From Thermus sp. 2.9 (GTDB taxonomy: Bacteria > Deinococcota > Deinococci > Deinococcales > Thermaceae): a stretch of 64,000 nt of DNA. A program made the position numbers and the translations under genes. The stretch covers positions 124,001-188,000 of the forward strand of contig NZ_JTJB01000001.1 of assembly GCF_000794385.1 (NCBI RefSeq). The letters run 5' to 3'. Positions 1-64,000 of the stretch are shown piece after piece; the stretch's first letter is position 1; the number at the start of each line of letters is the position of its first letter. Below the pieces are notes generated by a model that saw nothing but the letters and a program-made list of their open reading frames with translations, was not told the DNA's origin and did not search any database.

Positions 1-964
1 GCCCTAAAGCCTCCCAGAGCCCGCTAAGCCCCTCCTGGGGAAAGCGGCGGGCCAGGTGGAAGAGGGCATAGAGGGGAAGGGCCAAGGCGACAAGAGGGGG
101 GAGGAGGGCTAGGGCGTAGCCCAAGGGGGCGAAGGGTCCCAGGCGAAGGGGCTTATGGTGCCGGCTTGCTCCCTTTCCGGTGCGGGCCAGGGTGAGGCGG
201 CGGAGGAGAAGGCCCTCCAGCCACAAAAGCCCCCCGGTGAGAAGGAGGAGCAGCAGGGCCAGCCAGGCGGCGTACACCCGGTCAAAGGCGGCGCTGTACT
301 GCAGGTAGATGGCGTAGGAGAAGGTTTCGTAGCGCAGAAGGCTCACCGTGCCGAAGTCTCCCAGGACGTGGAGGCCCACCACCAGGTAGCCCGAGAGCAA
401 GGCGGGCAGAAGCTGGGGGAAAGCGGCCCGGAAGAAGGCCCGCCAAGGGCCCATCCCCAGGGTCCTCGCCGCCTCCTCCAAGGCGGGATCCAGGCCCAAA
501 AAGGCGGCGCGCAAGGAGAGGAAGAGGTAGGGGTAGGTGATGAAGGAAAGGACGAAAAGGGCCCCCACGTACCCCTCGAGGCGGGGCAAGGGCAGGATGC
601 CCCCCGGGCCGGTGGCGGCCAGGAGGACGTAAGCCCCCACGTACCCCGGGACGGCCAGGGGCAGGGTGAGGAGCAGGGAAAACAAGCGCTTGCCCTTGAG
701 GTCGGTGCGGGTGGTGAGGAAGGCGAGGGGCAGGGCGAGGAGGGTGGTGAGGGCCAGGACCCCCACGAGGAGGGCCAGGGTGTTGCGGAGGAGCTCCAGG
801 TTTTTGGGGCGAAGGAGGATTTCTTGGAGGGCGCCGGGGTCGGCCTCCAGGGCCCGCAGGACCAGGTAGGCCAGGGGCAAGGCCACCCCGCCCCCCGTGA
901 GGAGGGCGGGCACCAGGAAGGGCAAAAGCCCGGGCAGGTGGTGGAGGCCTCGAGGCCGGACCAT
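1..964 (-). CDS. Iron(III) ABC transporter permease (FbpB type), 3' end outside window
   Basis: Inner-membrane permease of a ferric-iron ABC importer; it would pass iron delivered by the binding protein encoded immediately upstream. Reading the minus strand from ATG at 964 gives an open frame to the window edge (about 321 residues, no stop). It is made of repeated hydrophobic segments and carries the binding-protein-dependent transport signature near residues 155-180 (EEAARTLGMGPWRAFFRAAF, the EAA loop that contacts the ATPase). FbpB proteins usually have two such halves, about 500 residues, so roughly the second half is missing here. The start codon directly follows the stop of the binding-protein gene (TAG then ATG, no gap), so the two genes are translationally coupled. 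The ATPase gene is not visible and may lie further left. Family assignment rests on context and the EAA loop; the exact metal is inferred. Confidence 0.85.
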   Translation of the reverse strand, partial: MVRPRGLHHLPGLLPFLVPALLTGGGVALPLAYLVLRALEADPGALQEILLRPKNLELLRNTLALLVGVLALTTLLALPLAFLTTRTDLKGKRLFSLLLTLPLAVPGYVGAYVLLAATGPGGILPLPRLEGYVGALFVLSFITYPYLFLSLRAAFLGLDPALEEAARTLGMGPWRAFFRAAFPQLLPALLSGYLVVGLHVLGDFGTVSLLRYETFSYAIYLQYSAAFDRVYAAWLALLLLLLTGGLLWLEGLLLRRLTLARTGKGASRHHKPLRLGPFAPLGYALALLPPLVALALPLYALFHLARRFPQEGLSGLWEALG

Positions 965-1954
965 CTACAAGATGCCCAGGTCGCGCAGGAGCTTCAGGGC
1001 TTGGTCCAGGGGTAGGCGCTCAAAGTCCAGCTTGGGGCTTTTCCGCAGGGCCTGGTCCAAGGGGAGCAGGTTGGGGTCCACCACCACGCCTTTCACCAAG
1101 GGGTACTCCCCCACGTTGCCCACGAAGTACTGCTGCCCCTTGGGGGAAAGGAGGTAGGTGAGGAAGCGGTTGGCGGCCACCAGGTTCTTGGAGGTTTTGA
1201 GGATCCCCGCCCCCGTGACCAAGGCCAGGTTGCCCACGTCCCCGTCTTGGAAGTGGTGCATGCCCAGGTTGTACCCGGCCCGGCGGAAGCGGACCACGTA
1301 GTAGTGGTTGGTGGAGCCCAGGTCCACCTCCCCCGCCCGGATGGCGTCCAGCATGGCGGGGTTGGAGGCGTAGGCCTTGGGGTTCAGGGCCTTCATGGCC
1401 AAAAGCCACTCCCGGGTCCGGGCTTCCCCGTACAGGGCGATCATCCCCGCCACCATGTCCTGGAAGCTGGAGTAGGTGGGGGTCCAGCCCACCCGGCCCT
1501 GGAGGCCCTTCTCCTGGGCGAAGCGGGGGAGGTCTAGAAGGCTTTGCGGCAGCTCCTCCGGCTTGAACTTCTGCGGGTTATAGGCCAGCACCCTAAGGCG
1601 CACGGTCACCGGCACCCAGGTCTTGGAAGCGGGCACGAAGGCCAGGGGCTGCTTGAGGAGGGTTTCCCCCAAGGGCCTAAGAAGCCCCCGGGACGCCGCC
1701 TGGCCCAAGGCCCCGGCGGTGTTGGCCCAGAAGAGGTCTGCCGGGGAGCGGCTTCCTTCTTCCTGCAAGGCGGCCAGGATCTGGGCGTCGGAACCGTAGC
1801 GCACCTGGACCCGGATCCCCGTTTCCTCCTGAAACTGCTTGATTAGGGGTTCCACCAGGCTTTGGCCCCGGCCAGAGTAGATGGTGAGGGTCTGCGCCTG
1901 GGCCAGGCTCAGGGCGGTTAAGCCGACTAGCACGAGCCACGTTCTCTTTCGCAT
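965..1954 (-). CDS. Iron(III) ABC transporter substrate-binding protein
   Basis: Periplasmic ferric-iron binding protein (FbpA/FutA-like) of the importer whose permease follows. The first 20 residues are a signal peptide (MRKRTWLVLVGLTALSLAQA). The mature protein starts LTIYSGRGQSLVEPLIKQF, the usual opening of this family, and has the YYVVRF tyrosine region near residues 205-210 expected to bind iron. Length is 329 residues, normal. I chose ATG 1954 rather than the longer upstream reading because a strong ribosome site (AGGAGGT) sits 4 bases before it and the signal peptide begins there; the longer reading would put 28 charged residues ahead of the signal. A promoter-like pair lies at 2010-2038. 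No Fur-box palindrome was obvious. Confidence 0.88.
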   Translation of the reverse strand: MRKRTWLVLVGLTALSLAQAQTLTIYSGRGQSLVEPLIKQFQEETGIRVQVRYGSDAQILAALQEEGSRSPADLFWANTAGALGQAASRGLLRPLGETLLKQPLAFVPASKTWVPVTVRLRVLAYNPQKFKPEELPQSLLDLPRFAQEKGLQGRVGWTPTYSSFQDMVAGMIALYGEARTREWLLAMKALNPKAYASNPAMLDAIRAGEVDLGSTNHYYVVRFRRAGYNLGMHHFQDGDVGNLALVTGAGILKTSKNLVAANRFLTYLLSPKGQQYFVGNVGEYPLVKGVVVDPNLLPLDQALRKSPKLDFERLPLDQALKLLRDLGIL

Positions 1955-2009
1955 CCTACCTCCTTCTCCCGGAAGCCTCCGGGGGGGCGAGGGCGCCCTC
2001 TGCCTGGGT

Positions 2010-2038
2010 AGGCTAGCCCATCCCGGGGAGAAAGTCAA
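2010..2038 (-). promoter_or_regulatory. Promoter of the iron transporter operon
   Basis: On the minus strand TTGACT (2038-2033) and TAGCCT (2015-2010) are separated by 17 bases, a good match to a housekeeping promoter. The transcript would have a leader of about 50 bases containing the ribosome site at about 1958-1967. It lies at the very end of the preceding metalloenzyme gene, so the iron genes can be expressed independently of it. Confidence 0.55.
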
Positions 2039-2811
2039 GTATTCCGGTCGGATTTCAAATATTTAGGAGCGATAATTGCTCGCAACAAGGGAAAGACCCC
2101 GGTCAGGTTCGTGGGCCAAGAGGGGGCTTCCCCGGTGTAGACCAGGGGCACGGGGTTTCGGGTGTGCCGGGGGTGCCAGGGCTCCTCGGCGTTGCCGTGG
2201 TCCGAGGTGAAGAGAAGCTCTCCTCCTTCGGCCAGGAAGCCCTTGAGGAAGAGGGAAAGCTCCCGGAAGCGCTCGGGCAAGGTTTCGGGGGCGCGGTGGG
2301 CCGCCAGGTCCAAGGCCCAGTACTCCAGGACCACCAGGTCCCAAGCCCGGGCCAAGGCCGCTGCCCGCGCGCCCATGCCGTAGGGGTCTTCCCAGAAGGC
2401 GGGGGGCAGGGCCAGGGGGTGGCCCAGGGGGAGGAGGGGGAGGCCGGCGAGCCTCGCCGCCTGGGCGAAGGCGGAAAGCATCTCCCTTCGGCCTTCCGTG
2501 GCCCGCTTGAGGTACTCCGGCCGGTAGGCGTTGGCGTGGAGGACGTTTAGGCCCTTTTCCCGGGCCCAGGCGTAGAGGCTTCGCCGGAGGAGGGGCTTAA
2601 GCCTGGGGCTCGGGAAGGGCCCCTGGTGGTGGCCGAGGAGCCGGGCGGCGTTGATCCCGGTGAGGAGGGCGGTCTGCCCCGTGCCCGACTGGGGCAGGCC
2701 CTCCACGCCAAGGGTGGCGTCCAGGGGTCTGGGGGAGAGGTCCAGGAGGAGGGGGAAGAGGTCTTTGAGCGCCTCCCCTAGGCCCAGGCCATCCACGAAG
2801 AGGAAGAGCAC
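2035..2811 (-). CDS. Alkaline-phosphatase-superfamily metalloenzyme (phosphopentomutase/phosphoglycerate-mutase-like)
   Basis: Predicted two-metal phosphoryl-transfer enzyme of the alkaline phosphatase fold. Metal-site landmarks visible are FVDGLG (Asp7), the nucleophile loop SGTGQTAL (42-49), and the C-terminal TSDHGN and HTRNPVPL motifs that supply Asp and His ligands. At 258 residues it is shorter than phosphopentomutase (about 390), consistent with the family lacking a cap domain. Substrate cannot be told from sequence. The start is GTG at 2811, chosen because the TACACT box ends 6 bases before it, giving a leaderless transcript. It is divergent from osmC; its 3' end overlaps the promoter of the iron operon. 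Confidence 0.75.
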   Translation of the reverse strand: MLFLFVDGLGLGEALKDLFPLLLDLSPRPLDATLGVEGLPQSGTGQTALLTGINAARLLGHHQGPFPSPRLKPLLRRSLYAWAREKGLNVLHANAYRPEYLKRATEGRREMLSAFAQAARLAGLPLLPLGHPLALPPAFWEDPYGMGARAAALARAWDLVVLEYWALDLAAHRAPETLPERFRELSLFLKGFLAEGGELLFTSDHGNAEEPWHPRHTRNPVPLVYTGEAPSWPTNLTGVFPLLRAIIAPKYLKSDRNT

Positions 2812-2817
2812 AAGGCC

Positions 2818-2823
2818 AGTGTA
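2818..2823 (-). promoter_or_regulatory. -10 box for leaderless metalloenzyme mRNA
   Basis: Minus-strand TACACT followed by 6 bases and then the GTG start at 2811. No ribosome site fits in this space, so transcription probably starts at or next to the start codon. No convincing -35 is visible. Confidence 0.5.
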
Positions 2824-2885
2824 AAGGTGCCTTGCCTTTCTATGCGCCCCGGGTTTTTGGGTAATCTGGAGCCGGAGGGAAAGCG

Positions 2886-3314
2886 ATGCCGGTGCGTAAG
2901 GCGAGTGCGGTATGGGAAGGCGGTCTCCGCCAGGGCAAGGGTATCATGCGGCTCCAGAGCCAGGCCTTTGAGGGGCCTTATTCTTTCCCCTCCCGCTTTG
3001 AGGAGGGCGAGGGCACGAACCCGGAGGAGCTCATCGCCGCGGCCCATGCGGGTTGCTTCTCCATGGCCCTGGCCGCCAGCCTGGAGCGGGAGGGGTTTAC
3101 CCCCAAACGGGTTTCCACCGAGGCCAGGGTACACTTGGAGATGGTGGAGGGAAGGCCTACCCTCACCCGGATTGAGCTCCTGACCGAGGCGGAGGTGCCC
3201 GGGATTAGCCCGGAGAAGTTCCAAGAAATCGCCCAGGCGGCCAAGGAGGGTTGCCCGGTTTCCCGCGCCCTGGCGGGAGTGAAGGAGATCACCCTCCAGG
3301 CCAAGCTGGTCTAG
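2886..3314 (+). CDS. osmC: OsmC-family peroxiredoxin
   Basis: Thiol-dependent peroxidase that reduces organic hydroperoxides in the cytoplasm. The two catalytic cysteines are in place: Cys57 in HAGCFSMAL and Cys123 in GCPVSRAL. Opening MPVRKASAVWEGGLRQGKG and length (142 residues) are typical of OsmC rather than Ohr. The ATG at 2886 has GGAGG about 7 bases upstream. It is divergent from the metalloenzyme gene and convergent with the zinc-ribbon gene, with which it shares a CTAG at 3311-3314 so that both stop codons overlap. Confidence 0.92.
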   Translation: MPVRKASAVWEGGLRQGKGIMRLQSQAFEGPYSFPSRFEEGEGTNPEELIAAAHAGCFSMALAASLEREGFTPKRVSTEARVHLEMVEGRPTLTRIELLTEAEVPGISPEKFQEIAQAAKEGCPVSRALAGVKEITLQAKLV

Positions 3315-4066
3315 GCCTCCCCCTTCCAAAGGAGGCGGCCGCAGGAGGGGCAGCGGGTGAGCTGCCCCTGGACCACTTTTTGCGCCACGTGGGTGGGCAG
3401 GACCACGTTGCACCCCTCGCAGCGGAAGACCTGTCCCTGCCGGGCCATGCGCACGATGCCCATCCCCTTGCGGGCGCGGCGGATGGCCTCGTACTCCTTG
3501 AGCACGGGGGCGGGGATGCCCTGGGCCAGGGCCTCCCGCTCCGCTAAGCGGGCGGCGATCTCCGCCTTGAGGGCCTCCACCCGCACCCGGTTGGCCTCGA
3601 GGAGTTCTTCCAGCTTGGGTCTGAGCTGGGCGAGCTCCGCCTCGAGGCGGGCGATCTCGCCCTCCAGGTTCTCCATGGCCTCCATGATGGGGGTGGAAAG
3701 CTCCAGGAGCTCCCGGATGCGGTCCTTAATCTGCTGGATGCGGTTTTCGTACTGGGTCTGTTCCCGGGCGCTTTGGGCTTGGCGCTGCTCCGCCTCCGCC
3801 TGCTTTTCCTTGGCGGTGAGGTCTTCTATGTCCAGGCTGTGGCGGTTGTACTCCTTCCTGAGCTCCGCCTGGCGCTCCAGGAGGTCGGCTAGCTCCTCTT
3901 CCAAGGCCTCCACTTGGGCTTTGACGGCGAGGAGCTCCTCCGGGAGGCTTTCCGCCTCCTGCCTGAGCCTGTCTATTTCCAAGTCCTTTTCTTGGAGCCC
4001 GAAGAGGGCCTTGAGCGCCTCGAGTTGTCCCCGGTGGGGAGCGTCCGGCCCGTTCACGCTTCCCAT
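3311..4066 (-). CDS. Coiled-coil protein with C4 zinc ribbon (DUF164 family)
   Basis: Probable nucleic-acid-binding protein of unknown exact role. Residues about 10-170 are almost unbroken heptad-like Glu/Leu/Arg sequence (a long antiparallel coiled coil). The C-terminus has a zinc ribbon with paired cysteines CEGCN and CPSCG (about 218-245). This is the architecture and length (251) of the widespread DUF164/zinc ribbon family. ATG 4066 lies inside the end of the upstream MBL gene (overlap 13 bases), so it is the last gene of the rhodanese-MBL-zinc ribbon operon. Confidence 0.82.
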   Translation of the reverse strand: MGSVNGPDAPHRGQLEALKALFGLQEKDLEIDRLRQEAESLPEELLAVKAQVEALEEELADLLERQAELRKEYNRHSLDIEDLTAKEKQAEAEQRQAQSAREQTQYENRIQQIKDRIRELLELSTPIMEAMENLEGEIARLEAELAQLRPKLEELLEANRVRVEALKAEIAARLAEREALAQGIPAPVLKEYEAIRRARKGMGIVRMARQGQVFRCEGCNVVLPTHVAQKVVQGQLTRCPSCGRLLWKGEA

Positions 4067-4677
4067 TCTAACCCCGTGAGGAAGGGGTTCGTGCGGGCCT
4101 CCAGGGCCAAGGTGGTGGGAGGCCCGTGCCCGGGGAGGACCTGGGTTTCGGGGGGCAGGGAAAGGAGGCGTTTCAAGGAGGCGAAAAGGGCCTCCCGCTC
4201 CGAGCCCGGCAGGTCGTAGCGGCCGATGCTTCCCCGGAAGAGGAGGTCCCCGGAATACACCGCCTGGCCCACGGGGTCCAGGAAGGCCACGTGCCCGGGG
4301 CTATGGCCCGGGAGATGGAGGACCTTCAGGCCGAAAAGCTCCATTCCCTCCGCCAGGGGCTCCACGGGCAAGGGGGGTTTGGGGATGGCGAAGCCCCAGG
4401 CGGCCGCCACCTCTCCCGCCCGCTCGTACAGGGGAAGGTCCAGGGGGTGGAGGTAGACGGGCAGGCCGTAAGCCGCCACCAAGGGGGCCACCGCCCCCAC
4501 GTGGTCAAAGTGGGCGTGGGTGAGGAGGATGGCCTTGGGGGTGAGGCCCCTTTGGGCCAGGAGGGCTAAGATCTTCTCCGGCTCGTCCCCAGGGTCTATG
4601 AGGACCGCCCCTTGGGGGGTTTCCACCAGGTAGCCGTTTTCCGCCAAGGGGCCGAGGACCAGGCGGTGGGCTTTCAT
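4054..4677 (-). CDS. MBL-fold metallohydrolase (glyoxalase II-like)
   Basis: Zinc or iron dependent hydrolase with the metallo-beta-lactamase fold. The metal motif THAHFDH is at about residues 53-59, followed by LPGHSPGH, the SGDLLFRGSIGR segment and a terminal LPGHGPPTT, the pattern of small glyoxalase-II-like thioester hydrolases. Length is 207 residues from ATG 4677. That start is preferred to an ATG 30 bases upstream because it overlaps the rhodanese stop codon as ATGA (translational coupling). Pairing with a rhodanese suggests sulfur/persulfide chemistry, as in persulfide dioxygenase-sulfurtransferase pairs, but this is inference. Confidence 0.85.
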   Translation of the reverse strand: MKAHRLVLGPLAENGYLVETPQGAVLIDPGDEPEKILALLAQRGLTPKAILLTHAHFDHVGAVAPLVAAYGLPVYLHPLDLPLYERAGEVAAAWGFAIPKPPLPVEPLAEGMELFGLKVLHLPGHSPGHVAFLDPVGQAVYSGDLLFRGSIGRYDLPGSEREALFASLKRLLSLPPETQVLPGHGPPTTLALEARTNPFLTGLEWEA

Positions 4678-5366
4678 GGCTCCGTGGGGAGGCCCTCCTG
4701 TAGCCACTCGTGCATGGAACCGAGGTAGTTGCGGGCCTTCACCCCGAGGCTTCGCAGGATAAAGAAGGCCACGGCGCTCCGGGCCCCGGAGTGGCAGTAG
4801 ACCCCCACCTCCTGGCCCGGGGCGAGGCCCAGCCTTTCCAGAAGCCCCTCGGGGTTGAGGAAAAGCTCCAGGGGGGCGTTTCGGCTTCCCGGGATGCGGC
4901 CTCCCCGGGGGCAGCAGGGGGGGTGGACCTTACCCTGGAACTCCTCGGGGCTCCGCACGTCCAGGAGGAGGGGGTGACGGGCGGCCTCGTCGGCGGTGAG
5001 GAGCCAGTCGCGGCGCAGGCGGGCCTGGGTTTGGCTCCGCTCGGGCTTGGGCTCCTCCTTCTCCGTGGCGTAGGGTTCCCAGCCCTCGGTCCAAAGCTCC
5101 ACCTCGAGGCCCCCTAGCCCCAGGAAGAAGGCGGTGCGGCAAAGCCGGCTCGTGAGCCCCTCGTCGTAGAGGACCACGGGGCTTTGAAGGCCGAGGCTTT
5201 GGAAAAGCTCGGTGAGGCCCGCCTCCAGCGCCCTAAGCTCCGCCTCCTCCCGCAGGCGGAGCTTGGGCGCGGAGAGGTCCAGGTGGCGGGCCCCCGGGAG
5301 GTGCCCGGCCTCGTAGGCGGGCCGGGGCCGGGTGTCCACGAAGAGGGCGTTTTGGGGAAGCTCCAT
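4674..5366 (-). CDS. Two-domain rhodanese (sulfurtransferase)
   Basis: Thiosulfate/3-mercaptopyruvate-type sulfurtransferase with two rhodanese domains. The second domain carries the active loop YCHSGARSA with the catalytic cysteine. The matching place in the first domain reads YDEGLTS and has no cysteine, so it is the usual inactive half. Length is 230 residues. I start it at ATG 5366 (MELPQNALFVDTRP), because TATAAT lies 7 bases upstream and the longer reading would run through the Hsp20 promoter. A CC pair (HPPCCPRGG) in domain 2 is unusual and could be a secondary thiol site. Confidence 0.88.
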   Translation of the reverse strand: MELPQNALFVDTRPRPAYEAGHLPGARHLDLSAPKLRLREEAELRALEAGLTELFQSLGLQSPVVLYDEGLTSRLCRTAFFLGLGGLEVELWTEGWEPYATEKEEPKPERSQTQARLRRDWLLTADEAARHPLLLDVRSPEEFQGKVHPPCCPRGGRIPGSRNAPLELFLNPEGLLERLGLAPGQEVGVYCHSGARSAVAFFILRSLGVKARNYLGSMHEWLQEGLPTEP

Positions 5367-5373
5367 GCCCTTG

Positions 5374-5379
5374 ATTATA
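5374..5379 (-). promoter_or_regulatory. -10 box of the rhodanese operon (near-leaderless)
   Basis: A perfect minus-strand TATAAT ends 7 bases before ATG 5366. The three-gene operon is therefore probably transcribed without a leader. It lies back to back with the hsp20 promoter. Confidence 0.55.
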
Positions 5380-5414
5380 GGGGGCGCAGGGGTAGGCGCT
5401 TTGGATGAGGATAC

Positions 5415-5443
5415 TTGACAAAGGAAGGCGCAAGTGATATAAG
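5415..5443 (+). promoter_or_regulatory. Promoter of hsp20
   Basis: TTGACA (5415-5420), 17-base spacer, TATAAG (5438-5443). It is the best consensus promoter in the first 10 kb and gives a leader of about 14 bases holding the GGAGGT ribosome site. No CIRCE inverted repeat is seen around it, so heat control, if any, is by another route. Confidence 0.7.
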
Positions 5444-5463
5444 TGTAAGTGGAGGTGATGAGT

Positions 5464-5928
5464 ATGGCCCTGGTGCGTAGGGACGCTCGTCCTCTGGAGA
5501 TCACGCCCTTTAGGACCTGGGGTCCCCTCTCCCTCCTGGAGGAGGCCAACCGGCTCTTTGAGGAGGTCTTGGGCGACTTCGGCCGGCCCGTGGTGACCTA
5601 CGTGGCCCCCGCCGACCTCTACGAGACGGACGAGGCCTTGGTCCTGGAGATGGCGGTGCCGGGCCTCGCCCCGGAGGATTTGGAGGTGAGCCTCGAGGGC
5701 AACAAGCTCACCATCCGGGGCCAGGTGAAGCCGGCTCAGGATGCCCAGGCGCGCCGCTACTACCTCCAGGAGATCCCCCACGGCTCCTTCGTCCGCACCT
5801 TCACCCTTCCCGTGGAGGTCAAGGGGGACGAGGCCAAGGCGGAGTTCCGCCACGGCATCCTCCGGCTCACCCTGCCCAAGGTGGCGGAGGCCCGGGCCAA
5901 GCGGATCCCCATCCAGGTGGTCCAGTAA
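5464..5928 (+). CDS. Hsp20/alpha-crystallin small heat-shock protein
   Basis: ATP-independent holdase that keeps unfolding proteins from aggregating. The alpha-crystallin domain covers about residues 40-135, starting at YVAPADLYETDEALVLEMAVPG and containing the GILRLTLPK motif near the end; the last residues IPIQVV resemble the I-x-I/V tail used for oligomer contacts. ATG 5464 is preferred over in-frame GTG 5449 and ATG 5458 because GGAGGT (5451-5456) is 7 bases away and the earlier codons lie at or before the likely transcription start. 154 residues. Confidence 0.9.
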   Translation: MALVRRDARPLEITPFRTWGPLSLLEEANRLFEEVLGDFGRPVVTYVAPADLYETDEALVLEMAVPGLAPEDLEVSLEGNKLTIRGQVKPAQDAQARRYYLQEIPHGSFVRTFTLPVEVKGDEAKAEFRHGILRLTLPKVAEARAKRIPIQVVQ

Positions 5929-5940
5929 GGGCCTAAAGGG

Positions 5941-5972
5941 CTAAGGCCCCCGGGGAAGCCCGGGGGCCTTAG
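5941..5972. terminator. Bidirectional terminator between hsp20 and patB
   Basis: Perfect 14-bp stem (CTAAGGCCCCCGGG with its complement) closed by a GAAG loop. It sits between two convergent genes and includes the patB stop codon on the minus strand. There is no long T run on either side, common in high-GC genomes. Confidence 0.75.
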
Positions 5973-7039
5973 GCTTTCCGCAGGGCCTCGGCGAGGCGCT
6001 TTAGGGCCTCCTCCAGGACCTCGGGGTAGGTGGCGAAGTTGAGGCGCACGTAGCGCTCGTACCCTTCCCCGAAGCTCTCCCCGGGGTTCAAGGCCACCCG
6101 GGCCTCTTTAAGGAGGTAGGCGGCGGCCTTGGGGATCCCCGTGCCCAGCCAGGCCAGGTAGGTCCCCTCCGGGGGGAAGTGGACCAGGCCCAGTTCCTTG
6201 GCCCAGGCGGCCACCCGCTCCCGGTTGGCCTTCAAGAGGGCCAGGGTTTCCCGAAGCCAGGGCCCCCCTTCCCTTAGGGCCGCCTTCCAGGCGGCCATGG
6301 CGAGGACGTTGGGGAAGGTGTGGGGGAGGTGGCGCTTTAGGGCTTCCACCAAGGGTTTGGGCCCCACCACGGCCCCCATGGGGAGCCCCGCCAGGTTGTA
6401 GGCCTTGCCCGGGCCCAAGAGGGTGAGGGTGCGCTCGGGAAGGAAGCGGGCCAGGGGCACGTGGGGCCTTTCGTAGGTGAGGGGGGCGTGGAGTTCGTCG
6501 GAAACCACGATGAGGTCGTGCTTGCGGGCGATGGCGGCCAGGGCGGAAAGCTCCTCCTCCGTGAAGACCCGGCCTGTGGGGTTTTGCGGGTGGCAGAAGA
6601 GGAGGAGGCGGCTGGCGAAGGCCAGGCGTTCCAAACCGGGGAGGTCCAGGCGGTAGCCCTCCTCCGTTTCCCGCAAGGGGTTGGCCAGGAGGGTGCGCTT
6701 CTGCTCGCGGATGGCGGCGAGGAAGGGGGGGTAGATGGGAAGCTGGGTCAAGACCCCTTGCCCGGGGGCGGTGAAGGCGGCCACGGCGGCGTAAAGCCCC
6801 ACCACCACCCCGGGCAGGAAGGCCACCTCTCCCTCGAGGCCCGTGCTCTCCAGGAGGAGGGCCTTGAGCTCCCAATCTCCTTCCCGGGGCGGGTAGCCCA
6901 AAAAGCCTTCCGCCCGCTCCTTCAGGGCCCGCACGATGGGCTCGGCCACGGGGAAGTCCATGTCCGCCACCCAAAGGGGCAAGACGTCCTCGGGGTAGGT
7001 GCCCCACTTCAGGGAGTCCTTGCGGGGGGGTAGCGTCAT
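5969..7039 (-). CDS. PatB/MalY-type PLP aminotransferase (probable cystathionine beta-lyase)
   Basis: Pyridoxal-phosphate enzyme of aminotransferase class I/II, MalY/PatB subgroup, which mostly cleaves cystathionine or cysteine C-S bonds. Subgroup markers are the opening [19 protein letters not shown], the SDELHAPL motif, and the PLP lysine in [12 protein letters not shown]. Length is 356 residues (family about 390). The ATG at 7039 has TAAGAT 6 bases upstream, so the message is probably leaderless. The reaction is inferred from the subgroup; an aminotransferase activity cannot be excluded. Confidence 0.87.
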
Positions 7040-7058
7040 GGGTTTATCTTACCGGGGC

Positions 7059-7994
7059 CTAGGTGTGGTCCTGGACCACCCTAAGGCCCAAGGCTTCCAA
7101 GTGTTCCACCAAAGCCCGCACCGCCCCCTTCACCCCCTCGGTGATGAGGGGACTCCCGAAGCGGCTCACCCCGGCGTAGATGCCGTGGGCGCTTGGCCGC
7201 ACCTCCAGGAGGAGGTCTTGGGTGAGGTCCTCCTCCTCCACGTGGGTGAGAACGTAAAACCCCTTCTCCCCCTTGGCGGTTTCCAAAAACACCGCCACCC
7301 CGCCCGAGAGGGGCACGGGGGTTTTCCCTAGCTCCAGGGCTTCGGGTAGGTTTCCTTCCAGTAGGGCGTGGGCCACGGCGTACCTCCTTAGGGGGGGCCA
7401 GGGGTGGGGGTCCTCCCCCACCTTGGTGAAGACGGCGTGGAAGAAGGGGCGCCCGGCCTCCCGCCACTTGAGGGCGTACTTGGTCCTCAGGTGGGCCTCC
7501 GGGGGCGGCTTCACCTCCACCCGGTAAAGCCCCGTTTTGGCCGCCTCCTCCAGGGCGAAGCGGAAGTAGTCCTCGTGGTCCGTGGTGAGGAGGAGGCTTC
7601 CTCCTTCCCTGAGCCGGGTGGAAAGTTTGCGGAAAAAGCCCTCCTGGAGAAGCCGCCTTTCTTGGTGCCGCTTCTTGGGCCAGGGGTCGGGGAAGTTCAC
7701 GATGACCGCCTCGAGGCCTCCCGCCGGCACCAGGTTCCGCAGGGCAAAGGGGCCTTCCCCGTGGTAGAGGCGCACGTTTTCCACCCCGTGGCGGCGCATC
7801 TTCTTGTAGGCCCGTAGGACGCTCGCCGCCGAAACCTCGGCCCCCAGGATGAGCCAGTCGGGGTGGGCCTGGGCCAGCTCCAGGGTGAAGCGCCCGTCCC
7901 CGAAGCCGATCTCCAGCACCAAGGGGCCTTCCCGGCCAAAGAGGTCCCGGGGGGAGGGGGGCCAAGCGGGAAGGAGGGCGGGGCGCACCAGCAC
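7059..7994 (-). CDS. trmB: tRNA (guanine-N7)-methyltransferase with C-terminal extension
   Basis: Methylates G46 of tRNA using S-adenosylmethionine. The SAM motif [10 protein letters not shown] is at about residues 28-37, the catalytic [14 protein letters not shown] at about 125-138, and LTTDHEDY follows. A core enzyme would end near residue 215; here about 100 more residues follow. A long C-terminal region is known for thermophilic TrmB and is needed for heat stability in Thermus. Start GTG 7994 is 8 bases after a perfect TATAAT (8003-8008 on the minus strand). Confidence 0.93.
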
Positions 7995-8064
7995 GAGGGG
8001 GCATTATACGGCCTTTTCAAACCCTTTTCACTGGGAGCTGCCAGGCTAAGGGTGGGAGGCGGTT

Positions 8065-8679
8065 ATGGCCCTATTCGGAAGCCTGGATTCCCTGCCCCTG
8101 GAGGAGCTCTTGCAGATGCTTTCCCAGAAGGAGGGGGCGTTGGAGCTTTGGAACCTGAAGGAAATTCCTCCCACCACCATCCACCTGGAGCCGGGTTTCA
8201 TCCGCTCCTTGGAGCAGCGGGGCGAGCCCCTGGACCCCATGGCGGCCAAGGCTGTCCTCCACGCCCTCCTCTTGGCCCGGCAGGGAAGCTTTGAGTTCCT
8301 TCCGGGGGTGAAGCCCAAGCACGGGGTGCGCCTGAACCTGCCCGTGCAGAAGGTCCTCCTGGGCCTGATGACCCTGCAGGACGAGCTGGAGCGCTACCGC
8401 CCCTACCTCCCCCACCCCGAGGCGGTCTTCCAGGTGGCGGGAAGCTCCCCCGAGGACCCTCGCTTCCGGGACTTCTTCCGCCTCGCCCTGCCCTACCTTA
8501 AGCGGGGGGCCTCGGCCAAGGAGCTGGCGGAAAGGCTCCACCTGCCCCTGGACCAGGTGCGCCTCTACCTTTACCGGCTTCAGCTTTTGGGGGCGGTGAA
8601 GCGGCTGGAGAGGAAGGCCAGGGTCCATCCCTTGGCCCGGGGCCTCCTGGCCCAGCTTAGGTGGCTATGGAGCCGCTGA
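8065..8679 (+). CDS. PATAN/DUF4388-like protein with winged-helix C-terminus
   Basis: First gene of a five-gene signalling operon. The N-terminal ~115 residues start MALFGSLDSLPLEELLQMLSQ and have the length and opening (FGSLDSLPLEELLQ) of DUF4388/PATAN domains, which occur in bacterial signalling proteins linked to gliding or type IV pilus control. Residues about 145-195 (RGASAKELAERLHLPLDQVRLYLYRLQLLGAVKRL) look like a winged helix. No DNA target or partner is known from sequence. Ribosome site GGGAGG precedes ATG 8065; its end overlaps the GTPase start by 13 bases. Confidence 0.65.
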   Translation: MALFGSLDSLPLEELLQMLSQKEGALELWNLKEIPPTTIHLEPGFIRSLEQRGEPLDPMAAKAVLHALLLARQGSFEFLPGVKPKHGVRLNLPVQKVLLGLMTLQDELERYRPYLPHPEAVFQVAGSSPEDPRFRDFFRLALPYLKRGASAKELAERLHLPLDQVRLYLYRLQLLGAVKRLERKARVHPLARGLLAQLRWLWSR

Positions 8680-9179
8680 AGGTGCTGGTGGCCGGGCCCG
8701 TGGGGGCGGGGAAGACCGCCTTGGCCAAAAGCCTCCTGGGGGAGGAGGCCCTGACCACGGAGGCCAAGGCCAGCGAGGACCTGGGCAAGGAAACCACCAC
8801 CGTGGCCCTGGACTTCGGGACCCTGGCGGTGGGGCCTTACCGGGTCCACCTCTTCGGCGTTCCGGGGCAAGAGCGCTTTGACTTCATGTGGGACGTGTTG
8901 GCAGAGGGCGCTTTGGGCCTCCTCTTCCTCGTGGCGGGGGACCGGCCCCACCATCTCCCCGAGGCGCGCAGGATGCTGGACTATTTTCTCTCGCGGCACC
9001 CCGTTCCCTACCTGGTGGGGGTAACGCGCCTGGACCTGGGCCGGGCCTGGACCCCGGGGGAGGTGGCCCTCTACCTGCGCCTGCCGGAGGAGCGGGTGAT
9101 GGGGCTGGACGCCAGGAAGCGGGAGGAGGCCTTTCGGGCGCTTGCTCGCCTTGTGGAGCTAGCCACAGGAGGGGAATGA
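8667..9179 (+). CDS. Small Ras-like GTPase (MglA/CvnD-like)
   Basis: Cytoplasmic molecular switch. P-loop GPVGAGKT is at residues 10-17, the switch II region reads GVPGQERF (64-71) in place of DxxG, and the base-recognition motif reads TRLD (120-123) instead of NKxD. These changes match the conservon GTPases (CvnD) and MglA relatives rather than translation GTPases. Length is 170 residues. ATG 8667 is preferred to an in-frame GTG 6 bases earlier. The stop overlaps the next start as ATGA. The roadblock protein two genes on is the expected partner/activating protein. Confidence 0.85.
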   Translation: MEPLKVLVAGPVGAGKTALAKSLLGEEALTTEAKASEDLGKETTTVALDFGTLAVGPYRVHLFGVPGQERFDFMWDVLAEGALGLLFLVAGDRPHHLPEARRMLDYFLSRHPVPYLVGVTRLDLGRAWTPGEVALYLRLPEERVMGLDARKREEAFRALARLVELATGGE

Positions 9180-9499
9180 TGCTGGAAGTCATCGTCCTTG
9201 CGCACCTGCGGTATCTGGAAAACGTGGAGAAGTTCTTGGAAGGAGGGGAGGAACCGCCCCTCACCCCGCCCACGGAGTGTTCCTTGGGCCGTTGGTACCA
9301 CGGGGAAGGGGAGAAGGTCTATGGCCACCTTCCCGCTTTCCGGGAGATCGGCCCTCTGCACGAAGCCTTCCACGCCCTCACCGCCCAGGCGGTGAGCCTG
9401 AAGAAGGAGGGGCGGGAAGCTGAGGCCAGGGAGAGGATGAACGAGGCTTACCGGCTTTTTGGCAGGATAGAGCACCTGCTCTTGACCCTAGGTCAGTAA
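9176..9499 (+). CDS. Stand-alone CZB (chemoreceptor zinc-binding) domain protein
   Basis: 107-residue protein consisting only of a CZB-type four-helix bundle. The expected zinc ligands are His10 (first helix), Cys35 in ECSLGRWYHGEG, and His62/His66 in PLHEAFHAL. CZB domains sense zinc or react with hypochlorous acid through the cysteine, and are normally attached to chemoreceptors or diguanylate cyclases; here it is a separate gene between a GTPase and a roadblock gene. ATG 9176 overlaps the GTPase stop (ATGATG). Identification is from the C-x-LG-x-W and spaced histidine pattern. Confidence 0.8.
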   Translation: MMLEVIVLAHLRYLENVEKFLEGGEEPPLTPPTECSLGRWYHGEGEKVYGHLPAFREIGPLHEAFHALTAQAVSLKKEGREAEARERMNEAYRLFGRIEHLLLTLGQ

Positions 9500-9513
9500 A
9501 GGGAGGTACGAGG

Positions 9514-9876
9514 ATGACCAGGCAAGAAGAGATTCAGACCCTCATTCGCAGTCTGAGGCAGGCGGTTCCCGAGGTTTCCGGCGTGATGGTGGCCTCGGCG
9601 GATGGGCTGCCCATGGTGCACGACTTTCCCGAAGGGGAAGCGGCCAGGATCGCCGCCATGGCCGCCACTTCCTTGGGGCTTGGCAAGCGCATCGCCACCA
9701 CCTTGCGCCTGGGGGAATTTCAGGAGACGGTGATCCGGGGCCAAAACGGCTACTTCGTGGTCTATGAGGCGGGGGAGAAGGGGGTGCTGGCGCTGGCGCT
9801 TCCCACGGGGGCCAACCTGGGTCTGGTTCACCTCGAGGCCCGGGAGGCCGCCCGCCACCTCAAGGACCTTCTCTGA
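9514..9876 (+). CDS. Roadblock/LC7 domain protein (MglB/CvnB-like)
   Basis: Small regulator expected to bind and stimulate the GTPase two genes upstream. The 120 residues have the roadblock pattern: helix, then VSGVMVASADGLPMVHDF, then the second strand pair QETVIRGQNGYFVVYEAGEKGVLALAL, then a final helix. Ribosome site GGGAGGT is 7-8 bases before ATG 9514. A 9-base gap separates it from the response regulator gene. Confidence 0.87.
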   Translation: MTRQEEIQTLIRSLRQAVPEVSGVMVASADGLPMVHDFPEGEAARIAAMAATSLGLGKRIATTLRLGEFQETVIRGQNGYFVVYEAGEKGVLALALPTGANLGLVHLEAREAARHLKDLL

Positions 9877-9885
9877 GGGGGAGCC

Positions 9886-10827
9886 ATGCGCCTCATGGTG
9901 GTGGACGACGACCCCTTACAGCGCCGCCTCCTCATGCGGGCCCTGGCCCCCTTGGAGGCCGAGGTGGTGGAGGCCAGGAACGGGCAAGAAGCCCTGGACC
10001 TCTTCAAGGACGGCTTTCCCCACGCGGTCCTCACCGACCTTCACATGCCCGTGATGGACGGGCTGGAGCTCACGCGGCGGGTCAAGGCCCTGGACCCCCT
10101 TCTGCCCGTCATCCTCCTCACCGCCGATGGGGAGCGGGAGGTGCGCCTGAAGGGGATTGAGGCGGGGGCGGACGACTTCCTGAACCGCCCCGTGGACCTG
10201 GCGGAGCTCCGCCTGCGGGTGAAAGGGCATCTGGAGAGGCGGCGCCTGCAGGAGCGCTTGGAGGACTTGGAACGCACCCTCCTCGCCCTCATGAGGGTGG
10301 TGGAGATGAAGGACGCCTACACCGCGGGCCACGGGGAGCGGGTGGCGCGCTACGCCCTCTGGACCGCCGAGGAGCTGGGGGCGAAGGGGGAAGAGCTGGA
10401 CGCGCTCCACCTGGGTGCCCTGCTCCACGACGTGGGCAAGATCGGCATCCCCGACCATATCCTGCGGGGGGACTACACCTTGACGGAGGCGGAGTGGCGC
10501 CTCATCCGGGAACACCCGGTGAAGGGGGACGAGATCCTAAAGCCCCTTAAGGCCCATCCCCGCCTGCGCCCCTACGTGCGTTGGCACCACGAGAAGCTGG
10601 ACGGCTCCGGCTACCCGGACGGGATCATGGAGGTGCCCCTCCTGGTGCAGGCGGTGGCCGCCGCGGACATCTACGATGCCCTCACCAGCGTCCGCACTTA
10701 CCGGGCCCCGGCCAAGCCCGAGGAGGCCTTAGGCCTTCTGGAAAAGGAGGCGGCCCAGGGCAGGCTTTCCCGCGAGGTGGTGCGGGCCTTTAGGAGCGCC
10801 CTTTTGCGCAACCGCGCCCTGCGCTAG
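9886..10827 (+). CDS. Response regulator with HD-GYP output domain
   Basis: Predicted phosphorylation-controlled c-di-GMP phosphodiesterase. The receiver domain (1-120) has the acidic cluster DDD (7-9), phospho-acceptor Asp51 in TDLHMP, and Lys/Pro region NRPVD. The HD-GYP domain (about 135-313) has His149, the HD pair 181-182 in HDVGKIGIPD, His210, HHEKLDG (234-240) and GYP. All metal and signature residues are present, so activity is expected. It has no cognate histidine kinase in the window. Its stop and that of ubiD share the CTAG at 10824-10827. Confidence 0.92.
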   Translation: MRLMVVDDDPLQRRLLMRALAPLEAEVVEARNGQEALDLFKDGFPHAVLTDLHMPVMDGLELTRRVKALDPLLPVILLTADGEREVRLKGIEAGADDFLNRPVDLAELRLRVKGHLERRRLQERLEDLERTLLALMRVVEMKDAYTAGHGERVARYALWTAEELGAKGEELDALHLGALLHDVGKIGIPDHILRGDYTLTEAEWRLIREHPVKGDEILKPLKAHPRLRPYVRWHHEKLDGSGYPDGIMEVPLLVQAVAAADIYDALTSVRTYRAPAKPEEALGLLEKEAAQGRLSREVVRAFRSALLRNRALR

Positions 10828-12610
10828 AACCCGTACTCCTCCCAGCGGGCCTCCACCAGGGCCTTCACCTTGGGGTCCATGCGGATCTTTTCGGGCCAGA
10901 CCCGCTGGAAGCCCTCCTCGGGGAGCTTGCGGGTGCCGTCCAGGACCAGGACGGGCCCCTCCGCCCCGGGCATCACCCGCGCGTCCCGCTCGGGGTCAAT
11001 GTTGTTGAGCACGGCCCAAAGGAGCTCCCCTGGGGCGAGGGCGGTGTCGGCGTCGGTGAGGAGGAGGAGGCGGATGCCGGCGCTTTGGGGCGCCCTTAGG
11101 AGCCTTTCCGCCACCTCCCAGGCTTGGTGGGGTCTCTGCTTCTCCAGGGCCACCCCCCAAAGCCCGGGCCACTGCCGCTGGGCCAGGGCCTCCGGGTCCT
11201 CGGGAAGCTCGGCGTGGGCCCTGGGGGTGAAGGGCACCTCGCTCCCCTCCTCGGAAAGCTTCCGCGTGCCGTCCAAAAGGAGCTTGCCCCCGAAGGCGAA
11301 GGCCCGGGCGCTATGGTCCAGGACGTCCATGGGGCCCCTGAGGAGGAGGGTGTCCCGGCCCGGTAGGGCGTGCTTGAGGGCCTCCAAAAGGGCGGGGAAG
11401 CCCGGCTTCACCGGCACCTCGGCGTCCACCGCCACGATCACCTTGGCGAACATCATCTGCCCCAGGCCCAGCATCCCGTAGGCCACCTTGTAGGCCTGGC
11501 CCGGGTATTCCTTCCTCAGGCTCACGTTCACCCAGTTGTGGGCCACCCCCTCGGGGGGCATGTGGTAGTCCACCACCTCGGGGAGGACCAGGCGCAAGGC
11601 GGGGAGGAAGAGCCTTTCCGTGGCCTCAATGAGGTAGGCGTCCTCCATGGGGGGCACCCCCACGATGGTGGCGGGGTAGATGGCCCCCTTGCGGTGGGTG
11701 AGGGCGGTGACGTGGAAGCGGGGGTAGAGGTCTTTGGGCGTGTAGAAGCCCGTGTGGTCGCCGAAAGGCCCTTCCTCCACCAGGGGTTCTTCCGGGTCAA
11801 TGTAGCCCTCGAGGACGAACTCCGCCTCCGCCGGCACCGGCAGGTCCACGGTGAGGCCTTTGGCGAGCTCTATGGGGGCCCCCCTGAGGAAGCCCGCCAG
11901 GTGGAACTCGCTCACCCCCGGAAGCGGGGGAAGGGGGCGGTGGCGGCGTAGGTGAGGATGGGGTCTCCCCCCAGGGCCACGGCCACCTCCAGCTTTTTCC
12001 CGAGCTTCCTCGCCTTTTCCAGGTGGCGGCGGCCCACCTTGTGGAGCTGCCAGTGCATGGCGGTGCTCCGCTCGTCCAGGACCTGCATGCGGTACATGCC
12101 GAGGTTGAGCTCCCCCGTCTCCGGGTCCTTGGTGATGACCAGGGGCAGGGTGAGGAAGGGCCCCCCGTCCAAAGGCCAGCACGTGAGGACGGGAAGGCGC
12201 CTTAGGTCCACCGCCTCGCCCCTATACACCACCTCCTGCACGGGGGCCCGGCGCACCCGCCGGGGGAAGAAGCCCTTGAGGAGGGAAAGCTTGGGAAGGA
12301 GCCCCAGGAGGGCGGAAAGCCCTCCCTTGCCCGGGTTCAGGGCCAGGAGGGTTTCCACCTTCTGGGCCAGCTCGTCCAGGTCCTCCACCCCCAGGGCGAA
12401 GGCGGCGCGTTCCCGGGTCCCAAAGAGGCCGATGGCCAGGGGGAAGTCCTTGCCCACCACCCGCTCAAAGAGGAGGGCGGGGCCGCCTCGCTTCACCATG
12501 CGGTCGGCGATCTCGGTGATCTCCAGCTCGGCGCTCACCGGGACCTGGATGCGCTTGAGCTCGCCCCGGGCTTCCAAGGCCTCTAGGTAGGCCCTTAGGT
12601 TCCTAAACAC
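10824..12610 (-). pseudogene. UbiD-family decarboxylase, broken by a 1-base frameshift
   Basis: Prenyl-FMN dependent decarboxylase; the ~595-residue size fits the menaquinone/futalosine-pathway UbiD group. The first reading frame runs to GGDPILTYAATAP and then falls into a stop at 11912; the rest (VSEFHLAGFLRG onward, with EGPFGDHTGFYTP and the C-terminal domain) is in another frame. UbiD proteins have ATAP-x-PPGV-x-EF at this point. Restoring one C in the run opposite 11926-11930 (or 11933-11937) joins the two halves as ATAPFPPLPGVSEF. I place the start at GTG 12610 (FRNLRAYLEAL), 7 bases after TAAGCT. Either a true pseudogene or a sequence undercall; see findings. Confidence 0.85.
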
Positions 12611-12655
12611 GGGCCTAAGCTTACCCAAAGGGGAAAAGGGAGGGGAAGGTGGCGC

Positions 12656-12985
12656 CTACACTTCCAAAACCAGGTGCTCTAGGCGGAAGGCCTTGGGGGT
12701 GCCGTGGACCAAAACCGCCTCCAGGCGCACGGGGAGGTCGTCCCGGCCCAGGAGGAAGCGGGCGCTTTGCAGGAGGCGGAAAAGCTTCTTGGGGGTGATG
12801 GCCTCGAGGGGGGTGCCGAAGCGCCCGGAGGCCCGTTGCTTCACCTCCACCACCACGTAGACCCCGTCTTTTTCCAAGAAGAGGTCCACCTCCCCGAAGG
12901 GGGTGCGGCGGTTCCGCCCGAGGAGGCGGTAGCCCCTTTGCAAGAGGTAGGCCAGGGCCGCCTCTTCCGCCCACTTCCCCTTCAC
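12656..12985 (-). CDS. YraN/UPF0102 family nuclease-fold protein
   Basis: Small restriction-endonuclease-fold protein of unproven function, often found with RNase HII or ComM genes. The conserved set is [16 protein letters not shown], the [11 protein letters not shown] acidic site and VEVKQR. From GTG 12985 it has 109 residues, matching the family and its usual K-G-x-W-A-E start; the stop of the PASTA gene overlaps this start as GTGA, so it is translationally coupled. A GTG 9 bases earlier is possible. Confidence 0.85.
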
Positions 12986-14307
12986 GGCGCCCACTCTTGG
13001 AAAAGAACCCCGTCCAGGTAGAGGCGGAAGCGGGCCTCCCCCCGCGCCGGGTAGGTCCCCTCCAACCTTAACCCCGCCTGCCCCACCCCCTCGTACACCA
13101 CCCGCTCCCCGTCCGCGTCCAGGAGGGTGAGGCGCACCTCCCGCCCCTCCGCTTCCTGCGGCAGCTCCAGGGCCAAGGACACGCTCCGTTCCTCCACGGG
13201 AGGGGCGGGGGGCAGGAGCACCTCGCCCCGCACCGCCACCCTAAGGCGCACCCCGCTCCCCTCGGGCATGGGGGTGCCGGGGGCGGGTGCTTGGGCGATC
13301 ACCGTGTCCTCAGGGGCGCCCGAGGGCACCTCCTCCACCTCCGCCTTGAGCCCGGCGGCGTTGAGGAGGAAAAGGGCCTCCTGGCGGGAAAGCCCCACGA
13401 GCCGGGGCAGGGGCCAGGTGGAGCCCGTGGAGGCCCCTTGGGAAACGAGAAGCCACACCCCACCCCCGGGGGCCAAGGGGGTGCCGGCGGGGGGGAAGGT
13501 GGCGAGGACGGTGCCTAGGGGCTTTGGGCTTTGCGCCTGGGCCACGCCCGCCACCTGGAAGCCCAGTTCCTTGAGCCGGGCCTCCGCCTCTTCCTGCCTA
13601 AGGCCTGCAAGCTCGGGCACCGGGTTGAGCCGCGCCTGGTTGAGGGTGAGGCGCACGGTGCGGCCGGCCCGGAGGCGGGTGCCGGGCGGGGGATCTTGGG
13701 CCAGGACCGCCTCCTTGGGCTTGGTGGGGTCGTTGCCCTCCTCCACCTCCAGCCTCAGCCCCGTGTCCTTGAGGAGGAGAAAGGCTTCCCGGGCGCTTTT
13801 GCCCACCAGGTCGGGCACGGGGTACTCGGGGGGGTTGAAGTAGCGGTAAAGCCCCTGGGAGAGCAAAAAGACGCCCAGGGCCAGGAGGAAGACCCCGGGG
13901 GCCACCCCCAGGAGGCGGGGCCTTAGCCTGGGCTTGAGGGGGGCGGCCTTCTTTCCCAGGGGCCAGGGGGAGAGGTAGGCTACCCCGTCTTCCCCCATGG
14001 CCAGGTGCTCCCGGCCGAAGCCCAAGGGGGCCAAAGCCTCCAGGGCCTTGGCGGGCGGGGCTTTGCGGGAGAGGGGCTTTTCCGGGAAGAAGGCGTAGTG
14101 GCGGCCCGGCTTGGCGGAGACGTGGGCCTCGAGGAGCCCCAGCTCCATGAGCCGCTTCAGGGCCGCCCGGTAGCGGTAAAAGCGCTCCTTGTCCTCGGGG
14201 GTCTTCACGTCAAAGAAGAAGACGAGCCCCCCCTCCACCCGGTAGAGGGTGATCCCCTCTCGGCTTTCCAGGGTTTCCAGCACCGGGTAGCGGTCGTCCA
14301 GGACCAT
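12982..14307 (-). CDS. Membrane PASTA-domain protein with kinase-like remnant N-terminus
   Basis: Single-pass membrane protein with three extracellular PASTA repeats (about residues 165-230, 233-300, 303-372; each begins P-x-P-x-L-x-G and ends in PGT or PG plus a strand). PASTA repeats bind peptidoglycan fragments. One membrane helix lies at about 135-157. The cytoplasmic part (1-125) starts [29 protein letters not shown], shaped like the N-lobe of a Ser/Thr kinase, but there is no glycine loop, catalytic HRD or DFG. So it is probably a decayed or pseudo-kinase sensor. Residues 375-441 form a beta-rich end of unknown role. ATG 14307 follows TATAAT by 9 bases. Confidence 0.82.
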
Positions 14308-14316
14308 GCGCCGCCG

Positions 14317-14340
14317 ATTATACCTGGGCCGCCTTATACT
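14317..14340. promoter_or_regulatory. Divergent leaderless promoter pair (PASTA gene / flavoprotein gene)
   Basis: TATAAT on the minus strand (14322-14317) is 9 bases from ATG 14307, and TATACT on the plus strand (14335-14340) is 10 bases from ATG 14351. The two boxes are 12 bases apart, so polymerase bound at one would hinder the other. Confidence 0.6.
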
Positions 14341-14350
14341 CTAAGGCGCT

Positions 14351-14893
14351 ATGTGGGATGTGCTCGTGGTGGGCGGTGGACCTTCGGGCCTCTCCGCGGC
14401 CCTCTTTTTGGCCCGGGCGGGCCTAAAAACCCTGGTATTGGACGGGGGCCGCTCCCAGGTCCTCCAGGTGAGCCGGGTGCCCAACTACCCGGGGCTTTTG
14501 GACGAACCCTCCGGGGAGGAGCTTTTGGCCCGGCTCAAGGCGCACGCCGAGCGGTACGGGGCCGAGGTGCGCCCAGGGGTCGTGAAGGGGGTGCGGGACC
14601 TGGGCGGGGTCTTTGAGGTGGAAACGGAAGAAGGGGTGGTGGAGGCGGAAAGGCTTCTCCTTTGCACCCACAAAGACCCCACCCTCCCCTCCCTCCTGGG
14701 CCTTAGCCGCAAGGGCACCTTCATTGACACCGACGAGGGGGGGCGCACCAGCTACCCCCGGGTCTACGCCGCCGGGGTGGCCCGGGGCAAGGTGCCGGGC
14801 CACGCCATCGTGAGCGCCGGGGACGGGGCCTACGTGGCGGTGCAGCTCATCTCCGACCTCCGGGGCGAGCCCTACAAGGACCACGCCAAATAG
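14351..14893 (+). CDS. Small FAD-binding thioredoxin-reductase-like protein
   Basis: Flavoprotein consisting of only the FAD-binding half of a thioredoxin reductase. The dinucleotide motif VVGGGPSGLSAALFLARAGL is at 6-25, and the second FAD contact YPRVYAAGVARGKVPGHAIVSAGDGAYVA is at about 134-162. The NADPH domain and the CxxC redox pair of true thioredoxin reductase are both absent; length is 180 versus about 320. Its electron donor and acceptor are therefore unknown. Related short proteins occur in other Thermales. Confidence 0.8.
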   Translation: MWDVLVVGGGPSGLSAALFLARAGLKTLVLDGGRSQVLQVSRVPNYPGLLDEPSGEELLARLKAHAERYGAEVRPGVVKGVRDLGGVFEVETEEGVVEAERLLLCTHKDPTLPSLLGLSRKGTFIDTDEGGRTSYPRVYAAGVARGKVPGHAIVSAGDGAYVAVQLISDLRGEPYKDHAK

Positions 14894-14910
14894 GGCCTTC
14901 CCTTTCTCAT

Positions 14911-14934
14911 CCTTCCCCCGTAGGGTGGGGAAGG
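14911..14934 (+). promoter_or_regulatory. Hairpin covering the uppS ribosome binding site
   Basis: CCTTCCCC (14911-14918) pairs perfectly with GGGGAAGG (14927-14934) across an 8-base loop. The right arm is the only Shine-Dalgarno-like sequence before ATG 14936, one base away. In the folded state the ribosome site would be closed. Confidence 0.5.
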
Positions 14935-14935
14935 T

Positions 14936-15727
14936 ATGCTCCGCCGCCTCCTTTCCCTCACCCGCCCCCTTTACTGGTTTTACGAGCGCCGCCTGCAAAG
15001 GGAGGTGAAGGGGGGGCCCATGCCCCGCCACCTGGGCCTCATCCTGGACGGGAACCGCCGCTACGCCAAGGCCCTAGGGCTTTCCCCCACCAAGGGGCAC
15101 GAGTTCGGGGTGCACAAGGCCTACGAGGTCCTGGAGTGGTGCCTGGAGATGGGCATCCGGACCGTCACCGTGTGGGTCTTTTCCACCGACAACTTCCGGC
15201 GCTCCCCCGAGGAGGTGGAAGAGCTCATGCGCCTTTTCGTGCGGGAGGCGGAGCGGATGGCGGAGGACCACCGCATTCATCGCCACCAGGTGCAGGTGCG
15301 GGTGATCGGGCGGCGGGAGGGCTTCTCCGAGGAGGTGCTGAGGGCCTTGGAGCGCCTGGAGGAAAGCACCCGCCACCACCGGGGCATGGTGCTCAACATC
15401 GCCATGGGCTACGGGGGGCGGGAGGAGATCGTGGATGCGGTGAAAAGGCTTCTCCTCGAGGCCGAGGAGAAGGGGCTTACCCCGGGCCAGGTGGCGGCCG
15501 CCTTGACCCCGGAGGAGATCGCCCAAAGGCTTTACACCGCCGGGCTTCCCGACCCCGACTTCATCATCCGCACCTCGGGGGAGATCCGGCTTTCGGGGTT
15601 TTTGCTCTGGCAGTCCGCCTACTCCGAGTTCTACTTCGCCGACGTGCTTTGGCCGGAGTTCCGCAAGATTGACTTCCTCCGCGCCCTCAGGAGCTACCAG
15701 GCCCGGGAGCGCCGCTTCGGGCGTTGA
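14936..15727 (+). CDS. uppS: Isoprenyl transferase (undecaprenyl diphosphate synthase)
   Basis: Cis-prenyltransferase that elongates farnesyl diphosphate with isopentenyl diphosphate to make the lipid carrier for cell-wall synthesis. Family motifs are in order: LGLILDGNRRYAKALG (Asp is catalytic), GHEFGVHKAYEVLEWC, TVWVFSTDNFRRS, LNIAMGYGGREEIVDA, and PDPDFIIRTSGEIRLSGFLLWQSAYSEFYF. Length 263 residues is normal. The gene overlaps the -35 of the lysine operon promoter at its stop codon. Confidence 0.95.
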   Translation: MLRRLLSLTRPLYWFYERRLQREVKGGPMPRHLGLILDGNRRYAKALGLSPTKGHEFGVHKAYEVLEWCLEMGIRTVTVWVFSTDNFRRSPEEVEELMRLFVREAERMAEDHRIHRHQVQVRVIGRREGFSEEVLRALERLEESTRHHRGMVLNIAMGYGGREEIVDAVKRLLLEAEEKGLTPGQVAAALTPEEIAQRLYTAGLPDPDFIIRTSGEIRLSGFLLWQSAYSEFYFADVLWPEFRKIDFLRALRSYQARERRFGR

Positions 15728-15752
15728 CAAAATGCGGGGCTTCGTATACCCT
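15724..15752 (+). promoter_or_regulatory. Promoter of the lysine biosynthesis operon
   Basis: TTGACA (15724-15729), 17-base spacer, TACCCT (15747-15752). The uppS stop codon TGA is inside the TTGACA. It drives the leader that encodes the attenuation peptide. Confidence 0.65.
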
Positions 15753-15762
15753 TACAGGCAAG

Positions 15763-17002
<1,240 letters not shown>

Positions 17003-17004
17003 GG

Positions 17005-17211
17005 CTAAAGGTTTCGGAACTCCTCCTCGGTGAGGCCGGCTTGCTTCAGGATCTTTTTGAAGGTGCCCTTGGGAAGCTCTCCGCTGTGGAAGGGTATCAC
17101 GGCTATCCGGCCATCGGGGTGGGCATAAAGCCGATGCCCTCCTTTGGCCATGCGCTCCACAAACCCCAGGCGCTGAAGCTTTCTGGCCACTTCCTCGGGT
17201 CTAGGCGGCAT
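17005..17211 (-). CDS. hicA: HicA family mRNA-interferase toxin
   Basis: Small RNA-cleaving toxin (68 residues). It has the dsRBD-like HicA pattern: [33 protein letters not shown], with the catalytic histidine in the G-G/S-H position, and the [17 protein letters not shown] tail. The ATG at 17211 overlaps the stop of hicB. It lies in antisense orientation 2 bases after lys20, inside the lysine operon. Confidence 0.87.
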
Positions 17212-17422
17212 CTATCCCCACCTGCACCGTGCGGATGTCTGGGGGAAGAGGGCGGCCTGTTTCCTTCAGGTAGGCCAGTACCAGCTCCAAGGCTTCTTTG
17301 GCGTGGGCCAAGGCTTCCTCGGGGGTCCGGCCAAAGGAATGGGCTTCAGGGATGGCGGGGAACTCGGCGATCCAGGTGCCCGGGGTTTCAGGGTCTTCGT
17401 AGACGAGGGCAGTGTAGGTCAT
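17201..17422 (-). CDS. hicB: HicB family antitoxin
   Basis: Antitoxin of the HicA toxin that follows. The 73-residue product is the compact HicB fold: [45 protein letters not shown]. It lacks a visible C-terminal DNA-binding domain, so autoregulation may need a complex. ATG 17422 is used because TATACT is 6 bases upstream and the longer reading enters the hacA coding region on the other strand. Confidence 0.87.
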
Positions 17423-17428
17423 ACCCTC

Positions 17429-17434
17429 AGTATA
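17429..17434 (-). promoter_or_regulatory. -10 box of hicBA (leaderless)
   Basis: Minus-strand TATACT, 6 bases before ATG 17422. The box shares its bases with the hacA ribosome site region on the other strand (AGGAGGC 17434-17440). Confidence 0.55.
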
Positions 17435-17444
17435 GGAGGCGGGC

Positions 17445-18710
17445 ATGGGCATGACCTTAGCGGAAAAGATTCTTTCTGAGAAGGCGGGAAGAGAGGTAAG
17501 GGCGGGGGAGCTGGTGGTGGTGGAGGTGGACCAGGTGATGGTGGTGGACTCCATCGCCGGGAGCTTCTTCAAGCGCCTGGCTTACCTGGAGGCCACCCCC
17601 CGGTACCCGGAAAGGGTTTCCATTGTCATCGACCACGTGGCCCCGGCAGCCAACCTCGAGGTGGCCAAGGCCCAGAAGGAGATCCGGGAATGGGGAAGGA
17701 AGCACGGCATCCGGGTCTTTGACGTGGGAAGAGGCGTGTGCCACCAGGTGCTCATCGAGGAGGGTCTGGCCCAGCCGGGCTGGATCGTGGTGGGGTCGGA
17801 TTCCCACTCCACCACCTACGGGGCAGTGGGGGCCTTCGGCACGGGCATGGGGGCCACGGATATCGCCCTGGCCGCCGCCAGCGGCCGCACCTGGTTCAGG
17901 GTGCCGGAAAGCGTCAAGGTGACCTTCCGGGGGAGGCTTCCCAAGGGGGTTACCGCCAAGGACGCGGCCCTCGAGATGGTGCGCCTCCTCACCGCCGAGG
18001 GGGCCACCTATATGGCGGTGGAGATCCACCTCTTGGACGGGGCGGAAAGCCTTTCCCGGGGGGAAAGGATGACCCTGGCCAACCTCACGGTGGAGGCGGG
18101 GGCCAAGGCGGGGCTCGTGGTGCCGAGCGGGGAGATTTTGCGGATGTACCGGGTGCCCGAGTGGCTCTACCCCGACCCCGACGCCCGGTATGCCCGGGAG
18201 GTGGAGATCGACCTTTCCACCCTCTCTCCCAGGGTGTCCGTACCCTTCTACGTGGACAACGTGCAGGAGGTGGCCGCCGTCCGGGGCAAGCGGGTGGACC
18301 AGGTGTTCATCGGCACTTGCACCAATGGGCGCCTCGAGGACCTGAGGGCGGCCGCCGAGGTGTTAAAGGGGAAGAAGGTGGCCCCCGGGGTGCGCCTTTT
18401 GGTGATTCCCGCAAGCTCCCAGGTTTTGGAGGAGGCCACCCGGGATGGCACCCTGCTCACCCTGCTGGAGGCCGGGGCCACCATCGGCACCCCTGGGTGC
18501 GGTCCTTGCATGGGGCGGCACATGGGGGTTTTGGCCCCGGGGGAGGTGTGCGTTTCCACCTCCAACCGCAACTTCCGCGGGCGCATGGGGGCCCCGGACG
18601 CGGAGATCTACCTGGCAAGCCCCCGGGTGGCGGCGGCCAGCGCCGTGGCCGGGTATATCGCCACCCCCGAGGACCTAGCCTCTTTGCCTCAGGAGGAAGC
18701 CCATGCCTAG
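17445..18710 (+). CDS. hacA: Homoaconitase large subunit
   Basis: With HacB, isomerises homocitrate to homoisocitrate through cis-homoaconitate in lysine synthesis. The [4Fe-4S] cysteines are in IGTCTNGRLEDL and GCGPCMGRHMG; SDSHSTTYGAVGAFGTGMG and CVSTSNRNFRGRMG complete the aconitase signatures. 421 residues. ATG 17445 (MGMTLAEKIL) is 4-5 bases after AGGAGGC; a second ATG two codons on is possible. Confidence 0.95.
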   Translation: MGMTLAEKILSEKAGREVRAGELVVVEVDQVMVVDSIAGSFFKRLAYLEATPRYPERVSIVIDHVAPAANLEVAKAQKEIREWGRKHGIRVFDVGRGVCHQVLIEEGLAQPGWIVVGSDSHSTTYGAVGAFGTGMGATDIALAAASGRTWFRVPESVKVTFRGRLPKGVTAKDAALEMVRLLTAEGATYMAVEIHLLDGAESLSRGERMTLANLTVEAGAKAGLVVPSGEILRMYRVPEWLYPDPDARYAREVEIDLSTLSPRVSVPFYVDNVQEVAAVRGKRVDQVFIGTCTNGRLEDLRAAAEVLKGKKVAPGVRLLVIPASSQVLEEATRDGTLLTLLEAGATIGTPGCGPCMGRHMGVLAPGEVCVSTSNRNFRGRMGAPDAEIYLASPRVAAASAVAGYIATPEDLASLPQEEAHA

Positions 18711-19194
18711 GGTTTGGAAGTTTGGCGACCACATCAACACGGACGACATCCTTCCCGGCAAGTACGCTCCTTTCATGGTGGGGGAGGACCGGTTCCACAC
18801 CTTCGCCTTCGCCCACCTGCGGCCCGAGTTCGCCAAGGAGGTGAGGCCGGGGGACATCTTGGTCTTTGGGAGGAACGCGGGGCTTGGCAGTAGCCGGGAG
18901 TACGCTCCCGAGGCCTTGCGCAAGCTGGGCATTCGGGCGGTCATCGCCAAAAGCTACGCCCGCATCTTCTTCCGCAACCTGGTGAACCTGGGGATCATTC
19001 CCTTCGAGTCGGAGGAGGTGGTGGATGCGCTAGAGGACGGGGATACGGTGGACCTGGATCTGGAAACGGGGGTTCTGGTGCGGGGAGGAGAGCGCTTCGC
19101 CCTTCGTCCCCCGCCGTCCTTCCTCTTGGAGGCTTTGAGGGAGGGTTCCCTGCTGGACTACTACAAGAAGTATGGTCACTTCCCGGGAGAGTAG
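18703..19194 (+). CDS. hacB: Homoaconitase small subunit
   Basis: Swivel-domain subunit that completes the HacA active site. The family signature is clear: KFGDHINTDDILPGKY near the start and GRNAGLGSSREYAPEALRKLG, with the substrate-binding SSRE. 163 residues. It overlaps hacA by 8 bases. AGGAGG precedes the start. Confidence 0.95.
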   Translation: MPRVWKFGDHINTDDILPGKYAPFMVGEDRFHTFAFAHLRPEFAKEVRPGDILVFGRNAGLGSSREYAPEALRKLGIRAVIAKSYARIFFRNLVNLGIIPFESEEVVDALEDGDTVDLDLETGVLVRGGERFALRPPPSFLLEALREGSLLDYYKKYGHFPGE

Positions 19195-19204
19195 ACTGGG
19201 GTTT

Positions 19205-19525
19205 ATGGAGGACCTGGAGATCACCTGCCCGGTGTGCGGCGAGGCCAGCGTGGTGCTGGCCGAGGACATGGAGACCCTGGAAGTAGGGGACGTGCTGGAG
19301 TGCGAAGCCTGCGGGGCCTTTTTGGAGGTGGTCTCCCTGGATCCCCTCGAGGTGGAGGTGACCGAGGAAGGCCTGGAGGGCTTCTTCGTGGACTGCCCCC
19401 GTTGCGGCTATACCTTTGAGGTATCCGAGGAGGATCGAGGCCAAGAGGTGCAGTGCCCCGAGTGCGGCTTTAGCTTTGTCCCCGACTGGAGCGAAGTGGA
19501 AGGAGAGGAGGACGAGGAATGGTAG
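19205..19525 (+). CDS. Tandem zinc-ribbon protein related to LysW, function unknown
   Basis: A 106-residue acidic protein between hacB and lysW. It has four C-x2-C pairs: Cys 8/11, 33/36, 64/67 and 84/87, so two zinc ribbons. The first ribbon plus its tail ([26 protein letters not shown]) closely follows LysW ([23 protein letters not shown]). The protein ends EGEEDEEW and so lacks the EDWGE end to which LysX attaches the substrate. A carrier role is therefore unlikely; a scaffold or LysW-delivery role is possible. Its stop overlaps lysW (ATGGTAG). No strong ribosome site precedes ATG 19205. Confidence 0.75.
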
Positions 19526-19683
19526 CCACCTGTCCAGAATGCGGTGCGGAGATCCGTTTGGAAAACCCCGAGCTTGGAGAGCTGGTGGTCTGCGAGGACT
19601 GCGGCGCCGAGTTAGAGGTGGTGGGGCTTGACCCCTTGCGCCTCGAGCCCGCCCCCGAGGAGGCGGAGGACTGGGGCGAGTGA
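19519..19683 (+). CDS. lysW: LysW amino-group carrier protein
   Basis: A 54-residue acidic carrier. Alpha-aminoadipate is joined by LysX through its amino group to the side chain of the C-terminal glutamate, and LysZ, LysY and later enzymes work on the bound form. Zinc ribbon CPEC (5-8) and CEDC (25-28), then the diagnostic C-terminus EDWGE (50-54). It starts at ATG 19519, overlapping the stop of the zinc-ribbon gene. A hairpin follows at 19698. Confidence 0.96.
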
Positions 19684-19697
19684 GGTTTTGAAGCCTT

Positions 19698-19721
19698 GGG
19701 GAAGGCCTTTTGGCCTTCCCC
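19698..19721 (+). terminator. Hairpin between lysW and lysX
   Basis: GGGGAAGGCC and GGCCTTCCCC form a perfect 10-bp stem with a TTTT loop, followed by CTTTCT. It lies inside the operon, 12 bases before lysX. It may stop part of the transcripts or protect the lysW 3' end, raising LysW over the enzymes. The T run is weak, so it is not a strong terminator. Confidence 0.5.
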
Positions 19722-19733
19722 CTTTCTAGAGCC

Positions 19734-21606
<1,873 letters not shown>

Positions 21607-21614
21607 GAGGCGCC

Positions 21615-22424
21615 ATGATCGTGGTCAAGGTGGGCGGCGCGGAGGGCATCAACTACGAGGCGGTGGCCAAGGACGCGGCCTCCTTGTGGCGGGAGGGCGC
21701 GCGGCTCATCCTGGTCCACGGGGGAAGCAGCGAGACCAACAAGGTGGCGGAGGCCCTGGGCCACCCGCCCCGCTTCCTCACCCACCCGGGGGGGCAGGTG
21801 AGCCGCCTCACGGACCGCAGGACCCTGGAGATCTTTGAGATGGTCTACTGCGGCCTGGTGAACAAGCGCCTGGTGGAGCTTTTGCAGCGGGAAGGGGCCA
21901 ACGCCATCGGGCTTTCCGGCCTGGACGGAAGGCTTCTCGTGGGCCGCAGGAAGACCGCGGTGAAGTACGTGGAAGACGGCAAAATCAAGATCCACCGCGG
22001 GGACTACACGGGCACGGTGGAGGAGGTGAACAAGGCGCTTTTGGACCTCCTCCTGGGGGCGGGTTACCTCCCCGTCCTCACCCCGCCCGCCCTAAGCTAT
22101 GAAAACGAGGCTATCAACACGGACGGGGACCAGATCGCCGCCCTGATCGCCACCGCCTACGGGGCGGAGGCTTTGGTGTACCTCTCCAACGTGCCCGGCC
22201 TCCTCGCCCGCTACCCGGACGAGGGGAGCCTGGTGCGGGAGATCCCCGTGCACAACGTGGAGGATCCCGAGTACCTGGCCCTGGCCCAGGGGCGGATGAA
22301 GCGCAAGGTGATGGGGGCGGTGGAGGCGGTGCGGGGTGGGGTGAAGCGGGTGGTCTTCGCCGACGCCCGGGTGGAAAACCCCATCCGCCGTGCCCTGGCG
22401 GGAGAGGGCACCGTGGTACGCTAG
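21615..22424 (+). CDS. lysZ: LysW-aminoadipate kinase
   Basis: ArgB-like kinase phosphorylating the LysW-bound alpha-aminoadipate. It has [36 protein letters not shown] and [30 protein letters not shown]. 269 residues. Ribosome site GGAGGCGCC precedes ATG 21615. Only the final enzymes of the pathway (aminotransferase, LysK) are missing from this cluster. Confidence 0.94.
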
Positions 22425-22428
22425 CCCC

Positions 22429-23988
22429 ATGGCGCGCTTCGCCCTGGTCCTCCACGGCCACCTCCCCTACGTGCGGGCCCACGGGATGTGGCCCTTTGGG
22501 GAGGAAACCCTCTACGAGGCCATGGCCGAGACCTACCTGCCCCTATTGCGGGCCCTGGAGAGGCTTTGGCAGGAAGGGGTGGAGGCCCGCTTCACCCTGG
22601 GGATTACCCCCATCCTGGCGGAGCAACTGGCGGACGCCCGCATCCGCCAAGGGTTTTCCGCCTACGCCCAAGACCGCTTGGAGCGAGCCCAGGGGGACTA
22701 CCTTCGCTACCAGGGCACGGACCTGGAAAAAAGCGCCCGCCACCAGGTGACCTTCTGGGAACTCACCCTGGACCACTTTCACTCCCTTTCCGGAGAGATT
22801 CTGCCCGCCTTCCGCCGGGCCCAGGACCGGGGGCAGGTGGAGCTCATCACCTCCAACGCCACCCACGGCTACTCGCCCCTCCTCGGCTACGACGAGGCCC
22901 TTTGGGCCCAGATCAAAACCGGGGTGGCCACCCACCGCCGCCACTTCGCCCAACACCCCACGGGCTTTTGGCTGCCCGAGATGGCCTACCGCCCCCGGGG
23001 TCCTTGGAAGCCCCCGGTGGAGGGCCCCCCGGAAGGGCTTAGGGCCGGGGTGGACGAGCTTTTGATGCGGGCTGGGATCCGCTACACCTTCGTGGACGCC
23101 CACCTGGTCCAAGGGGGTAAGCCCCTTGCCCCCTATGGGGAGGCGAGCTTGGGGCCGGTGGAAAGCGGGGAGGCCACCTTTTACGTGCACGAGCTGGAGT
23201 CGGGGCTTCGGGTCCTCGCCCGCAACCAAGAGACCGCTCTCCAGGTCTGGAGCGCCGACCACGGCTACCCGGGGGAGGGCCTTTACCGCGAGTTCCACCG
23301 CAAGGACCCCCTTTCCGGCCTCCACCACTGGCGGGTGACCCACCGCCAGGCGGACCTGGCCGCCAAGGCCCCCTACGACCCCGAGGCCGCCTTCGCCAAG
23401 GTGCGGGAACACGCCGCCCACTTCGTGGGCCTGGTGGCCCGCCTCGCCCGCCGCCATCCCCGTGGGGTCATCCTGGCCCCTTACGACGCAGAGCTTTTCG
23501 GCCACTGGTGGTACGAGGGGGTGGCGTGGCTGGAAGAGGTCTTGCGCCTCTTGGCCCGGGAAGAAGGGGTGAAGGCGGTGACGGCCAAGGAGGCGGTGCA
23601 GGGGCCCGCCGTGCGCACCGCCTTGCCCGAGGGGTCTTGGGGCCGGGGCGGGGACCACAGGGTCTGGCTGAACGAGGCCACCTTGGACTACTGGCGCCAG
23701 GTCTACCGGGCGGAAGGGGCCATGCGGGAGGCGGTGCGGCGGGGCGTCTTGCCCTCTTCGGCGCTGCAGCAGGCCATGCGGGAGCTTCTCCTCCTGGAGG
23801 CCTCCGACTGGCCCTTCCTCATAGACACCGGCCAGGCCAAGGAGTACGCCGAGGAGCGCTATAAGGCCCACGCCGAGCGCTTCTTCCGCCTGCTAAGAGG
23901 GGTTTCCCCGGAGGAGCTAAAAGCGCTGGAGGAGCAGGACAACCCCTTTCCCGAGGCGGACTTTAGGCTGTACCAAGAGCTAGGATAA
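22429..23988 (+). CDS. GH57 1,4-alpha-glucan branching enzyme
   Basis: Makes alpha-1,6 branches in glycogen. GH57 opening [13 protein letters not shown] (His, metal/substrate region), nucleophile Glu in GFWLPEMAY (Glu184 by count), and acid/base Asp in [12 protein letters not shown]. The 519-residue length matches the structurally known Thermus thermophilus enzyme. ATG 22429 is used because TACGCT (22417-22422) is 6 bases before it; the -10 overlaps the lysZ stop. So it can be expressed apart from the lysine operon. Confidence 0.93.
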
Positions 23989-23992
23989 GGCC

Positions 23993-24868
23993 GTGGTCCG
24001 GCACGCCATCCTCCAGTTCCGGCCGGAGAAGGGGCGGGTTCGGGAGAACCTGGCCCGCTTGGCCGAAGCCCTCCGCCTCCTAAAGCCCCACGCCCCCGAG
24101 GTGGTGGTCCTGCCCGAGGCCGCCCTCACGGGGTACTTCCTGCAAGGGGGGGTGCGGGAGCTCGCCCTCACCCGCTACGAGCTTTTGGAGCTCCTTTCCA
24201 AGGTGCACCGGGAGGCGGGTTGGGAGGGGCTTTTGGACGTGGTGGTGGGGTTTTACGAGCGCGACGAGGGGGCTTACTACAATAGCGCCGCCTACCTGGA
24301 GCTCCCTCACCGGGTGGTCCACGTGCACCGCAAGGTCTTCCTCCCCACGTACGGGGTCTTTGACGAGGAGCGCTACCTGGCCCGGGGCCGGCGGGTGGAG
24401 GCCTTCGGCACCCGTTTTGGCCGGGCGGCCATCCTCATCTGCGAGGACTTCTGGCACTCCGTCACCGCCACCATCGCCGCTTTGGACGGGGCGGAGGTCA
24501 TCTACGTGCCGGCGGCAAGCCCGGCTCGGGGTTTCCATGGGGAGCGCCCGGAGAACGTGGCCCGCTGGCGCACCCTGGCCCAGGCGGTGGCGGCGGAGCA
24601 CGGGGTCTACGTGGTCCTGGCCAGCCTGGTGGGTTTTGAGGCGGGGAAGGGGATGAGCGGGGGGAGTCTGGTGGCGGGCCCCGAGGGGCGGATTTTGGCC
24701 GAGGCGCCACTCTTTGAGGAGGCGGCCCTCCTCTTCCACCTGGACCGGGAGCGGATCCCTCCGGTGCGCTACGATAGCCCCCTCCTTTCCGACCTCGAGG
24801 CGGGCCTTCCCCTTCTTCTCCCGGACCTCACCCGGGTCCTCAACGGGAGGCGGCATGAGGCTTCTTGA
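23993..24868 (+). CDS. Nitrilase-superfamily amidase, probable glutaminase partner of NadE
   Basis: Carbon-nitrogen hydrolase. The Glu-Lys-Cys triad is Glu42 (LPEAALTG), Lys114 (HRKVFLPTYG) and Cys150 (ILICEDFWHS). CEDFW and YGVFDEERYF-type segments are those of the glutaminase domain of glutamine-dependent NAD synthetases. It is 291 residues and directly followed by (overlapping 14 bases) a NadE lacking this domain. So ammonia from glutamine is probably supplied in trans. GTG 23993 follows TAGGAT by 6 bases. Confidence 0.82.
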   Translation: MVRHAILQFRPEKGRVRENLARLAEALRLLKPHAPEVVVLPEAALTGYFLQGGVRELALTRYELLELLSKVHREAGWEGLLDVVVGFYERDEGAYYNSAAYLELPHRVVHVHRKVFLPTYGVFDEERYLARGRRVEAFGTRFGRAAILICEDFWHSVTATIAALDGAEVIYVPAASPARGFHGERPENVARWRTLAQAVAAEHGVYVVLASLVGFEAGKGMSGGSLVAGPEGRILAEAPLFEEAALLFHLDRERIPPVRYDSPLLSDLEAGLPLLLPDLTRVLNGRRHEAS

Positions 24869-25700
24869 GGCGCCCAAGGCGCACGAGGTGTTGGAGCTCA
24901 ACTGGCCCCTGGTGGCGGACTTCCTCACCCGCTTCATCCGGGAGGAGCTCGCCTGGCGGGGGTACACCAAGGCCCTGGTGGCGGTCTCGGGCGGGGTGGA
25001 CTCCGCCACCACCTTGGCCCTGGCGGTGCGGGCCTTGGGGCCGGAGAACGTCCACGCCCTTTTCCTGCCCCACAGGGACTCCAGCCCCCTTTCCCGGGAA
25101 CACGCCCACCTGGTGGCCCGCACCTTCGGCGTGGCCCTGGAGGAGGTGGACATCACCCCCATGGTGGAGGGGTACGCCGCCCTCACCCCCGACCTCACCC
25201 CCCACCGCAAGGGGAACGTCATGGCCCGGGCCCGGATGATCGTCCTCTTTGACAAGGCCGAGGCCTACAAGGCCCTCCCCTTGGGCACGGGCAACAAGAC
25301 CGAAAGGCTTTTCGGCTACTTCACCTGGCACGGGGACGATACCCCTCCCGTGAACCCCTTGGGCGACCTCTACAAGACCCAGGTTTGGCGCCTGGCGGAG
25401 TACCTGGGGGTGCCCGAGGCGGTGGTGAGGAAGCCCCCCACCGCCGACCTCATCCCTGGCCAGACGGACGAGGCGGACCTGGGGGTGCGCTACCTGCGGG
25501 CGGACGTGATCCTGGAGCACTACCTCAAGGGCTATCCCGACGCCTACATCCTGAGCCTGGGCTACACGGAGGAAGAGCTTAGGCGGGTGAAGGAGCGGGT
25601 GAACCGCACCCACTGGAAGCGGGCCCTGCCTACCGTGGCCCTCCTTTCCTCCACCGCCATCGGGGAGTTTTACCTGAGGCCCTTGGATTTTAGGCTCTAG
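24855..25700 (+). CDS. nadE: NAD+ synthetase (synthetase domain only)
   Basis: Amidates nicotinic acid adenine dinucleotide to NAD with ATP. Pyrophosphatase loop VSGGVDSATTLALAV, then GTGNKTERLFGYFTWHGDD and PTADLIPGQTDEADLGV. 281 residues, i.e. the ammonia-type length. ATG 24855 has GGGAGG 4-5 bases upstream and overlaps the nitrilase gene. Confidence 0.94.
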   Translation: MRLLEAPKAHEVLELNWPLVADFLTRFIREELAWRGYTKALVAVSGGVDSATTLALAVRALGPENVHALFLPHRDSSPLSREHAHLVARTFGVALEEVDITPMVEGYAALTPDLTPHRKGNVMARARMIVLFDKAEAYKALPLGTGNKTERLFGYFTWHGDDTPPVNPLGDLYKTQVWRLAEYLGVPEAVVRKPPTADLIPGQTDEADLGVRYLRADVILEHYLKGYPDAYILSLGYTEEELRRVKERVNRTHWKRALPTVALLSSTAIGEFYLRPLDFRL

Positions 25701-25703
25701 GCT

Positions 25704-26354
25704 ATGGCGCGACAGATCGGCAAGGCGGGAAAGACGCTTTCCAAAAAACTTTGGCGGGTGGCCTTTGTCCTCTTGGCCTTTGGCTTCGTGGCCTGGCTTC
25801 TCGTCAAGCTCCTGGTCCCCTGGGCGGGGTTTTTGGCCTTTCCCCTGGCCCTTTTGGCGGTGGCCAAGCTCCTCCAGGACAAGGAGGTGGAGCGGGTGGT
25901 GGTGGCGAGCGCCCGGGGCTACCTTGGGGAGGCCCGGGTGGCCCAGTTTCTGGCCCAGCTTCCCTCCACCTGGCGGGTCTTCCACGACGTGGACCTGGGC
26001 GGGGAGAACGCCGACCACGTGGTGGTGGGGCCGCCCGGCGTCTTCAATGTGGAGGTCAAGAACTACACCGGCAAGATCCGGGCCACGCCCCGGGGCCTTT
26101 GGATCCGGGGCGAGCGGCGGGACGACCTCGTGCGCCAGGCTTGGCGCCAGGCGCACAAGCTCCGCGAGCTTCTGGGGGTGGAGGTGGAGCCGCTTCTGGT
26201 CTTCGTGAGCGGGGAGTTGGAGGGCCGCCAGGTGGGGCGGCTTCCCGTACTCCGGCCCGAGGAGGTGGTGCCCTACCTCAAGGGGCTTCCTCCCCGGCTA
26301 AGCTTCGCCCAGGCGCAAAAGGTTGCGGAGCTTCTGGAGAAGAGGGTGAAATGA
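25704..26354 (+). CDS. Membrane-anchored NERD-domain protein
   Basis: Nuclease-related (NERD) protein. Two hydrophobic segments (about 18-36 and 38-56) are followed by a NERD domain from about 70: GYLGEARVAQFLAQL, WRVFHDVDLGGENADHVVVGPPGVFNVEVKNYTGKI. The D...E-x-K triad of the restriction-endonuclease fold is kept. Substrate unknown. ATG 25704 is 7 bases after TAGGCT. Its stop overlaps the next start as ATGA. Confidence 0.82.
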   Translation: MARQIGKAGKTLSKKLWRVAFVLLAFGFVAWLLVKLLVPWAGFLAFPLALLAVAKLLQDKEVERVVVASARGYLGEARVAQFLAQLPSTWRVFHDVDLGGENADHVVVGPPGVFNVEVKNYTGKIRATPRGLWIRGERRDDLVRQAWRQAHKLRELLGVEVEPLLVFVSGELEGRQVGRLPVLRPEEVVPYLKGLPPRLSFAQAQKVAELLEKRVK

Positions 26355-26785
26355 TTGAGATGATGGACGATCAAGCCCTGCGGGCCTATCTGGAAAGGGC
26401 CCGGACCATCGCCGTTTTGGGTGCCCACAAGGACCCTTCCCGCCCCGCCCACTACGTGCCCAAGTACCTGTGGGAGAAGGGCTACCGCATCCTGCCCGTG
26501 AACCCCCGCTTCGCCGGGGAGGAGCTCTTTGGGGAGAAGGTGGCGGCGAGCCTCGCCGATCTCCAGGCCCCGGTGGACATCCTGGACGTCTTCCGCCCCC
26601 CTTCCGCCCTCCCGGACCACCTCCCGGAGATCCTGGCCCTGAGGCCCGGCCTGGTCTGGCTCCAGTCGGGGATCACCCACCCCGGCTTTGAGGAGGCCCT
26701 ACGGGAGGCGGGCATCCCGGTGGTGGCGGACCGTTGCCTCATGGTGGAGCACAAGCGCCTCTTCCGAGGCCCCATTCCCCTCTAG
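26351..26785 (+). CDS. CoA-binding (Rossmann-fold) protein
   Basis: YccU-type CoA-binding protein with the succinyl-CoA-synthetase-alpha-like Rossmann fold: TIAVLGAHKDPSRPAHYVPKYL, ILPVNPRFAGEELFGEKV, PVDILDVFRPP, GLVWLQSGITHPGFEEALREAGIPVVADRCLMVEH. 144 residues. It binds CoA in family members; role unknown. Starts further in (26360 or 26363) are also ATG. Confidence 0.88.
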   Translation: MIEMMDDQALRAYLERARTIAVLGAHKDPSRPAHYVPKYLWEKGYRILPVNPRFAGEELFGEKVAASLADLQAPVDILDVFRPPSALPDHLPEILALRPGLVWLQSGITHPGFEEALREAGIPVVADRCLMVEHKRLFRGPIPL

Positions 26786-26786
26786 C

Positions 26787-27788
26787 GTGGAAGCCTGGCA
26801 GAAGGCCCTCCTCGCCTGGTACCGGCAAAACGCCCGGCCCCTTCCCTGGCGGAAGGAGAAGGACCCCTACCGCATCCTGGTTTCCGAGGTCCTCCTGCAA
26901 CAGACCCGGGTGGCCCAGGCCATCCCCTACTACCACCGCTTCCTGGCCCGCTTTCCCACCCTGAAGGCCTTGCGGGAAGCCTCCCTGGAGGAAGTGCTGA
27001 GGGTCTGGCAGGGGGCGGGCTACTACCGCCGGGCGGAGCGCCTCCACCGCCTGAGCCGGGAGGTGGAGGCCCTTCCCCCAAGCTTCGCCGCGCTTCAGGA
27101 GCTCCCCGGCCTAGGGCCCTACACCGCGGCGGCGGTGGCCTCCGTGGCCTTCGGGGAGCGGGTGGCGGCGGTGGACGGGAACGTGCGGCGGGTGCTCTCC
27201 CGCCTCTTCGCCCTGGAAAACCCATCCCCTCGGGAGCTCTTTTCCCTGGCCCAGGGGCTTCTCCCCGAGGGGGAGGACCCCGGGGAGTGGAACCAGGCCC
27301 TCATGGAGCTCGGAGCGGTGGTCTGCCTTCCCCGGAAGCCCCTTTGCCCCGCCTGCCCCCTCGCCGCCTTCTGCCGGGGCCGGGAGGCTTGGGCGCGCTA
27401 CCCGAGGCCGAGGAGGCGGGAGGCGCCGGAGGAGGGGCTCGCCGCCTTGGTCCTTTTGGGGAGGCGGGGGGTGTACTTGGAGCGCCTTGCGGGCCGCTTC
27501 CGGGGGCTTTACGGGGTGCCCCTTTTCCCGGAAGGGGAGCTGGAGGCGCGGGCACAGGCCTTCGGCGTGGCGCCCCGGTACCTGGCCGAGGTGCGCCACG
27601 CCCTCACCCACCGCCGGCTTCGGGTGCGGGTGTACGGGGCCCCCTGGGACGGGGAGGGGGAAGACCCTCAGGCCAAGCCCCTACCCAAGCTCATGGAGAA
27701 GATACTGGGCGAGGCGCTTCCCCTCCTGGCTCATGCGGGCGTAGTCCCCCTCCCGCACGCAGAGCCCCACGGCATAAAGCCCCGCTAG
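26787..27788 (+). CDS. mutY: A/G-specific adenine DNA glycosylase MutY
   Basis: Removes adenine mispaired with 8-oxoguanine. HhH-GPD motif LPGLGPYTAAAVASVAFGERVAAVDGNVRRV with the catalytic Asp, the opening PLPWRKEKDPYRILVSEVLLQQTRV, and the [4Fe-4S] cluster CLPRKPLCPACPLAAFC. A C-terminal NUDIX-like domain follows. 333 residues. GTG 26787 follows the preceding stop by one base. The last 108 bases overlap the antisense GidA-related gene. Confidence 0.94.
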   Translation: MEAWQKALLAWYRQNARPLPWRKEKDPYRILVSEVLLQQTRVAQAIPYYHRFLARFPTLKALREASLEEVLRVWQGAGYYRRAERLHRLSREVEALPPSFAALQELPGLGPYTAAAVASVAFGERVAAVDGNVRRVLSRLFALENPSPRELFSLAQGLLPEGEDPGEWNQALMELGAVVCLPRKPLCPACPLAAFCRGREAWARYPRPRRREAPEEGLAALVLLGRRGVYLERLAGRFRGLYGVPLFPEGELEARAQAFGVAPRYLAEVRHALTHRRLRVRVYGAPWDGEGEDPQAKPLPKLMEKILGEALPLLAHAGVVPLPHAEPHGIKPR

Positions 27789-28379
27789 GCGCTTTAGGCG
27801 GAAGGTTTCCTCCTCCCACTCCTCGGGGTGGAAGGCGTGGTAGCGCACCCGGTAGCCCGGGGTGGTGGGGGTTTGGGGCACCTCCCTTTCCCGCACCACG
27901 AAGCGAAAGCCCTGGGCCTTTAGGTCCTCCCAAAGGTCGGGGTAGCTCGCCTCGGAGAGCCTTCCCGCCTCCTCCTCCACTTCGCCTAGGTAAAGTCGGG
28001 CCCCAAGGAAGCTTCCCACCGCCAACACCACCCGCTCCCCCCAGGCGGGGGGGCCTTCCCAGGTCCTCACCCCCACCACCCGCTCCCCCTCCAGGAGGAG
28101 GCCCGTGGCCGTGGCCTGGAAGAGGTGGAGGCGGGCTTCCGCCTCGAGGAGGTACTTGGCCCGGGCGTGGAAGGCCCAGACCCGCTCGTCCTCGGGGTCA
28201 TAAGCCCTTTCCAGGAGGCTTCCTTGGGGAAAAGGGGGCTTGGGGGGGAGGAAGGGCATCATCACCGAGTCCAGGCTTTGGGTGAGGAGGCCCACCTCCA
28301 CCCCAGCCCGGGCCAGGTGCCAGGCGGCCTCGGCCCCGGCGAAGCCCGCCCCCACGATGAGCACTTGGTAGCTCCGCAT
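27681..28379 (-). CDS. GidA (MnmG)-related FAD-binding protein
   Basis: Short flavoprotein corresponding to the FAD domain of MnmG: VLIVGAGFAGAEAAWHLARAGVEVGLLTQ at the start, ERVVLAVGSFLGARLYLG, and GLYAVGLCVREGDYARMSQEG at the end. 232 residues. MnmG itself is above 600 residues, so the tRNA-binding parts are absent. A structure of a similar Thermus protein is known but not its function. I start at ATG 28379; the longer reading would translate the tRNA gene. Tail-to-tail overlap of 108 bases with mutY. Confidence 0.8.
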   Translation of the reverse strand: MRSYQVLIVGAGFAGAEAAWHLARAGVEVGLLTQSLDSVMMPFLPPKPPFPQGSLLERAYDPEDERVWAFHARAKYLLEAEARLHLFQATATGLLLEGERVVGVRTWEGPPAWGERVVLAVGSFLGARLYLGEVEEEAGRLSEASYPDLWEDLKAQGFRFVVREREVPQTPTTPGYRVRYHAFHPEEWEEETFRLKRLAGLYAVGLCVREGDYARMSQEGKRLAQYLLHELG

Positions 28380-28383
28380 AACC

Positions 28384-28413
28384 CTAAGAAAAAGGCCCTC
28401 CCTTAGGGAGGGC
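28384..28413 (-). terminator. Terminator of the tRNA-Trp gene
   Basis: 8-bp stem GCCCTCCC/GGGAGGGC with a 3-base loop (28395-28413), followed on the minus strand by TTTTTCTT. It directly precedes the start codon of the GidA-related gene. Confidence 0.8.
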
Positions 28414-28417
28414 GCGC

Positions 28418-28493
28418 TGGCGGGCCGTGAAGGACTCGAACCTCCAACCCCCGGTTTTGGAGACCGGTGCTCTGCCAATTGAGCTAACGGCCC
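28418..28493 (-). tRNA. tRNA-Trp (anticodon CCA)
   Basis: Full cloverleaf on the minus strand: acceptor GGGCCGT/ACGGCCC, D arm GCTC..GAGC, anticodon stem CCGGT/ACCGG with loop CTCCAAA (anticodon CCA), T arm GGAGG TTCGAGT CCTTC, discriminator G and an encoded CCA end (28420-28418). A TACAAT box lies at 28510-28505, 11 bases before the 5' end. Confidence 0.97.
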
Positions 28494-28504
28494 CCGCCTT
28501 GGGG

Positions 28505-28510
28505 ATTGTA
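28505..28510 (-). promoter_or_regulatory. -10 box of tRNA-Trp
   Basis: Minus-strand TACAAT, 11 bases upstream of the mature 5' end. No clear -35. Confidence 0.45.
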
Positions 28511-28548
28511 GCACACCCTTGGCGCCAAGGGGAAGGGGGCGGAAGGGG

Positions 28549-28554
28549 TAAAAT
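28549..28554 (+). promoter_or_regulatory. -10 box of the LysM/NlpC gene (leaderless)
   Basis: TAAAAT followed by 6 bases and ATG 28561. Confidence 0.5.
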
Positions 28555-28560
28555 GGCTCC

Positions 28561-29373
28561 ATGCCCCGCCTTCTTTTTGCCTTGCTCTTCCTCCTTTTCG
28601 CCTTCGCCCAGGAGGCCACGCACGTGGTGGCGCCCGGGGACACCCTTTTTTCCCTCGCCCGGCGCTACGGCACCACGGTGGAGGAGCTCATGCGCCTCAA
28701 CGGGCTGGAAAGCTTCCTCATTCGCCCGGGGCAGGTGTTGAAGGTGAAGCCCCTCGAGGCCTCCACCCACGTGGTGGCCCCTGGGGACACCCTTTTTTCC
28801 CTCGCCCGCCGCTATGGGACCACGGTGGACGCGCTCATGCGCCTAAACGGCCTCGCCTCCCCCGAGCTCAAGGTGGGGCAGGTGCTCCGGCTTCCCCCAA
28901 ACCAGGAGGCCCCACCCGCCCCGGAAGGGCAGGCGCAAGGGGAGGTGGAGGAGGAGTGGAACCCCGAAAGCCCCCTCTTGCGGGCGGTGCTCCGCTACCT
29001 GGGGGTGCCCTACAAGTACGGGGCCAACTCCCCCTTGGCCCTGGACTGCTCCGCCTTCGTAGCCCAGGTGTACGCCGAGCTTGGGGTGGCCTTGCCCCGC
29101 ACCTCAAAGGAGCAGTACCAGGCCCTCACCCCCGCCGATGCCCTCCGCCCCGGGGATCTGGTCTTCTTCAGCTTCGGGGGGAAGGAGGTGGACCACGTGG
29201 GCATCTACCTGGGCCGGGGGGTCTTCGCCCACGCCTCTAGCTACGGGAGCCGGGTGGTGATTGAGAGCCTCGAGGCCCCCTTCTACCAAAAGGCCTACCG
29301 GGGGGCGCGGCGGGTGGCGCAGGAGGCTACGGCCAGTCCGGGATCTCCCCCCGGGCCTTCCTCAGGGCGGTGA
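28561..29373 (+). CDS. Secreted LysM-NlpC/P60 peptidoglycan endopeptidase
   Basis: Cell-wall hydrolase. Signal peptide 1-16 ([16 protein letters not shown]). Two LysM modules (about 20-63 and 69-112) share an almost identical [20 protein letters not shown] block, a recent duplication. A Pro/Glu-rich linker leads to an NlpC/P60 domain with Cys in [11 protein letters not shown], His in VDHVGIYLG and His in FAHASSYG. 270 residues. The 3' end overlaps the convergent nitroreductase gene by 47 bases. Confidence 0.92.
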
Positions 29374-30256
29374 GGAGGGCTTCTCCTGGCCTTCCTTCAC
29401 CCCGGAAGGCCTCCTGCTCCCGCTCCAACCAGGCCTCCCCCGGGCGGAAGAGCACCCCCCTGGCCTCCCGAAGGGCCTCCTCCAAAAGGGCCCCGAGGGA
29501 GTAGAAGGGGGCCCCTGGGGGTAGGTCGGGGTCAAAGCCCTGGCGGGCTAGGGCCCTGCCATAGGGCGTTTCCCGCGCCTCCATGGTGCCCCCTTGGGTG
29601 AAGTAGCGCTTTAGCACCCGGTTCCAGTCCCCCACCCGGCTGTAGGGGGCCATGGCCCGGTAGGCCTCCTCGAGGTCCTCCGCGCTGTAGGGGCGGTAGC
29701 GGTCCTCGTGGACCACGAGCCTGCGGGGAAGCCTTGGCCTCGGCGGGCCCTCCTCGTCGGGCACGCCCACCGCCAGGCCCGCCACGGGAAGAACCCCCGG
29801 GGGAAGCCCCAGGAGGTCTACGAGGGCTTCTATCCCGTTCAGCACCCCTCCGATGAAGCAAACCCCGTAGCCCAAGGCCTCGGCGGTGAGGGCCAGGTAA
29901 GCCCCGGAAAGCCCCGCGTCCAGGATGGCGAAGTGGAGGGCGGTCCTGGGCCAAGGGGCCATGGCTTGCCCCCGGTGGGCGAGAAGCCGTTCCAGGCGGT
30001 GCACGTCCGCCAAGAGGACGAAGAACTCCGCCGCCTGCCGGATGTGTTCCTGCTCCCCGGAGAGCCTGGCGATCTCGTCCCGGAGGGCGGGGTCCCGGAG
30101 CCGGATGACGGAGTAGAGCTGGGCGCTGGCGTCCGTGGGGGCCCGCTGCAGGGCGAAGAGGAGCTTTTCTAGGTCCTCTTCGGGGATGGGCTCGGGCTTG
30201 AAGCGGCGGGTGCTACGCCGTCTGGCCAGGACTTCCAGAAGGTCCACGGGAGGCAT
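29327..30256 (-). CDS. Nitroreductase-family FMN oxidoreductase
   Basis: FMN-dependent NAD(P)H oxidoreductase. N-terminal FMN site [13 protein letters not shown], then [13 protein letters not shown] and the [19 protein letters not shown] segment; [20 protein letters not shown] closes the core. About 100 extra residues after residue 200 make it longer (309) than simple nitroreductases and carry a degenerate second half. Substrate unknown. ATG 30256 follows the upstream stop by one base; GTG 30247 (7 bases after TAGGAT) is an alternative. Confidence 0.82.
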
Positions 30257-30257
30257 C

Positions 30258-30761
30258 CTACTGCAAGGGAAACTCCAGCCGCACCACCTTCCAGCCGAAA
30301 AGCCCCTGCCGCTCCAGGTAAAGCCGGCTTTCCGGGTCGTCCTTGTGGTGGATGTAGGCGGTGCGGAAGTCCAGGTACCTTAGCCGCCAGTTCTTCACCT
30401 CCTCCTTGGGGGCTTGGCCCGGCTCGGCGCCCGTGCCCAAGGCGGCGAGCCCCTCCGGGGTGAGGAGGGCCTCCACAAAGGCGTTCACCAGGCCCGCGGC
30501 GAAGAGGTAGGCCAGGCCGGCGAAGGGGTTGTTCTCCGCTTCCTTGGCCGCCTCCTGGAGCACGTGGGCGTTGATCTGGGCCTTAAGCCCCTCCCGCACC
30601 CGGGGGAAGTCCACCATGCGCTCCAGCTGGGCCCGGTCGCCCGCCAGGATGGCGTTTTGCAGGTGGCGGAGGAAGAGGTAGGGCGAGGCCCAAAGGTAGG
30701 CTCCCAGGGCCACACCCACAAGGCCGAGGGCCAAAAGAGCGATCCATAGGGGCTTCCGCAT
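30258..30761 (-). CDS. DUF2939-like membrane-anchored protein
   Basis: 167-residue protein with one N-terminal membrane helix (about 5-26, WIALLALGLVGVALGAYLW). The following SPYLFLRHLQNAILAGDRAQLERMVDFPRVREGLKAQIN matches DUF2939, a bacterial surface domain of unknown function. ATG 30761 has AGGAGG 4 bases upstream. It is followed directly by the nitroreductase gene. Confidence 0.72.
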   Translation of the reverse strand: MRKPLWIALLALGLVGVALGAYLWASPYLFLRHLQNAILAGDRAQLERMVDFPRVREGLKAQINAHVLQEAAKEAENNPFAGLAYLFAAGLVNAFVEALLTPEGLAALGTGAEPGQAPKEEVKNWRLRYLDFRTAYIHHKDDPESRLYLERQGLFGWKVVRLEFPLQ

Positions 30762-30828
30762 GGCTCCTCCTGGATTTGGAAAGGGGAATAAACCTGTCCC
30801 CCCTACAGAATACGGGGCCAAGGGCTGG

Positions 30829-31899
30829 TTAGTAAACCCCGAGAAGGCGCAAGTAAGCCTCCCAGATGGCCGGCCCGAAGAAGAAGGCCGCCACCCCCCC
30901 GAGGGCCAGGTAGGGCCCAAAGGGGATTTTGCGCTGGCGGAAAAGGAGCCCGGCCAAAGCCCCGGCGAAGACCCCGAGGAAGAGGGCCAAGAAGGCGTAA
31001 AGCCCAAGCCAGGCGCCCAAGGCTCCCAAAAGCTTCACATCCCCGTAACCCAGGGCCACGGGCTCCTCGTCTTCCCCTTCCGGCACCGGGCGGAGGGCCC
31101 AGTAAAGCCCCCCGGCCAGGGCCAGGCCCCCCGCGGCGAGGAGGGCTCCTTTGAGGCTCGCCAGGAGGTCCAGGCCCAGGGCGGGGGCGAGGAGGAGGGC
31201 CAGGGGCAGAAGGGGCAGGGTCAGGCGGTCCGGCAGGACCACGGGCTTTCCGGTGCGCCCGGAAAGGGCCCAGGTGAGGAAGGCCAAGGCCATCCCCACC
31301 CCGGGGCCCAACAGCGCCCCGAAGAGGGCCGCCATGTGCACCTGGTGGGGCCCCACGGGCACCTCGGCCCGGCCCTCTTGGAAGCGCCTCATGAAGAGGT
31401 TGGCGTAGCCGGCGATGAGCCCAAGCCCTCCCGCCGCCAGGAGGGCCCCGTCCAGGGCCTCCCCGAAGGGGAGGGGAAAGGAAAGGAGCCAGGCCCCGAG
31501 GAGGCCCAGGAAGAGGAGGCCGTAGGTGAGCGCGTCGGGAAGCTCAAAGGTGTCCAGGTCAATGAAGGAGAGGGCCACGAGAAAGCCCAAGAAGGCGAAG
31601 ACCAAAAGCGCTTCCACCGAGGGCGGGTAAAAGAGGGCGGCGAGGAGGAAAAGCCCCCCCGTGAGCCCCTCCACCAAGGGGTAACGGGGGCTAATGGGCT
31701 TGCCGCAGTAGCGGCACCGCCCCCGAAGGCCCAGGTAGGAGAAGACGGGGACCAGGTCCAAGGCTGAAAGCCTGTGGGCGCAGTGGGGACAGCGGGAAGG
31801 GGGGAAGACGATGGATTCTCCCTTAGGCAGGCGGTGGATGACCACGTTGAGGAAGGAGCCCACCAAAAGGCCCAAGACCAGGGCGAAGAGGGGCCACAT
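30829..31899 (-). CDS. pilD: Prepilin peptidase / N-methyltransferase with duplicated second half
   Basis: Inner-membrane aspartic protease that cuts and methylates type IV pilins, needed for twitching and DNA uptake. Cytoplasmic zinc-binding CPHC (37-40) and CRYC (62-65). Catalytic aspartates in SFIDLDTFELPD (114-122) and GYGDVKLLG (284-292). The two sites are about 170 residues apart, against about 65 in the usual enzyme. The extra segment looks like a degenerate copy of the second half (GALLAAGGLG at 151 and GALLAAGGLA at 251). 356 residues. TAAAAT lies 6 bases before ATG 31899. Confidence 0.93.
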   Translation of the reverse strand: MWPLFALVLGLLVGSFLNVVIHRLPKGESIVFPPSRCPHCAHRLSALDLVPVFSYLGLRGRCRYCGKPISPRYPLVEGLTGGLFLLAALFYPPSVEALLVFAFLGFLVALSFIDLDTFELPDALTYGLLFLGLLGAWLLSFPLPFGEALDGALLAAGGLGLIAGYANLFMRRFQEGRAEVPVGPHQVHMAALFGALLGPGVGMALAFLTWALSGRTGKPVVLPDRLTLPLLPLALLLAPALGLDLLASLKGALLAAGGLALAGGLYWALRPVPEGEDEEPVALGYGDVKLLGALGAWLGLYAFLALFLGVFAGALAGLLFRQRKIPFGPYLALGGVAAFFFGPAIWEAYLRLLGVY

Positions 31900-32154
31900 G
31901 GGGGCATTTTACGGGGTGGGCCGCCTGGGGTTCTTGGGGTCTAGGAGGGGCTCTGGGTTTGGAAGCTTCCGAAAGAGAGGCGGTTCTAGCCGGCCCATCC
32001 TCGAGGCCTTTCGCCGCGTCCTCGGTCTGGGCTGGGCGGAGGGCTTGGGTGGGCCCCTTCAGGGGGAACTTAGGGCGAGCCGCCCCTTTTCCTTGGGTCG
32101 CGGAGGCGGGAGGCCATTCGCCCCGCTTTCACACCCCAGGTGTAGGATGCTTCC
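31900..32154. other. Intergenic region between pilD and carboxypeptidase
   Basis: 255 bases with no convincing gene. At the left edge is the pilD -10 (minus TAAAAT 31911-31906, 6 bases from ATG). At the right edge is TAGGAT (32143-32148), 6 bases from the carboxypeptidase GTG. Nothing else recognisable. Confidence 0.6.
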
Positions 32155-33690
32155 GTGACGCCGGAAGCCGCTTACCAAAACCTCTTGGAGTTCCAAAGGG
32201 AAACCGCCTACCTGGCCTCCTTGGGGGCCTTGGCCGCTTGGGACCAGCGCACCATGATCCCCAGGAAGGGGCACGAGCACCGGGCCCGGCAGATGGCCGC
32301 CCTGGCCCGCCTCCTCCACCAGCGCATGACCGACCCCCGCATCGGGGAGTGGTTGGAGCGGGTGGAGGGTTCCCCCTTGGTGCAAGACCCCCTTTCCGAC
32401 GCGGCGGTGAACGTGCGGGAGTGGCGCCAGGCCTACGAGCGGGCCCGGGCCATTCCCGAAAGGCTCGCCGTGGAGCTGGCCCAGGCGGAAAGCGAGAGCG
32501 AAAGCTTTTGGGAAGAGGCAAGGCCCCGCAACGACTGGCAGGGCTTTTTGCCTTACCTCAAGCGGGTCTTCTCCCTGACCCAGGAGAAGGCCAACATCCT
32601 CTATAGCCTTCCCCCGGCCCCCGGGGACCCGCCTTACGGGGAGGTTTACGATGCCCTTTTGGACGGGTACGAGCCGGGGATGCGCGTGGAGGAGCTTCTA
32701 CCCCTCTTCGCCGAGCTCCGGAAAGGGCTAAGGGGGCTTTTGGACCGCATCCTGGGCAGCGCCAAGCAGCCCAGGACGGAGATCCTCCACCGCCCTTACC
32801 CCAAGGAGGCGCAGCGGGCCTTCGCCCTGGAGCTCCTTCAGGCCTGCGGGTACGACCTCGAGGCCGGCCGCCTGGACCCCACGGCCCACCCCTTTGAGAT
32901 CTCCATCGGCCCGGGGGACGTGCGCATCACCACCCGCTACTACGAGGACTTCTTCAACGCCGGCATCTTCGGCACCCTGCACGAGATGGGCCACGCCCTC
33001 TACGAGCAGGGCCTGCCCAAGGAGCACTGGGGCACTCCCAGGGGGGAGGCGGTCTCCTTGGGGGTGCACGAGTCGCAAAGCCGCACTTGGGAGAACCTGG
33101 TGGGCCGCTCCTTGGGCTTTTGGGAGCGCTTCTTCCCCCGGGCGAAGGAGGTCTTTGCGAGCCTCGCCGATGTGGGCCTAGAGGAGTTCCACTTCGCCGT
33201 GAACGCCGTGGCTCCCTCCCTCATCCGGGTGGAGGCCGACGAGGTCACCTACAACCTCCACATCCTGGTGCGCCTGGAGCTCGAGGTGGCCCTCTTCCGG
33301 GGCGAGCTCGCCCTGGAGGACCTTCCTGAGGCCTGGGCGGAGAAGTACCGGGCCTACCTCGGGGTGGCCCCCAAGGACTACAAGGACGGGGTCATGCAGG
33401 ATGTCCACTGGTCCGGGGGGCTTTTTGGCTACTTCCCCACCTACACCCTGGGCAACCTCTACGCCGCCCAGTTCTTCCAGAAGGCGGAGGCGGGGCTTGG
33501 GGCCTTGGAGCCCATGTTTGCCCGGGGGGAGTTCCGGCCCTTTTTGGACTGGAGCCGGGCCAAGATCCACGCCGAGGGGAGCCGTTTCCGCCCCAGGGCC
33601 CTGGTGGAGCGGGTGACCGGGGAAGCCCCGAGCGCCAAGCCCTTCCTGGCCTACCTGGAGCGCAAGTTCGCCGCCCTCTACGGCTTCTAG
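32155..33690 (+). CDS. M32 thermostable metallocarboxypeptidase (Taq type)
   Basis: Zinc carboxypeptidase removing C-terminal residues with broad specificity. Zinc site [11 protein letters not shown] (about 276-286) with the third ligand Glu in the [16 protein letters not shown] motif, and the family motif [23 protein letters not shown]. 511 residues, the length reported for carboxypeptidase Taq of Thermus aquaticus. GTG start is leaderless (TAGGAT plus 6 bases). The stop shares CTAG with the convergent MFS gene. Confidence 0.95.
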
Positions 33691-34756
33691 CCCCGCCGGG
33701 GCCAGACGGGGGGGAGGGCTAGGGCCAGGAGGAGGCTCGCCACCCACAAGGCCCCCTCCCCCCGGCCCAAGGCTTCGGCCCCTAGCCCCGCCAAGGCGGG
33801 GCCTAAGGCTTGGCCTAAGGCGAAGGCCGCCGTGGAAAGCCCCATGGCCCTGGGCCAGGCGGAAGGGGGGAGGAGGGCGCGGAAGGCCTGGGTGACGGCG
33901 GTGATGACCCCTAAGAAGGCCAGGCCGAAGAGGAAGGCGCTAAGCCCGGGAAGCCCCTGGGCCAAGGGGGGGAGGCTCGCCAAAAAGAGCACCAGGAGCA
34001 CGTGGAATAGCCCCCGCTTCCCCCCACCCGCTCCACCCAGGTACCCCAGACCACCCCTGTAAGGAGGGCGCCCAGGCCGAGGAGGGTGAAAAGCAGGGTC
34101 CAGTCCCCCACCGCCGTGGTCACGAAGGTCATGTAGCCGATGTACCCCGCCCCGTAGAGGCCGTAGGCCAGGAGAAGGGGGAGGATGGGCCTGAGGCTTC
34201 CCTCCCCCCGGGCGGGAGGCGGGGGCTCCTTGAGCGCTTTCCAGGTCCAAAGGGGGGCCAAGGAGAGGAGAAAGGCCCCAAGGCCAAGACGTCCCCAGGC
34301 GCTTTCCGGCGTGTCCGCTCCCAAGAGGAGCCAGGGGGCGAGGAGGAGGCCGAGGCCCACCCCGCCGTAGTAGGCGCCCAAGCTCCGCCCCGAGCTTCCC
34401 AGGGCCATGAGCAAGGCGGCGCCGCCCACGAAGACCAAGGCCCCCAAAGCGCCTTGGAGAAGCCTTAAGGCGAAGGCCAAGGCGTAGCCATCAGCCCCCG
34501 TGAGGGCCAAGACCCCCCCTTGGAGGAGGAGCGCCAGGAAAAACCCCCTCCGGTAGCCGAGCCACCCCAAAAGGCGGTGGCTCACGATGGCTCCCAGGAA
34601 ATACCCCAAGGTGTTGGCGCTACCCAAAAGCCCCCCTTGGGCGTAGGAAAGCCCCCAGGCGGCCTGCATGAGGGGAAGGACCAGGGCGTAAGCGAAGCGC
34701 CCCAGGCCCAGGGCCACCCCGGGCCCCAGGGTGAGGAGGAGGATCCTAATAGCCAT
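33687..34756 (-). pseudogene. MFS transporter (YbfB-like), broken by a 1-base frameshift
   Basis: Twelve-helix exporter-like carrier. Frame 1 gives MAIRILLLTLGPGVALGLGRFAYALVLPLMQ through GTWVERVG; after 34020 the transporter sequence continues in another frame (KRGLFHVLLVLFLASLPPLAQGLPGLSAFLFG to PPVWPRRG). The switch falls at a G6 run (minus strand, 34025-34020); G7 would restore one 356-residue protein. ATG 34756 overlaps the end of the ABC permease gene, so it belongs to that operon. Confidence 0.8.
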
Positions 34757-35498
34757 GGAGGAGGCCCAGCCGCTTGGCCCTGTACACCGCCCGCCGGAAG
34801 AGGAAGAGGCCCACGCCCAGGTAGGCCAAGCCGTTCAGGAAGGCGAGGCCCAAGGCAGAGGGGTCCAAGGGGGCTCCTTCCGCCAGCATCCTCCGGGCCA
34901 AGGCCGCCCCCGGGGCTAAGGGCAGGAGGGCGAAGGGCCCCGTGCCCGGGGCCTGGAGGAGGAAGAGGAGGAGGAACTGGGAAAGCCCCAGAAGCTGCTC
35001 CACCCGCTTGTAGAGGAGGGCCAGGCTCCCCATGGCGAAGCCCAGGCCGTACCCCCCGAGGAGCACCGCCAAGCAGGGGAGGATCACCCCAGGGGCGAAG
35101 GCGAGCCGGGCCCCGGTGAGGGCCATGAGGACCAGGGCGATGAGGAAGACCAAGAGGCCCTGGGAAAGGAGCCCCGCCAGGTTCCGCACCAAAAAGAGGG
35201 GGATGGGCCCATAGGGGGTGAGGAAGACCTGCTCCAGGGTGCCCGTCTGCGCCTCCTCCATAAGGCCGAAGGAGAGGCCGTTATAGGCGGAAAGGGTGAA
35301 GGTCCAAAGCAAATAGCCCACCAGCACCGCCTCCAGCCTTCCCCCGAACTCCGCCCCCGGCCCCGCCAGGAACCGGGCCCCGAGGAAGAGGAAGTAGAAG
35401 ATGAGGCTTAGGGTGACCACCGCCCCCAGAAGCTCCAGGGGGTAGCGGCGGAGGTAGAGGAGGCTCCGCCAGAACTCTGCCAAAAAGAGGTCAAGCAT
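34746..35498 (-). CDS. ABC-2 type transporter permease
   Basis: Six-helix permease of a drug/lipid-type exporter. Helices run from ELLGAVVTLSLIFYFLFLGARFL to AFLNGLAYLGVGLFLFRRAVYRA; between them is the typical EEAQTGTLEQVFLTPYGPIPLFLVRNLA coupling region. 250 residues. It overlaps the ATPase stop by 8 bases. Substrate unknown. Confidence 0.85.
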   Translation of the reverse strand: MLDLFLAEFWRSLLYLRRYPLELLGAVVTLSLIFYFLFLGARFLAGPGAEFGGRLEAVLVGYLLWTFTLSAYNGLSFGLMEEAQTGTLEQVFLTPYGPIPLFLVRNLAGLLSQGLLVFLIALVLMALTGARLAFAPGVILPCLAVLLGGYGLGFAMGSLALLYKRVEQLLGLSQFLLLFLLQAPGTGPFALLPLAPGAALARRMLAEGAPLDPSALGLAFLNGLAYLGVGLFLFRRAVYRAKRLGLLHGY

Positions 35499-36393
35499 GG
35501 CCCACCACCTTTAAAAAGACCTCCAGAAGATCGGCCTCCGCCTTGGCCACCCGCTTGAGGGGAAGGGGCTTGAGGGCCTCGAGGACCCGCCACAGCGCCT
35601 TCCCGTCCCCGCGAAAGAGGAAAGGTCCATCCCCTTCCACCCCCAGGGCGCGAAGCCGAGCCAAGGCTCCTTCCGGCACGGGGCCCTCCAGCTCCAGCAC
35701 GTAGTGGTCCCCGGCGAAGCGGGCGAGGAGGGCGCCCTTTTCCTCCTCCAGGACCACCTCCCCCCGGTGGATGATGGCGATGCGGTCCGCCAGGGCCTCG
35801 GCCACCTCCAACTGGTGGGTGGTGAGGAGGATGGCCTTGCCGCTTTGGGCCAGGGCCCGGATCCGCTCCCGCACCAAGAGGGCGGTTTCCACGTCCAGGC
35901 CCAGGGTGGGCTCGTCCAAAAGGAGCACCTCGGGGTCGTGGATGAGGGCCTGGAGGAGGGCGAGCTTCTGTTGCATGCCCCGGGAGAGGTGGCGCACCTC
36001 GGTGTGGGCCTTTTCCCGGAGGCCGTACGCTTCCAGGAGGGCCAAGGCCCGCTTTTGGGCCTCCTTCAGGCGTAGCCCCCGGGCCACGCCGAAGTAGACC
36101 AGGTTCTCCAAGGGGGTGAGCCGCCAGTAGACGTTGCGGTTCCCCTCCAGCACCGCCCCCAGATGGCGGAGGGCCTTGGGGTCCTGGAAGGGATCCCGGC
36201 CCAATAGGCGCACCTCCCCCTCGTCGGGAAGGAGGAGGCCGGAGAGCATCTTCACCGTGGTGGTCTTGCCGGCCCCATTTTTGCCCAGGAAGGCCAGGAC
36301 CTCTCCCGGGCGCAAGGCGAGGTTCACGCCGCGCACCGCGGTGAGGGCCCCAAAGCGCTTCACCAGCCCCCGGGCCTGGAGGAGGGGTTCCAT
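35491..36393 (-). CDS. ABC transporter ATP-binding protein
   Basis: ATPase of the exporter with the following permease. Walker A GKNGAGKTTTVKML, signature LSRGMQQKLALLQAL, Walker B VLLLDEPTLGLD, switch H in TTHQLEVAEAL. The C-terminal ~70 residues form the CcmA/DrrA-type extension. 300 residues. ATG 36393 is 6 bases after TAGACT, which overlaps the mazG stop. Confidence 0.9.
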   Translation of the reverse strand: MEPLLQARGLVKRFGALTAVRGVNLALRPGEVLAFLGKNGAGKTTTVKMLSGLLLPDEGEVRLLGRDPFQDPKALRHLGAVLEGNRNVYWRLTPLENLVYFGVARGLRLKEAQKRALALLEAYGLREKAHTEVRHLSRGMQQKLALLQALIHDPEVLLLDEPTLGLDVETALLVRERIRALAQSGKAILLTTHQLEVAEALADRIAIIHRGEVVLEEEKGALLARFAGDHYVLELEGPVPEGALARLRALGVEGDGPFLFRGDGKALWRVLEALKPLPLKRVAKAEADLLEVFLKVVGHA

Positions 36394-36397
36394 GGCC

Positions 36398-36721
36398 CTA
36401 GTCTAGGGGGCTCCAGCGGGTGGCGTCCCGCTTTTGGTACTTTTCCATGGCCTTGCGGAAGGCTTCCTCCAGGTCAATCCCTTCCCGGTTGGCCAGGGAG
36501 ATGAGGACGAAGAGGAGATCGGCGAGCTCCTCCGCCAAATCCCCTTCCGCCTCCCCCGGCTTGGGCTTTTTGCCGTGGCGGTGGGCCAGGACCCGGGCCA
36601 CCTCTCCCAGTTCCTCCGCAAGGCGGGCCAGCAGGAGGAGGGGTGGGAAGTAGCCCTCCTTGAACTGGGAGATCCACGCATCCACCTGGCGTTGCGCTTC
36701 CCTAAAGGTGAGGGGCTCCAT
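36398..36721 (-). CDS. MazG-like nucleotide pyrophosphohydrolase
   Basis: Single-domain MazG/dUTPase-fold NTP pyrophosphatase, a housecleaning enzyme. Metal ligands sit in [18 protein letters not shown] (ExxE) and [29 protein letters not shown] (ExxD). 107 residues. Leaderless start: TACGCT (36733-36728) 6 bases before ATG 36721. Confidence 0.87.
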
Positions 36722-36727
36722 GCCCCA

Positions 36728-36737
36728 AGCGTACAAT
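36728..36737. promoter_or_regulatory. Overlapping divergent -10 boxes of mazG and mgsA
   Basis: AGCGTACAAT reads TACGCT on the minus strand (6 bases from ATG 36721) and TACAAT on the plus strand (36732-36737, 6 bases from ATG 36744). The two boxes share two base pairs, so only one polymerase can open this site at a time. Confidence 0.65.
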
Positions 36738-36743
36738 GCCCCC

Positions 36744-37121
<378 letters not shown>

Positions 37122-37129
37122 AGGGTCCT

Positions 37130-37640
37130 GCGGCAGACTCCCCTACTGGGATGGGTGGGAAGAGCACCCCCGCCACGGTGAGCCCTCCCCGAAAGGCATG
37201 GCCCAGGAAGACCAGTCAGATTGAGGGGATGGTAGGGGGCCTGGTTGCGCAGCACCCGGAAGCTGTCGCGGAAAGAGGGGTCTTCAAGGGGGATCAGGTC
37301 GGGGGCGCAGCCCCCCTTTTCCGTGGACCCAGGCCGTGAGCTTTTCGTTCGCCGTACTCTGAAGGTAGGCCACCCAGGGCGTGAGGAGGAAATCCAGACT
37401 AAAGGCCAAGGCCAGCCCTGCCAGGGGCTAGAGGGGGCTGGAGTAAGGGCGCCGCTTCCCAGATCGGTTGCAGGTTGTTCACCAGGAGGCGGGTCAGGCC
37501 CAGCACCGCCACCGGCGCCAAGCCTCCCAGGGCCGAGAGGCCCAAAAGGAAGAGGCTCTCCGTGGGGGTTGCGCGGAAGATATGCTGCAGCGCCGGGGGC
37601 AAGAGGGGGCTTTTTCCGTTCAGCCCTGACCACCTCCTGT
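37130..37640 (-). pseudogene. Decayed fragment of an ABC exporter transmembrane domain
   Basis: No intact frame covers this 580-base gap, but minus-strand pieces read like an MsbA-type exporter: FLLGLSALGGLAPVAVLGLTRLLVNNLQP (about 37560-37470) and EDPSFRDSFRVLRNQAPYHPLN (about 37290-37220) lie in different frames. Several frameshifts and both ends lost, including the ATPase domain. It is dead, unlike the single-lesion genes elsewhere. Limits approximate. Confidence 0.6.
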
Positions 37641-37702
37641 CCTTCAAGATGCTTTTGCCGGTGCTTGGGGTTTGTCCCCCAGTAGTGCACGGAAAGCATT
37701 TC

Positions 37703-38863
37703 TCAAAGACGTCCGGAGAACTGGGACTTGCCCCTCCCCGCCAAGGGCGCAAGGGCGAGGAGAAGCCCCCCAGCGAGGAGGAAGGGGCAGGGAAGGGACA
37801 CCCCCGCCAGGGCCCCGCCCAGGAGGGGACCTAAGGGGGCCAGGGCTCCGCTAAGGAAGAGAAAGCCTCCCGCCACTCGGCCCCGAAGCTCCGGGGGGGC
37901 CTGGCTCAGGCGCACCGCCCCAGCCACCGCGCCGAAGAGGGTGCCCCCAGCCCCCAGGAGGAAGGCGGAGCCCGCGAGGAGGGGCCAGGGAAGGAGGAGA
38001 GCAGCCCCCAGCAAACCCAGACCCGCGAGGTATAGGGCAAGCCTTAGGGTTCTCCCTTCCCCTAACCGCTTTAGGGCCGCTCCTACCAGGACTCCCCCCA
38101 AGGCTCCCCCCAGGTTTTGGGCCGTGCCCATGACGCCCAAGACCCAAGGAGCTTCCCCGAGGCCCCGCAGGATCACAAAGGGAAGGAGGCCGGCGAAGAG
38201 GGCGTAGGCCAGGTTGAGGAGGGCCTCCTGGAGCAGGAGGGGGCGGAGGGAAGGGGTTTCCCAAAGGAAGCGCAAGCCCAAGAAGCTCCCTCCTTCCGGC
38301 TTCCCCGGGGGCCTTGGGGGCAAGGGAAGGGTGCGGTATAGCCCCGCCGCGAGAAAGAGGAATCCACTTCCCAAGCCCAGGGTCCAGAGGCGGCTTCGGG
38401 CGAAGAGGAGGCCTGCGGCCAGATCGGAAAGGGCGTCGGCCACGGTGTAGAGGGCCCCCAGCTGTCCCCGGGCCCGGGCCAAGGCCTCCTTGGGGAGGAG
38501 GTCGGCGAGAAGGGCGCCTGTGGCCACCATCCGCAGGGCCTCCAGGAGGGCGAAGAGGAAGCCCACGAGGTAGAAGGGGAGGAGGGCGGGGGTGGCGAGG
38601 AGGGGAAAGAGGGCCAGGGTGAGCCCCCCCTGGCCCAGGGTGGCCAGGAGGAGGAGCCTTGCCCTAGGCCACCGGTCGGCCAGGTGCCCCCCGTAGAGGG
38701 CAAAGAGGGGTTCCGCCAGGAGGCGGAAGGCCAGGGCCAGGCTGGCCTCCAGGGGGCTTAAGGCCCCAAGGGCGGTGAGGGCGGCGTGGCTAAAGTAGAA
38801 AAACCCTGCCCCAAAGAGACGGAAGGCCTCGAGGCCAAGGAGCAAGGTCACGGACATCCTCAT
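37703..38863 (-). CDS. MFS transporter
   Basis: 386-residue carrier with about 12 hydrophobic segments. The loop 2-3 motif GGHLADRWPRARLLLLATLGQGG is the major-facilitator A motif. Similar carriers with ALRMVATGALLADLLPKEALARARG are putative drug or metabolite exporters. Substrate unknown. Start is ATG 38863 or the ATG two codons later; 54 bases after comM. Confidence 0.82.
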   Translation of the reverse strand: MRMSVTLLLGLEAFRLFGAGFFYFSHAALTALGALSPLEASLALAFRLLAEPLFALYGGHLADRWPRARLLLLATLGQGGLTLALFPLLATPALLPFYLVGFLFALLEALRMVATGALLADLLPKEALARARGQLGALYTVADALSDLAAGLLFARSRLWTLGLGSGFLFLAAGLYRTLPLPPRPPGKPEGGSFLGLRFLWETPSLRPLLLQEALLNLAYALFAGLLPFVILRGLGEAPWVLGVMGTAQNLGGALGGVLVGAALKRLGEGRTLRLALYLAGLGLLGAALLLPWPLLAGSAFLLGAGGTLFGAVAGAVRLSQAPPELRGRVAGGFLFLSGALAPLGPLLGGALAGVSLPCPFLLAGGLLLALAPLAGRGKSQFSGRL

Positions 38864-38916
38864 GCGTGAAGGCCTGTGTCAGAAATCCTCGGGGGGCCTA
38901 GCTGCCCAGCCTGGGC

Positions 38917-40404
38917 TTACCCCAGGCTCTGCCGGTACGCCAGCGCCTCGGCCACGTGGGCTTCCTCCACCCTTTCCGCCCCTAGGAGGTCGGCGACGGT
39001 GCGGGCCACCCGCAGGATGCGGTCGTAGCTCCTTGCGGAGAGGAGCATCTTCTTGGCGGCGGCTTGCAGAAGGGCCTCGGCCCCTGGGGTGAGGCGCACG
39101 TGTTCCCGCAGGGCCTTGCCGGAAAGCTCCCCGTTGGGCCTGCCCTGGCGGGCGAGCATCCGTTCCCGAGCCCTTAGGACCCGTTCCCGCACCGCCTCCG
39201 TGCCCTCCCCTTCGGGGGCGCGGGATAGCTCCAGGGGCGTGAGGCGGGGCACCTCCACCACCAGGTCAAAGCGGTCCAAAAGGGGGCCGGAGATGCGGCC
39301 GGCGTAGCGCTTTTGGGCGGAGGGGGTGCAGGTGCAGGGCCTTTCCGGGTCGCCGTGCCAGCCGCAGGGGCAGGGGTTCATGGCCGCCACCAGGAGGAAG
39401 CGGGCGGGGAAGGTGAGGCTGGCCCGGGCCCGGGCCACGGTGACCACCCCGTCCTCCAGGGGTTGGCGGAGGGCCTCGAGGGCGTCCCGGGAGAACTCGG
39501 GGAACTCGTCCAGGAAGAGCACGCCCCGGTGGGCCAAGGATACCTCCCCCGGCTTGGGGATGGCCCCGCCCCCGATGAGCCCGGCGTAGCTCACCGTGTG
39601 ATGAGGGGCGCGGAAGGGGGGCGTGCGCAGGAGCCCCTTCACCGGCTTCCCCGCGGCGGAGTGGATGCGGGTCACCTCCAGGGCGGCCTCCCGGGCGAGG
39701 GGCGGGAGGAGGAAGGGCAGGCGCCGCGCCAGCATGGTCTTCCCCGAGCCCGGGCTTCCCACCAGGAGCAGGTGGTGGTAGCCGGCGGCGGCGATCTCCA
39801 GGGCCCTTTTGGCCTTGGCCTGCCCCTTCACGTCCCGGAGGTCCAGAACCTCCAGGGCCTCCCCCGTTTCCTCGGGGTGGGCGGGGGCGAGGGCCGCTTC
39901 CCCCCGCAGGTGGGCCACCGCCTGGGCCAGGGTTTCCGCCCCCAGGGCCACCACCCCCTCCACCAGGGCCGCCTCCTTGGCGCTTTCCTTGGGAAGGAGG
40001 AGCTTTTTCCCCTCGGCCGAGGCGGCCAGGGCCAGGTTAACCGCCCCCGGCACGGGGCGGAGGGTGCCGTCTAGTCCCAGCTCCCCCGCCACGGCGAGGC
40101 CAAAGAGGGCCTCGAGGGGCACCACCCCTTGGGCCGCCAAGAGGCCCAAGGCGATGGGGAGGTCAAAGTGGCTTCCCTCCTTCCTGAGCTCGGCCGGGGC
40201 CAGGTTCACCACCACCCGGGCCTGGGGGTAGGGGAAGCCGGCGTTTTTCAGGGCGGCCCGCACCCTTTCCCGGCTTTCCTCCACCGCCTTGTCCGGGAGG
40301 CCCACCAGGGCGTAGGTGGGAAGCCCGGGGCTAACGTCCACCTCCACGGTAACCGGAACCGCGTCCAGGCCGAAGAGGGTGTAGCTTCGCACCTGGGCTA
40401 GCAT
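38917..40404 (-). CDS. comM: ComM/YifB-family AAA+ ATPase
   Basis: Mg-chelatase-like hexameric helicase that drives branch migration during natural transformation. N-terminal Lon-protease-like fold ([26 protein letters not shown]), Walker [33 protein letters not shown], Walker [10 protein letters not shown], and the four-cysteine insert [15 protein letters not shown]. 495 residues. Thermus is highly transformable, so a role in uptake is likely. TAAACT is 6 bases before ATG 40404. Confidence 0.93.
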
Positions 40405-40559
40405 GTAGGGAGTTTAACGAAAGTTTGTTGGTTTGCCCAGGGGGAAGGCCCTTTCCTAGCAGCGGGGTTTTGCGCTAGGGTTGGGGCCAGGTGCCCCGTA
40501 AGGCCAAAAGCGCATATAACAAACTTTGCCGCGCCCCAGGGTGAAAGACCTCCCCTCCT
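40405..40559. other. comM upstream region with a 10-bp inverted repeat
   Basis: 155 bases without a gene. It holds the comM -10 (minus TAAACT 40416-40411), and AAAGTTTGTT at 40420-40429 with its exact complement AACAAACTTT at 40518-40527. These AT-rich blocks stand out in GC-rich surroundings. Confidence 0.5.
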
Positions 40560-41699
40560 TTACCCGGAGGACTTCTGAAGCACGGGCAGGTAAAGCCCTA
40601 GGGCCAAAAGGAGCAAGAGGAGAAGCCCCCCAAAGGCCCACGTGTACCCCAGGCTTCCCACCGCCACCCCCACCCCCCATTGCAGGAGGAAGGTGCCGCC
40701 GATGCCGAAGAGGTTCACCAAGGTGGTGCCGCGGCCCACCAGGTGGCCCGGCACCAGTTCCCGGGCCTGGGTGAGGGTGAGGATGTTGAAGGCCCCGAAG
40801 AAGCCCAAAAGGGCGTAGGCGGGGGCCAAGAGCTTGAGGAGAAGGAGAAGAAGCCCAAGGGCGAAGGCCAAGGCGGAAAGGAGGAGCACCCGCGCCGTGC
40901 CCAGGCGGTCCGCCAGGTACCCGGATACCAGAAACCCCAAAACCGCCATCCCCGAGTAGAGGAAAAGGAGGTTCCCCACCGCCACCGCCGAAAGCCCCAG
41001 GTGGTACCCGTAGGCTCCAGCCCAAAGGGTCTGGAGGGCCAGGAAGCTCCCGGTGAAGGCCAAGGCCAAAAAGGCCACCCGGAGGAGCCTCCCGTTCTGC
41101 CAAACCTCCCGGAGCCCTCCACTCCCCCCCGCCTTGGGCCAGGGGACCCCGGGAGGGGTGTTCCGCACCCCCAGGTAGATGGCCAGGGCCACCCCCACCA
41201 CCCCCAGGGCTCCCACGAGGAAAACCCCCCGCCAGCCCAGGGCCTCCTTGAGGAGGGCGAGGGGCGTGGCCGCCAAAAGCCCCCCCGTGGCCCCGAGGCC
41301 CACCAGCAGGGTGGACACCGTGGCGTAGTTCTTGGGGAACCAAAGGCTAAAGGCCTTGAGGGAGCCCATGAGGGCCGCGGCCATGCCCACCCCGATGAGG
41401 GCCCGGCCCAGGGCCAAGATGGGAAAGCTCGGGGCTAAGGCGAAGACCACGCTCCCCAAGGCGGCCACCAGGAGAAGGGCCGGGGTCACCACCCGGGGCC
41501 CCACCCGGTCCAAAAACCCCCCCAAGGGGAGTTGCGCCGCGGCGAAGGCCAGGTAGAAGAGGCTCGTCATGAAGCCGAGCTCCGCCGGCCCAAGCCCCAG
41601 GTCCTGGGAGAGGTCCTTGGCGAGCACCGCATTGGCCGAACGGTAGAAGTAGGAGAGGAAGTAGCCCAAGGTGAAGAGGAAAAACACCCGCGCCGCCAT
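40560..41699 (-). CDS. MFS transporter (sugar-phosphate/nitrate-like group)
   Basis: 379-residue, 12-helix carrier. SYFYRSANAVLAKDLSQDLGLGPAELGFMTSLFYLAFAAAQLPLGGFLDRVGPR includes the A motif and resembles the OPA/ACS-type anion carriers. A second-half motif SGYLADRLGTARVLL is present. Substrate not determinable. GGAGGTGAT precedes ATG 41699, lying in the end of the EamA gene. Confidence 0.83.
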   Translation of the reverse strand: MAARVFFLFTLGYFLSYFYRSANAVLAKDLSQDLGLGPAELGFMTSLFYLAFAAAQLPLGGFLDRVGPRVVTPALLLVAALGSVVFALAPSFPILALGRALIGVGMAAALMGSLKAFSLWFPKNYATVSTLLVGLGATGGLLAATPLALLKEALGWRGVFLVGALGVVGVALAIYLGVRNTPPGVPWPKAGGSGGLREVWQNGRLLRVAFLALAFTGSFLALQTLWAGAYGYHLGLSAVAVGNLLFLYSGMAVLGFLVSGYLADRLGTARVLLLSALAFALGLLLLLLKLLAPAYALLGFFGAFNILTLTQARELVPGHLVGRGTTLVNLFGIGGTFLLQWGVGVAVGSLGYTWAFGGLLLLLLLALGLYLPVLQKSSG

Positions 41700-41700
41700 A

Positions 41701-42512
41701 TCACCTCCGGTTTAAGACTACCCCCAAAAGGATGAGGCCGCCCCCCAAAAGCGCCTCTGGCCGTAAGGGCTCCCCCGCTAAGGGCCAGGCGAAGATGGCC
41801 CCCGCCACGGGCTCCAGCATGGCGAGGAGGGTGGCCTCCCGGGCGGGGACCAGCCGCACCCCCTGCAGGAAGAGGGCGAAGGGGAGGAGGGTGCCGAAGA
41901 GGACCAGGTAGGCCACGGCGCCCCAGGCCTCGAGGTCCAAGGCGAGGAGGTGGGGCAGGTTTAGGAGAAGAACGGGCAGGGCGAGGAGGCTTCCCACCCC
42001 GGTGGCCACCCCCAGGCTCACCAAGGGCGGGGTCTTGAGCCCTTGGGAGGTGGCGGCGTACAGGGCGAAGGAAAGGGCGGCCAAAAGGCCAAAGGCCACC
42101 CCCAGGGGGCTTCCCGCAAGCCCCACCCCCCCGCCACCAGGATGTAGGCCCCCAAAAGGGCCAGGGCCACCCCAAAAAGGGCCCGGCCGGGAAGCCTTTC
42201 CCGGCGGAGGAGGGCGTAAAGGGTGAGGAGGGCGGGGGCGAGGTACTGGAGGAAGATCCCCGTGGCCACGCCTGCGGCGTGGATGGCCAGGTAGTAAAAG
42301 GCCTGGGCCCCGGACAGGGAGAAGCCCACGGCCAAGAGGCGCCGCCTTTCCTCGGGCCTTGGGGGGTGGCGGAGGAGGAGGGGAAGGAGGAGGAGGAAGC
42401 TCAGGAGGAAGCGCAAGGGGATGAGGACCCCCGGGGGGATGCCCTCCATGAACCGCCCCGCCAAGGCCCCTCCCAGGCCCCAAAGGAGGGCGGCCAGGGC
42501 CACGAAGATCAC
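41701..42512 (-). pseudogene. EamA/DMT-family transporter, broken by a 1-base frameshift
   Basis: Ten-helix drug/metabolite carrier. The first half (GTG 42512) reads MIFVALAALLWGLGGALAGRF to GAYILVAGG, then goes out of frame. The second half continues in another frame as GVGLAGSPLGVAFGLLAALSFALYAATSQG to LILLGVVLNRR. The change is at a C7 run on the plus strand (42126-42132); eight would restore about 270 residues. GTGA overlap with the preceding EamA gene. It is a paralogue of that gene. Confidence 0.82.
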
Positions 42513-43396
42513 CGCCTACCCCCCACCACGGCCAGGCCCACGCCCAGGAGGAGGACCAAGGCCCCGAGGAGCACGGGGAGGCCCGGAAGCTCCCCAAAGA
42601 GCAAGAAGGCCAGGAGGCTTGCCCCCACCGGCTCAAAGAGGATGGCCAGGGTGACCAGGACCGGGGGGATGTGCCGCGTGGCCCAGTTGAAGCTGGTGTG
42701 CCCCACGAGCTGGGGCAAAAGGGCCATGAGGAGGAGGTAGCCGTAGACGGCGGGGGGGTACCCGCCGTACCCGCCCCCAAAGAGGTAGGGAAGGGGGAGG
42801 AGGACCAAGGCCGCCACGGTGTAGGCGACCCGGATGTATTCCAAGGTGGAGAGCCCCCGCCGCTGGGCCTCCCGCCCCAGGAGAAAATAGAAGGAAACCG
42901 CCACCGCCCCCAAGACCGCCAGGAGGTCCCCCAAAAGGGGATTTTCCCCCCCGCCCCCTTCCGCATCCCCAAGCCCGATGAGAAGCCCCCCCACGAGGGC
43001 CACGGCCACCCCGAGGAGGGTGGTGCCGGAGGGCTTCTCCCCGAAGAGGAGCCAGCCGAAAAGGGTGACCCAGACGGGGTTGGTGGTGACGAGGGCGGTG
43101 CTTGCCGCCACGGAGGTGTAGGAGAGGGAGGTGATCCAGAAGGCGAAGTGGAGGGCCAAAAAGACCCCGGCGCCCACGGCGAAGGGAAGGCCCCTCTTTT
43201 CCCGCAAGGGCCTAAGCCAGCCCGGGGCGAGGAGGAGGGCGGCAAAACCCAGGCGCCCGGCGCTCATCACCAGGCTGAAGGCGAGGCTTCGGTCCTGGGC
43301 GGCCTCGAGGCTTAGGCGCACCAGGATGCTGCCGAAGCTTATGGCCAGGATGCCGGCAAGGAGCACGGCGAGGAGGGTGAGCCTCGAGGGGCGCAT
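42509..43396 (-). CDS. EamA/DMT-family transporter
   Basis: Intact ten-helix drug/metabolite carrier of 295 residues, with two EamA halves: LAISFGSILVRLSLEAA ... ALVTTNPVWVTLFGWLLFGEKPSGTTLLGVAVALVGGLLI and LGAVAVSFYFLLGREAQRR ... LAILFEPVGASLLAFLLFGELPGLPVLLGALVLL. ATG 43396 (MRPSRLTLL) is taken as start. First gene of a run of four transporter-type genes ending in comM. Confidence 0.87.
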   Translation of the reverse strand: MRPSRLTLLAVLLAGILAISFGSILVRLSLEAAQDRSLAFSLVMSAGRLGFAALLLAPGWLRPLREKRGLPFAVGAGVFLALHFAFWITSLSYTSVAASTALVTTNPVWVTLFGWLLFGEKPSGTTLLGVAVALVGGLLIGLGDAEGGGGENPLLGDLLAVLGAVAVSFYFLLGREAQRRGLSTLEYIRVAYTVAALVLLPLPYLFGGGYGGYPPAVYGYLLLMALLPQLVGHTSFNWATRHIPPVLVTLAILFEPVGASLLAFLLFGELPGLPVLLGALVLLLGVGLAVVGGRR

Positions 43397-43549
43397 GGCG
43401 GTATTCTTCCACGAAAAGGCGGCGCTTGCGAGGGTGCGCTTTCTGCCCATCCCGGGGTACTTGGCGGAAAGTCCAGGAAGTGTAGACCTCCTTCCGGAGT
43501 GGTGTAAAGGGGGGCTTCCCCGTGGGACAGGCGTCCTCACCTGGGCTGG

Positions 43550-43555
43550 TATACT
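43550..43555 (+). promoter_or_regulatory. Extended -10 promoter of the pnt operon
   Basis: TATACT preceded by TG one base earlier (TGG-TATACT), 18 bases before ATG 43574; AAGGAGGT ribosome site lies in the short leader. No -35 match. Confidence 0.55.
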
Positions 43556-43573
43556 GCCCCCGAAGGAGGTCCT

Positions 43574-44701
43574 ATGGTGACCGTAGCGGTTCCCAAGGAA
43601 CGGGCTCCCGGGGAAAGAAGGGTGGCCCTGGTGCCCGAGGTGGTGGCCCGCCTGGTGAAGGGGGGTGCCCGGGTGCGGGTGGAGCGGGGCGCCGGGGAGG
43701 GCGCCTACCACCTGGACGCCGCCTACCAGGAGGCGGGCGCAGAGGTGGTGGAGCGAGGAGAGCTTCTCCAGGGCGCCAACCTCCTCTTCACCGTCCAACC
43801 CCCCCCGGAGGACCTCATCGGGGCGCTGGAGCCTGGGGCCATCGTGGTGGGCTTTGTCCAGGCCCACAAAAACCCCGAGTTGGTGCGGGCGCTTGCGGCC
43901 AAAAAGGCCACGGTGATCGCCATGGAGCTCATCCCCCGCATCACCCGGGCCCAGAGCATGGACGCCCTTTCCAGCCAGGCCACGGTGGCGGGGTACCTGG
44001 CGGCGGTCCACGCGGCGAGGCTTTCCCCCCGCTTTTTCCCCATGCTCACCACGGCGGCGGGCACCATCCGCCCGGCCAAGGTGATGGTCATGGGGGTGGG
44101 GGTGGCGGGGCTCATGGCCATCGCCACTGCCAAGCGCCTGGGGGCCCAGGTCTTCGCCTACGACGTGCGAAAAGCGGCGGTGGAGCAGGCGGTCTCCTTG
44201 GGGGCGAAGCCCATTGAGCTTCCCATCAGCGCCGAGGGGGAAGGCGGCTACGCCCGGGAGCTCACCGAGGAGGAGAAGCGCATCCAGCACGAGGCCCTGC
44301 GCGAGCACGTGGCGGGGATGGACGTCCTCATCACCACCGCCCAGGTGCCGGGCCGCCGCGCCCCCATCCTCCTCACCGAGGACATGATGGAAAGGCTCAA
44401 GCCGGGGACCGTGGTGGTGGACCTGGCGGCCGAGAGCGGGGGGAACTGCGTCCTCACCAAGCCGGGGGAGGTGGTGGAGGTGCGGGGGGTGCGGATCTTT
44501 GGCCCCTTGAACCTGCCGAGCGAGCTTTCCGTGCACGCCTCGGAGATGTACGCCAAGAACCTCCTCAACCTCTCCAGCTTGCTCATAGAAAAGGGGGAGT
44601 TCGCCCCCAAGTGGGAGGACGAGATCATCCAAGGAGCGCTCCTCATGAAGGAGGGGGAGATCCTGCACGGGCCCACCAAGGCCCTTCTGGGAGGTGCGTG
44701 A
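43574..44701 (+). CDS. pntAA: NAD(P) transhydrogenase subunit alpha part 1 (NAD domain)
   Basis: Soluble NAD(H)-binding domain I of proton-translocating transhydrogenase. MVTVAVPKERAPGERRVALVPE start, VMVMGVGVAGLMAIATAKRLGAQVFAYDVR for NAD binding, and the GRRAPILLTEDMMERLKPGTVVVDLAAESGGN motif. 375 residues. Its stop overlaps pntAB (TGATG). Three-gene layout is typical of Thermus and Rhodospirillum. Confidence 0.95.
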   Translation: MVTVAVPKERAPGERRVALVPEVVARLVKGGARVRVERGAGEGAYHLDAAYQEAGAEVVERGELLQGANLLFTVQPPPEDLIGALEPGAIVVGFVQAHKNPELVRALAAKKATVIAMELIPRITRAQSMDALSSQATVAGYLAAVHAARLSPRFFPMLTTAAGTIRPAKVMVMGVGVAGLMAIATAKRLGAQVFAYDVRKAAVEQAVSLGAKPIELPISAEGEGGYARELTEEEKRIQHEALREHVAGMDVLITTAQVPGRRAPILLTEDMMERLKPGTVVVDLAAESGGNCVLTKPGEVVEVRGVRIFGPLNLPSELSVHASEMYAKNLLNLSSLLIEKGEFAPKWEDEIIQGALLMKEGEILHGPTKALLGGA

Positions 44702-45003
44702 TGGAGTTCGGCTTCTGGTCGGCCCTTTACATCTTCGTGCTCACGGCTTTTTTGGGCTACGAGCTCATCACCCGGGTGCCGGTGATCCTCCACACCCCCC
44801 TCATGTCCGGGTCCAACTTCATCCACGGGGTGGTGGTGGTGGGGGCCATGGTGGTCCTGGGGCATGCGGAAACCGGTTTGGAAAAGCTCATCGGCTTCCT
44901 GGGCGTGATCCTGGGAGCGGCCAACGCCGCCGGGGGGTACGCGGTCACCGTGCGCATGCTGGAGATGTTTGAGAAGAAGCCCGGCAAGGGGGGTGGTCAG
45001 TAA
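44701..45003 (+). CDS. pntAB: NAD(P) transhydrogenase subunit alpha part 2 (membrane domain)
   Basis: Three-to-four-helix membrane part that with PntB forms the proton channel. YIFVLTAFLGYELITRVPVILHTPLMSGSNFIHGVVVVGAMVVLG is conserved across the family. 100 residues; overlaps both neighbours. Confidence 0.94.
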   Translation: MEFGFWSALYIFVLTAFLGYELITRVPVILHTPLMSGSNFIHGVVVVGAMVVLGHAETGLEKLIGFLGVILGAANAAGGYAVTVRMLEMFEKKPGKGGGQ

Positions 45004-46355
45004 TGGACCTCATCCAGGCGGCCTACTTCGTGGTGGCCATCCTCTTCATCGTGGGCCTGAAGCGCATGGCCCACCCCACCACCGCTAAAAGCGGCATCGT
45101 TTGGGCGGGCTGGGGCATGGTCCTGGCGGTCTTGGCCACCTTCTTCTGGCCGGAGATGGGGAACTTCGGCCTCATGCTCCTGGCCTTGGCCTTGGGTTCC
45201 GCGGTGGCCTGGTGGGCGGCGGTGAAGGTGGCCATGACCGACATGCCCCAGATGGTGGCCATCTACAACGGCATGGGCGGGGGCGCCGCCGCCACCATCG
45301 CCGCGGTGGAGCTTCTGAAGGGGGCTTTTGAAAACGCCGGGCTCATGGCCTTGGCCATCCTGGGCGGGCTCATCGGCTCGGTGGCCTTCACGGGAAGCCT
45401 CATCGCCTTCGCCAAGCTCCAGGGCCTCATGCGGAGCCGCCCCATCCTCTTCCCGGGGCAGAAGGTGGTCAACGCCCTGGTCCTTCTGGTCACGGTGCTC
45501 CTGGGCTTTTCCCTCCTTTGGAACGACCCCACCTTGAGCATCATCCTCTTCTTCCTCCTCGCCCTCCTTTTTGGCGTGCTCATGACCCTTCCCATCGGCG
45601 GGGGGGACATGCCCGTGGCCATCTCCTTCTACAACGCCTTCACCGGCATGGCCGTGGGCTTTGAGGGCTTTGCCGTGGGGAACCCAGCCCTCATGGTGGC
45701 GGGCACCTTGGTGGGGGCGGCGGGCACCCTCCTCACGGTGCTCATGGCGAGGGCCATGAACCGCTCGGTTTGGAGCGTGCTGGTGGGCGGTTTCGGCGTG
45801 GAGCAGGAGGCGGGGGAGGTCAAGGGGAGCCTGAAGCCCATTGACGTGGAGGACGCCGCCGTGATGCTGGCCTACGCGGGCAAGGTGGTCTTCGTCCCGG
45901 GCTACGGCATGGCCCTTTCCCAGGCGCAGCACAAGGTGAAGGAGCTCGCCGACCTCCTGGAAAGCCGGGGGGTGGAGGTGAAGTTCGCCATCCACCCCGT
46001 GGCGGGGCGGATGCCGGGGCACATGAACGTGCTCTTGGCGGAGGCCGGGGTGGACTACGATAAGCTCAAGGACCTCGAGGAGATCAACCCCGAGTTCCCC
46101 ACCGTGGACGTGGCGGTGGTTATCGGGGCCAACGACGTGGTGAACCCGGCCGCCCGCCGCCCGGGAAGCCCCCTCTACGGCATGCCCATCCTGGACGTGG
46201 ACAAGGCCAAGAACGTCATCGTCATCAAGCGGGGGCAGGGGAAGGGCTTCGCCGGGGTGGAAAACGAGCTCTTCTACGCCGACAACACCCGCATGCTCTA
46301 CGGGGATGCGCAACAAGTCCTAACCCAGCTCACCCAGGCCTTGAAGAAGCTCTAG
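45003..46355 (+). CDS. pntB: NAD(P) transhydrogenase subunit beta
   Basis: Nine-helix membrane domain (1-265) followed by the NADP(H)-binding domain III. NADP site VVFVPGYGMALSQAQHKVKELADLL, FAIHPVAGRMPGHMNVLLAEA, VVIGANDVVNPAARR and KRGQGKGFAGVENELFY. 450 residues. The enzyme couples proton entry to NADPH production. Confidence 0.95.
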   Translation: MDLIQAAYFVVAILFIVGLKRMAHPTTAKSGIVWAGWGMVLAVLATFFWPEMGNFGLMLLALALGSAVAWWAAVKVAMTDMPQMVAIYNGMGGGAAATIAAVELLKGAFENAGLMALAILGGLIGSVAFTGSLIAFAKLQGLMRSRPILFPGQKVVNALVLLVTVLLGFSLLWNDPTLSIILFFLLALLFGVLMTLPIGGGDMPVAISFYNAFTGMAVGFEGFAVGNPALMVAGTLVGAAGTLLTVLMARAMNRSVWSVLVGGFGVEQEAGEVKGSLKPIDVEDAAVMLAYAGKVVFVPGYGMALSQAQHKVKELADLLESRGVEVKFAIHPVAGRMPGHMNVLLAEAGVDYDKLKDLEEINPEFPTVDVAVVIGANDVVNPAARRPGSPLYGMPILDVDKAKNVIVIKRGQGKGFAGVENELFYADNTRMLYGDAQQVLTQLTQALKKL

Positions 46356-46366
46356 CGCCGAAAGAG

Positions 46367-46394
46367 CCCGCCCCGGAGGCCTTCCCGGGGCGGG
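46367..46394. terminator. Bidirectional terminator after pntB
   Basis: CCCGCCCCGG / CCGGGGCGGG, 10-bp stem, 8-base loop, between convergent pntB and the E3-binding protein gene. No long T run. Confidence 0.65.
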
Positions 46395-46399
46395 TGCGT

Positions 46400-47500
46400 T
46401 TAGGCCAAGAGGAGCACGGGGTTTTCCAGGTAAAGGGCCACCCTTTCCAAAAGCTTCCGGGCCACGGGGGCTTCCAAGCCCGAGGCGGCCAGGACCCCTT
46501 CTGCGGAGAGGAAGAGGCTTGGCCGGCCCGTGTGGACCTCTTCCTCCCCGGCGAAGCAGAGGAGGCCCTCCCCCTCCTCGCCCCCTTCTTGCCGGAAGAG
46601 GGCGAGGAAGTTCCCCAAAGGCCTTAGCCCCACCACCCTCTCCCCCTCCAACCGGCCCAGGAGGGGCCTAAGGGGAAGCTCCAGTTCCGCCAGGGCCCGT
46701 TCCGCCCCTTTGAGCAAAAAGGGCAAGGGGTTTTCCGGCACCCCGTGGACCTGGGCGAAGGTTTTTAGGGCGTTTTGCAGGGAGGTGGGGTCAAGCCGGC
46801 GGCGGTAGACCCGAAGAAGGGTGGCCGCGGGGGCCACGGGGTTGGCGGCCGCGCCCAGGGTGGGGGCCACGGGGGGAGGGGGCGGGACCGGAACCGGGGC
46901 TTCTTCGGTCAGGAAGTCCTCCCCCGCCAAAAGTGTTTCGGGGACCGCTTCTTCCTCCGCCAGGAAGGCGGCGAGCTCTTCCTCCAGGGAACTTGGGGTC
47001 TCCGCAGGCTCCTTTTCCTCGGCCAAGAGGGCCTCGAGCTCCTCCTTCAAGGGGCTTGGTGCGGGCTCTTCCGGGGGAAGGACCAGGTCCTCCTCGAGGA
47101 CGGGGGGCGGTTCCTCCGCCACCTCCAGGGCCTCCTCCTCCAGGTCCAGCTCCAGGTCCATCTCTTCCAGGACCGGCTCCAGCTCCAAGGCCTCCTCTTC
47201 CAGCTCCTCCAACTGCACCGTGGGGGTTTTGGGAGGCTCGGGGAGGAGTTCTGAGAGGTCCACCCCTTCCTTCCCCAGGGCTTCCTGGGCCCGCTTGAGG
47301 TCTTCCTCCGGCAGGACGGGGGGCGGCTCCTCCGGCATGGGGGGCAGGTCCACCTCCCCCGCCATCACCTTGGCCAAAAAGGCCAGGATGTCCCGCTCCA
47401 CGATGGTCCCGTCGGGGCCCGTGCCTTGGAGGCGGCGCCAGTCTATGCCGTTCTCCTCGGCCAGCCGCCTTGCCAGGGGCGTGATCTTGGGTTCTTCCAT
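46400..47500 (-). CDS. E3-binding-domain protein with acidic linker and degenerate acyltransferase-like end
   Basis: Unusual 366-residue protein. Residues 3-45 (ITPLARRLAEENGIDWRRLQGTGPDGTIVERDILAFL) are a peripheral-subunit-binding (E3-binding) domain of 2-oxo-acid dehydrogenase E2. Residues 50-215 are a very acidic Glu/Pro/Leu linker. The end (220-366) has an E2-like stretch (VHGVPENPLPFLLKGAERALAELELPLRPLLG) but no HHxxxDG catalytic motif, and there is no lipoyl domain. It may tether dihydrolipoamide dehydrogenase without acyltransferase activity. Function unproven. ATG 47500 follows TATCAT by 9 bases. Confidence 0.7.
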   Translation of the reverse strand: MEEPKITPLARRLAEENGIDWRRLQGTGPDGTIVERDILAFLAKVMAGEVDLPPMPEEPPPVLPEEDLKRAQEALGKEGVDLSELLPEPPKTPTVQLEELEEEALELEPVLEEMDLELDLEEEALEVAEEPPPVLEEDLVLPPEEPAPSPLKEELEALLAEEKEPAETPSSLEEELAAFLAEEEAVPETLLAGEDFLTEEAPVPVPPPPPVAPTLGAAANPVAPAATLLRVYRRRLDPTSLQNALKTFAQVHGVPENPLPFLLKGAERALAELELPLRPLLGRLEGERVVGLRPLGNFLALFRQEGGEEGEGLLCFAGEEEVHTGRPSLFLSAEGVLAASGLEAPVARKLLERVALYLENPVLLLA

Positions 47501-47508
47501 CTTGGCCC

Positions 47509-47515
47509 TATGATA
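47509..47515. promoter_or_regulatory. Overlapping divergent -10 boxes
   Basis: TATGATA gives TATGAT on the plus strand (6 bases before GTG 47521) and TATCAT on the minus strand (9 bases before ATG 47500). The two share five positions. Confidence 0.6.
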
Positions 47516-47520
47516 ACAGG

Positions 47521-48591
47521 GTGGAAGCGCGTTTTGCCGAGCTTTTGGCCGAGTACTGCCTGGAGGCGGGCCCGGGAGAGACGGTTTTGGTGGAGGTGGA
47601 AACCCCGGCCCTTCCCCTCCTGCCTCACCTGAAGCGAACCCTGCTTCGGCGGGGGGCTTACCCCTTCTTCCGCCTGGCTTACCCCGGGGAGGGGCGGGAC
47701 TTCCTCCTCCACGGAGGGGCATGGTTGGAGCGGGTTCCCGAGGTGGAGTGGGCCCTTTACGAGAAGGCGGACAAGTTCCTTAAGGTCCTTTCCGCGGAGA
47801 ACCCCTTGGAGATGGCCTCCTTGGACCCAGAGCTTTCCCTAAAACACCAGCGGGCCTGGCGGCCCTTGCAGGAGGTGCGGCTTGGGAAGCGCTGGACCCT
47901 CACCCTCTACCCCACCGTGGGCTACGCTGTGGGGGCGGGGATGGGCACGGGGGAGTTCCGGGCGTACCTCGAGGGGGCCCTCTTCCTGGACCGGGAGGAC
48001 CCCGTGGCCGCCTGGCGGGACCTTTCCCGCTTCCAGGAGGGCTTGATCGCGCGGCTTGCCCAAGGGAAGGAACTCCGCATCCTAGCCCCGGGCACGGACC
48101 TCACCCTTTCCGTGGCGGGGAGGGTCTGGATCAACTCCGACGGGCGGCGGAACATGCCCTCGGGGGAGGTCTTCACCGCTCCCGTGGAGGACAGCGCCGA
48201 GGGCGAGGTGCGCTTCAACCTCCCCGCCTTCGTGGGGGGGCGGAGGGTGGAAGGGGTTTACCTCCGCTTTGCCCGGGGCGTGGTGGTGGAGGCCCGCGCT
48301 GAGGTGGGAGAGGACTACCTGCGAAGCGCCCTGGCCACGGACGAGGGGGCGAGGCGGCTTGGGGAGGTGGGAATCGGCACCAACTTCGGCCTCACCCGGC
48401 CCACGGGCCTCATCCTCCTGGACGAGAAGATGGGGGGCACGGTGCACCTGGCCTTGGGGCAAAGCTACCCGGAAACGGGGGGCAAGAACCGAAGCGCCCT
48501 CCACTGGGACCTGGTGCTTTCCCTGAAGGAAGGCCGGCTCCTCCTGGACGGCGAGCCCCTCCTGGCCGAGGGGCGCTTTGTGGGCCTCTAG
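47521..48591 (+). CDS. M29-family thermophilic aminopeptidase
   Basis: Two-metal aminopeptidase of the AmpT/AmpS family found in thermophiles. Metal-site region: EDSAEGEVRFN (Glu), GTNFGLTRPTGLILLDEKMGGTVHLALGQSYPETGG (Glu, His), SALHWDLV (His/Asp), and IDTGRRNMPSGEVFTAP-like segment INSDGRRNMPSGEVFTAP. 356 residues. Family members are usually about 410, so the N-terminus is short or the start is further in. Confidence 0.85.
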   Translation: MEARFAELLAEYCLEAGPGETVLVEVETPALPLLPHLKRTLLRRGAYPFFRLAYPGEGRDFLLHGGAWLERVPEVEWALYEKADKFLKVLSAENPLEMASLDPELSLKHQRAWRPLQEVRLGKRWTLTLYPTVGYAVGAGMGTGEFRAYLEGALFLDREDPVAAWRDLSRFQEGLIARLAQGKELRILAPGTDLTLSVAGRVWINSDGRRNMPSGEVFTAPVEDSAEGEVRFNLPAFVGGRRVEGVYLRFARGVVVEARAEVGEDYLRSALATDEGARRLGEVGIGTNFGLTRPTGLILLDEKMGGTVHLALGQSYPETGGKNRSALHWDLVLSLKEGRLLLDGEPLLAEGRFVGL

Positions 48592-49358
48592 AGGTCCTTC
48601 CGCTCAAAGAGGAGGGCCGCCAGGAAGGCGAAGCCCAGGGTGTAGATGAGAAGGAGGGAAAGCCCAAGCCCCGCCGCCTGGGGCCGCAGGTGTAGGTCCA
48701 AATAGGTGGTGAGGAGGAAGGGCGTTAGGGCGGGGAAGGCCACCAGGAGGCGCATGAGGAGCAGGGTGGCCACCGCCGCCAGGGCGCTTGCCGTGGTGGA
48801 GAGGAAGAGGGTCCCGTAAAGGAGGGCCAAGGCGGCCAGGGGCACGAGGACCGCCCCCGCCAGGAGGTGCGCCCGGAGGAGTTCCCCTAGGGCTTCCCCC
48901 GGGGTGAGGAGCCCGGTGCCGGCAAACCCCCCTTCCCCCAGGCCCGTGCCGCCGAAGAAGGGGCCAAACCCGTGGGGTAGGCCCGCCAGGAGGCTTCCCA
49001 GGAAGCTCGCCGCCAGGAGGACGAAGGGGTAGAGGAGGACGGCGAGGAGCTTGCTCAGGAGGAGGAGGCTTCGGGGAAGGGGCCTGAGGAGGAGGGTCTT
49101 GAGCGTGCCCTGGGCCACCTCGCTTCCCAAGGACTCGCTCGCCGCCATGACCACCAGGAAGGGGAAGAGAAACTCCATCCCCGCCAGGAGGCTCAAGGAG
49201 ACCACCTGCCACCCCGAGGCCAGGACCAGGCCGTAGACCTCCTTGAGCCCGGGGGCCAGGGCCCAGAGGAAGGGGAGGAGGAAGGCGAAAACGAGCCCCA
49301 GGGCCACGGAACGCAACCGGAAAAGTTTGTAAAGTTCAAAGAAAAAGAGCCTAAGCAT
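48588..49358 (-). CDS. ABC-2 type transporter permease
   Basis: 256-residue six-helix permease, start MLRLFFFELYKLFRLRSVALGL. The EVAQGTLKTLLLRPLPRSLLLLSKLLAVLL segment is the usual N-terminal coupling helix. It overlaps the ATPase stop by 8 bases. Stop shares CTAG with the aminopeptidase. Its partner ATPase is cut by an IS, so function is doubtful. Confidence 0.85.
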   Translation of the reverse strand: MLRLFFFELYKLFRLRSVALGLVFAFLLPFLWALAPGLKEVYGLVLASGWQVVSLSLLAGMEFLFPFLVVMAASESLGSEVAQGTLKTLLLRPLPRSLLLLSKLLAVLLYPFVLLAASFLGSLLAGLPHGFGPFFGGTGLGEGGFAGTGLLTPGEALGELLRAHLLAGAVLVPLAALALLYGTLFLSTTASALAAVATLLLMRLLVAFPALTPFLLTTYLDLHLRPQAAGLGLSLLLIYTLGFAFLAALLFERKDL

Positions 49359-50286
49359 GCTTCACCCGCTCCTGGTAGTAGCTCCTGAGGTCAAAGCGCT
49401 CGGCATGGAGGGCCTTCACCCGGTAGCCCTCCGCGAGGAGGGCCTTGAGCGCCGCTTCCGGGTTCCCCTCAAAGAGGATGGCGCCCCCCTGGAGCCGCGC
49501 CTGGGCCACCTGGGGGAGGGTCTTGAGGAGGGCCAAGGCCCCTTCCAAAGGGTGGGCCTCGAGGCGGTACACCTCCCGCCCGGAAAGCGCCACCTCGTCC
49601 AAAAGCCTTCCCCCGCCCAGGATCCCCACCTTGTGGGCGTACTGGCTCACCTCCTGGAGGTGGTGGGTGGAGAGGAGGACCGCCACCCCTTCCTGGGAAA
49701 GCTCCTTTAGGAGGCCGTGGACGAGCTCCACCCCTTCCGGGTCTAGGCCGCTGGTGGGCTCGTCCAGGATCAGGACCTTGGGCCGGTGGAGGATGGCCGC
49801 CGCCAGGCCCAGGCGCTGCCGTTGCCCCAAGGAGTAGCTTCCCACCTTCTGGTCCGCCACCGCCAGAAGCTTCAGGCGGGCCAGTACCTCGCCGATGCGC
49901 CCTTCCTCCCTCACCCCGGCCAAGTAGGCCTGCAGGTGGAGGTTCTCCCGCCCCGTGAGGTAGGGGTAGAAAGCGGCGGGCGCCTCTACCACCGCCCCCA
50001 GGTGGCGCCGGGCCGCGGGGTTTTTGTGCACGTCCTCCCCCAAAAGGATCGCCCGCCCTTCCGTGGGGAAGGCCAGGCCCGTCACCAGGCGGATCAGGGT
50101 GGTCTTGCCCGAGCCGTTGGGGCCCGCCAGGGCGTAGACCTCCCCCGGGGCCACCGTGAGGCTCACCCTTTCCAAGACGGGCTTGCGCCCGTAGCGCTTG
50201 CTCACGCCCTCTGAACCCGGACAGACACATATGAGACTGGACGAGTAAAAATGTGGGGACCACTCCAAGAGAGAGGAGGTCCCCAC
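49351..50286 (-). CDS. ABC transporter ATP-binding protein, start removed by IS insertion
   Basis: ATPase for the permease that follows. Walker A GPNGSGKTTLIRL, signature YSLGQRQRLGLAAAI, Walker B VLILDEPTSGLD and THHLQEVSQ are intact. Native sequence begins near residue 28 (EGVSKRYGRKPVLERV); before that the frame runs into the IS (GTG 50286). The true start is beyond the IS: minus strand ATG 51373 encodes MEALRLEG, which joins exactly to GVSKRYG when the IS and one CCCTC copy are removed. Remaining expression would need an IS-borne start, or GTG 50205. Confidence 0.85.
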   Translation of the reverse strand: MGTSSLLEWSPHFYSSSLICVCPGSEGVSKRYGRKPVLERVSLTVAPGEVYALAGPNGSGKTTLIRLVTGLAFPTEGRAILLGEDVHKNPAARRHLGAVVEAPAAFYPYLTGRENLHLQAYLAGVREEGRIGEVLARLKLLAVADQKVGSYSLGQRQRLGLAAAILHRPKVLILDEPTSGLDPEGVELVHGLLKELSQEGVAVLLSTHHLQEVSQYAHKVGILGGGRLLDEVALSGREVYRLEAHPLEGALALLKTLPQVAQARLQGGAILFEGNPEAALKALLAEGYRVKALHAERFDLRSYYQERVKHA

Positions 50287-51350
50287 GGATGCAGCTTACC
50301 ACGGTTGGCAAAGAGGTTTTGCGGGGAGCGCGGAAGGCCCGGGAACTCCAAGAGGCCGGGGCCGGCGATCCCACGGTTCAGGACCGCTTACGGAAGCTCA
50401 AACAGGTGGAGGCGCTCAGGAAATACCGGGTGGGCTGGCCCGAGATCCAGGAGCTTTTGGGGATCAGCCGGGCCACCTATTACCGCTGGCGGAAACGCCT
50501 CAAGGAAGAGGGCCTTGCCGGTCTTAAGCCTCGGTCAAGACGTCCTCAGCGCTTGCGGCGGAGGATTTACTGGTCTTCCGATCTGCTGATCCGGGTGGAA
50601 GCCCTAAGGAAGGAGAACCCCACCTGGGGCCGCTGGCCGATTTGGCTGACCCTAAGGAAGGAGGGCTTTGCGGTGAGCGAGCGCACCGTGGGGCGGATCC
50701 TGGCCTACCTGGAAGGGAGCGGACGCGTGGAGAGCGTGGCCAGTTTTTTGGCCAGGAGGGGAAGGGGAAAGGGAAGGGGAAGGCCAAGGAGGCCCTATGC
50801 GCAAAGGAAGCCCAAGGGATACGAGGTGGGTCACCCTGGCGACCTTATCCAGGTGGATACCCTCACCGTGACCCTGGGTCCTGGGGAGAGGATCCAGCAC
50901 TTCTCGGCCGTCGACCTCTTCACCCGTTTCTCCCTTGCGGAAGTCCACACCCGAGCCACGGCCAACCTGGCGGCCAGCTTTCTTGCCCGCCTGATGGTGC
51001 GAGCGCCTTTTCCTATTCGTGCGGTGCAGGTGGATGGGGGCAGCGAGTTTATGTCCGATTTTGAGGAGGCCTGTGAACGTTTGGGCGTTAAGCTCTTCGT
51101 TCTTCCTCCGAGGAGCCCCAAGCTCAATGGTCACGTGGAGCGGATGCAGCGGACCTTTAGGGATGAGTTCTACACACGGCCGTTGCCTTCACAGATCCCC
51201 GAGCTCCAAAGGGAGCTTGACGCCTACCTGGACCACTACAACCGCCGGCGACCCCACCAGGCCTTGGGGGGCCTGGCCCCTTTAGAGTACCTGGCTAGAA
51301 TACGGGGGGAGGCGGTCCCCACAGAGTCTCAAATGTGTTGACCGACTACA
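50212..51350 (+). mobile_element. IS481-like insertion sequence, 1139 bp
   Basis: Ends are imperfect inverted repeats starting TGAACCCGGACAGACACAT (left) and TGTAGTCGGTCAACACAT (right, reverse strand), continuing with a shared TGAGACT and then TGTGGGGACC, with a 13-base insertion on the left. Flanked by a 5-bp direct repeat CCCTC (50207-50211 and 51351-51355). One transposase gene. GTGGGGACC/GGTCCCCAC also makes an internal hairpin (50251-50286) before the transposase start. Insertion site is codon 7-8 of the ABC ATPase gene. Confidence 0.88.
50289..51341 (+). CDS. IS481-like DDE transposase
   Basis: Transposase of 350 residues. An N-terminal helix-turn-helix (GWPEIQELLGISRATYYRWRKRLKEEGLAGLKPRSRRP, about 45-80) is followed by an integrase core with the DDE triad: Asp in LIQVDTLTV, Asp in VQVDGGSEFMSD, Glu in NGHVERMQRTFRDEFY. 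All three are present and the frame is intact, so the element may be active. Ribosome site GGAGGT is 8 bases before ATG 50289. Confidence 0.93.
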   Translation: MQLTTVGKEVLRGARKARELQEAGAGDPTVQDRLRKLKQVEALRKYRVGWPEIQELLGISRATYYRWRKRLKEEGLAGLKPRSRRPQRLRRRIYWSSDLLIRVEALRKENPTWGRWPIWLTLRKEGFAVSERTVGRILAYLEGSGRVESVASFLARRGRGKGRGRPRRPYAQRKPKGYEVGHPGDLIQVDTLTVTLGPGERIQHFSAVDLFTRFSLAEVHTRATANLAASFLARLMVRAPFPIRAVQVDGGSEFMSDFEEACERLGVKLFVLPPRSPKLNGHVERMQRTFRDEFYTRPLPSQIPELQRELDAYLDHYNRRRPHQALGGLAPLEYLARIRGEAVPTESQMC

Positions 51351-51373
51351 CCCTCTAGCCTCAGGGCTTCCAT
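51351..51373 (-). pseudogene. Detached first codons of the IS-split ABC ATPase gene
   Basis: Minus-strand ATG 51373 followed by codons for EALRLEG, then the CCCTC target duplication and the IS end. With the IS deleted it reads MEALRLEGVSKRYGRK, a normal ABC ATPase start. Confidence 0.8.
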
Positions 51374-51379
51374 GGGTGC

Positions 51380-51386
51380 TATACTA
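51380..51386. promoter_or_regulatory. Overlapping -10 boxes: SRP RNA (+) and former ABC ATPase promoter (-)
   Basis: TATACTA reads TATACT on the plus strand (with upstream TG, an extended -10, 6 bases before the SRP RNA) and TAGTAT on the minus strand (7 bases before ATG 51373). The minus-strand promoter now serves only seven codons and the IS. Confidence 0.65.
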
Positions 51387-51391
51387 CCCAA

Positions 51392-51491
51392 GCCCCCGGT
51401 CCAGCGCGGCGGGCCGGGCGTGAACCGGGTCAGGTCCGGAAGGAAGCAGCCCTAAGCGCCCAGGTCCGGGTGCCGCTGGGTAGCCGGGGGC
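51392..51491 (+). ncRNA. ffs: Signal recognition particle RNA (4.5S, small bacterial type)
   Basis: The conserved SRP domain IV core GTCAGGTCCGGAAGGAAGCA (about 51430-51449) with its GGAA tetraloop and asymmetric loops is clear, including the downstream AGCAGCCCTAAG side. The ends GCCCCCGG (51392) and CCGGGGGC (51491) pair, giving a single 100-nt hairpin without an Alu domain. It scaffolds Ffh for membrane protein targeting. Confidence 0.95.
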
Positions 51492-51494
51492 GAG

Positions 51495-51515
51495 TTATCC
51501 ACAGGGTTATCCACA
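51495..51515 (+). promoter_or_regulatory. Two perfect DnaA boxes in tandem
   Basis: TTATCCACA at 51495-51503 and again at 51507-51515, same strand, 12 bases start to start. This is the exact consensus DnaA site. They lie just after the SRP RNA gene and before the caiB terminator. Confidence 0.7.
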
Positions 51516-51546
51516 GCCGTCCACGCCCTTGGCCAGAGGTTCTTGT

Positions 51547-51575
51547 GAAAAAAGCGCCCTTCCGAAGGGCGCTTT
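51547..51575 (-). terminator. Terminator of caiB (bidirectional)
   Basis: AAAGCGCCCT / AGGGCGCTTT stem (51551-51575), with TTTTTTC on the minus strand after the stem. A weaker T-rich tail (CCTTTA) follows on the plus strand and could also end SRP RNA read-through. Confidence 0.8.
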
Positions 51576-51578
51576 CCT

Positions 51579-52780
51579 TTACCCTTCTCGCCGCTTGGCC
51601 ACCCGGGCGGCGCCCATTTCCACAAGGCGGCATACCTCCTCGGGGGTGTACCCCGCTTCCAAGAGGACGGCCTCCGTGTGCTCGCCCAAAAGGGGTGGGG
51701 GGTGGGGGGCCTGGCGGGGGTGCGGGAGAGGAAGCGCAAGGGGTTGGCCAGGGTGGGGAGGGTCCCCAAAAGGGGATGTTCCAGGGTCCAGACCGCTCCC
51801 CGGGCCTGCGCCTGGGGGTCCTGGAAGGCCTCGGCCAGGTCGTTCACCGGGGCGGCGGGGATGCCCGCCTCCTTGAGCCGCTCCAGCCAGTGGGCCCGGG
51901 GGCGGGTGCGGAGCACCTGGGCCAGGGTTCTTTCCACCTCCTCCCGCCCTTCCACGCGGCTCGGGTTGGTGGGGAAGCGCGCCGCCAAATGGGGAAGCTC
52001 TAAGACCTGGCAAAGCCTCCCAAACTGCTCGTCGTTCCCCACGGCGAGGACCAGCCACCCGTCCGCCGCCGGGAAGGCCCCGTAGGGGACGATCTGGGCG
52101 TGGGCGTTGCCAAGCCTTTGTGGGGGTCTTCCCGTGAGAAGGTAGCTTTCCCCCAGATTGACCAGGGCGAAGAGGCCCACGTCAAAGAGGGAGAGGTCCA
52201 CGTGCTGGCCCACGCCGCTTCGCTCCCTTTCCCAAAGGGCGGTGAGCACGGCCACCGCCCCCATCATCCCCGTCATCACGTCAATCCAGGCCACCCCCAC
52301 CTTCATGGGGGGGCCTTGGGGCTCCCCAGTGACGGACATGATGCCGGTGTAGCCCTGAAGGGCGGCGTCGTAGCCAGGTTCCTTGGCCCGGGGCCCGGTG
52401 TGGCCGAAACCGGTGAGGGAGAGGTAGACGAGCCTGGGGTTCAGGGCCTTTAAGCTTTCGTAGTCCAGGCCGTAGCGGGCGAGGTCCCCTGTTTTGTAGT
52501 TTTCCACCAGCACGTCCGCCCCCTGGGCCAGGCGCCGCACCGCCTCCTGGCCTTCTTTGCGCTTCAGGTCCAGGACCACGCTTTTCTTGCCCCGGTTCAC
52601 CGAGAGGAAATAGGCGCTTTCCCCCGCGGCGAAGGGGGGGCCCCAGCCTCGAGTCTCGTCCCCCCAAGGGGGTTCCACCTTGATGACCTCCGCGCCCAAA
52701 TCGGCCAGGATCATGGTGCAAAGGGGCCCCGCAAGCACGCGGGAAAGGTCCAGGACCTTGATGCCGGAAAGGGGTCCCAT
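51579..52780 (-). pseudogene. CaiB/BaiF-type CoA transferase, broken by a 1-base frameshift
   Basis: Class III CoA transferase. MGPLSGIKVLDLSRVLAGPLCTMILADLGAEVIKVEPP start, the active Asp in PGYDAALQGYTGIMSVTG, and PYGAFPAADGWLVLAVGNDEQF. The frame is good to about residue 358 (NPLRFLSRTPARPP), then the expected end PLLGEHTEAVLLEAGYTPEEVCRL is in another frame. The slip is within the G-runs 51692-51709 (G4, G6, G6 on the plus strand); one more base restores 400 residues. Uncorrected, translation runs on through the terminator, DnaA boxes and SRP RNA region. ATG 52780 is 6 bases after TAGGAT. Confidence 0.83.
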
Positions 52781-52786
52781 GGGGGC

Positions 52787-52804
52787 ATCCTAACCCTTTA
52801 TAGT
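52787..52804. promoter_or_regulatory. Divergent leaderless promoters (caiB / permease)
   Basis: TAGGAT on the minus strand (52792-52787), 6 bases from ATG 52780, and TATAGT on the plus strand (52799-52804), 6 bases from GTG 52811. Confidence 0.6.
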
Positions 52805-52810
52805 GGGGGC

Positions 52811-53596
52811 GTGGGCCGCTTCCTCAAGCACCTTTTCGTCTTCGCCGTCCTCCTTTTCATCGCCCTCCCCTTCCTCTGGATGGCCTACGCCGCCTTCATG
52901 CCCAAGGAGGCGGTGTACTCGGGGGAGCTTTTCTCCCGGGTGGGCTTCAGCCTGGAAAACGTCCGCGCCCTGGCCAAGGAGGGTTTCTGGGATCGGCTTC
53001 TCTTCTCCTTGGGCCTCTCCGCGGGCGTGGTGGCCCTGCAGCTTTTCACCGCCCTTTTGGCCGCTTACGCCCTCCGAGCGGGGCTTGGGCTTTTGCCCTT
53101 TTACCTTTTTCTCATGGCGGTGCCGGCGGAGCTCCTTCTGGTCCCCCTTTACGGCGTTCTCCAGGGGCTTGGCCTTTTGGATACCCTTTTCGCCCTGGTT
53201 CTTCCCTTCGCCGCCAGTCCCTTTGTCATCTATCTGGTCTACCAGGCCATGCGGGGGGTGCCGGAGGAGCTTTTGGAGGCGGCCTGGCTGGATGGGGCGG
53301 GGCATAGGGTGCTCCTCTTCCACATCCTCTTCCCCTTGGTTCGGCCCACCTTGGTGGCTGCGGGGGTGCTCGCCTTCGCCGCCCACTGGAACCTGGTCCT
53401 TTACCCCAGGGTGGTGGTTTCGGACCCGAGGCTTTGGACGCTCCAGACCTGGCTCACCGACCTGCAGCGCAAGTACCCCACGGACTGGGGCCTCCTCTCG
53501 GCGGCGGCCCTTTTGAGCGTCCTGCCCATCGCCCTTTTGTACCTCCTTTTTGAGCGGCGGGTGGTGGCCACCTTTGAGGAGGGGCTAAAGGGCTGA
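52811..53596 (+). CDS. Orphan sugar-type ABC transporter permease (MalG-like)
   Basis: Six-helix inner-membrane permease of 261 residues. The EAA loop PEELLEAAWLDGAGHRVLLFHILFPLVRPTL, ending about 65 residues before the C-terminus, and the C-terminal RRVVATFEEGLKG are those of carbohydrate CUT1 permeases of the MalG side. No binding protein, MalF-type partner or ATPase is near, so its complex must be encoded elsewhere or it is a relic. Confidence 0.85.
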   Translation: MGRFLKHLFVFAVLLFIALPFLWMAYAAFMPKEAVYSGELFSRVGFSLENVRALAKEGFWDRLLFSLGLSAGVVALQLFTALLAAYALRAGLGLLPFYLFLMAVPAELLLVPLYGVLQGLGLLDTLFALVLPFAASPFVIYLVYQAMRGVPEELLEAAWLDGAGHRVLLFHILFPLVRPTLVAAGVLAFAAHWNLVLYPRVVVSDPRLWTLQTWLTDLQRKYPTDWGLLSAAALLSVLPIALLYLLFERRVVATFEEGLKG

Positions 53597-53628
53597 GGTG
53601 CTATCCTGAGGGCGAGGGGTGAAAACGC

Positions 53629-54146
53629 ATGCGGGCCCTACTTGCGGGGCTGCTTCTCTTCTTGGCGGGGTGCCTGCCCGTGGCGGTGTTGCGGGACCCG
53701 GAGCCAGTGCGGGGGGTGGCCTTCAGCGTGGGAGGGAGCCTCTTCCCCAGCCTTTCCCCGGGGAGCCAGTACCCGGTTTGGGCCTTGCCCTACGTGGCCT
53801 TGGCCCAAGGGGACGGGCGGTGGGAGTGGAACCTTTCCCTCCAGTGGAGCCTGCGCCTGGGGGGCAAGGTGGCCTTGGCGGAGGGGTTTAGCCTGGACGG
53901 CGGCCTAAGCCTGTGGCCTTCCGGGGAGGGACAGCGGGCTTTTAGCGCCGATCTGGGCCTTCTCCTGGGCGGGGGGGGTGGTACCTTTCCCCTCGAGGCC
54001 ACCTGGCCTTGGACTGGGACGGCAACCTGGGCCTGGCCCCCCAGCTGAGCCTGGGGTACAGGGGGGAAGGCTGGCTTTTGGAGGTGGGCTACGGACCCTT
54101 CAGCCCTTACCTCGCCTTGGGCCTTCGCTTTCAAAGCGTGCCCTGA
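53629..54146 (+). pseudogene. Outer-surface lipoprotein, broken by a 1-base frameshift
   Basis: Signal peptide with lipobox LAGC (MRALLAGLLLFLAGCLPV), then beta-rich sequence of alternating polar/hydrophobic residues and aromatic ends typical of a small outer-membrane barrel or surface protein. At the G8 run 53971-53978 the frame changes: LDWDGNLGLAPQLSLGYRGE and a terminal ALGLRFQ-type strand are in another frame. G9 would restore about 172 residues ending at TGA 54144. Otherwise it ends at 54048. Family not recognised. Extended -10 TGC-TATCCT at 53602-53607. Confidence 0.6.
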
Positions 54147-55361
54147 GGGCTTTTAGCCGCTCCCTTACCCGTTCTTCCCAGCCCTCCCCCGTGGCTTCAA
54201 AGAGGCGGAGGGCCTCGAGGCCCTCGGGCAGGTAGCGCTGGGCGAAACTCCCTTCCGGGTCCTCGTGGTAGTAAGCGTAGCCTTGGCCGTGGCCCTGGGC
54301 TTTGGCCAAGGGGGTGGGGGCGTTGCGCAGGTTTAGGGGCACAGGGGCATCGGGGTGGGCCTTGGCCGCTTCCTCCGCCTCTTGCCAGGCGGTGTAGAGG
54401 CTATTGGACTTGGGGGCCAGGGCCAGGTAGACCGCCGCTTCCACCAAGGCGAGCTCCCCCTCCGGACTGCCCAAGGCCTCGTAGGCCTCCAGGGCCGCCA
54501 CCGCCAGGCGGAGGGCCAGGGGATCGGCCAAGCCCACGTCCTCCACCGCCACCCGGATAAGGCGGCGGGCCACGTAGCGGGGGTCCGCCCCTCCCTTGAG
54601 GAGCCTTGCCAGGTAGTAAAGGGCGGCGTCCACGTGGCAGCCCCTCAGGCTTTTGTGCAGGGCGGAGGTGAGGTCGTAGAAGTGGTCCCCTTGGCGGTCC
54701 ATGGCGAAGCGCTCGGCCCCCAGGGCTTCCCGCACGCTTTCCCGGCTCACCTCGCCGAAAGCGGCGGCGAGCTCTAAGGTGTTCAGGGCGAAGCGGGCGT
54801 CCCCCCCGCCGCCTGGGCCAGGAGCCTCAAGGCCGCTTCCTCGTAAGGGGTGCCGGGAAGGCCCCGGGGGTCCTCGAGGGCCCGCTTGAGGAGGGCGAGG
54901 AGGTCCCCTTCGGAAAGGGGGCGCACGGGGAGGAGGCGGAGGCGGGAGCGCAGGGCGGGGGTGAGGAAAAAGGCGGGGTTTTCCGCCGTGGCCCCGATGA
55001 GGGTGAGGAGGCCGGATTCCAGGTGGGGAAGGAGGGCGTCCTGCTGGGCCTTGTTGAAGCGGTGGATCTCGTCTAGGAAAAGCAGGAGCCCCCCCTCCTC
55101 CCGCGCCCGCTCCAAAGCCTGCCGCACCTCCTTAAGCCCCGCCTCCACGGCGGAAAGCCGGAGAAAGGGCTGGCCCATCCCCTCCGCCAGGAGGCGGGCT
55201 AAGGTGGTCTTGCCCGTGCCCGGGGGGCCGAAGAGGACCATGGAGCTTAGGCGCTTGGCCTCCAGCATCCGCCTTAGGAGGCCCCGTTCCCCCGTGAGGT
55301 GGGGCTGGCCCAGGACCTCGTCCAGGCTTCTCGGCCGCAAGCGTTCCGCTAAGGGTTCCAC
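54100..55361 (-). pseudogene. rarA: Replication-associated recombination protein RarA, broken by a 1-base frameshift
   Basis: AAA+ ATPase (MgsA/RarA) acting at stalled forks. First frame: [19 protein letters not shown], Walker [18 protein letters not shown], Walker [13 protein letters not shown], sensor [10 protein letters not shown]. It stops after [35 protein letters not shown]-type and the C-terminal [12 protein letters not shown] and NAPTPLAK motifs continue in another frame. Cause: G7 (minus strand of 54801-54807) where G8 is needed; then about 420 residues. GTG 55361 follows TAGCAT by 6 bases. Overlaps the lipoprotein gene by 47 bases. Confidence 0.87.
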
Positions 55362-55412
55362 CTTCCCATGCTAAGGCGGGTGTAAGGAAGGCGTGGTAGC
55401 CTTGGGGGGAGC

Positions 55413-56096
55413 ATGCGCTGGCTCTTCTTGCTTCCTTGGCTTCTTTTCCTCCTGGGCCTTTTGCCCCTGGCCCAGGGGGAACCTTTAGGCCAGGTGGAAA
55501 GGGGGCTTACCCTTTTCGTGGTGGGCCTCCTCCTGGCGGCGGTGGCGAGCCTTTATTCCCGGTTCCCCGTGGGCTTTCGGGTGCAGTTCGCCTTGGTGCT
55601 GGGGCTTGGCCTTTTGGCCTTGACCCTCGCTTTAGAGAGCGCCTTGGCCTTCACCGGGCGGGAAGGCTCCCTCTACACCGCCCTATCTGGGGCCTTGGGA
55701 GCGGCCACATTAGGGGCGGCCTTCTTCCTGGGCACGGGGCGGGAGGCCCCCCTGTTGCCCGCCTTGGAGGGGGTGGGGACGCGGGAGGACCTTTTGCGCC
55801 TGGCCGGGGCCTTGGAGGGGCTAGCCCTAAGGCGGGAGCTGGTCTTGGTCTACTTCTCGGCCCCCTTGCCCCCGGAGCGCTTGGTGCGGGAGCTTCGCCG
55901 AGGGGACCTGGCCTTCCGCCTGGAAGGTGGATATCTTTTGGTGCTCCAGGGGGGGCGCCCAGAGGACGCCGCTGGGCTTCTCAAGCGGCTTAAGGAGCGG
56001 TTTCCCCTGGCGGCCTATGCCGTGGAGCGCTGGCGGGGAGGGAGCTTAGAGCGGGTTCTCGCCCGCCTCGAGGCGGAAAGCCTCCTGCAGACTTAG
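55413..56096 (+). CDS. Four-helix membrane protein with degenerate GGDEF-like domain
   Basis: 227 residues. Four hydrophobic segments (about 3-20, 30-48, 55-78, 90-110) are followed by a ~105-residue cytoplasmic domain. Its middle (LVRELRRGDLAFRLEGGYLLVLQGGRPEDAAGLLKRLKERF) follows the pattern of diguanylate cyclases, but EGGYL stands where GGDEF should be. So it should not make c-di-GMP and may bind a nucleotide or be a relic. Extended -10 (TGG-TAGCCT) is 10 bases before ATG 55413. Confidence 0.55.
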   Translation: MRWLFLLPWLLFLLGLLPLAQGEPLGQVERGLTLFVVGLLLAAVASLYSRFPVGFRVQFALVLGLGLLALTLALESALAFTGREGSLYTALSGALGAATLGAAFFLGTGREAPLLPALEGVGTREDLLRLAGALEGLALRRELVLVYFSAPLPPERLVRELRRGDLAFRLEGGYLLVLQGGRPEDAAGLLKRLKERFPLAAYAVERWRGGSLERVLARLEAESLLQT

Positions 56097-56125
56097 CGGT
56101 GTAGCCTCCTTCCGCCTACACCGCT
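56095..56125 (+). terminator. Hairpin after the degenerate GGDEF gene
   Basis: AGCGGTGTAG / CTACACCGCT, perfect 10-bp stem, 11-base loop, starting within the stop codon. No T run directly follows; could end transcription weakly or mark an RNA 3' end. Confidence 0.45.
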
Positions 56126-56204
56126 TGGGGGTGTACGGGTTTTGCCTTTAGCTTGGGGCGCCTTGCCCGCTTGGGGGCTACCCTTAAGGCCAAGGAGGTC
56201 AGCC

Positions 56205-56279
56205 ATGGAGCAGGCCAAGGAGATCAGCCAAGCGTGGCAGGAGGCTTTGGAAACCTACGGGGAGCGGGAAGAGGAGTAA
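56205..56279 (+). CDS. Putative 24-residue acidic small protein
   Basis: ATG 56205 to TAA 56277. A near-perfect ribosome site AAGGAGGT is 5 bases upstream, stronger than most in this window, and a terminator follows at once. The peptide begins MEQAKEISQAWQEALETYGE and ends in Glu/Arg; it would form one amphipathic helix. A 13-base near-repeat (AAGGAGGTCAGCC / AAGGAGATCAGCC) spans its start. No family is recognised. Confidence 0.45.
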   Translation: MEQAKEISQAWQEALETYGEREEE

Positions 56280-56280
56280 G

Positions 56281-56306
56281 AAGGCCGGGCCTTTTGGCCC
56301 GGCCTT
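56281..56306. terminator. Bidirectional terminator between small ORF and phnE
   Basis: AAGGCCGGGCC / GGCCCGGCCTT, perfect 11-bp stem with TTTT loop, 2 bases after the small ORF and 6 bases after the phnE stop on the other strand. Confidence 0.75.
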
Positions 56307-56311
56307 AACCG

Positions 56312-57937
56312 CTAGACCAGGCGGCTACGGAGCCAACTGGAAGCGAAGTCAATCAGGTTTACCACCAGGACGATGGCGATGATGCCAATTACCATTTGGT
56401 CGTAGTGGCCAGCGTCCATGGCTCCCTTGATGAAAAAGCCAATACCCCCCGCCCCCACCAGGCCGAGGACGATGGACACCCGGAAGTTGATCTCAAACCG
56501 GTAGAGGGTGTAGGAAACAAAAAGGGGCAGCACCTGGGGCAGAATGGCCCAGCGCAGCACGTTGCTGCCACTGGCTCCCACGCTTTCCAAGGCTTCTATG
56601 GGGCCTTTGTCCACGTTTTCAATGGCTTCCGAGTAAAGCTTACCCAGATCGGCGATGGAGTGGATGGCCATGGCCAGGACCCCGGCAAAGGGGCCAAGGC
56701 CCACCGCCGCCACCAGGATGAGGGCCAGGATCAAGGTGTCTACGCCCCGGTCCACGTTGTAGAAACCGCGCATGAGATAAAAGAGAAGGCGAAGGACCGG
56801 GTTTTTGAAGGTGAGGTTGCGGGCGGCTAGGAAGCTGGTGGGTAGGGCGAACAGGGCGGCGAGGAGGGTGCCCACCAGGGCGATTTCCACCGTGAGGAGC
56901 ATCTCGCTGGCCACGCTTTGCAAAGGGTAGATATCGTGCTGGGGCTGGGCCAGATTGGGAGGCCAGGCCCGGTCCAGGAAGTTGACCAAGAAGGGCCAGC
57001 CCTTTACCAGCTTGCCCAGGTCAAACTCCGTGGCATCAAAGGCGGGGAAGATGCTCAAGGCCACGGCGGCCATCACCCCTCCTTGGCGCAGGTCGCCGGG
57101 CTCTTCCAACCCGGGCCGGAAGACGAGCCAAAGCCCAGCGCCGAACAAGACACCCAGGAAAAGGAGCAGGGCCACCGCCCCATACCTAAGGGCGGCGGGC
57201 TGGAGGAGGCGGTACCCTGCCTGGGCTACCTCCTGGGGCAGCCTTCCCTCCCCCAGGCCTGAAAGGTCTTGGATGGGCTTTAGCGGGGGAAGGCCGATTT
57301 CCTGGCGGACCCGGTTGAGCTCCTCGAGGCCCTGGTTAAAGGCCTGGACCAAGGCTTCCTCGGCCCCCGGCTCCGCCGGCAGGACCAGCTTGTAGTAGGC
57401 CCCCATCCGGGGGAAGTAGGTGTGCCCGGTGGGCGAGTTCAGCCAAGAAAAGGCACCAAACCCCAGCGCCACCCCCAAGGGAAGCCAGAGCCAGGCCCGC
57501 TTCCGCTGCCCCCAGGCCAGGGCGAGGAAGGGTATGGCCAAGGCCAAGGCGGCCACCCCTTCCATGAGGCCCGGTACAGGGCGGAGCTTAACCAGGTGGG
57601 CGTGCCCGTCCAGGAAGCTGAGGAGGGCGAAAAGGCCGAGCCCTCCTCCCAGGAGCCCCCCGAGCCCCGCCACCCGGCCCCCGAAGTGGGCCAGGGCCAA
57701 GGCCAAGGCGGCGGCCAAAGGCACCAAGGCCAGAAGAGGGTAGGCGGGAAGGAGGGCGGCCAGGGTTGGCTCCAGAGCTTCCCGGGAAAGGTACCCCACC
57801 GCGCCCACCAAGGGGAAGGCCGGGCTCGCCACCAGGATGCCTAAGGCCGCCGCCACCAGGTACCGCCGCACCGAACCCCGGCCAAGGCCTAAGAGCCCAG
57901 CTAGGGATAGGCCCGCGGCAAAAAAGGCCAGGCTCAT
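56312..57937 (-). CDS. phnE: Phosphonate/phosphite ABC transporter permease with long N-terminal membrane region
   Basis: Permease of the PhnCDE importer. The canonical PhnE part is residues about 280-541: LQSVASEMLLTVEIALVGTLLAALFALPTSFLAARN, FYNVDRGVDTLILALILVAAVGLGPFAGVLAMAIHS, and the EAA-type EALESVGASGSNVLRWAILPQVLP. The first ~270 residues add about eight more hydrophobic segments and a soluble loop (about 195-255). Usual PhnE has about 270 residues. ATG 57937 overlaps the phnC stop (ATGA). Confidence 0.87.
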   Translation of the reverse strand: MSLAFFAAGLSLAGLLGLGRGSVRRYLVAAALGILVASPAFPLVGAVGYLSREALEPTLAALLPAYPLLALVPLAAALALALAHFGGRVAGLGGLLGGGLGLFALLSFLDGHAHLVKLRPVPGLMEGVAALALAIPFLALAWGQRKRAWLWLPLGVALGFGAFSWLNSPTGHTYFPRMGAYYKLVLPAEPGAEEALVQAFNQGLEELNRVRQEIGLPPLKPIQDLSGLGEGRLPQEVAQAGYRLLQPAALRYGAVALLLFLGVLFGAGLWLVFRPGLEEPGDLRQGGVMAAVALSIFPAFDATEFDLGKLVKGWPFLVNFLDRAWPPNLAQPQHDIYPLQSVASEMLLTVEIALVGTLLAALFALPTSFLAARNLTFKNPVLRLLFYLMRGFYNVDRGVDTLILALILVAAVGLGPFAGVLAMAIHSIADLGKLYSEAIENVDKGPIEALESVGASGSNVLRWAILPQVLPLFVSYTLYRFEINFRVSIVLGLVGAGGIGFFIKGAMDAGHYDQMVIGIIAIVLVVNLIDFASSWLRSRLV

Positions 57938-58683
57938 AGCGCCTCCAGGTTGCCCGAATAGACCTGGCGCTCCACCTCGGGGGTTAGGGCTTCCACCGGG
58001 CCGTCAAAGACCAAGCGCCCTTTGTTGAAGGCCAAGATGCGCCGGGCGTAGCGCCGGGCCAGCTCCAGCACGTGGATGTTCACCAGGACGGTGACCCCCT
58101 TTTCCTCGTTGTACTCCTTGAGGATGCCCAGGATCACGTCGGAAAGGCGCGGGTCTAGGCTCGCCATGGGCTCGTCCGCCAGGATGAGCTCGGGTTCCTG
58201 GGCCAGGGCGCGGGCGATGGCCACCCGCTGCTGTTGTCCTCCGGAGAGCTGGTCGGCCCGGGCGCGCTCCTTGCCTTGAAGCCCCACCCGCTTAATCTGC
58301 TCCAGAGCGATGGCGGTGTCCTCTTCCCGGTAGAGGCCTAAAAGCCCCTTCCACGTGGGCAAGTACCCCAGTCGGCCGTGGAGCACGTTGTCCAGCACGG
58401 TAAGGCGTTGGACCAGGTTGAACTGCTGGAAAATGAAGCCCACCTTGCGGCGGAAAGCCTGGAGCTCTTTGCGGGAAAGGCGTGTGACCTCCACCCCGCC
58501 CACCCATACCTCCCCGGCGGTGGGCTCCACCAGGCGGTTTAGGGTGCGCAAGAAGGTGCTCTTGCCCGCCCCGGAGAGGCCGATGATGGCCACGAAATCC
58601 CCCTTGGGGATGGAAACGCTGGCCCCGGAAAGGGCCTGGGTGCCGTCGGGGAAAACCTTGCTCAGGTTGCGGACCTCAATCAT
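57934..58683 (-). CDS. phnC: Phosphonate/phosphite ABC transporter ATP-binding protein
   Basis: Importer ATPase, 249 residues. Walker A GLSGAGKSTFLRTLNRL, Q-loop FIFQQFNLVQRLTVLDNVLHGRLG (PhnC-typical), signature LSGGQQQRVAIARAL, Walker B LILADEPMASLDP. ATG 58683 is chosen; a longer reading would include the terminator. Follows phnD after an intrinsic terminator. Confidence 0.93.
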   Translation of the reverse strand: MIEVRNLSKVFPDGTQALSGASVSIPKGDFVAIIGLSGAGKSTFLRTLNRLVEPTAGEVWVGGVEVTRLSRKELQAFRRKVGFIFQQFNLVQRLTVLDNVLHGRLGYLPTWKGLLGLYREEDTAIALEQIKRVGLQGKERARADQLSGGQQQRVAIARALAQEPELILADEPMASLDPRLSDVILGILKEYNEEKGVTVLVNIHVLELARRYARRILAFNKGRLVFDGPVEALTPEVERQVYSGNLEAL

Positions 58684-58692
58684 GGTTTTCGG

Positions 58693-58720
58693 AAAAAAGC
58701 CCCCAGGGGGTCCTGGGGGC
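58693..58720 (-). terminator. Intrinsic terminator/attenuator between phnD and phnC
   Basis: GCCCCCAGG / CCTGGGGGC 9-bp stem with a 4-base loop, then TTTTTT on the minus strand. It should stop most transcripts after phnD, giving more binding protein than ATPase and permease. Confidence 0.8.
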
Positions 58721-58736
58721 CGGAGGGAGGGGCTGT

Positions 58737-59612
58737 TCACTTGTCCTGGCCGGATATCCGGCGGGCTTCCCGCACCACGTCGTAGTCGCTGTCCTTGGCG
58801 GGGATCATGTAGTCAATGCGGTAGAGGTTCTGCAAGAGGTTGCACTGAGGAGCTTTGCAGCGCTGGATGGCGGCGGCGATCCCCCGGGCCAGGTTGGGGT
58901 ACTTGGCCAGGAAGTCTTTGGCCACGGAGAAGGTGTCCCCGGGGATGGGCTTGGAGTAGAAGATGGCCGTGATCTGGCGGGCCTCCTCCGGCTTCAGGTA
59001 CTGCGTCCAGGCCCCGGACTTGTTCTTGTCATCGTTGGCGAAGGTGGCGGCGGCGTCCACGGACTTGTTGAGCACCGCCAGCACGGCGGCGTCGTGCTTG
59101 CCGGCGAAGACCTGTTTGGCGAAGAAGGTATCGGGGTTGATGCCCCGGCTCACCAAAGCCGCCCGCGGGAAAACGTAGCCGGCGGCGGAGAGGGGGTCCA
59201 CCCAGGCGATGGTCTTGCCTTCCAGGTCCTCAATCCGCTTGACGCCGGAGTCCTTGCGCACGATGATGGCCGACCAGTAGTAGGGGTTGCCGTTCCGCAC
59301 CGACTTCAAAAGGACCTCGGCCCCGGCTTCCCGGTGGGCCAGGACGTAGCCGTCCGGGGGGAAGAAGGCGAACTCCAGCTTGCCCGCCTTCATGGCCTCA
59401 ATAAGGCCGCGGTACTCCGTGGGGACGAAGATCTCCACCTCCACCGTGCCCTTGAACTCCCGCTCAATGTAGTCGGCGATGGCCTGGGCCGCCGCCTTGA
59501 GCTGGTCGGAGTTCTGGGTGGGGTTAAAGCCGATGCGCACCTTTACCGGGGCTTGGGCCAGGCCCACGCCAAGGCCCAAAAGGGCCAGGGTGAGGAGCAG
59601 AAAACGCTTCAC
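58737..59612 (-). CDS. phnD: Phosphonate/phosphite ABC transporter substrate-binding protein
   Basis: Periplasmic binding protein, 291 residues. Signal peptide 1-20 (MKRFLLLTLALLGLGVGLAQ), then VRIGFNPTQNSDQLKAAAQAIADYIEREF, VPTEYRGLIEAMKAGKLEFAFFPPDGYVLAHRE, and WVDPLSAAGYVFPRAALVSRGI, the PhnD/PtxB pattern. Whether the ligand is phosphonate, phosphite or phosphate cannot be told. GTG 59612 is 6 bases after TAGAAT. Confidence 0.9.
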   Translation of the reverse strand: MKRFLLLTLALLGLGVGLAQAPVKVRIGFNPTQNSDQLKAAAQAIADYIEREFKGTVEVEIFVPTEYRGLIEAMKAGKLEFAFFPPDGYVLAHREAGAEVLLKSVRNGNPYYWSAIIVRKDSGVKRIEDLEGKTIAWVDPLSAAGYVFPRAALVSRGINPDTFFAKQVFAGKHDAAVLAVLNKSVDAAATFANDDKNKSGAWTQYLKPEEARQITAIFYSKPIPGDTFSVAKDFLAKYPNLARGIAAAIQRCKAPQCNLLQNLYRIDYMIPAKDSDYDVVREARRISGQDK

Positions 59613-59618
59613 GGGGCG

Positions 59619-59624
59619 ATTCTA
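59619..59624 (-). promoter_or_regulatory. -10 box of the phn operon (leaderless)
   Basis: Minus-strand TAGAAT, 6 bases before GTG 59612. No Pho-box-like direct repeat noticed upstream. Confidence 0.5.
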
Positions 59625-59644
59625 CACCGGCTTGGGGCCCGTGG

Positions 59645-61408
59645 CTACTTCCCCACCAGGCGCTTGCGCTTGGCCGGGTCCAGGACCCTTTTCCGCAGGC
59701 GGAGGCTTTTGGGGGTGACCTCCAGGAGCTCGTCCTCGGCTAAGAACTCCAGGGCCTCCTCCAGGGAGAGCTTTCTTGGGGGGATGAGGCGGATGTTCTC
59801 GTCGGAGCCCGCGGCCCGGATGTTGGTGAGCTTTTTGGCGGTGGTGACGTTCACCTCCAGGTCGTTTTCCCGCACGTGCTCCCCCACGATCATGCCCACG
59901 TAGACCTCGGTGCCCGGCTCAATGAAAAACTGCACCCGTTCCTGCAGGCGGTGGAGGCTGTAGGCGGTGGCCACCCCCGCTTCCATGGCCACGGCGCTCC
60001 CCGTGGCGCGGGTGGGGATGGGCCCGGCCTCGGGGCCGTAGCCGTGGAAGGTGTGGCTCAGGATGCCCTCCCCCCCGGTGAGGGAGAGGAAGAGGCTCCG
60101 GAAACCGAAAAGCGCCCGGGCGGGCAGGATGAACTCCGCCCGCACCCGTTCGCCCGATTCCATGTGGACCATCTCCGCCCGCCTCTGCCCCAGGGCTTCC
60201 ATCACCGCCCCAAAGCGGTCCTTGGGGGCTTCCACCACCAAGCGCTCGTAGGGCTCGAGGCCATCCTTCAGGAGGACCCGGGGCTGGCCCACGCTGAACT
60301 CGTACCCTTCCCGGCGCATGGTTTCCAGGAGGATGGCCAGGTGGAGCTCCCCCCGCCCCCTTAGCTCAAACACCTCAGGGGCCACCTCCAAAGCCTGCAG
60401 GGCCACGTTGGTGCGAAGCTCCCGTTCCAGCCGTTCCTTGAGCTTTTGCCCCGTGACGTACTTCCCCTCCCGCCCGGCGAAGGGGGAGGTGTTGGCGCTC
60501 AGGGTGAGGGCCACGGTGGGCTCGTCCACCGCCAGGCGGGGCAGGGCCTCGGGGGCCTCGAGGCTCGCCAGGGTGTCCCCGATCTCCGCCCCCTCCACCC
60601 CGGCCAGGGCCACGATGTCCCCGGGAAGGCTTTCCTCCACCTCCACCCGCTCCAGGCCCTGGTGGGTGTAGACCGCCGCCACCTTGGCCAGGACTTGGCC
60701 CCCCTCCTTCAGGACGGCCACCGTCTCCCCCTTGCGCACCCGGTCCCGGGCCACCTTGCCCACCGCCACCCGGCCCAGGTAGGGGGAGTGGTCCAGGTTG
60801 GCCACCAAAAGCTGCAAAGGGCCTTCCGTCCAGCGGGGCGGGGGCACGTGGTCCAGGATGGTCTGGAAAAGCTCCGCCAGGTCCTCCCGGGGCTCTTCCC
60901 GCCAGGCCCTCCCCTCGCGCCCGACGGCGTAGAGGTAGGGGAAGTCCAGCTGCTCCTCGGAAGCGCCTAGCTCCACCATGAGGTCAAAGGTGAGGTTTAA
61001 GACCTCGTCGGGGCGGGCCTCCTTCTTGTCCACCTTGTTCAGGACCACGATGGGCTTGAGGCCGGCCTCGAGGGCCTTCCTTAGGACGAAGCGGGTCTGG
61101 GGCATGGGGCCTTCCGCCGCGTCCACCAAGAGGAGCACCCCGTCCACCAGGGAAAGGGCCCGCTCCACCTCCCCCCCGAAGTCCGCGTGCCCCGGGGTGT
61201 CCACGATGTTCACCTTCACCCCGCCCCAGACCACGGCGGTGTTCTTGGCCAGGATGGTGATGCCACGCTCCTTCTCCAGGGCGAAAGAGTCCAGGATCCG
61301 TTCCCCCTCCTCCTTCTTCAGGGCCTTGGCTTGGTGGAGCATGGCGTCCACCAAGGTGGTCTTGCCGTGGTCCACGTGGGCAATGATGGCAATGTTTCTA
61401 ATCTCCAT
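59645..61408 (-). CDS. typA: Ribosome-associated GTPase TypA/BipA
   Basis: Translational GTPase that helps 50S assembly and stress adaptation. G1 AHVDHGKTTLVD (12-23), switch ERGITILAKN, G3 DTPGHADF, G4 NKVDK. Later elongation-factor-like domains and the TypA C-terminal domain (RATGSAVAMEAGVATAYSLHRLQERVQFFIEPGTEVYVGMIVGEH) are complete. 587 residues from ATG 61408; the longer reading is rejected because it runs through the divergent promoter. Extended -10 TGG-TAGAGT at 61433-61428. Confidence 0.95.
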   Translation of the reverse strand: MEIRNIAIIAHVDHGKTTLVDAMLHQAKALKKEEGERILDSFALEKERGITILAKNTAVVWGGVKVNIVDTPGHADFGGEVERALSLVDGVLLLVDAAEGPMPQTRFVLRKALEAGLKPIVVLNKVDKKEARPDEVLNLTFDLMVELGASEEQLDFPYLYAVGREGRAWREEPREDLAELFQTILDHVPPPRWTEGPLQLLVANLDHSPYLGRVAVGKVARDRVRKGETVAVLKEGGQVLAKVAAVYTHQGLERVEVEESLPGDIVALAGVEGAEIGDTLASLEAPEALPRLAVDEPTVALTLSANTSPFAGREGKYVTGQKLKERLERELRTNVALQALEVAPEVFELRGRGELHLAILLETMRREGYEFSVGQPRVLLKDGLEPYERLVVEAPKDRFGAVMEALGQRRAEMVHMESGERVRAEFILPARALFGFRSLFLSLTGGEGILSHTFHGYGPEAGPIPTRATGSAVAMEAGVATAYSLHRLQERVQFFIEPGTEVYVGMIVGEHVRENDLEVNVTTAKKLTNIRAAGSDENIRLIPPRKLSLEEALEFLAEDELLEVTPKSLRLRKRVLDPAKRKRLVGK

Positions 61409-61448
61409 GGGCGCACCCAATCCCCCCACTCTACCACGGGAAGGCGCG

Positions 61449-61454
61449 TAGGAT
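61449..61454 (+). promoter_or_regulatory. -10 box of the DUF1028 gene (leaderless)
   Basis: TAGGAT followed by 6 bases and ATG 61461. Confidence 0.5.
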
Positions 61455-61460
61455 AAGGGC

Positions 61461-63371
<1,911 letters not shown>

Positions 63372-63409
63372 GCCCGGGGCCACAAAAAGAGGGGGAAAAA
63401 GGGAGCACC

Positions 63410-64000
63410 ATGGAGCGCAAGATGGTGGAGATTGAAGAAACCGGCCTTTCTTTTGAAACCGAACTGGACCTGGACCGTCTCAAGGCCCTGGCCTCGGAGT
63501 GGCTTCAGGCCATCGGGGAGGATCCCAACCGGGAAGGGCTTTTGAAGACCCCGGAGCGGGTGGCCAAGGCCTGGGCCTTCCTCACCCGAGGCTACCGCCA
63601 GGACCTGAAGGAGGTGGTTAACGGGGCTGTCTTTCAGGCGGAGGGGAGCGAGATGGTGGTGGTGAAGGGTATAGAGTTCTACTCCCTCTGCGAGCACCAC
63701 CTCCTCCCCTTCTTCGGCGAGGTGCACATCGGCTATATTCCCAACGGCAAGATCCTGGGGCTTTCCAAGTTCGCCCGCATCGTGGACCTCTTCGCCCGCC
63801 GCCTCCAGGTGCAGGAGCGCCTGGCGGTGCAGATCGCCGAGGCCATCCAGGAGGTCCTCGAGCCCCAGGGGGTGGGGGTGGTGGTGGAGGGGGTCCACCT
63901 CTGCATGATGATGCGGGGGGTGGAAAAGCAGCATTCCCGCACCCTCACGAGCGCCATGCTGGGGGTTTTCCGGGAAAGCCAGAAGACGCGGGAGGAGTTC
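63410..64000 (+). CDS. folE: GTP cyclohydrolase I, 3' end outside window
   Basis: First enzyme of tetrahydrofolate synthesis, making dihydroneopterin triphosphate from GTP. Visible 197 codons include [20 protein letters not shown], the zinc cysteine and histidines in [43 protein letters not shown] and [22 protein letters not shown] (second zinc Cys). Only about 20 residues should be missing. GGGAG lies 4 bases before ATG 63410. Confidence 0.95.

Follow-up and report, generated by a model that had tools for sequence, protein, structure and literature searches.

The window analysed here, a 64,000-nucleotide stretch of the Thermus sp. 2.9 genome, contains a gene that raises the question of whether a prepilin peptidase can carry part of its membrane domain twice and, if so, what the copy lacking a catalytic aspartate does. 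Prepilin peptidases and presenilin have in common a GxGD two-aspartate mechanism. An earlier note on this DNA had read the product as a prepilin peptidase with an internal duplication in which the first copy is dead. The features of the gene, which we call pilD, and of the two copies, A and B, are collected in the table.

The 356-residue protein matches Pfam A24_N (E 3e-36, 123.8 bits) and, in two stretches, Peptidase_A24 (E 2.4e-15, 57.3 bits against a curated cut-off of 26.5), in agreement with the earlier assignment as a prepilin peptidase; none of the NCBIfam models matches it above cut-off. The two CxxC pairs of the A24_N domain (C37, C40, C62 and C65) are invariant in 72 distinct sequences, as are P326, F327 and P329 of the PFGP motif. 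Judged by its sequence, the protein is a PilD-type A24 prepilin peptidase / N-methyltransferase of the GxGD type. No pil operon surrounds the gene. Its neighbours encode, on its own strand, a DUF2939 protein and a nitroreductase-like protein and, on the opposite one, an M32 carboxypeptidase and a LysM-NlpC/P60 protein. An MFS transporter gene (MFS_4) at 33687-34756 of the window, minus strand, is apparently frameshifted, its N-terminal part lying in a 281-residue open reading frame (33911-34756) and an overlapping frame (33687-34250) resembling the last helices. This pilD is the sole A24 gene of its genome and must therefore serve the six prepilins encoded there that score above the Pfam N_methyl cut-off.

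Features of pilD and its product, with positions in the window.
Feature	Position	Strand	Basis or detail
pilD, prepilin peptidase / N-methyltransferase with duplicated four-helix module	30829..31899	minus	ATG start, 356 aa, Pfam
A24_N domain, residues 8-89 (helix 1, cytoplasmic four-cysteine domain, helix 2)	31633..31878	minus	Pfam PF06750
Predicted catalytic Asp 1, D114 (FIDLD), cytoplasmic end of helix 95-117	31558..31560	minus	invariant, 72/72
Copy A, residues 120-221 (LPDALT, GALLAAGG, former GxGD, junction helices; no catalytic Asp)	31237..31542	minus	self-alignment, profile comparison
Copy A predicted helices 122-139, 145-175, 184-197, 199-216			AlphaFold2 model
Degenerate active-site motif GPHQVH, residues 183-188, Q186 in place of the GxGD Asp	31336..31353	minus	homolog alignment
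RTGK, residues 215-218, end of junction helix matching the D114 region (T216), no Asp	31246..31257	minus	homolog alignment
Copy B, residues 222-320 (LPDRLT, GALLAAGG, GxGD, following helices)	30940..31236	minus	self-alignment, profiles
Copy B predicted helices 224-237, 245-268, 285-298, 301-320			AlphaFold2 model
GYGDVK, residues 284-289, GxGD motif	31033..31050	minus	predicted catalytic Asp 2, D287, at 31039-31041
PFGP motif and last helix, residues 326-352, single copy	30844..30924	minus	predicted helix 328-352

When the protein was aligned with itself, residues 120-205 matched residues 222-306 with a BLOSUM62 local score of 100, above every one of 2000 shuffled sequences (43.5 +/- 7.5, maximum 84) and above shuffles confined to 10-residue windows (46.8 +/- 7.5, maximum 83); the reversed sequence scored 39. 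Family profiles of the two copies aligned with an hhalign probability of 98% (E 2e-13), and a profile of 23 single-copy relatives matched the protein twice, at residues 4-207 (173 bits) and 219-352 (55 bits). Together with the two Peptidase_A24 stretches, these results bear out the internal duplication. The repeat had been described earlier as the catalytic half, read from GALLAAGGLGL at residue 151 and GALLAAGGLAL at residue 251. Those motif positions are correct, but the extent is not: the unit begins at LPDALT (120) and LPDRLT (222) and comprises four helices in about 102 residues. Leucine, alanine and glycine are abundant in both segments, and the likeness might be put down to the composition of such membrane helices, with no duplication. 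We regard this as barely credible, given that the score exceeds shuffles preserving composition both overall and by window, that the profiles agree as strongly as they do and the helix quartets match, and that Pfam A24 matches occur in pairs in genome after genome. The shuffles and profiles rule out chance or composition as the origin of the repeat.

Over the 11-residue, nearly identical stretch, the copies have 10 residues but only 3 codons in common, which argues that they are old. Of the 111 genomes of the phylum, 105, from 27 of 31 genera, gave a homolog in protein searches, and Pfam A24 was likewise found in 105 of the 111, mostly as two matches within one gene; PF01478 matches are paired, mostly in one gene, in nearly all genomes of the phylum that have them. 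Nearly every genome with the duplicated pilD has no other A24 gene. A profile specific to the repeat, built from residues 140-300 and thus spanning the junction between the copies, matched 103 of the 111 genomes at E <= 1e-11 (most at 1e-44 to 1e-67) and none of 742 genomes from five other phyla, those of Mesotoga (103 genomes), Paenibacillus (348), Thermodesulfatator (247), Omnitrophota (35) and Coprothermobacter (9). In the phylum of a Synergistaceae genome, the full-length profile matched 129 of 151 genomes, and every listed match ends short of the second copy, most of them lying in frames of about 270 codons. A recent duplication or an assembly error is ruled out by the differing codons and by the recurrence of the layout in 103 of 111 genomes. 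The layout is not specific to this strain.

The duplication is present in all five families of the phylum that yielded homologs, and hence predates Thermus; its occurrence throughout the phylum rules out a trait specific to that genus. The earlier link to the many pilins of Thermus is not supported by this distribution, and here only the six prepilins pass the N_methyl cut-off. A phylogeny of the segments separates three groups: copies A (support 0.99), copies B (0.91) and the single-copy relatives (0.86). By sequence, a single duplication older than the split of the sampled families is indicated, its deeper placement being not firm given the few single-copy relatives sampled. No duplicated homolog was found in the viral collection, and no plasmid match covered 80% of the query, those listed covering only its first third. 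One Thermus genome has two duplicated-type pilD genes (L017 and L110, 81% and 77% identical to the query), and a Thermus-like pilD (L033, 81%) lies on a contig filed as Candidatus Bipolaricaulota that is probably misbinned Thermus DNA. In two Thermus genomes (L109; L111/L040, from Thermus parvatiensis RL) and in a Truepera-like genome (L106), pilD is split by stops or frameshifts, so that either the sequencing is at fault or the gene is truly inactive.

Twelve membrane helices are predicted for the protein, where 8 are usual. With this layout, putative cytoplasmic loops, apart from the four-residue one after D114, average 1.3 to 5.7 lysines and arginines across the family, and periplasmic loops at most 0.2. 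This positive-inside pattern fits an arrangement in which the four added helices keep the topology. An AlphaFold2 model (pLDDT 74) contains two matching helix quartets offset by 100-102 residues, with helix starts at 122/145/184/199 and 224/245/285/301. Block pLDDT for residues 141-220 is mostly 48-66, and the placement of copy A in three dimensions is accordingly uncertain. In the alignment behind this model, single-copy relatives had already been placed against D114 and D287; a control model from Thermus sequences alone (pLDDT 56) gave nearly the same helix limits. The best structural matches of the first model were presenilins (Z 5.3-7.3), led by 7y5x_B (Z 7.3, 4.9 A over 87 residues), which by the guidance of the tool itself is not strong for a helical bundle. 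That alignment starts with residue 99 equated to 248, and a constant offset would put D114 on the catalytic D263 of presenilin-2. The control model gave no presenilin match, Foldseek returned no match at E <= 0.001, and FlaK was absent among the structural matches listed. We infer the pairing of D114 with D287 in space rather than observe it, because the alignment favoured this pairing and the control model is too weak.

The sequences distinguish the two copies at their active-site positions. G284, G286, D287 and V288 of copy B are invariant in 72 of 72 sequences, and D114 is present in every row of an alignment that includes 19 single-copy relatives. At position 186 of copy A, aspartate never occurs among 72 distinct sequences (glutamine in 50), so copy A has lost the GxGD aspartate that copy B retains, as had been proposed. 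The proposed spacing of about 170 residues also held: D114 and D287 are 173 residues apart, compared with 64 (D138 to D202) in an ordinary relative (L043). Position 216, at the end of the junction helix, is likewise never aspartate (T in 39, A in 11, S in 9, L in 8), and lysine or arginine occupies 218 in 71 of 72. Because D114 lies before copy A and neither 186 nor 216 is ever aspartate, the site could not be formed by either copy on its own. Had the duplicated unit started with the first-Asp helix, each of the copies would have lost an aspartate; had it started just after, only copy A would have. Ungapped profile scores for the junction helix (199-219) favour descent from the first-Asp helix or from the post-GxGD helix, depending on the stretch scored. 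Reading T216 as the lost first aspartate of copy B depends on the duplication breakpoint and is not proven by these sequences.

The degenerate site keeps a pattern. It recurs as a polar [HDE]-Q-V-[HNY] pattern, with position 188 mostly H or N, and position 185 is H, D, E, P, L, Q or M among homologs. Aspartate at 185 (window 31345-31347), one residue before the lost GxGD Asp, as in MDQVN, is found in 24 of 72 sequences, and Thermus has histidine there. Across the same 72 sequences G157, P181 and G198 are invariant and position 172 is always R or K. Copy A might thus act directly in substrate handling or catalysis, its altered motif lying beside D114 and D287 and, with P181 and R/K172, binding the prepilin leader or tuning the Asp pair. 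The recurring pattern, the invariant P181, the basic residue at 172 and the predicted position of the motif at the same cytoplasmic face all favour such a role; position 185 is not strictly conserved, however, and copy A has no reliable placement in three dimensions. We consider a direct role rather unlikely, though a serious contender.

Copy A is nearly as conserved across the phylum as copy B (mean identity 0.47 versus 0.50). The earlier description of it as dead is therefore apt for catalysis but not as decay, in view of this identity and the invariant residues. A neutral relic, or a segment that adds heat stability only, would account for the absence of the GxGD aspartate from copy A in every sequence, and the window does come from a thermophile; but copy A has been retained through the phylum with invariant residues and an identity near that of copy B, and we judge this explanation quite improbable. 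The constraint on copy A favours a role as scaffold or in substrate handling over a relic. Copy A is most likely an old, selected, non-catalytic extra module, for which a structural role is possible.

We propose the following sequence of events and division of labour. A stretch of the gene that encodes four membrane helices, about 102 residues long, would have undergone tandem duplication within it in an ancestor of the phylum as sampled. By analogy with the family, D114 and D287 would form a di-aspartyl site at the cytoplasmic face of the membrane that cleaves prepilin leader peptides, so that the active site brings together a helix preceding copy A and the GxGD helix in copy B, and the four-cysteine domain would methylate the new N-terminus. 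Less certainly, copy A would be a non-catalytic four-helix scaffold beside the catalytic core, where it holds the core helices or lines the path of the substrate, and its altered motif would lie at the cytoplasmic interface. In a different packing, D114 would sit against the first two helices of copy A, and copy B would supply the GxGD helix onward. The fit to a single-copy profile stays at 220-224 bits wherever the switch from A to B is made, as far as residue 182, and both helix pairs look equally ordinary, with only the GxGD helix discriminating (208 bits). Such an equal fit favours neither packing, and we think the exchange of parts unlikely. We conclude that the sole A24 enzyme of this genome, with its tandem-duplicated module, probably has a D114-D287 site and, less certainly, uses copy A as a non-catalytic scaffold; on this analysis, the duplicated enzyme is most likely an active prepilin peptidase. 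More speculatively, and against the odds in our estimate, type IV pilus biogenesis in the phylum may run on an intramolecular pseudo-dimer of the GxGD core that draws one aspartate from ahead of its first copy and the other from its second, the silent first site being reshaped into a conserved element for substrate recognition or regulation.

Searches of the open literature found no description of a duplicated prepilin peptidase; the parts are known, and the phylum-fixed duplicated layout appears undescribed in the open papers searched. By tolerating four extra helices between its catalytic aspartates, the enzyme reveals where the core needs to stay in contact, and it offers a thermostable target for structural work. 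The duplication would also mark a trait common to the phylum and absent from the 742 genomes of five others. In Deinococcus radiodurans, deletion of pilD abolishes transformation (PMC7314969).

Among other proteins, a 377-residue A24 peptidase on a contig of the viral collection (L114, 1944-3077) also has a long distance from first Asp to GxGD, but its insert, by our reading of the sequence, is polar and non-membrane rather than a second A24 copy. The gene after it resembles a tRNA-dihydrouridine synthase, and the contig may be bacterial DNA. Presenilin shares the two-Asp mechanism in principle and gave the best structural matches of one model, but differs in family, substrates and domain make-up, and the match may reflect only the shared core. 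FlaK (A24B, PDB 3S0X), the only solved A24 relative found in this analysis, has the same GxGD di-aspartyl core and gave a weak 3s0x profile match (E 0.0017); with six transmembrane helices and a soluble domain of another kind (PMC4471445), it has, unlike the Thermus enzyme, no second copy. For PilD, the catalytic roles of both aspartates and the four-cysteine domain are established (PMC3584216). Bacterial PilD, such as that of Pseudomonas aeruginosa, shares with the Thermus protein the four-cysteine domain, the two aspartates, GxGD, PFGP and a full profile match, whereas the Thermus enzyme has four extra helices between its aspartates by duplication, at a spacing of 173 rather than about 64 residues.
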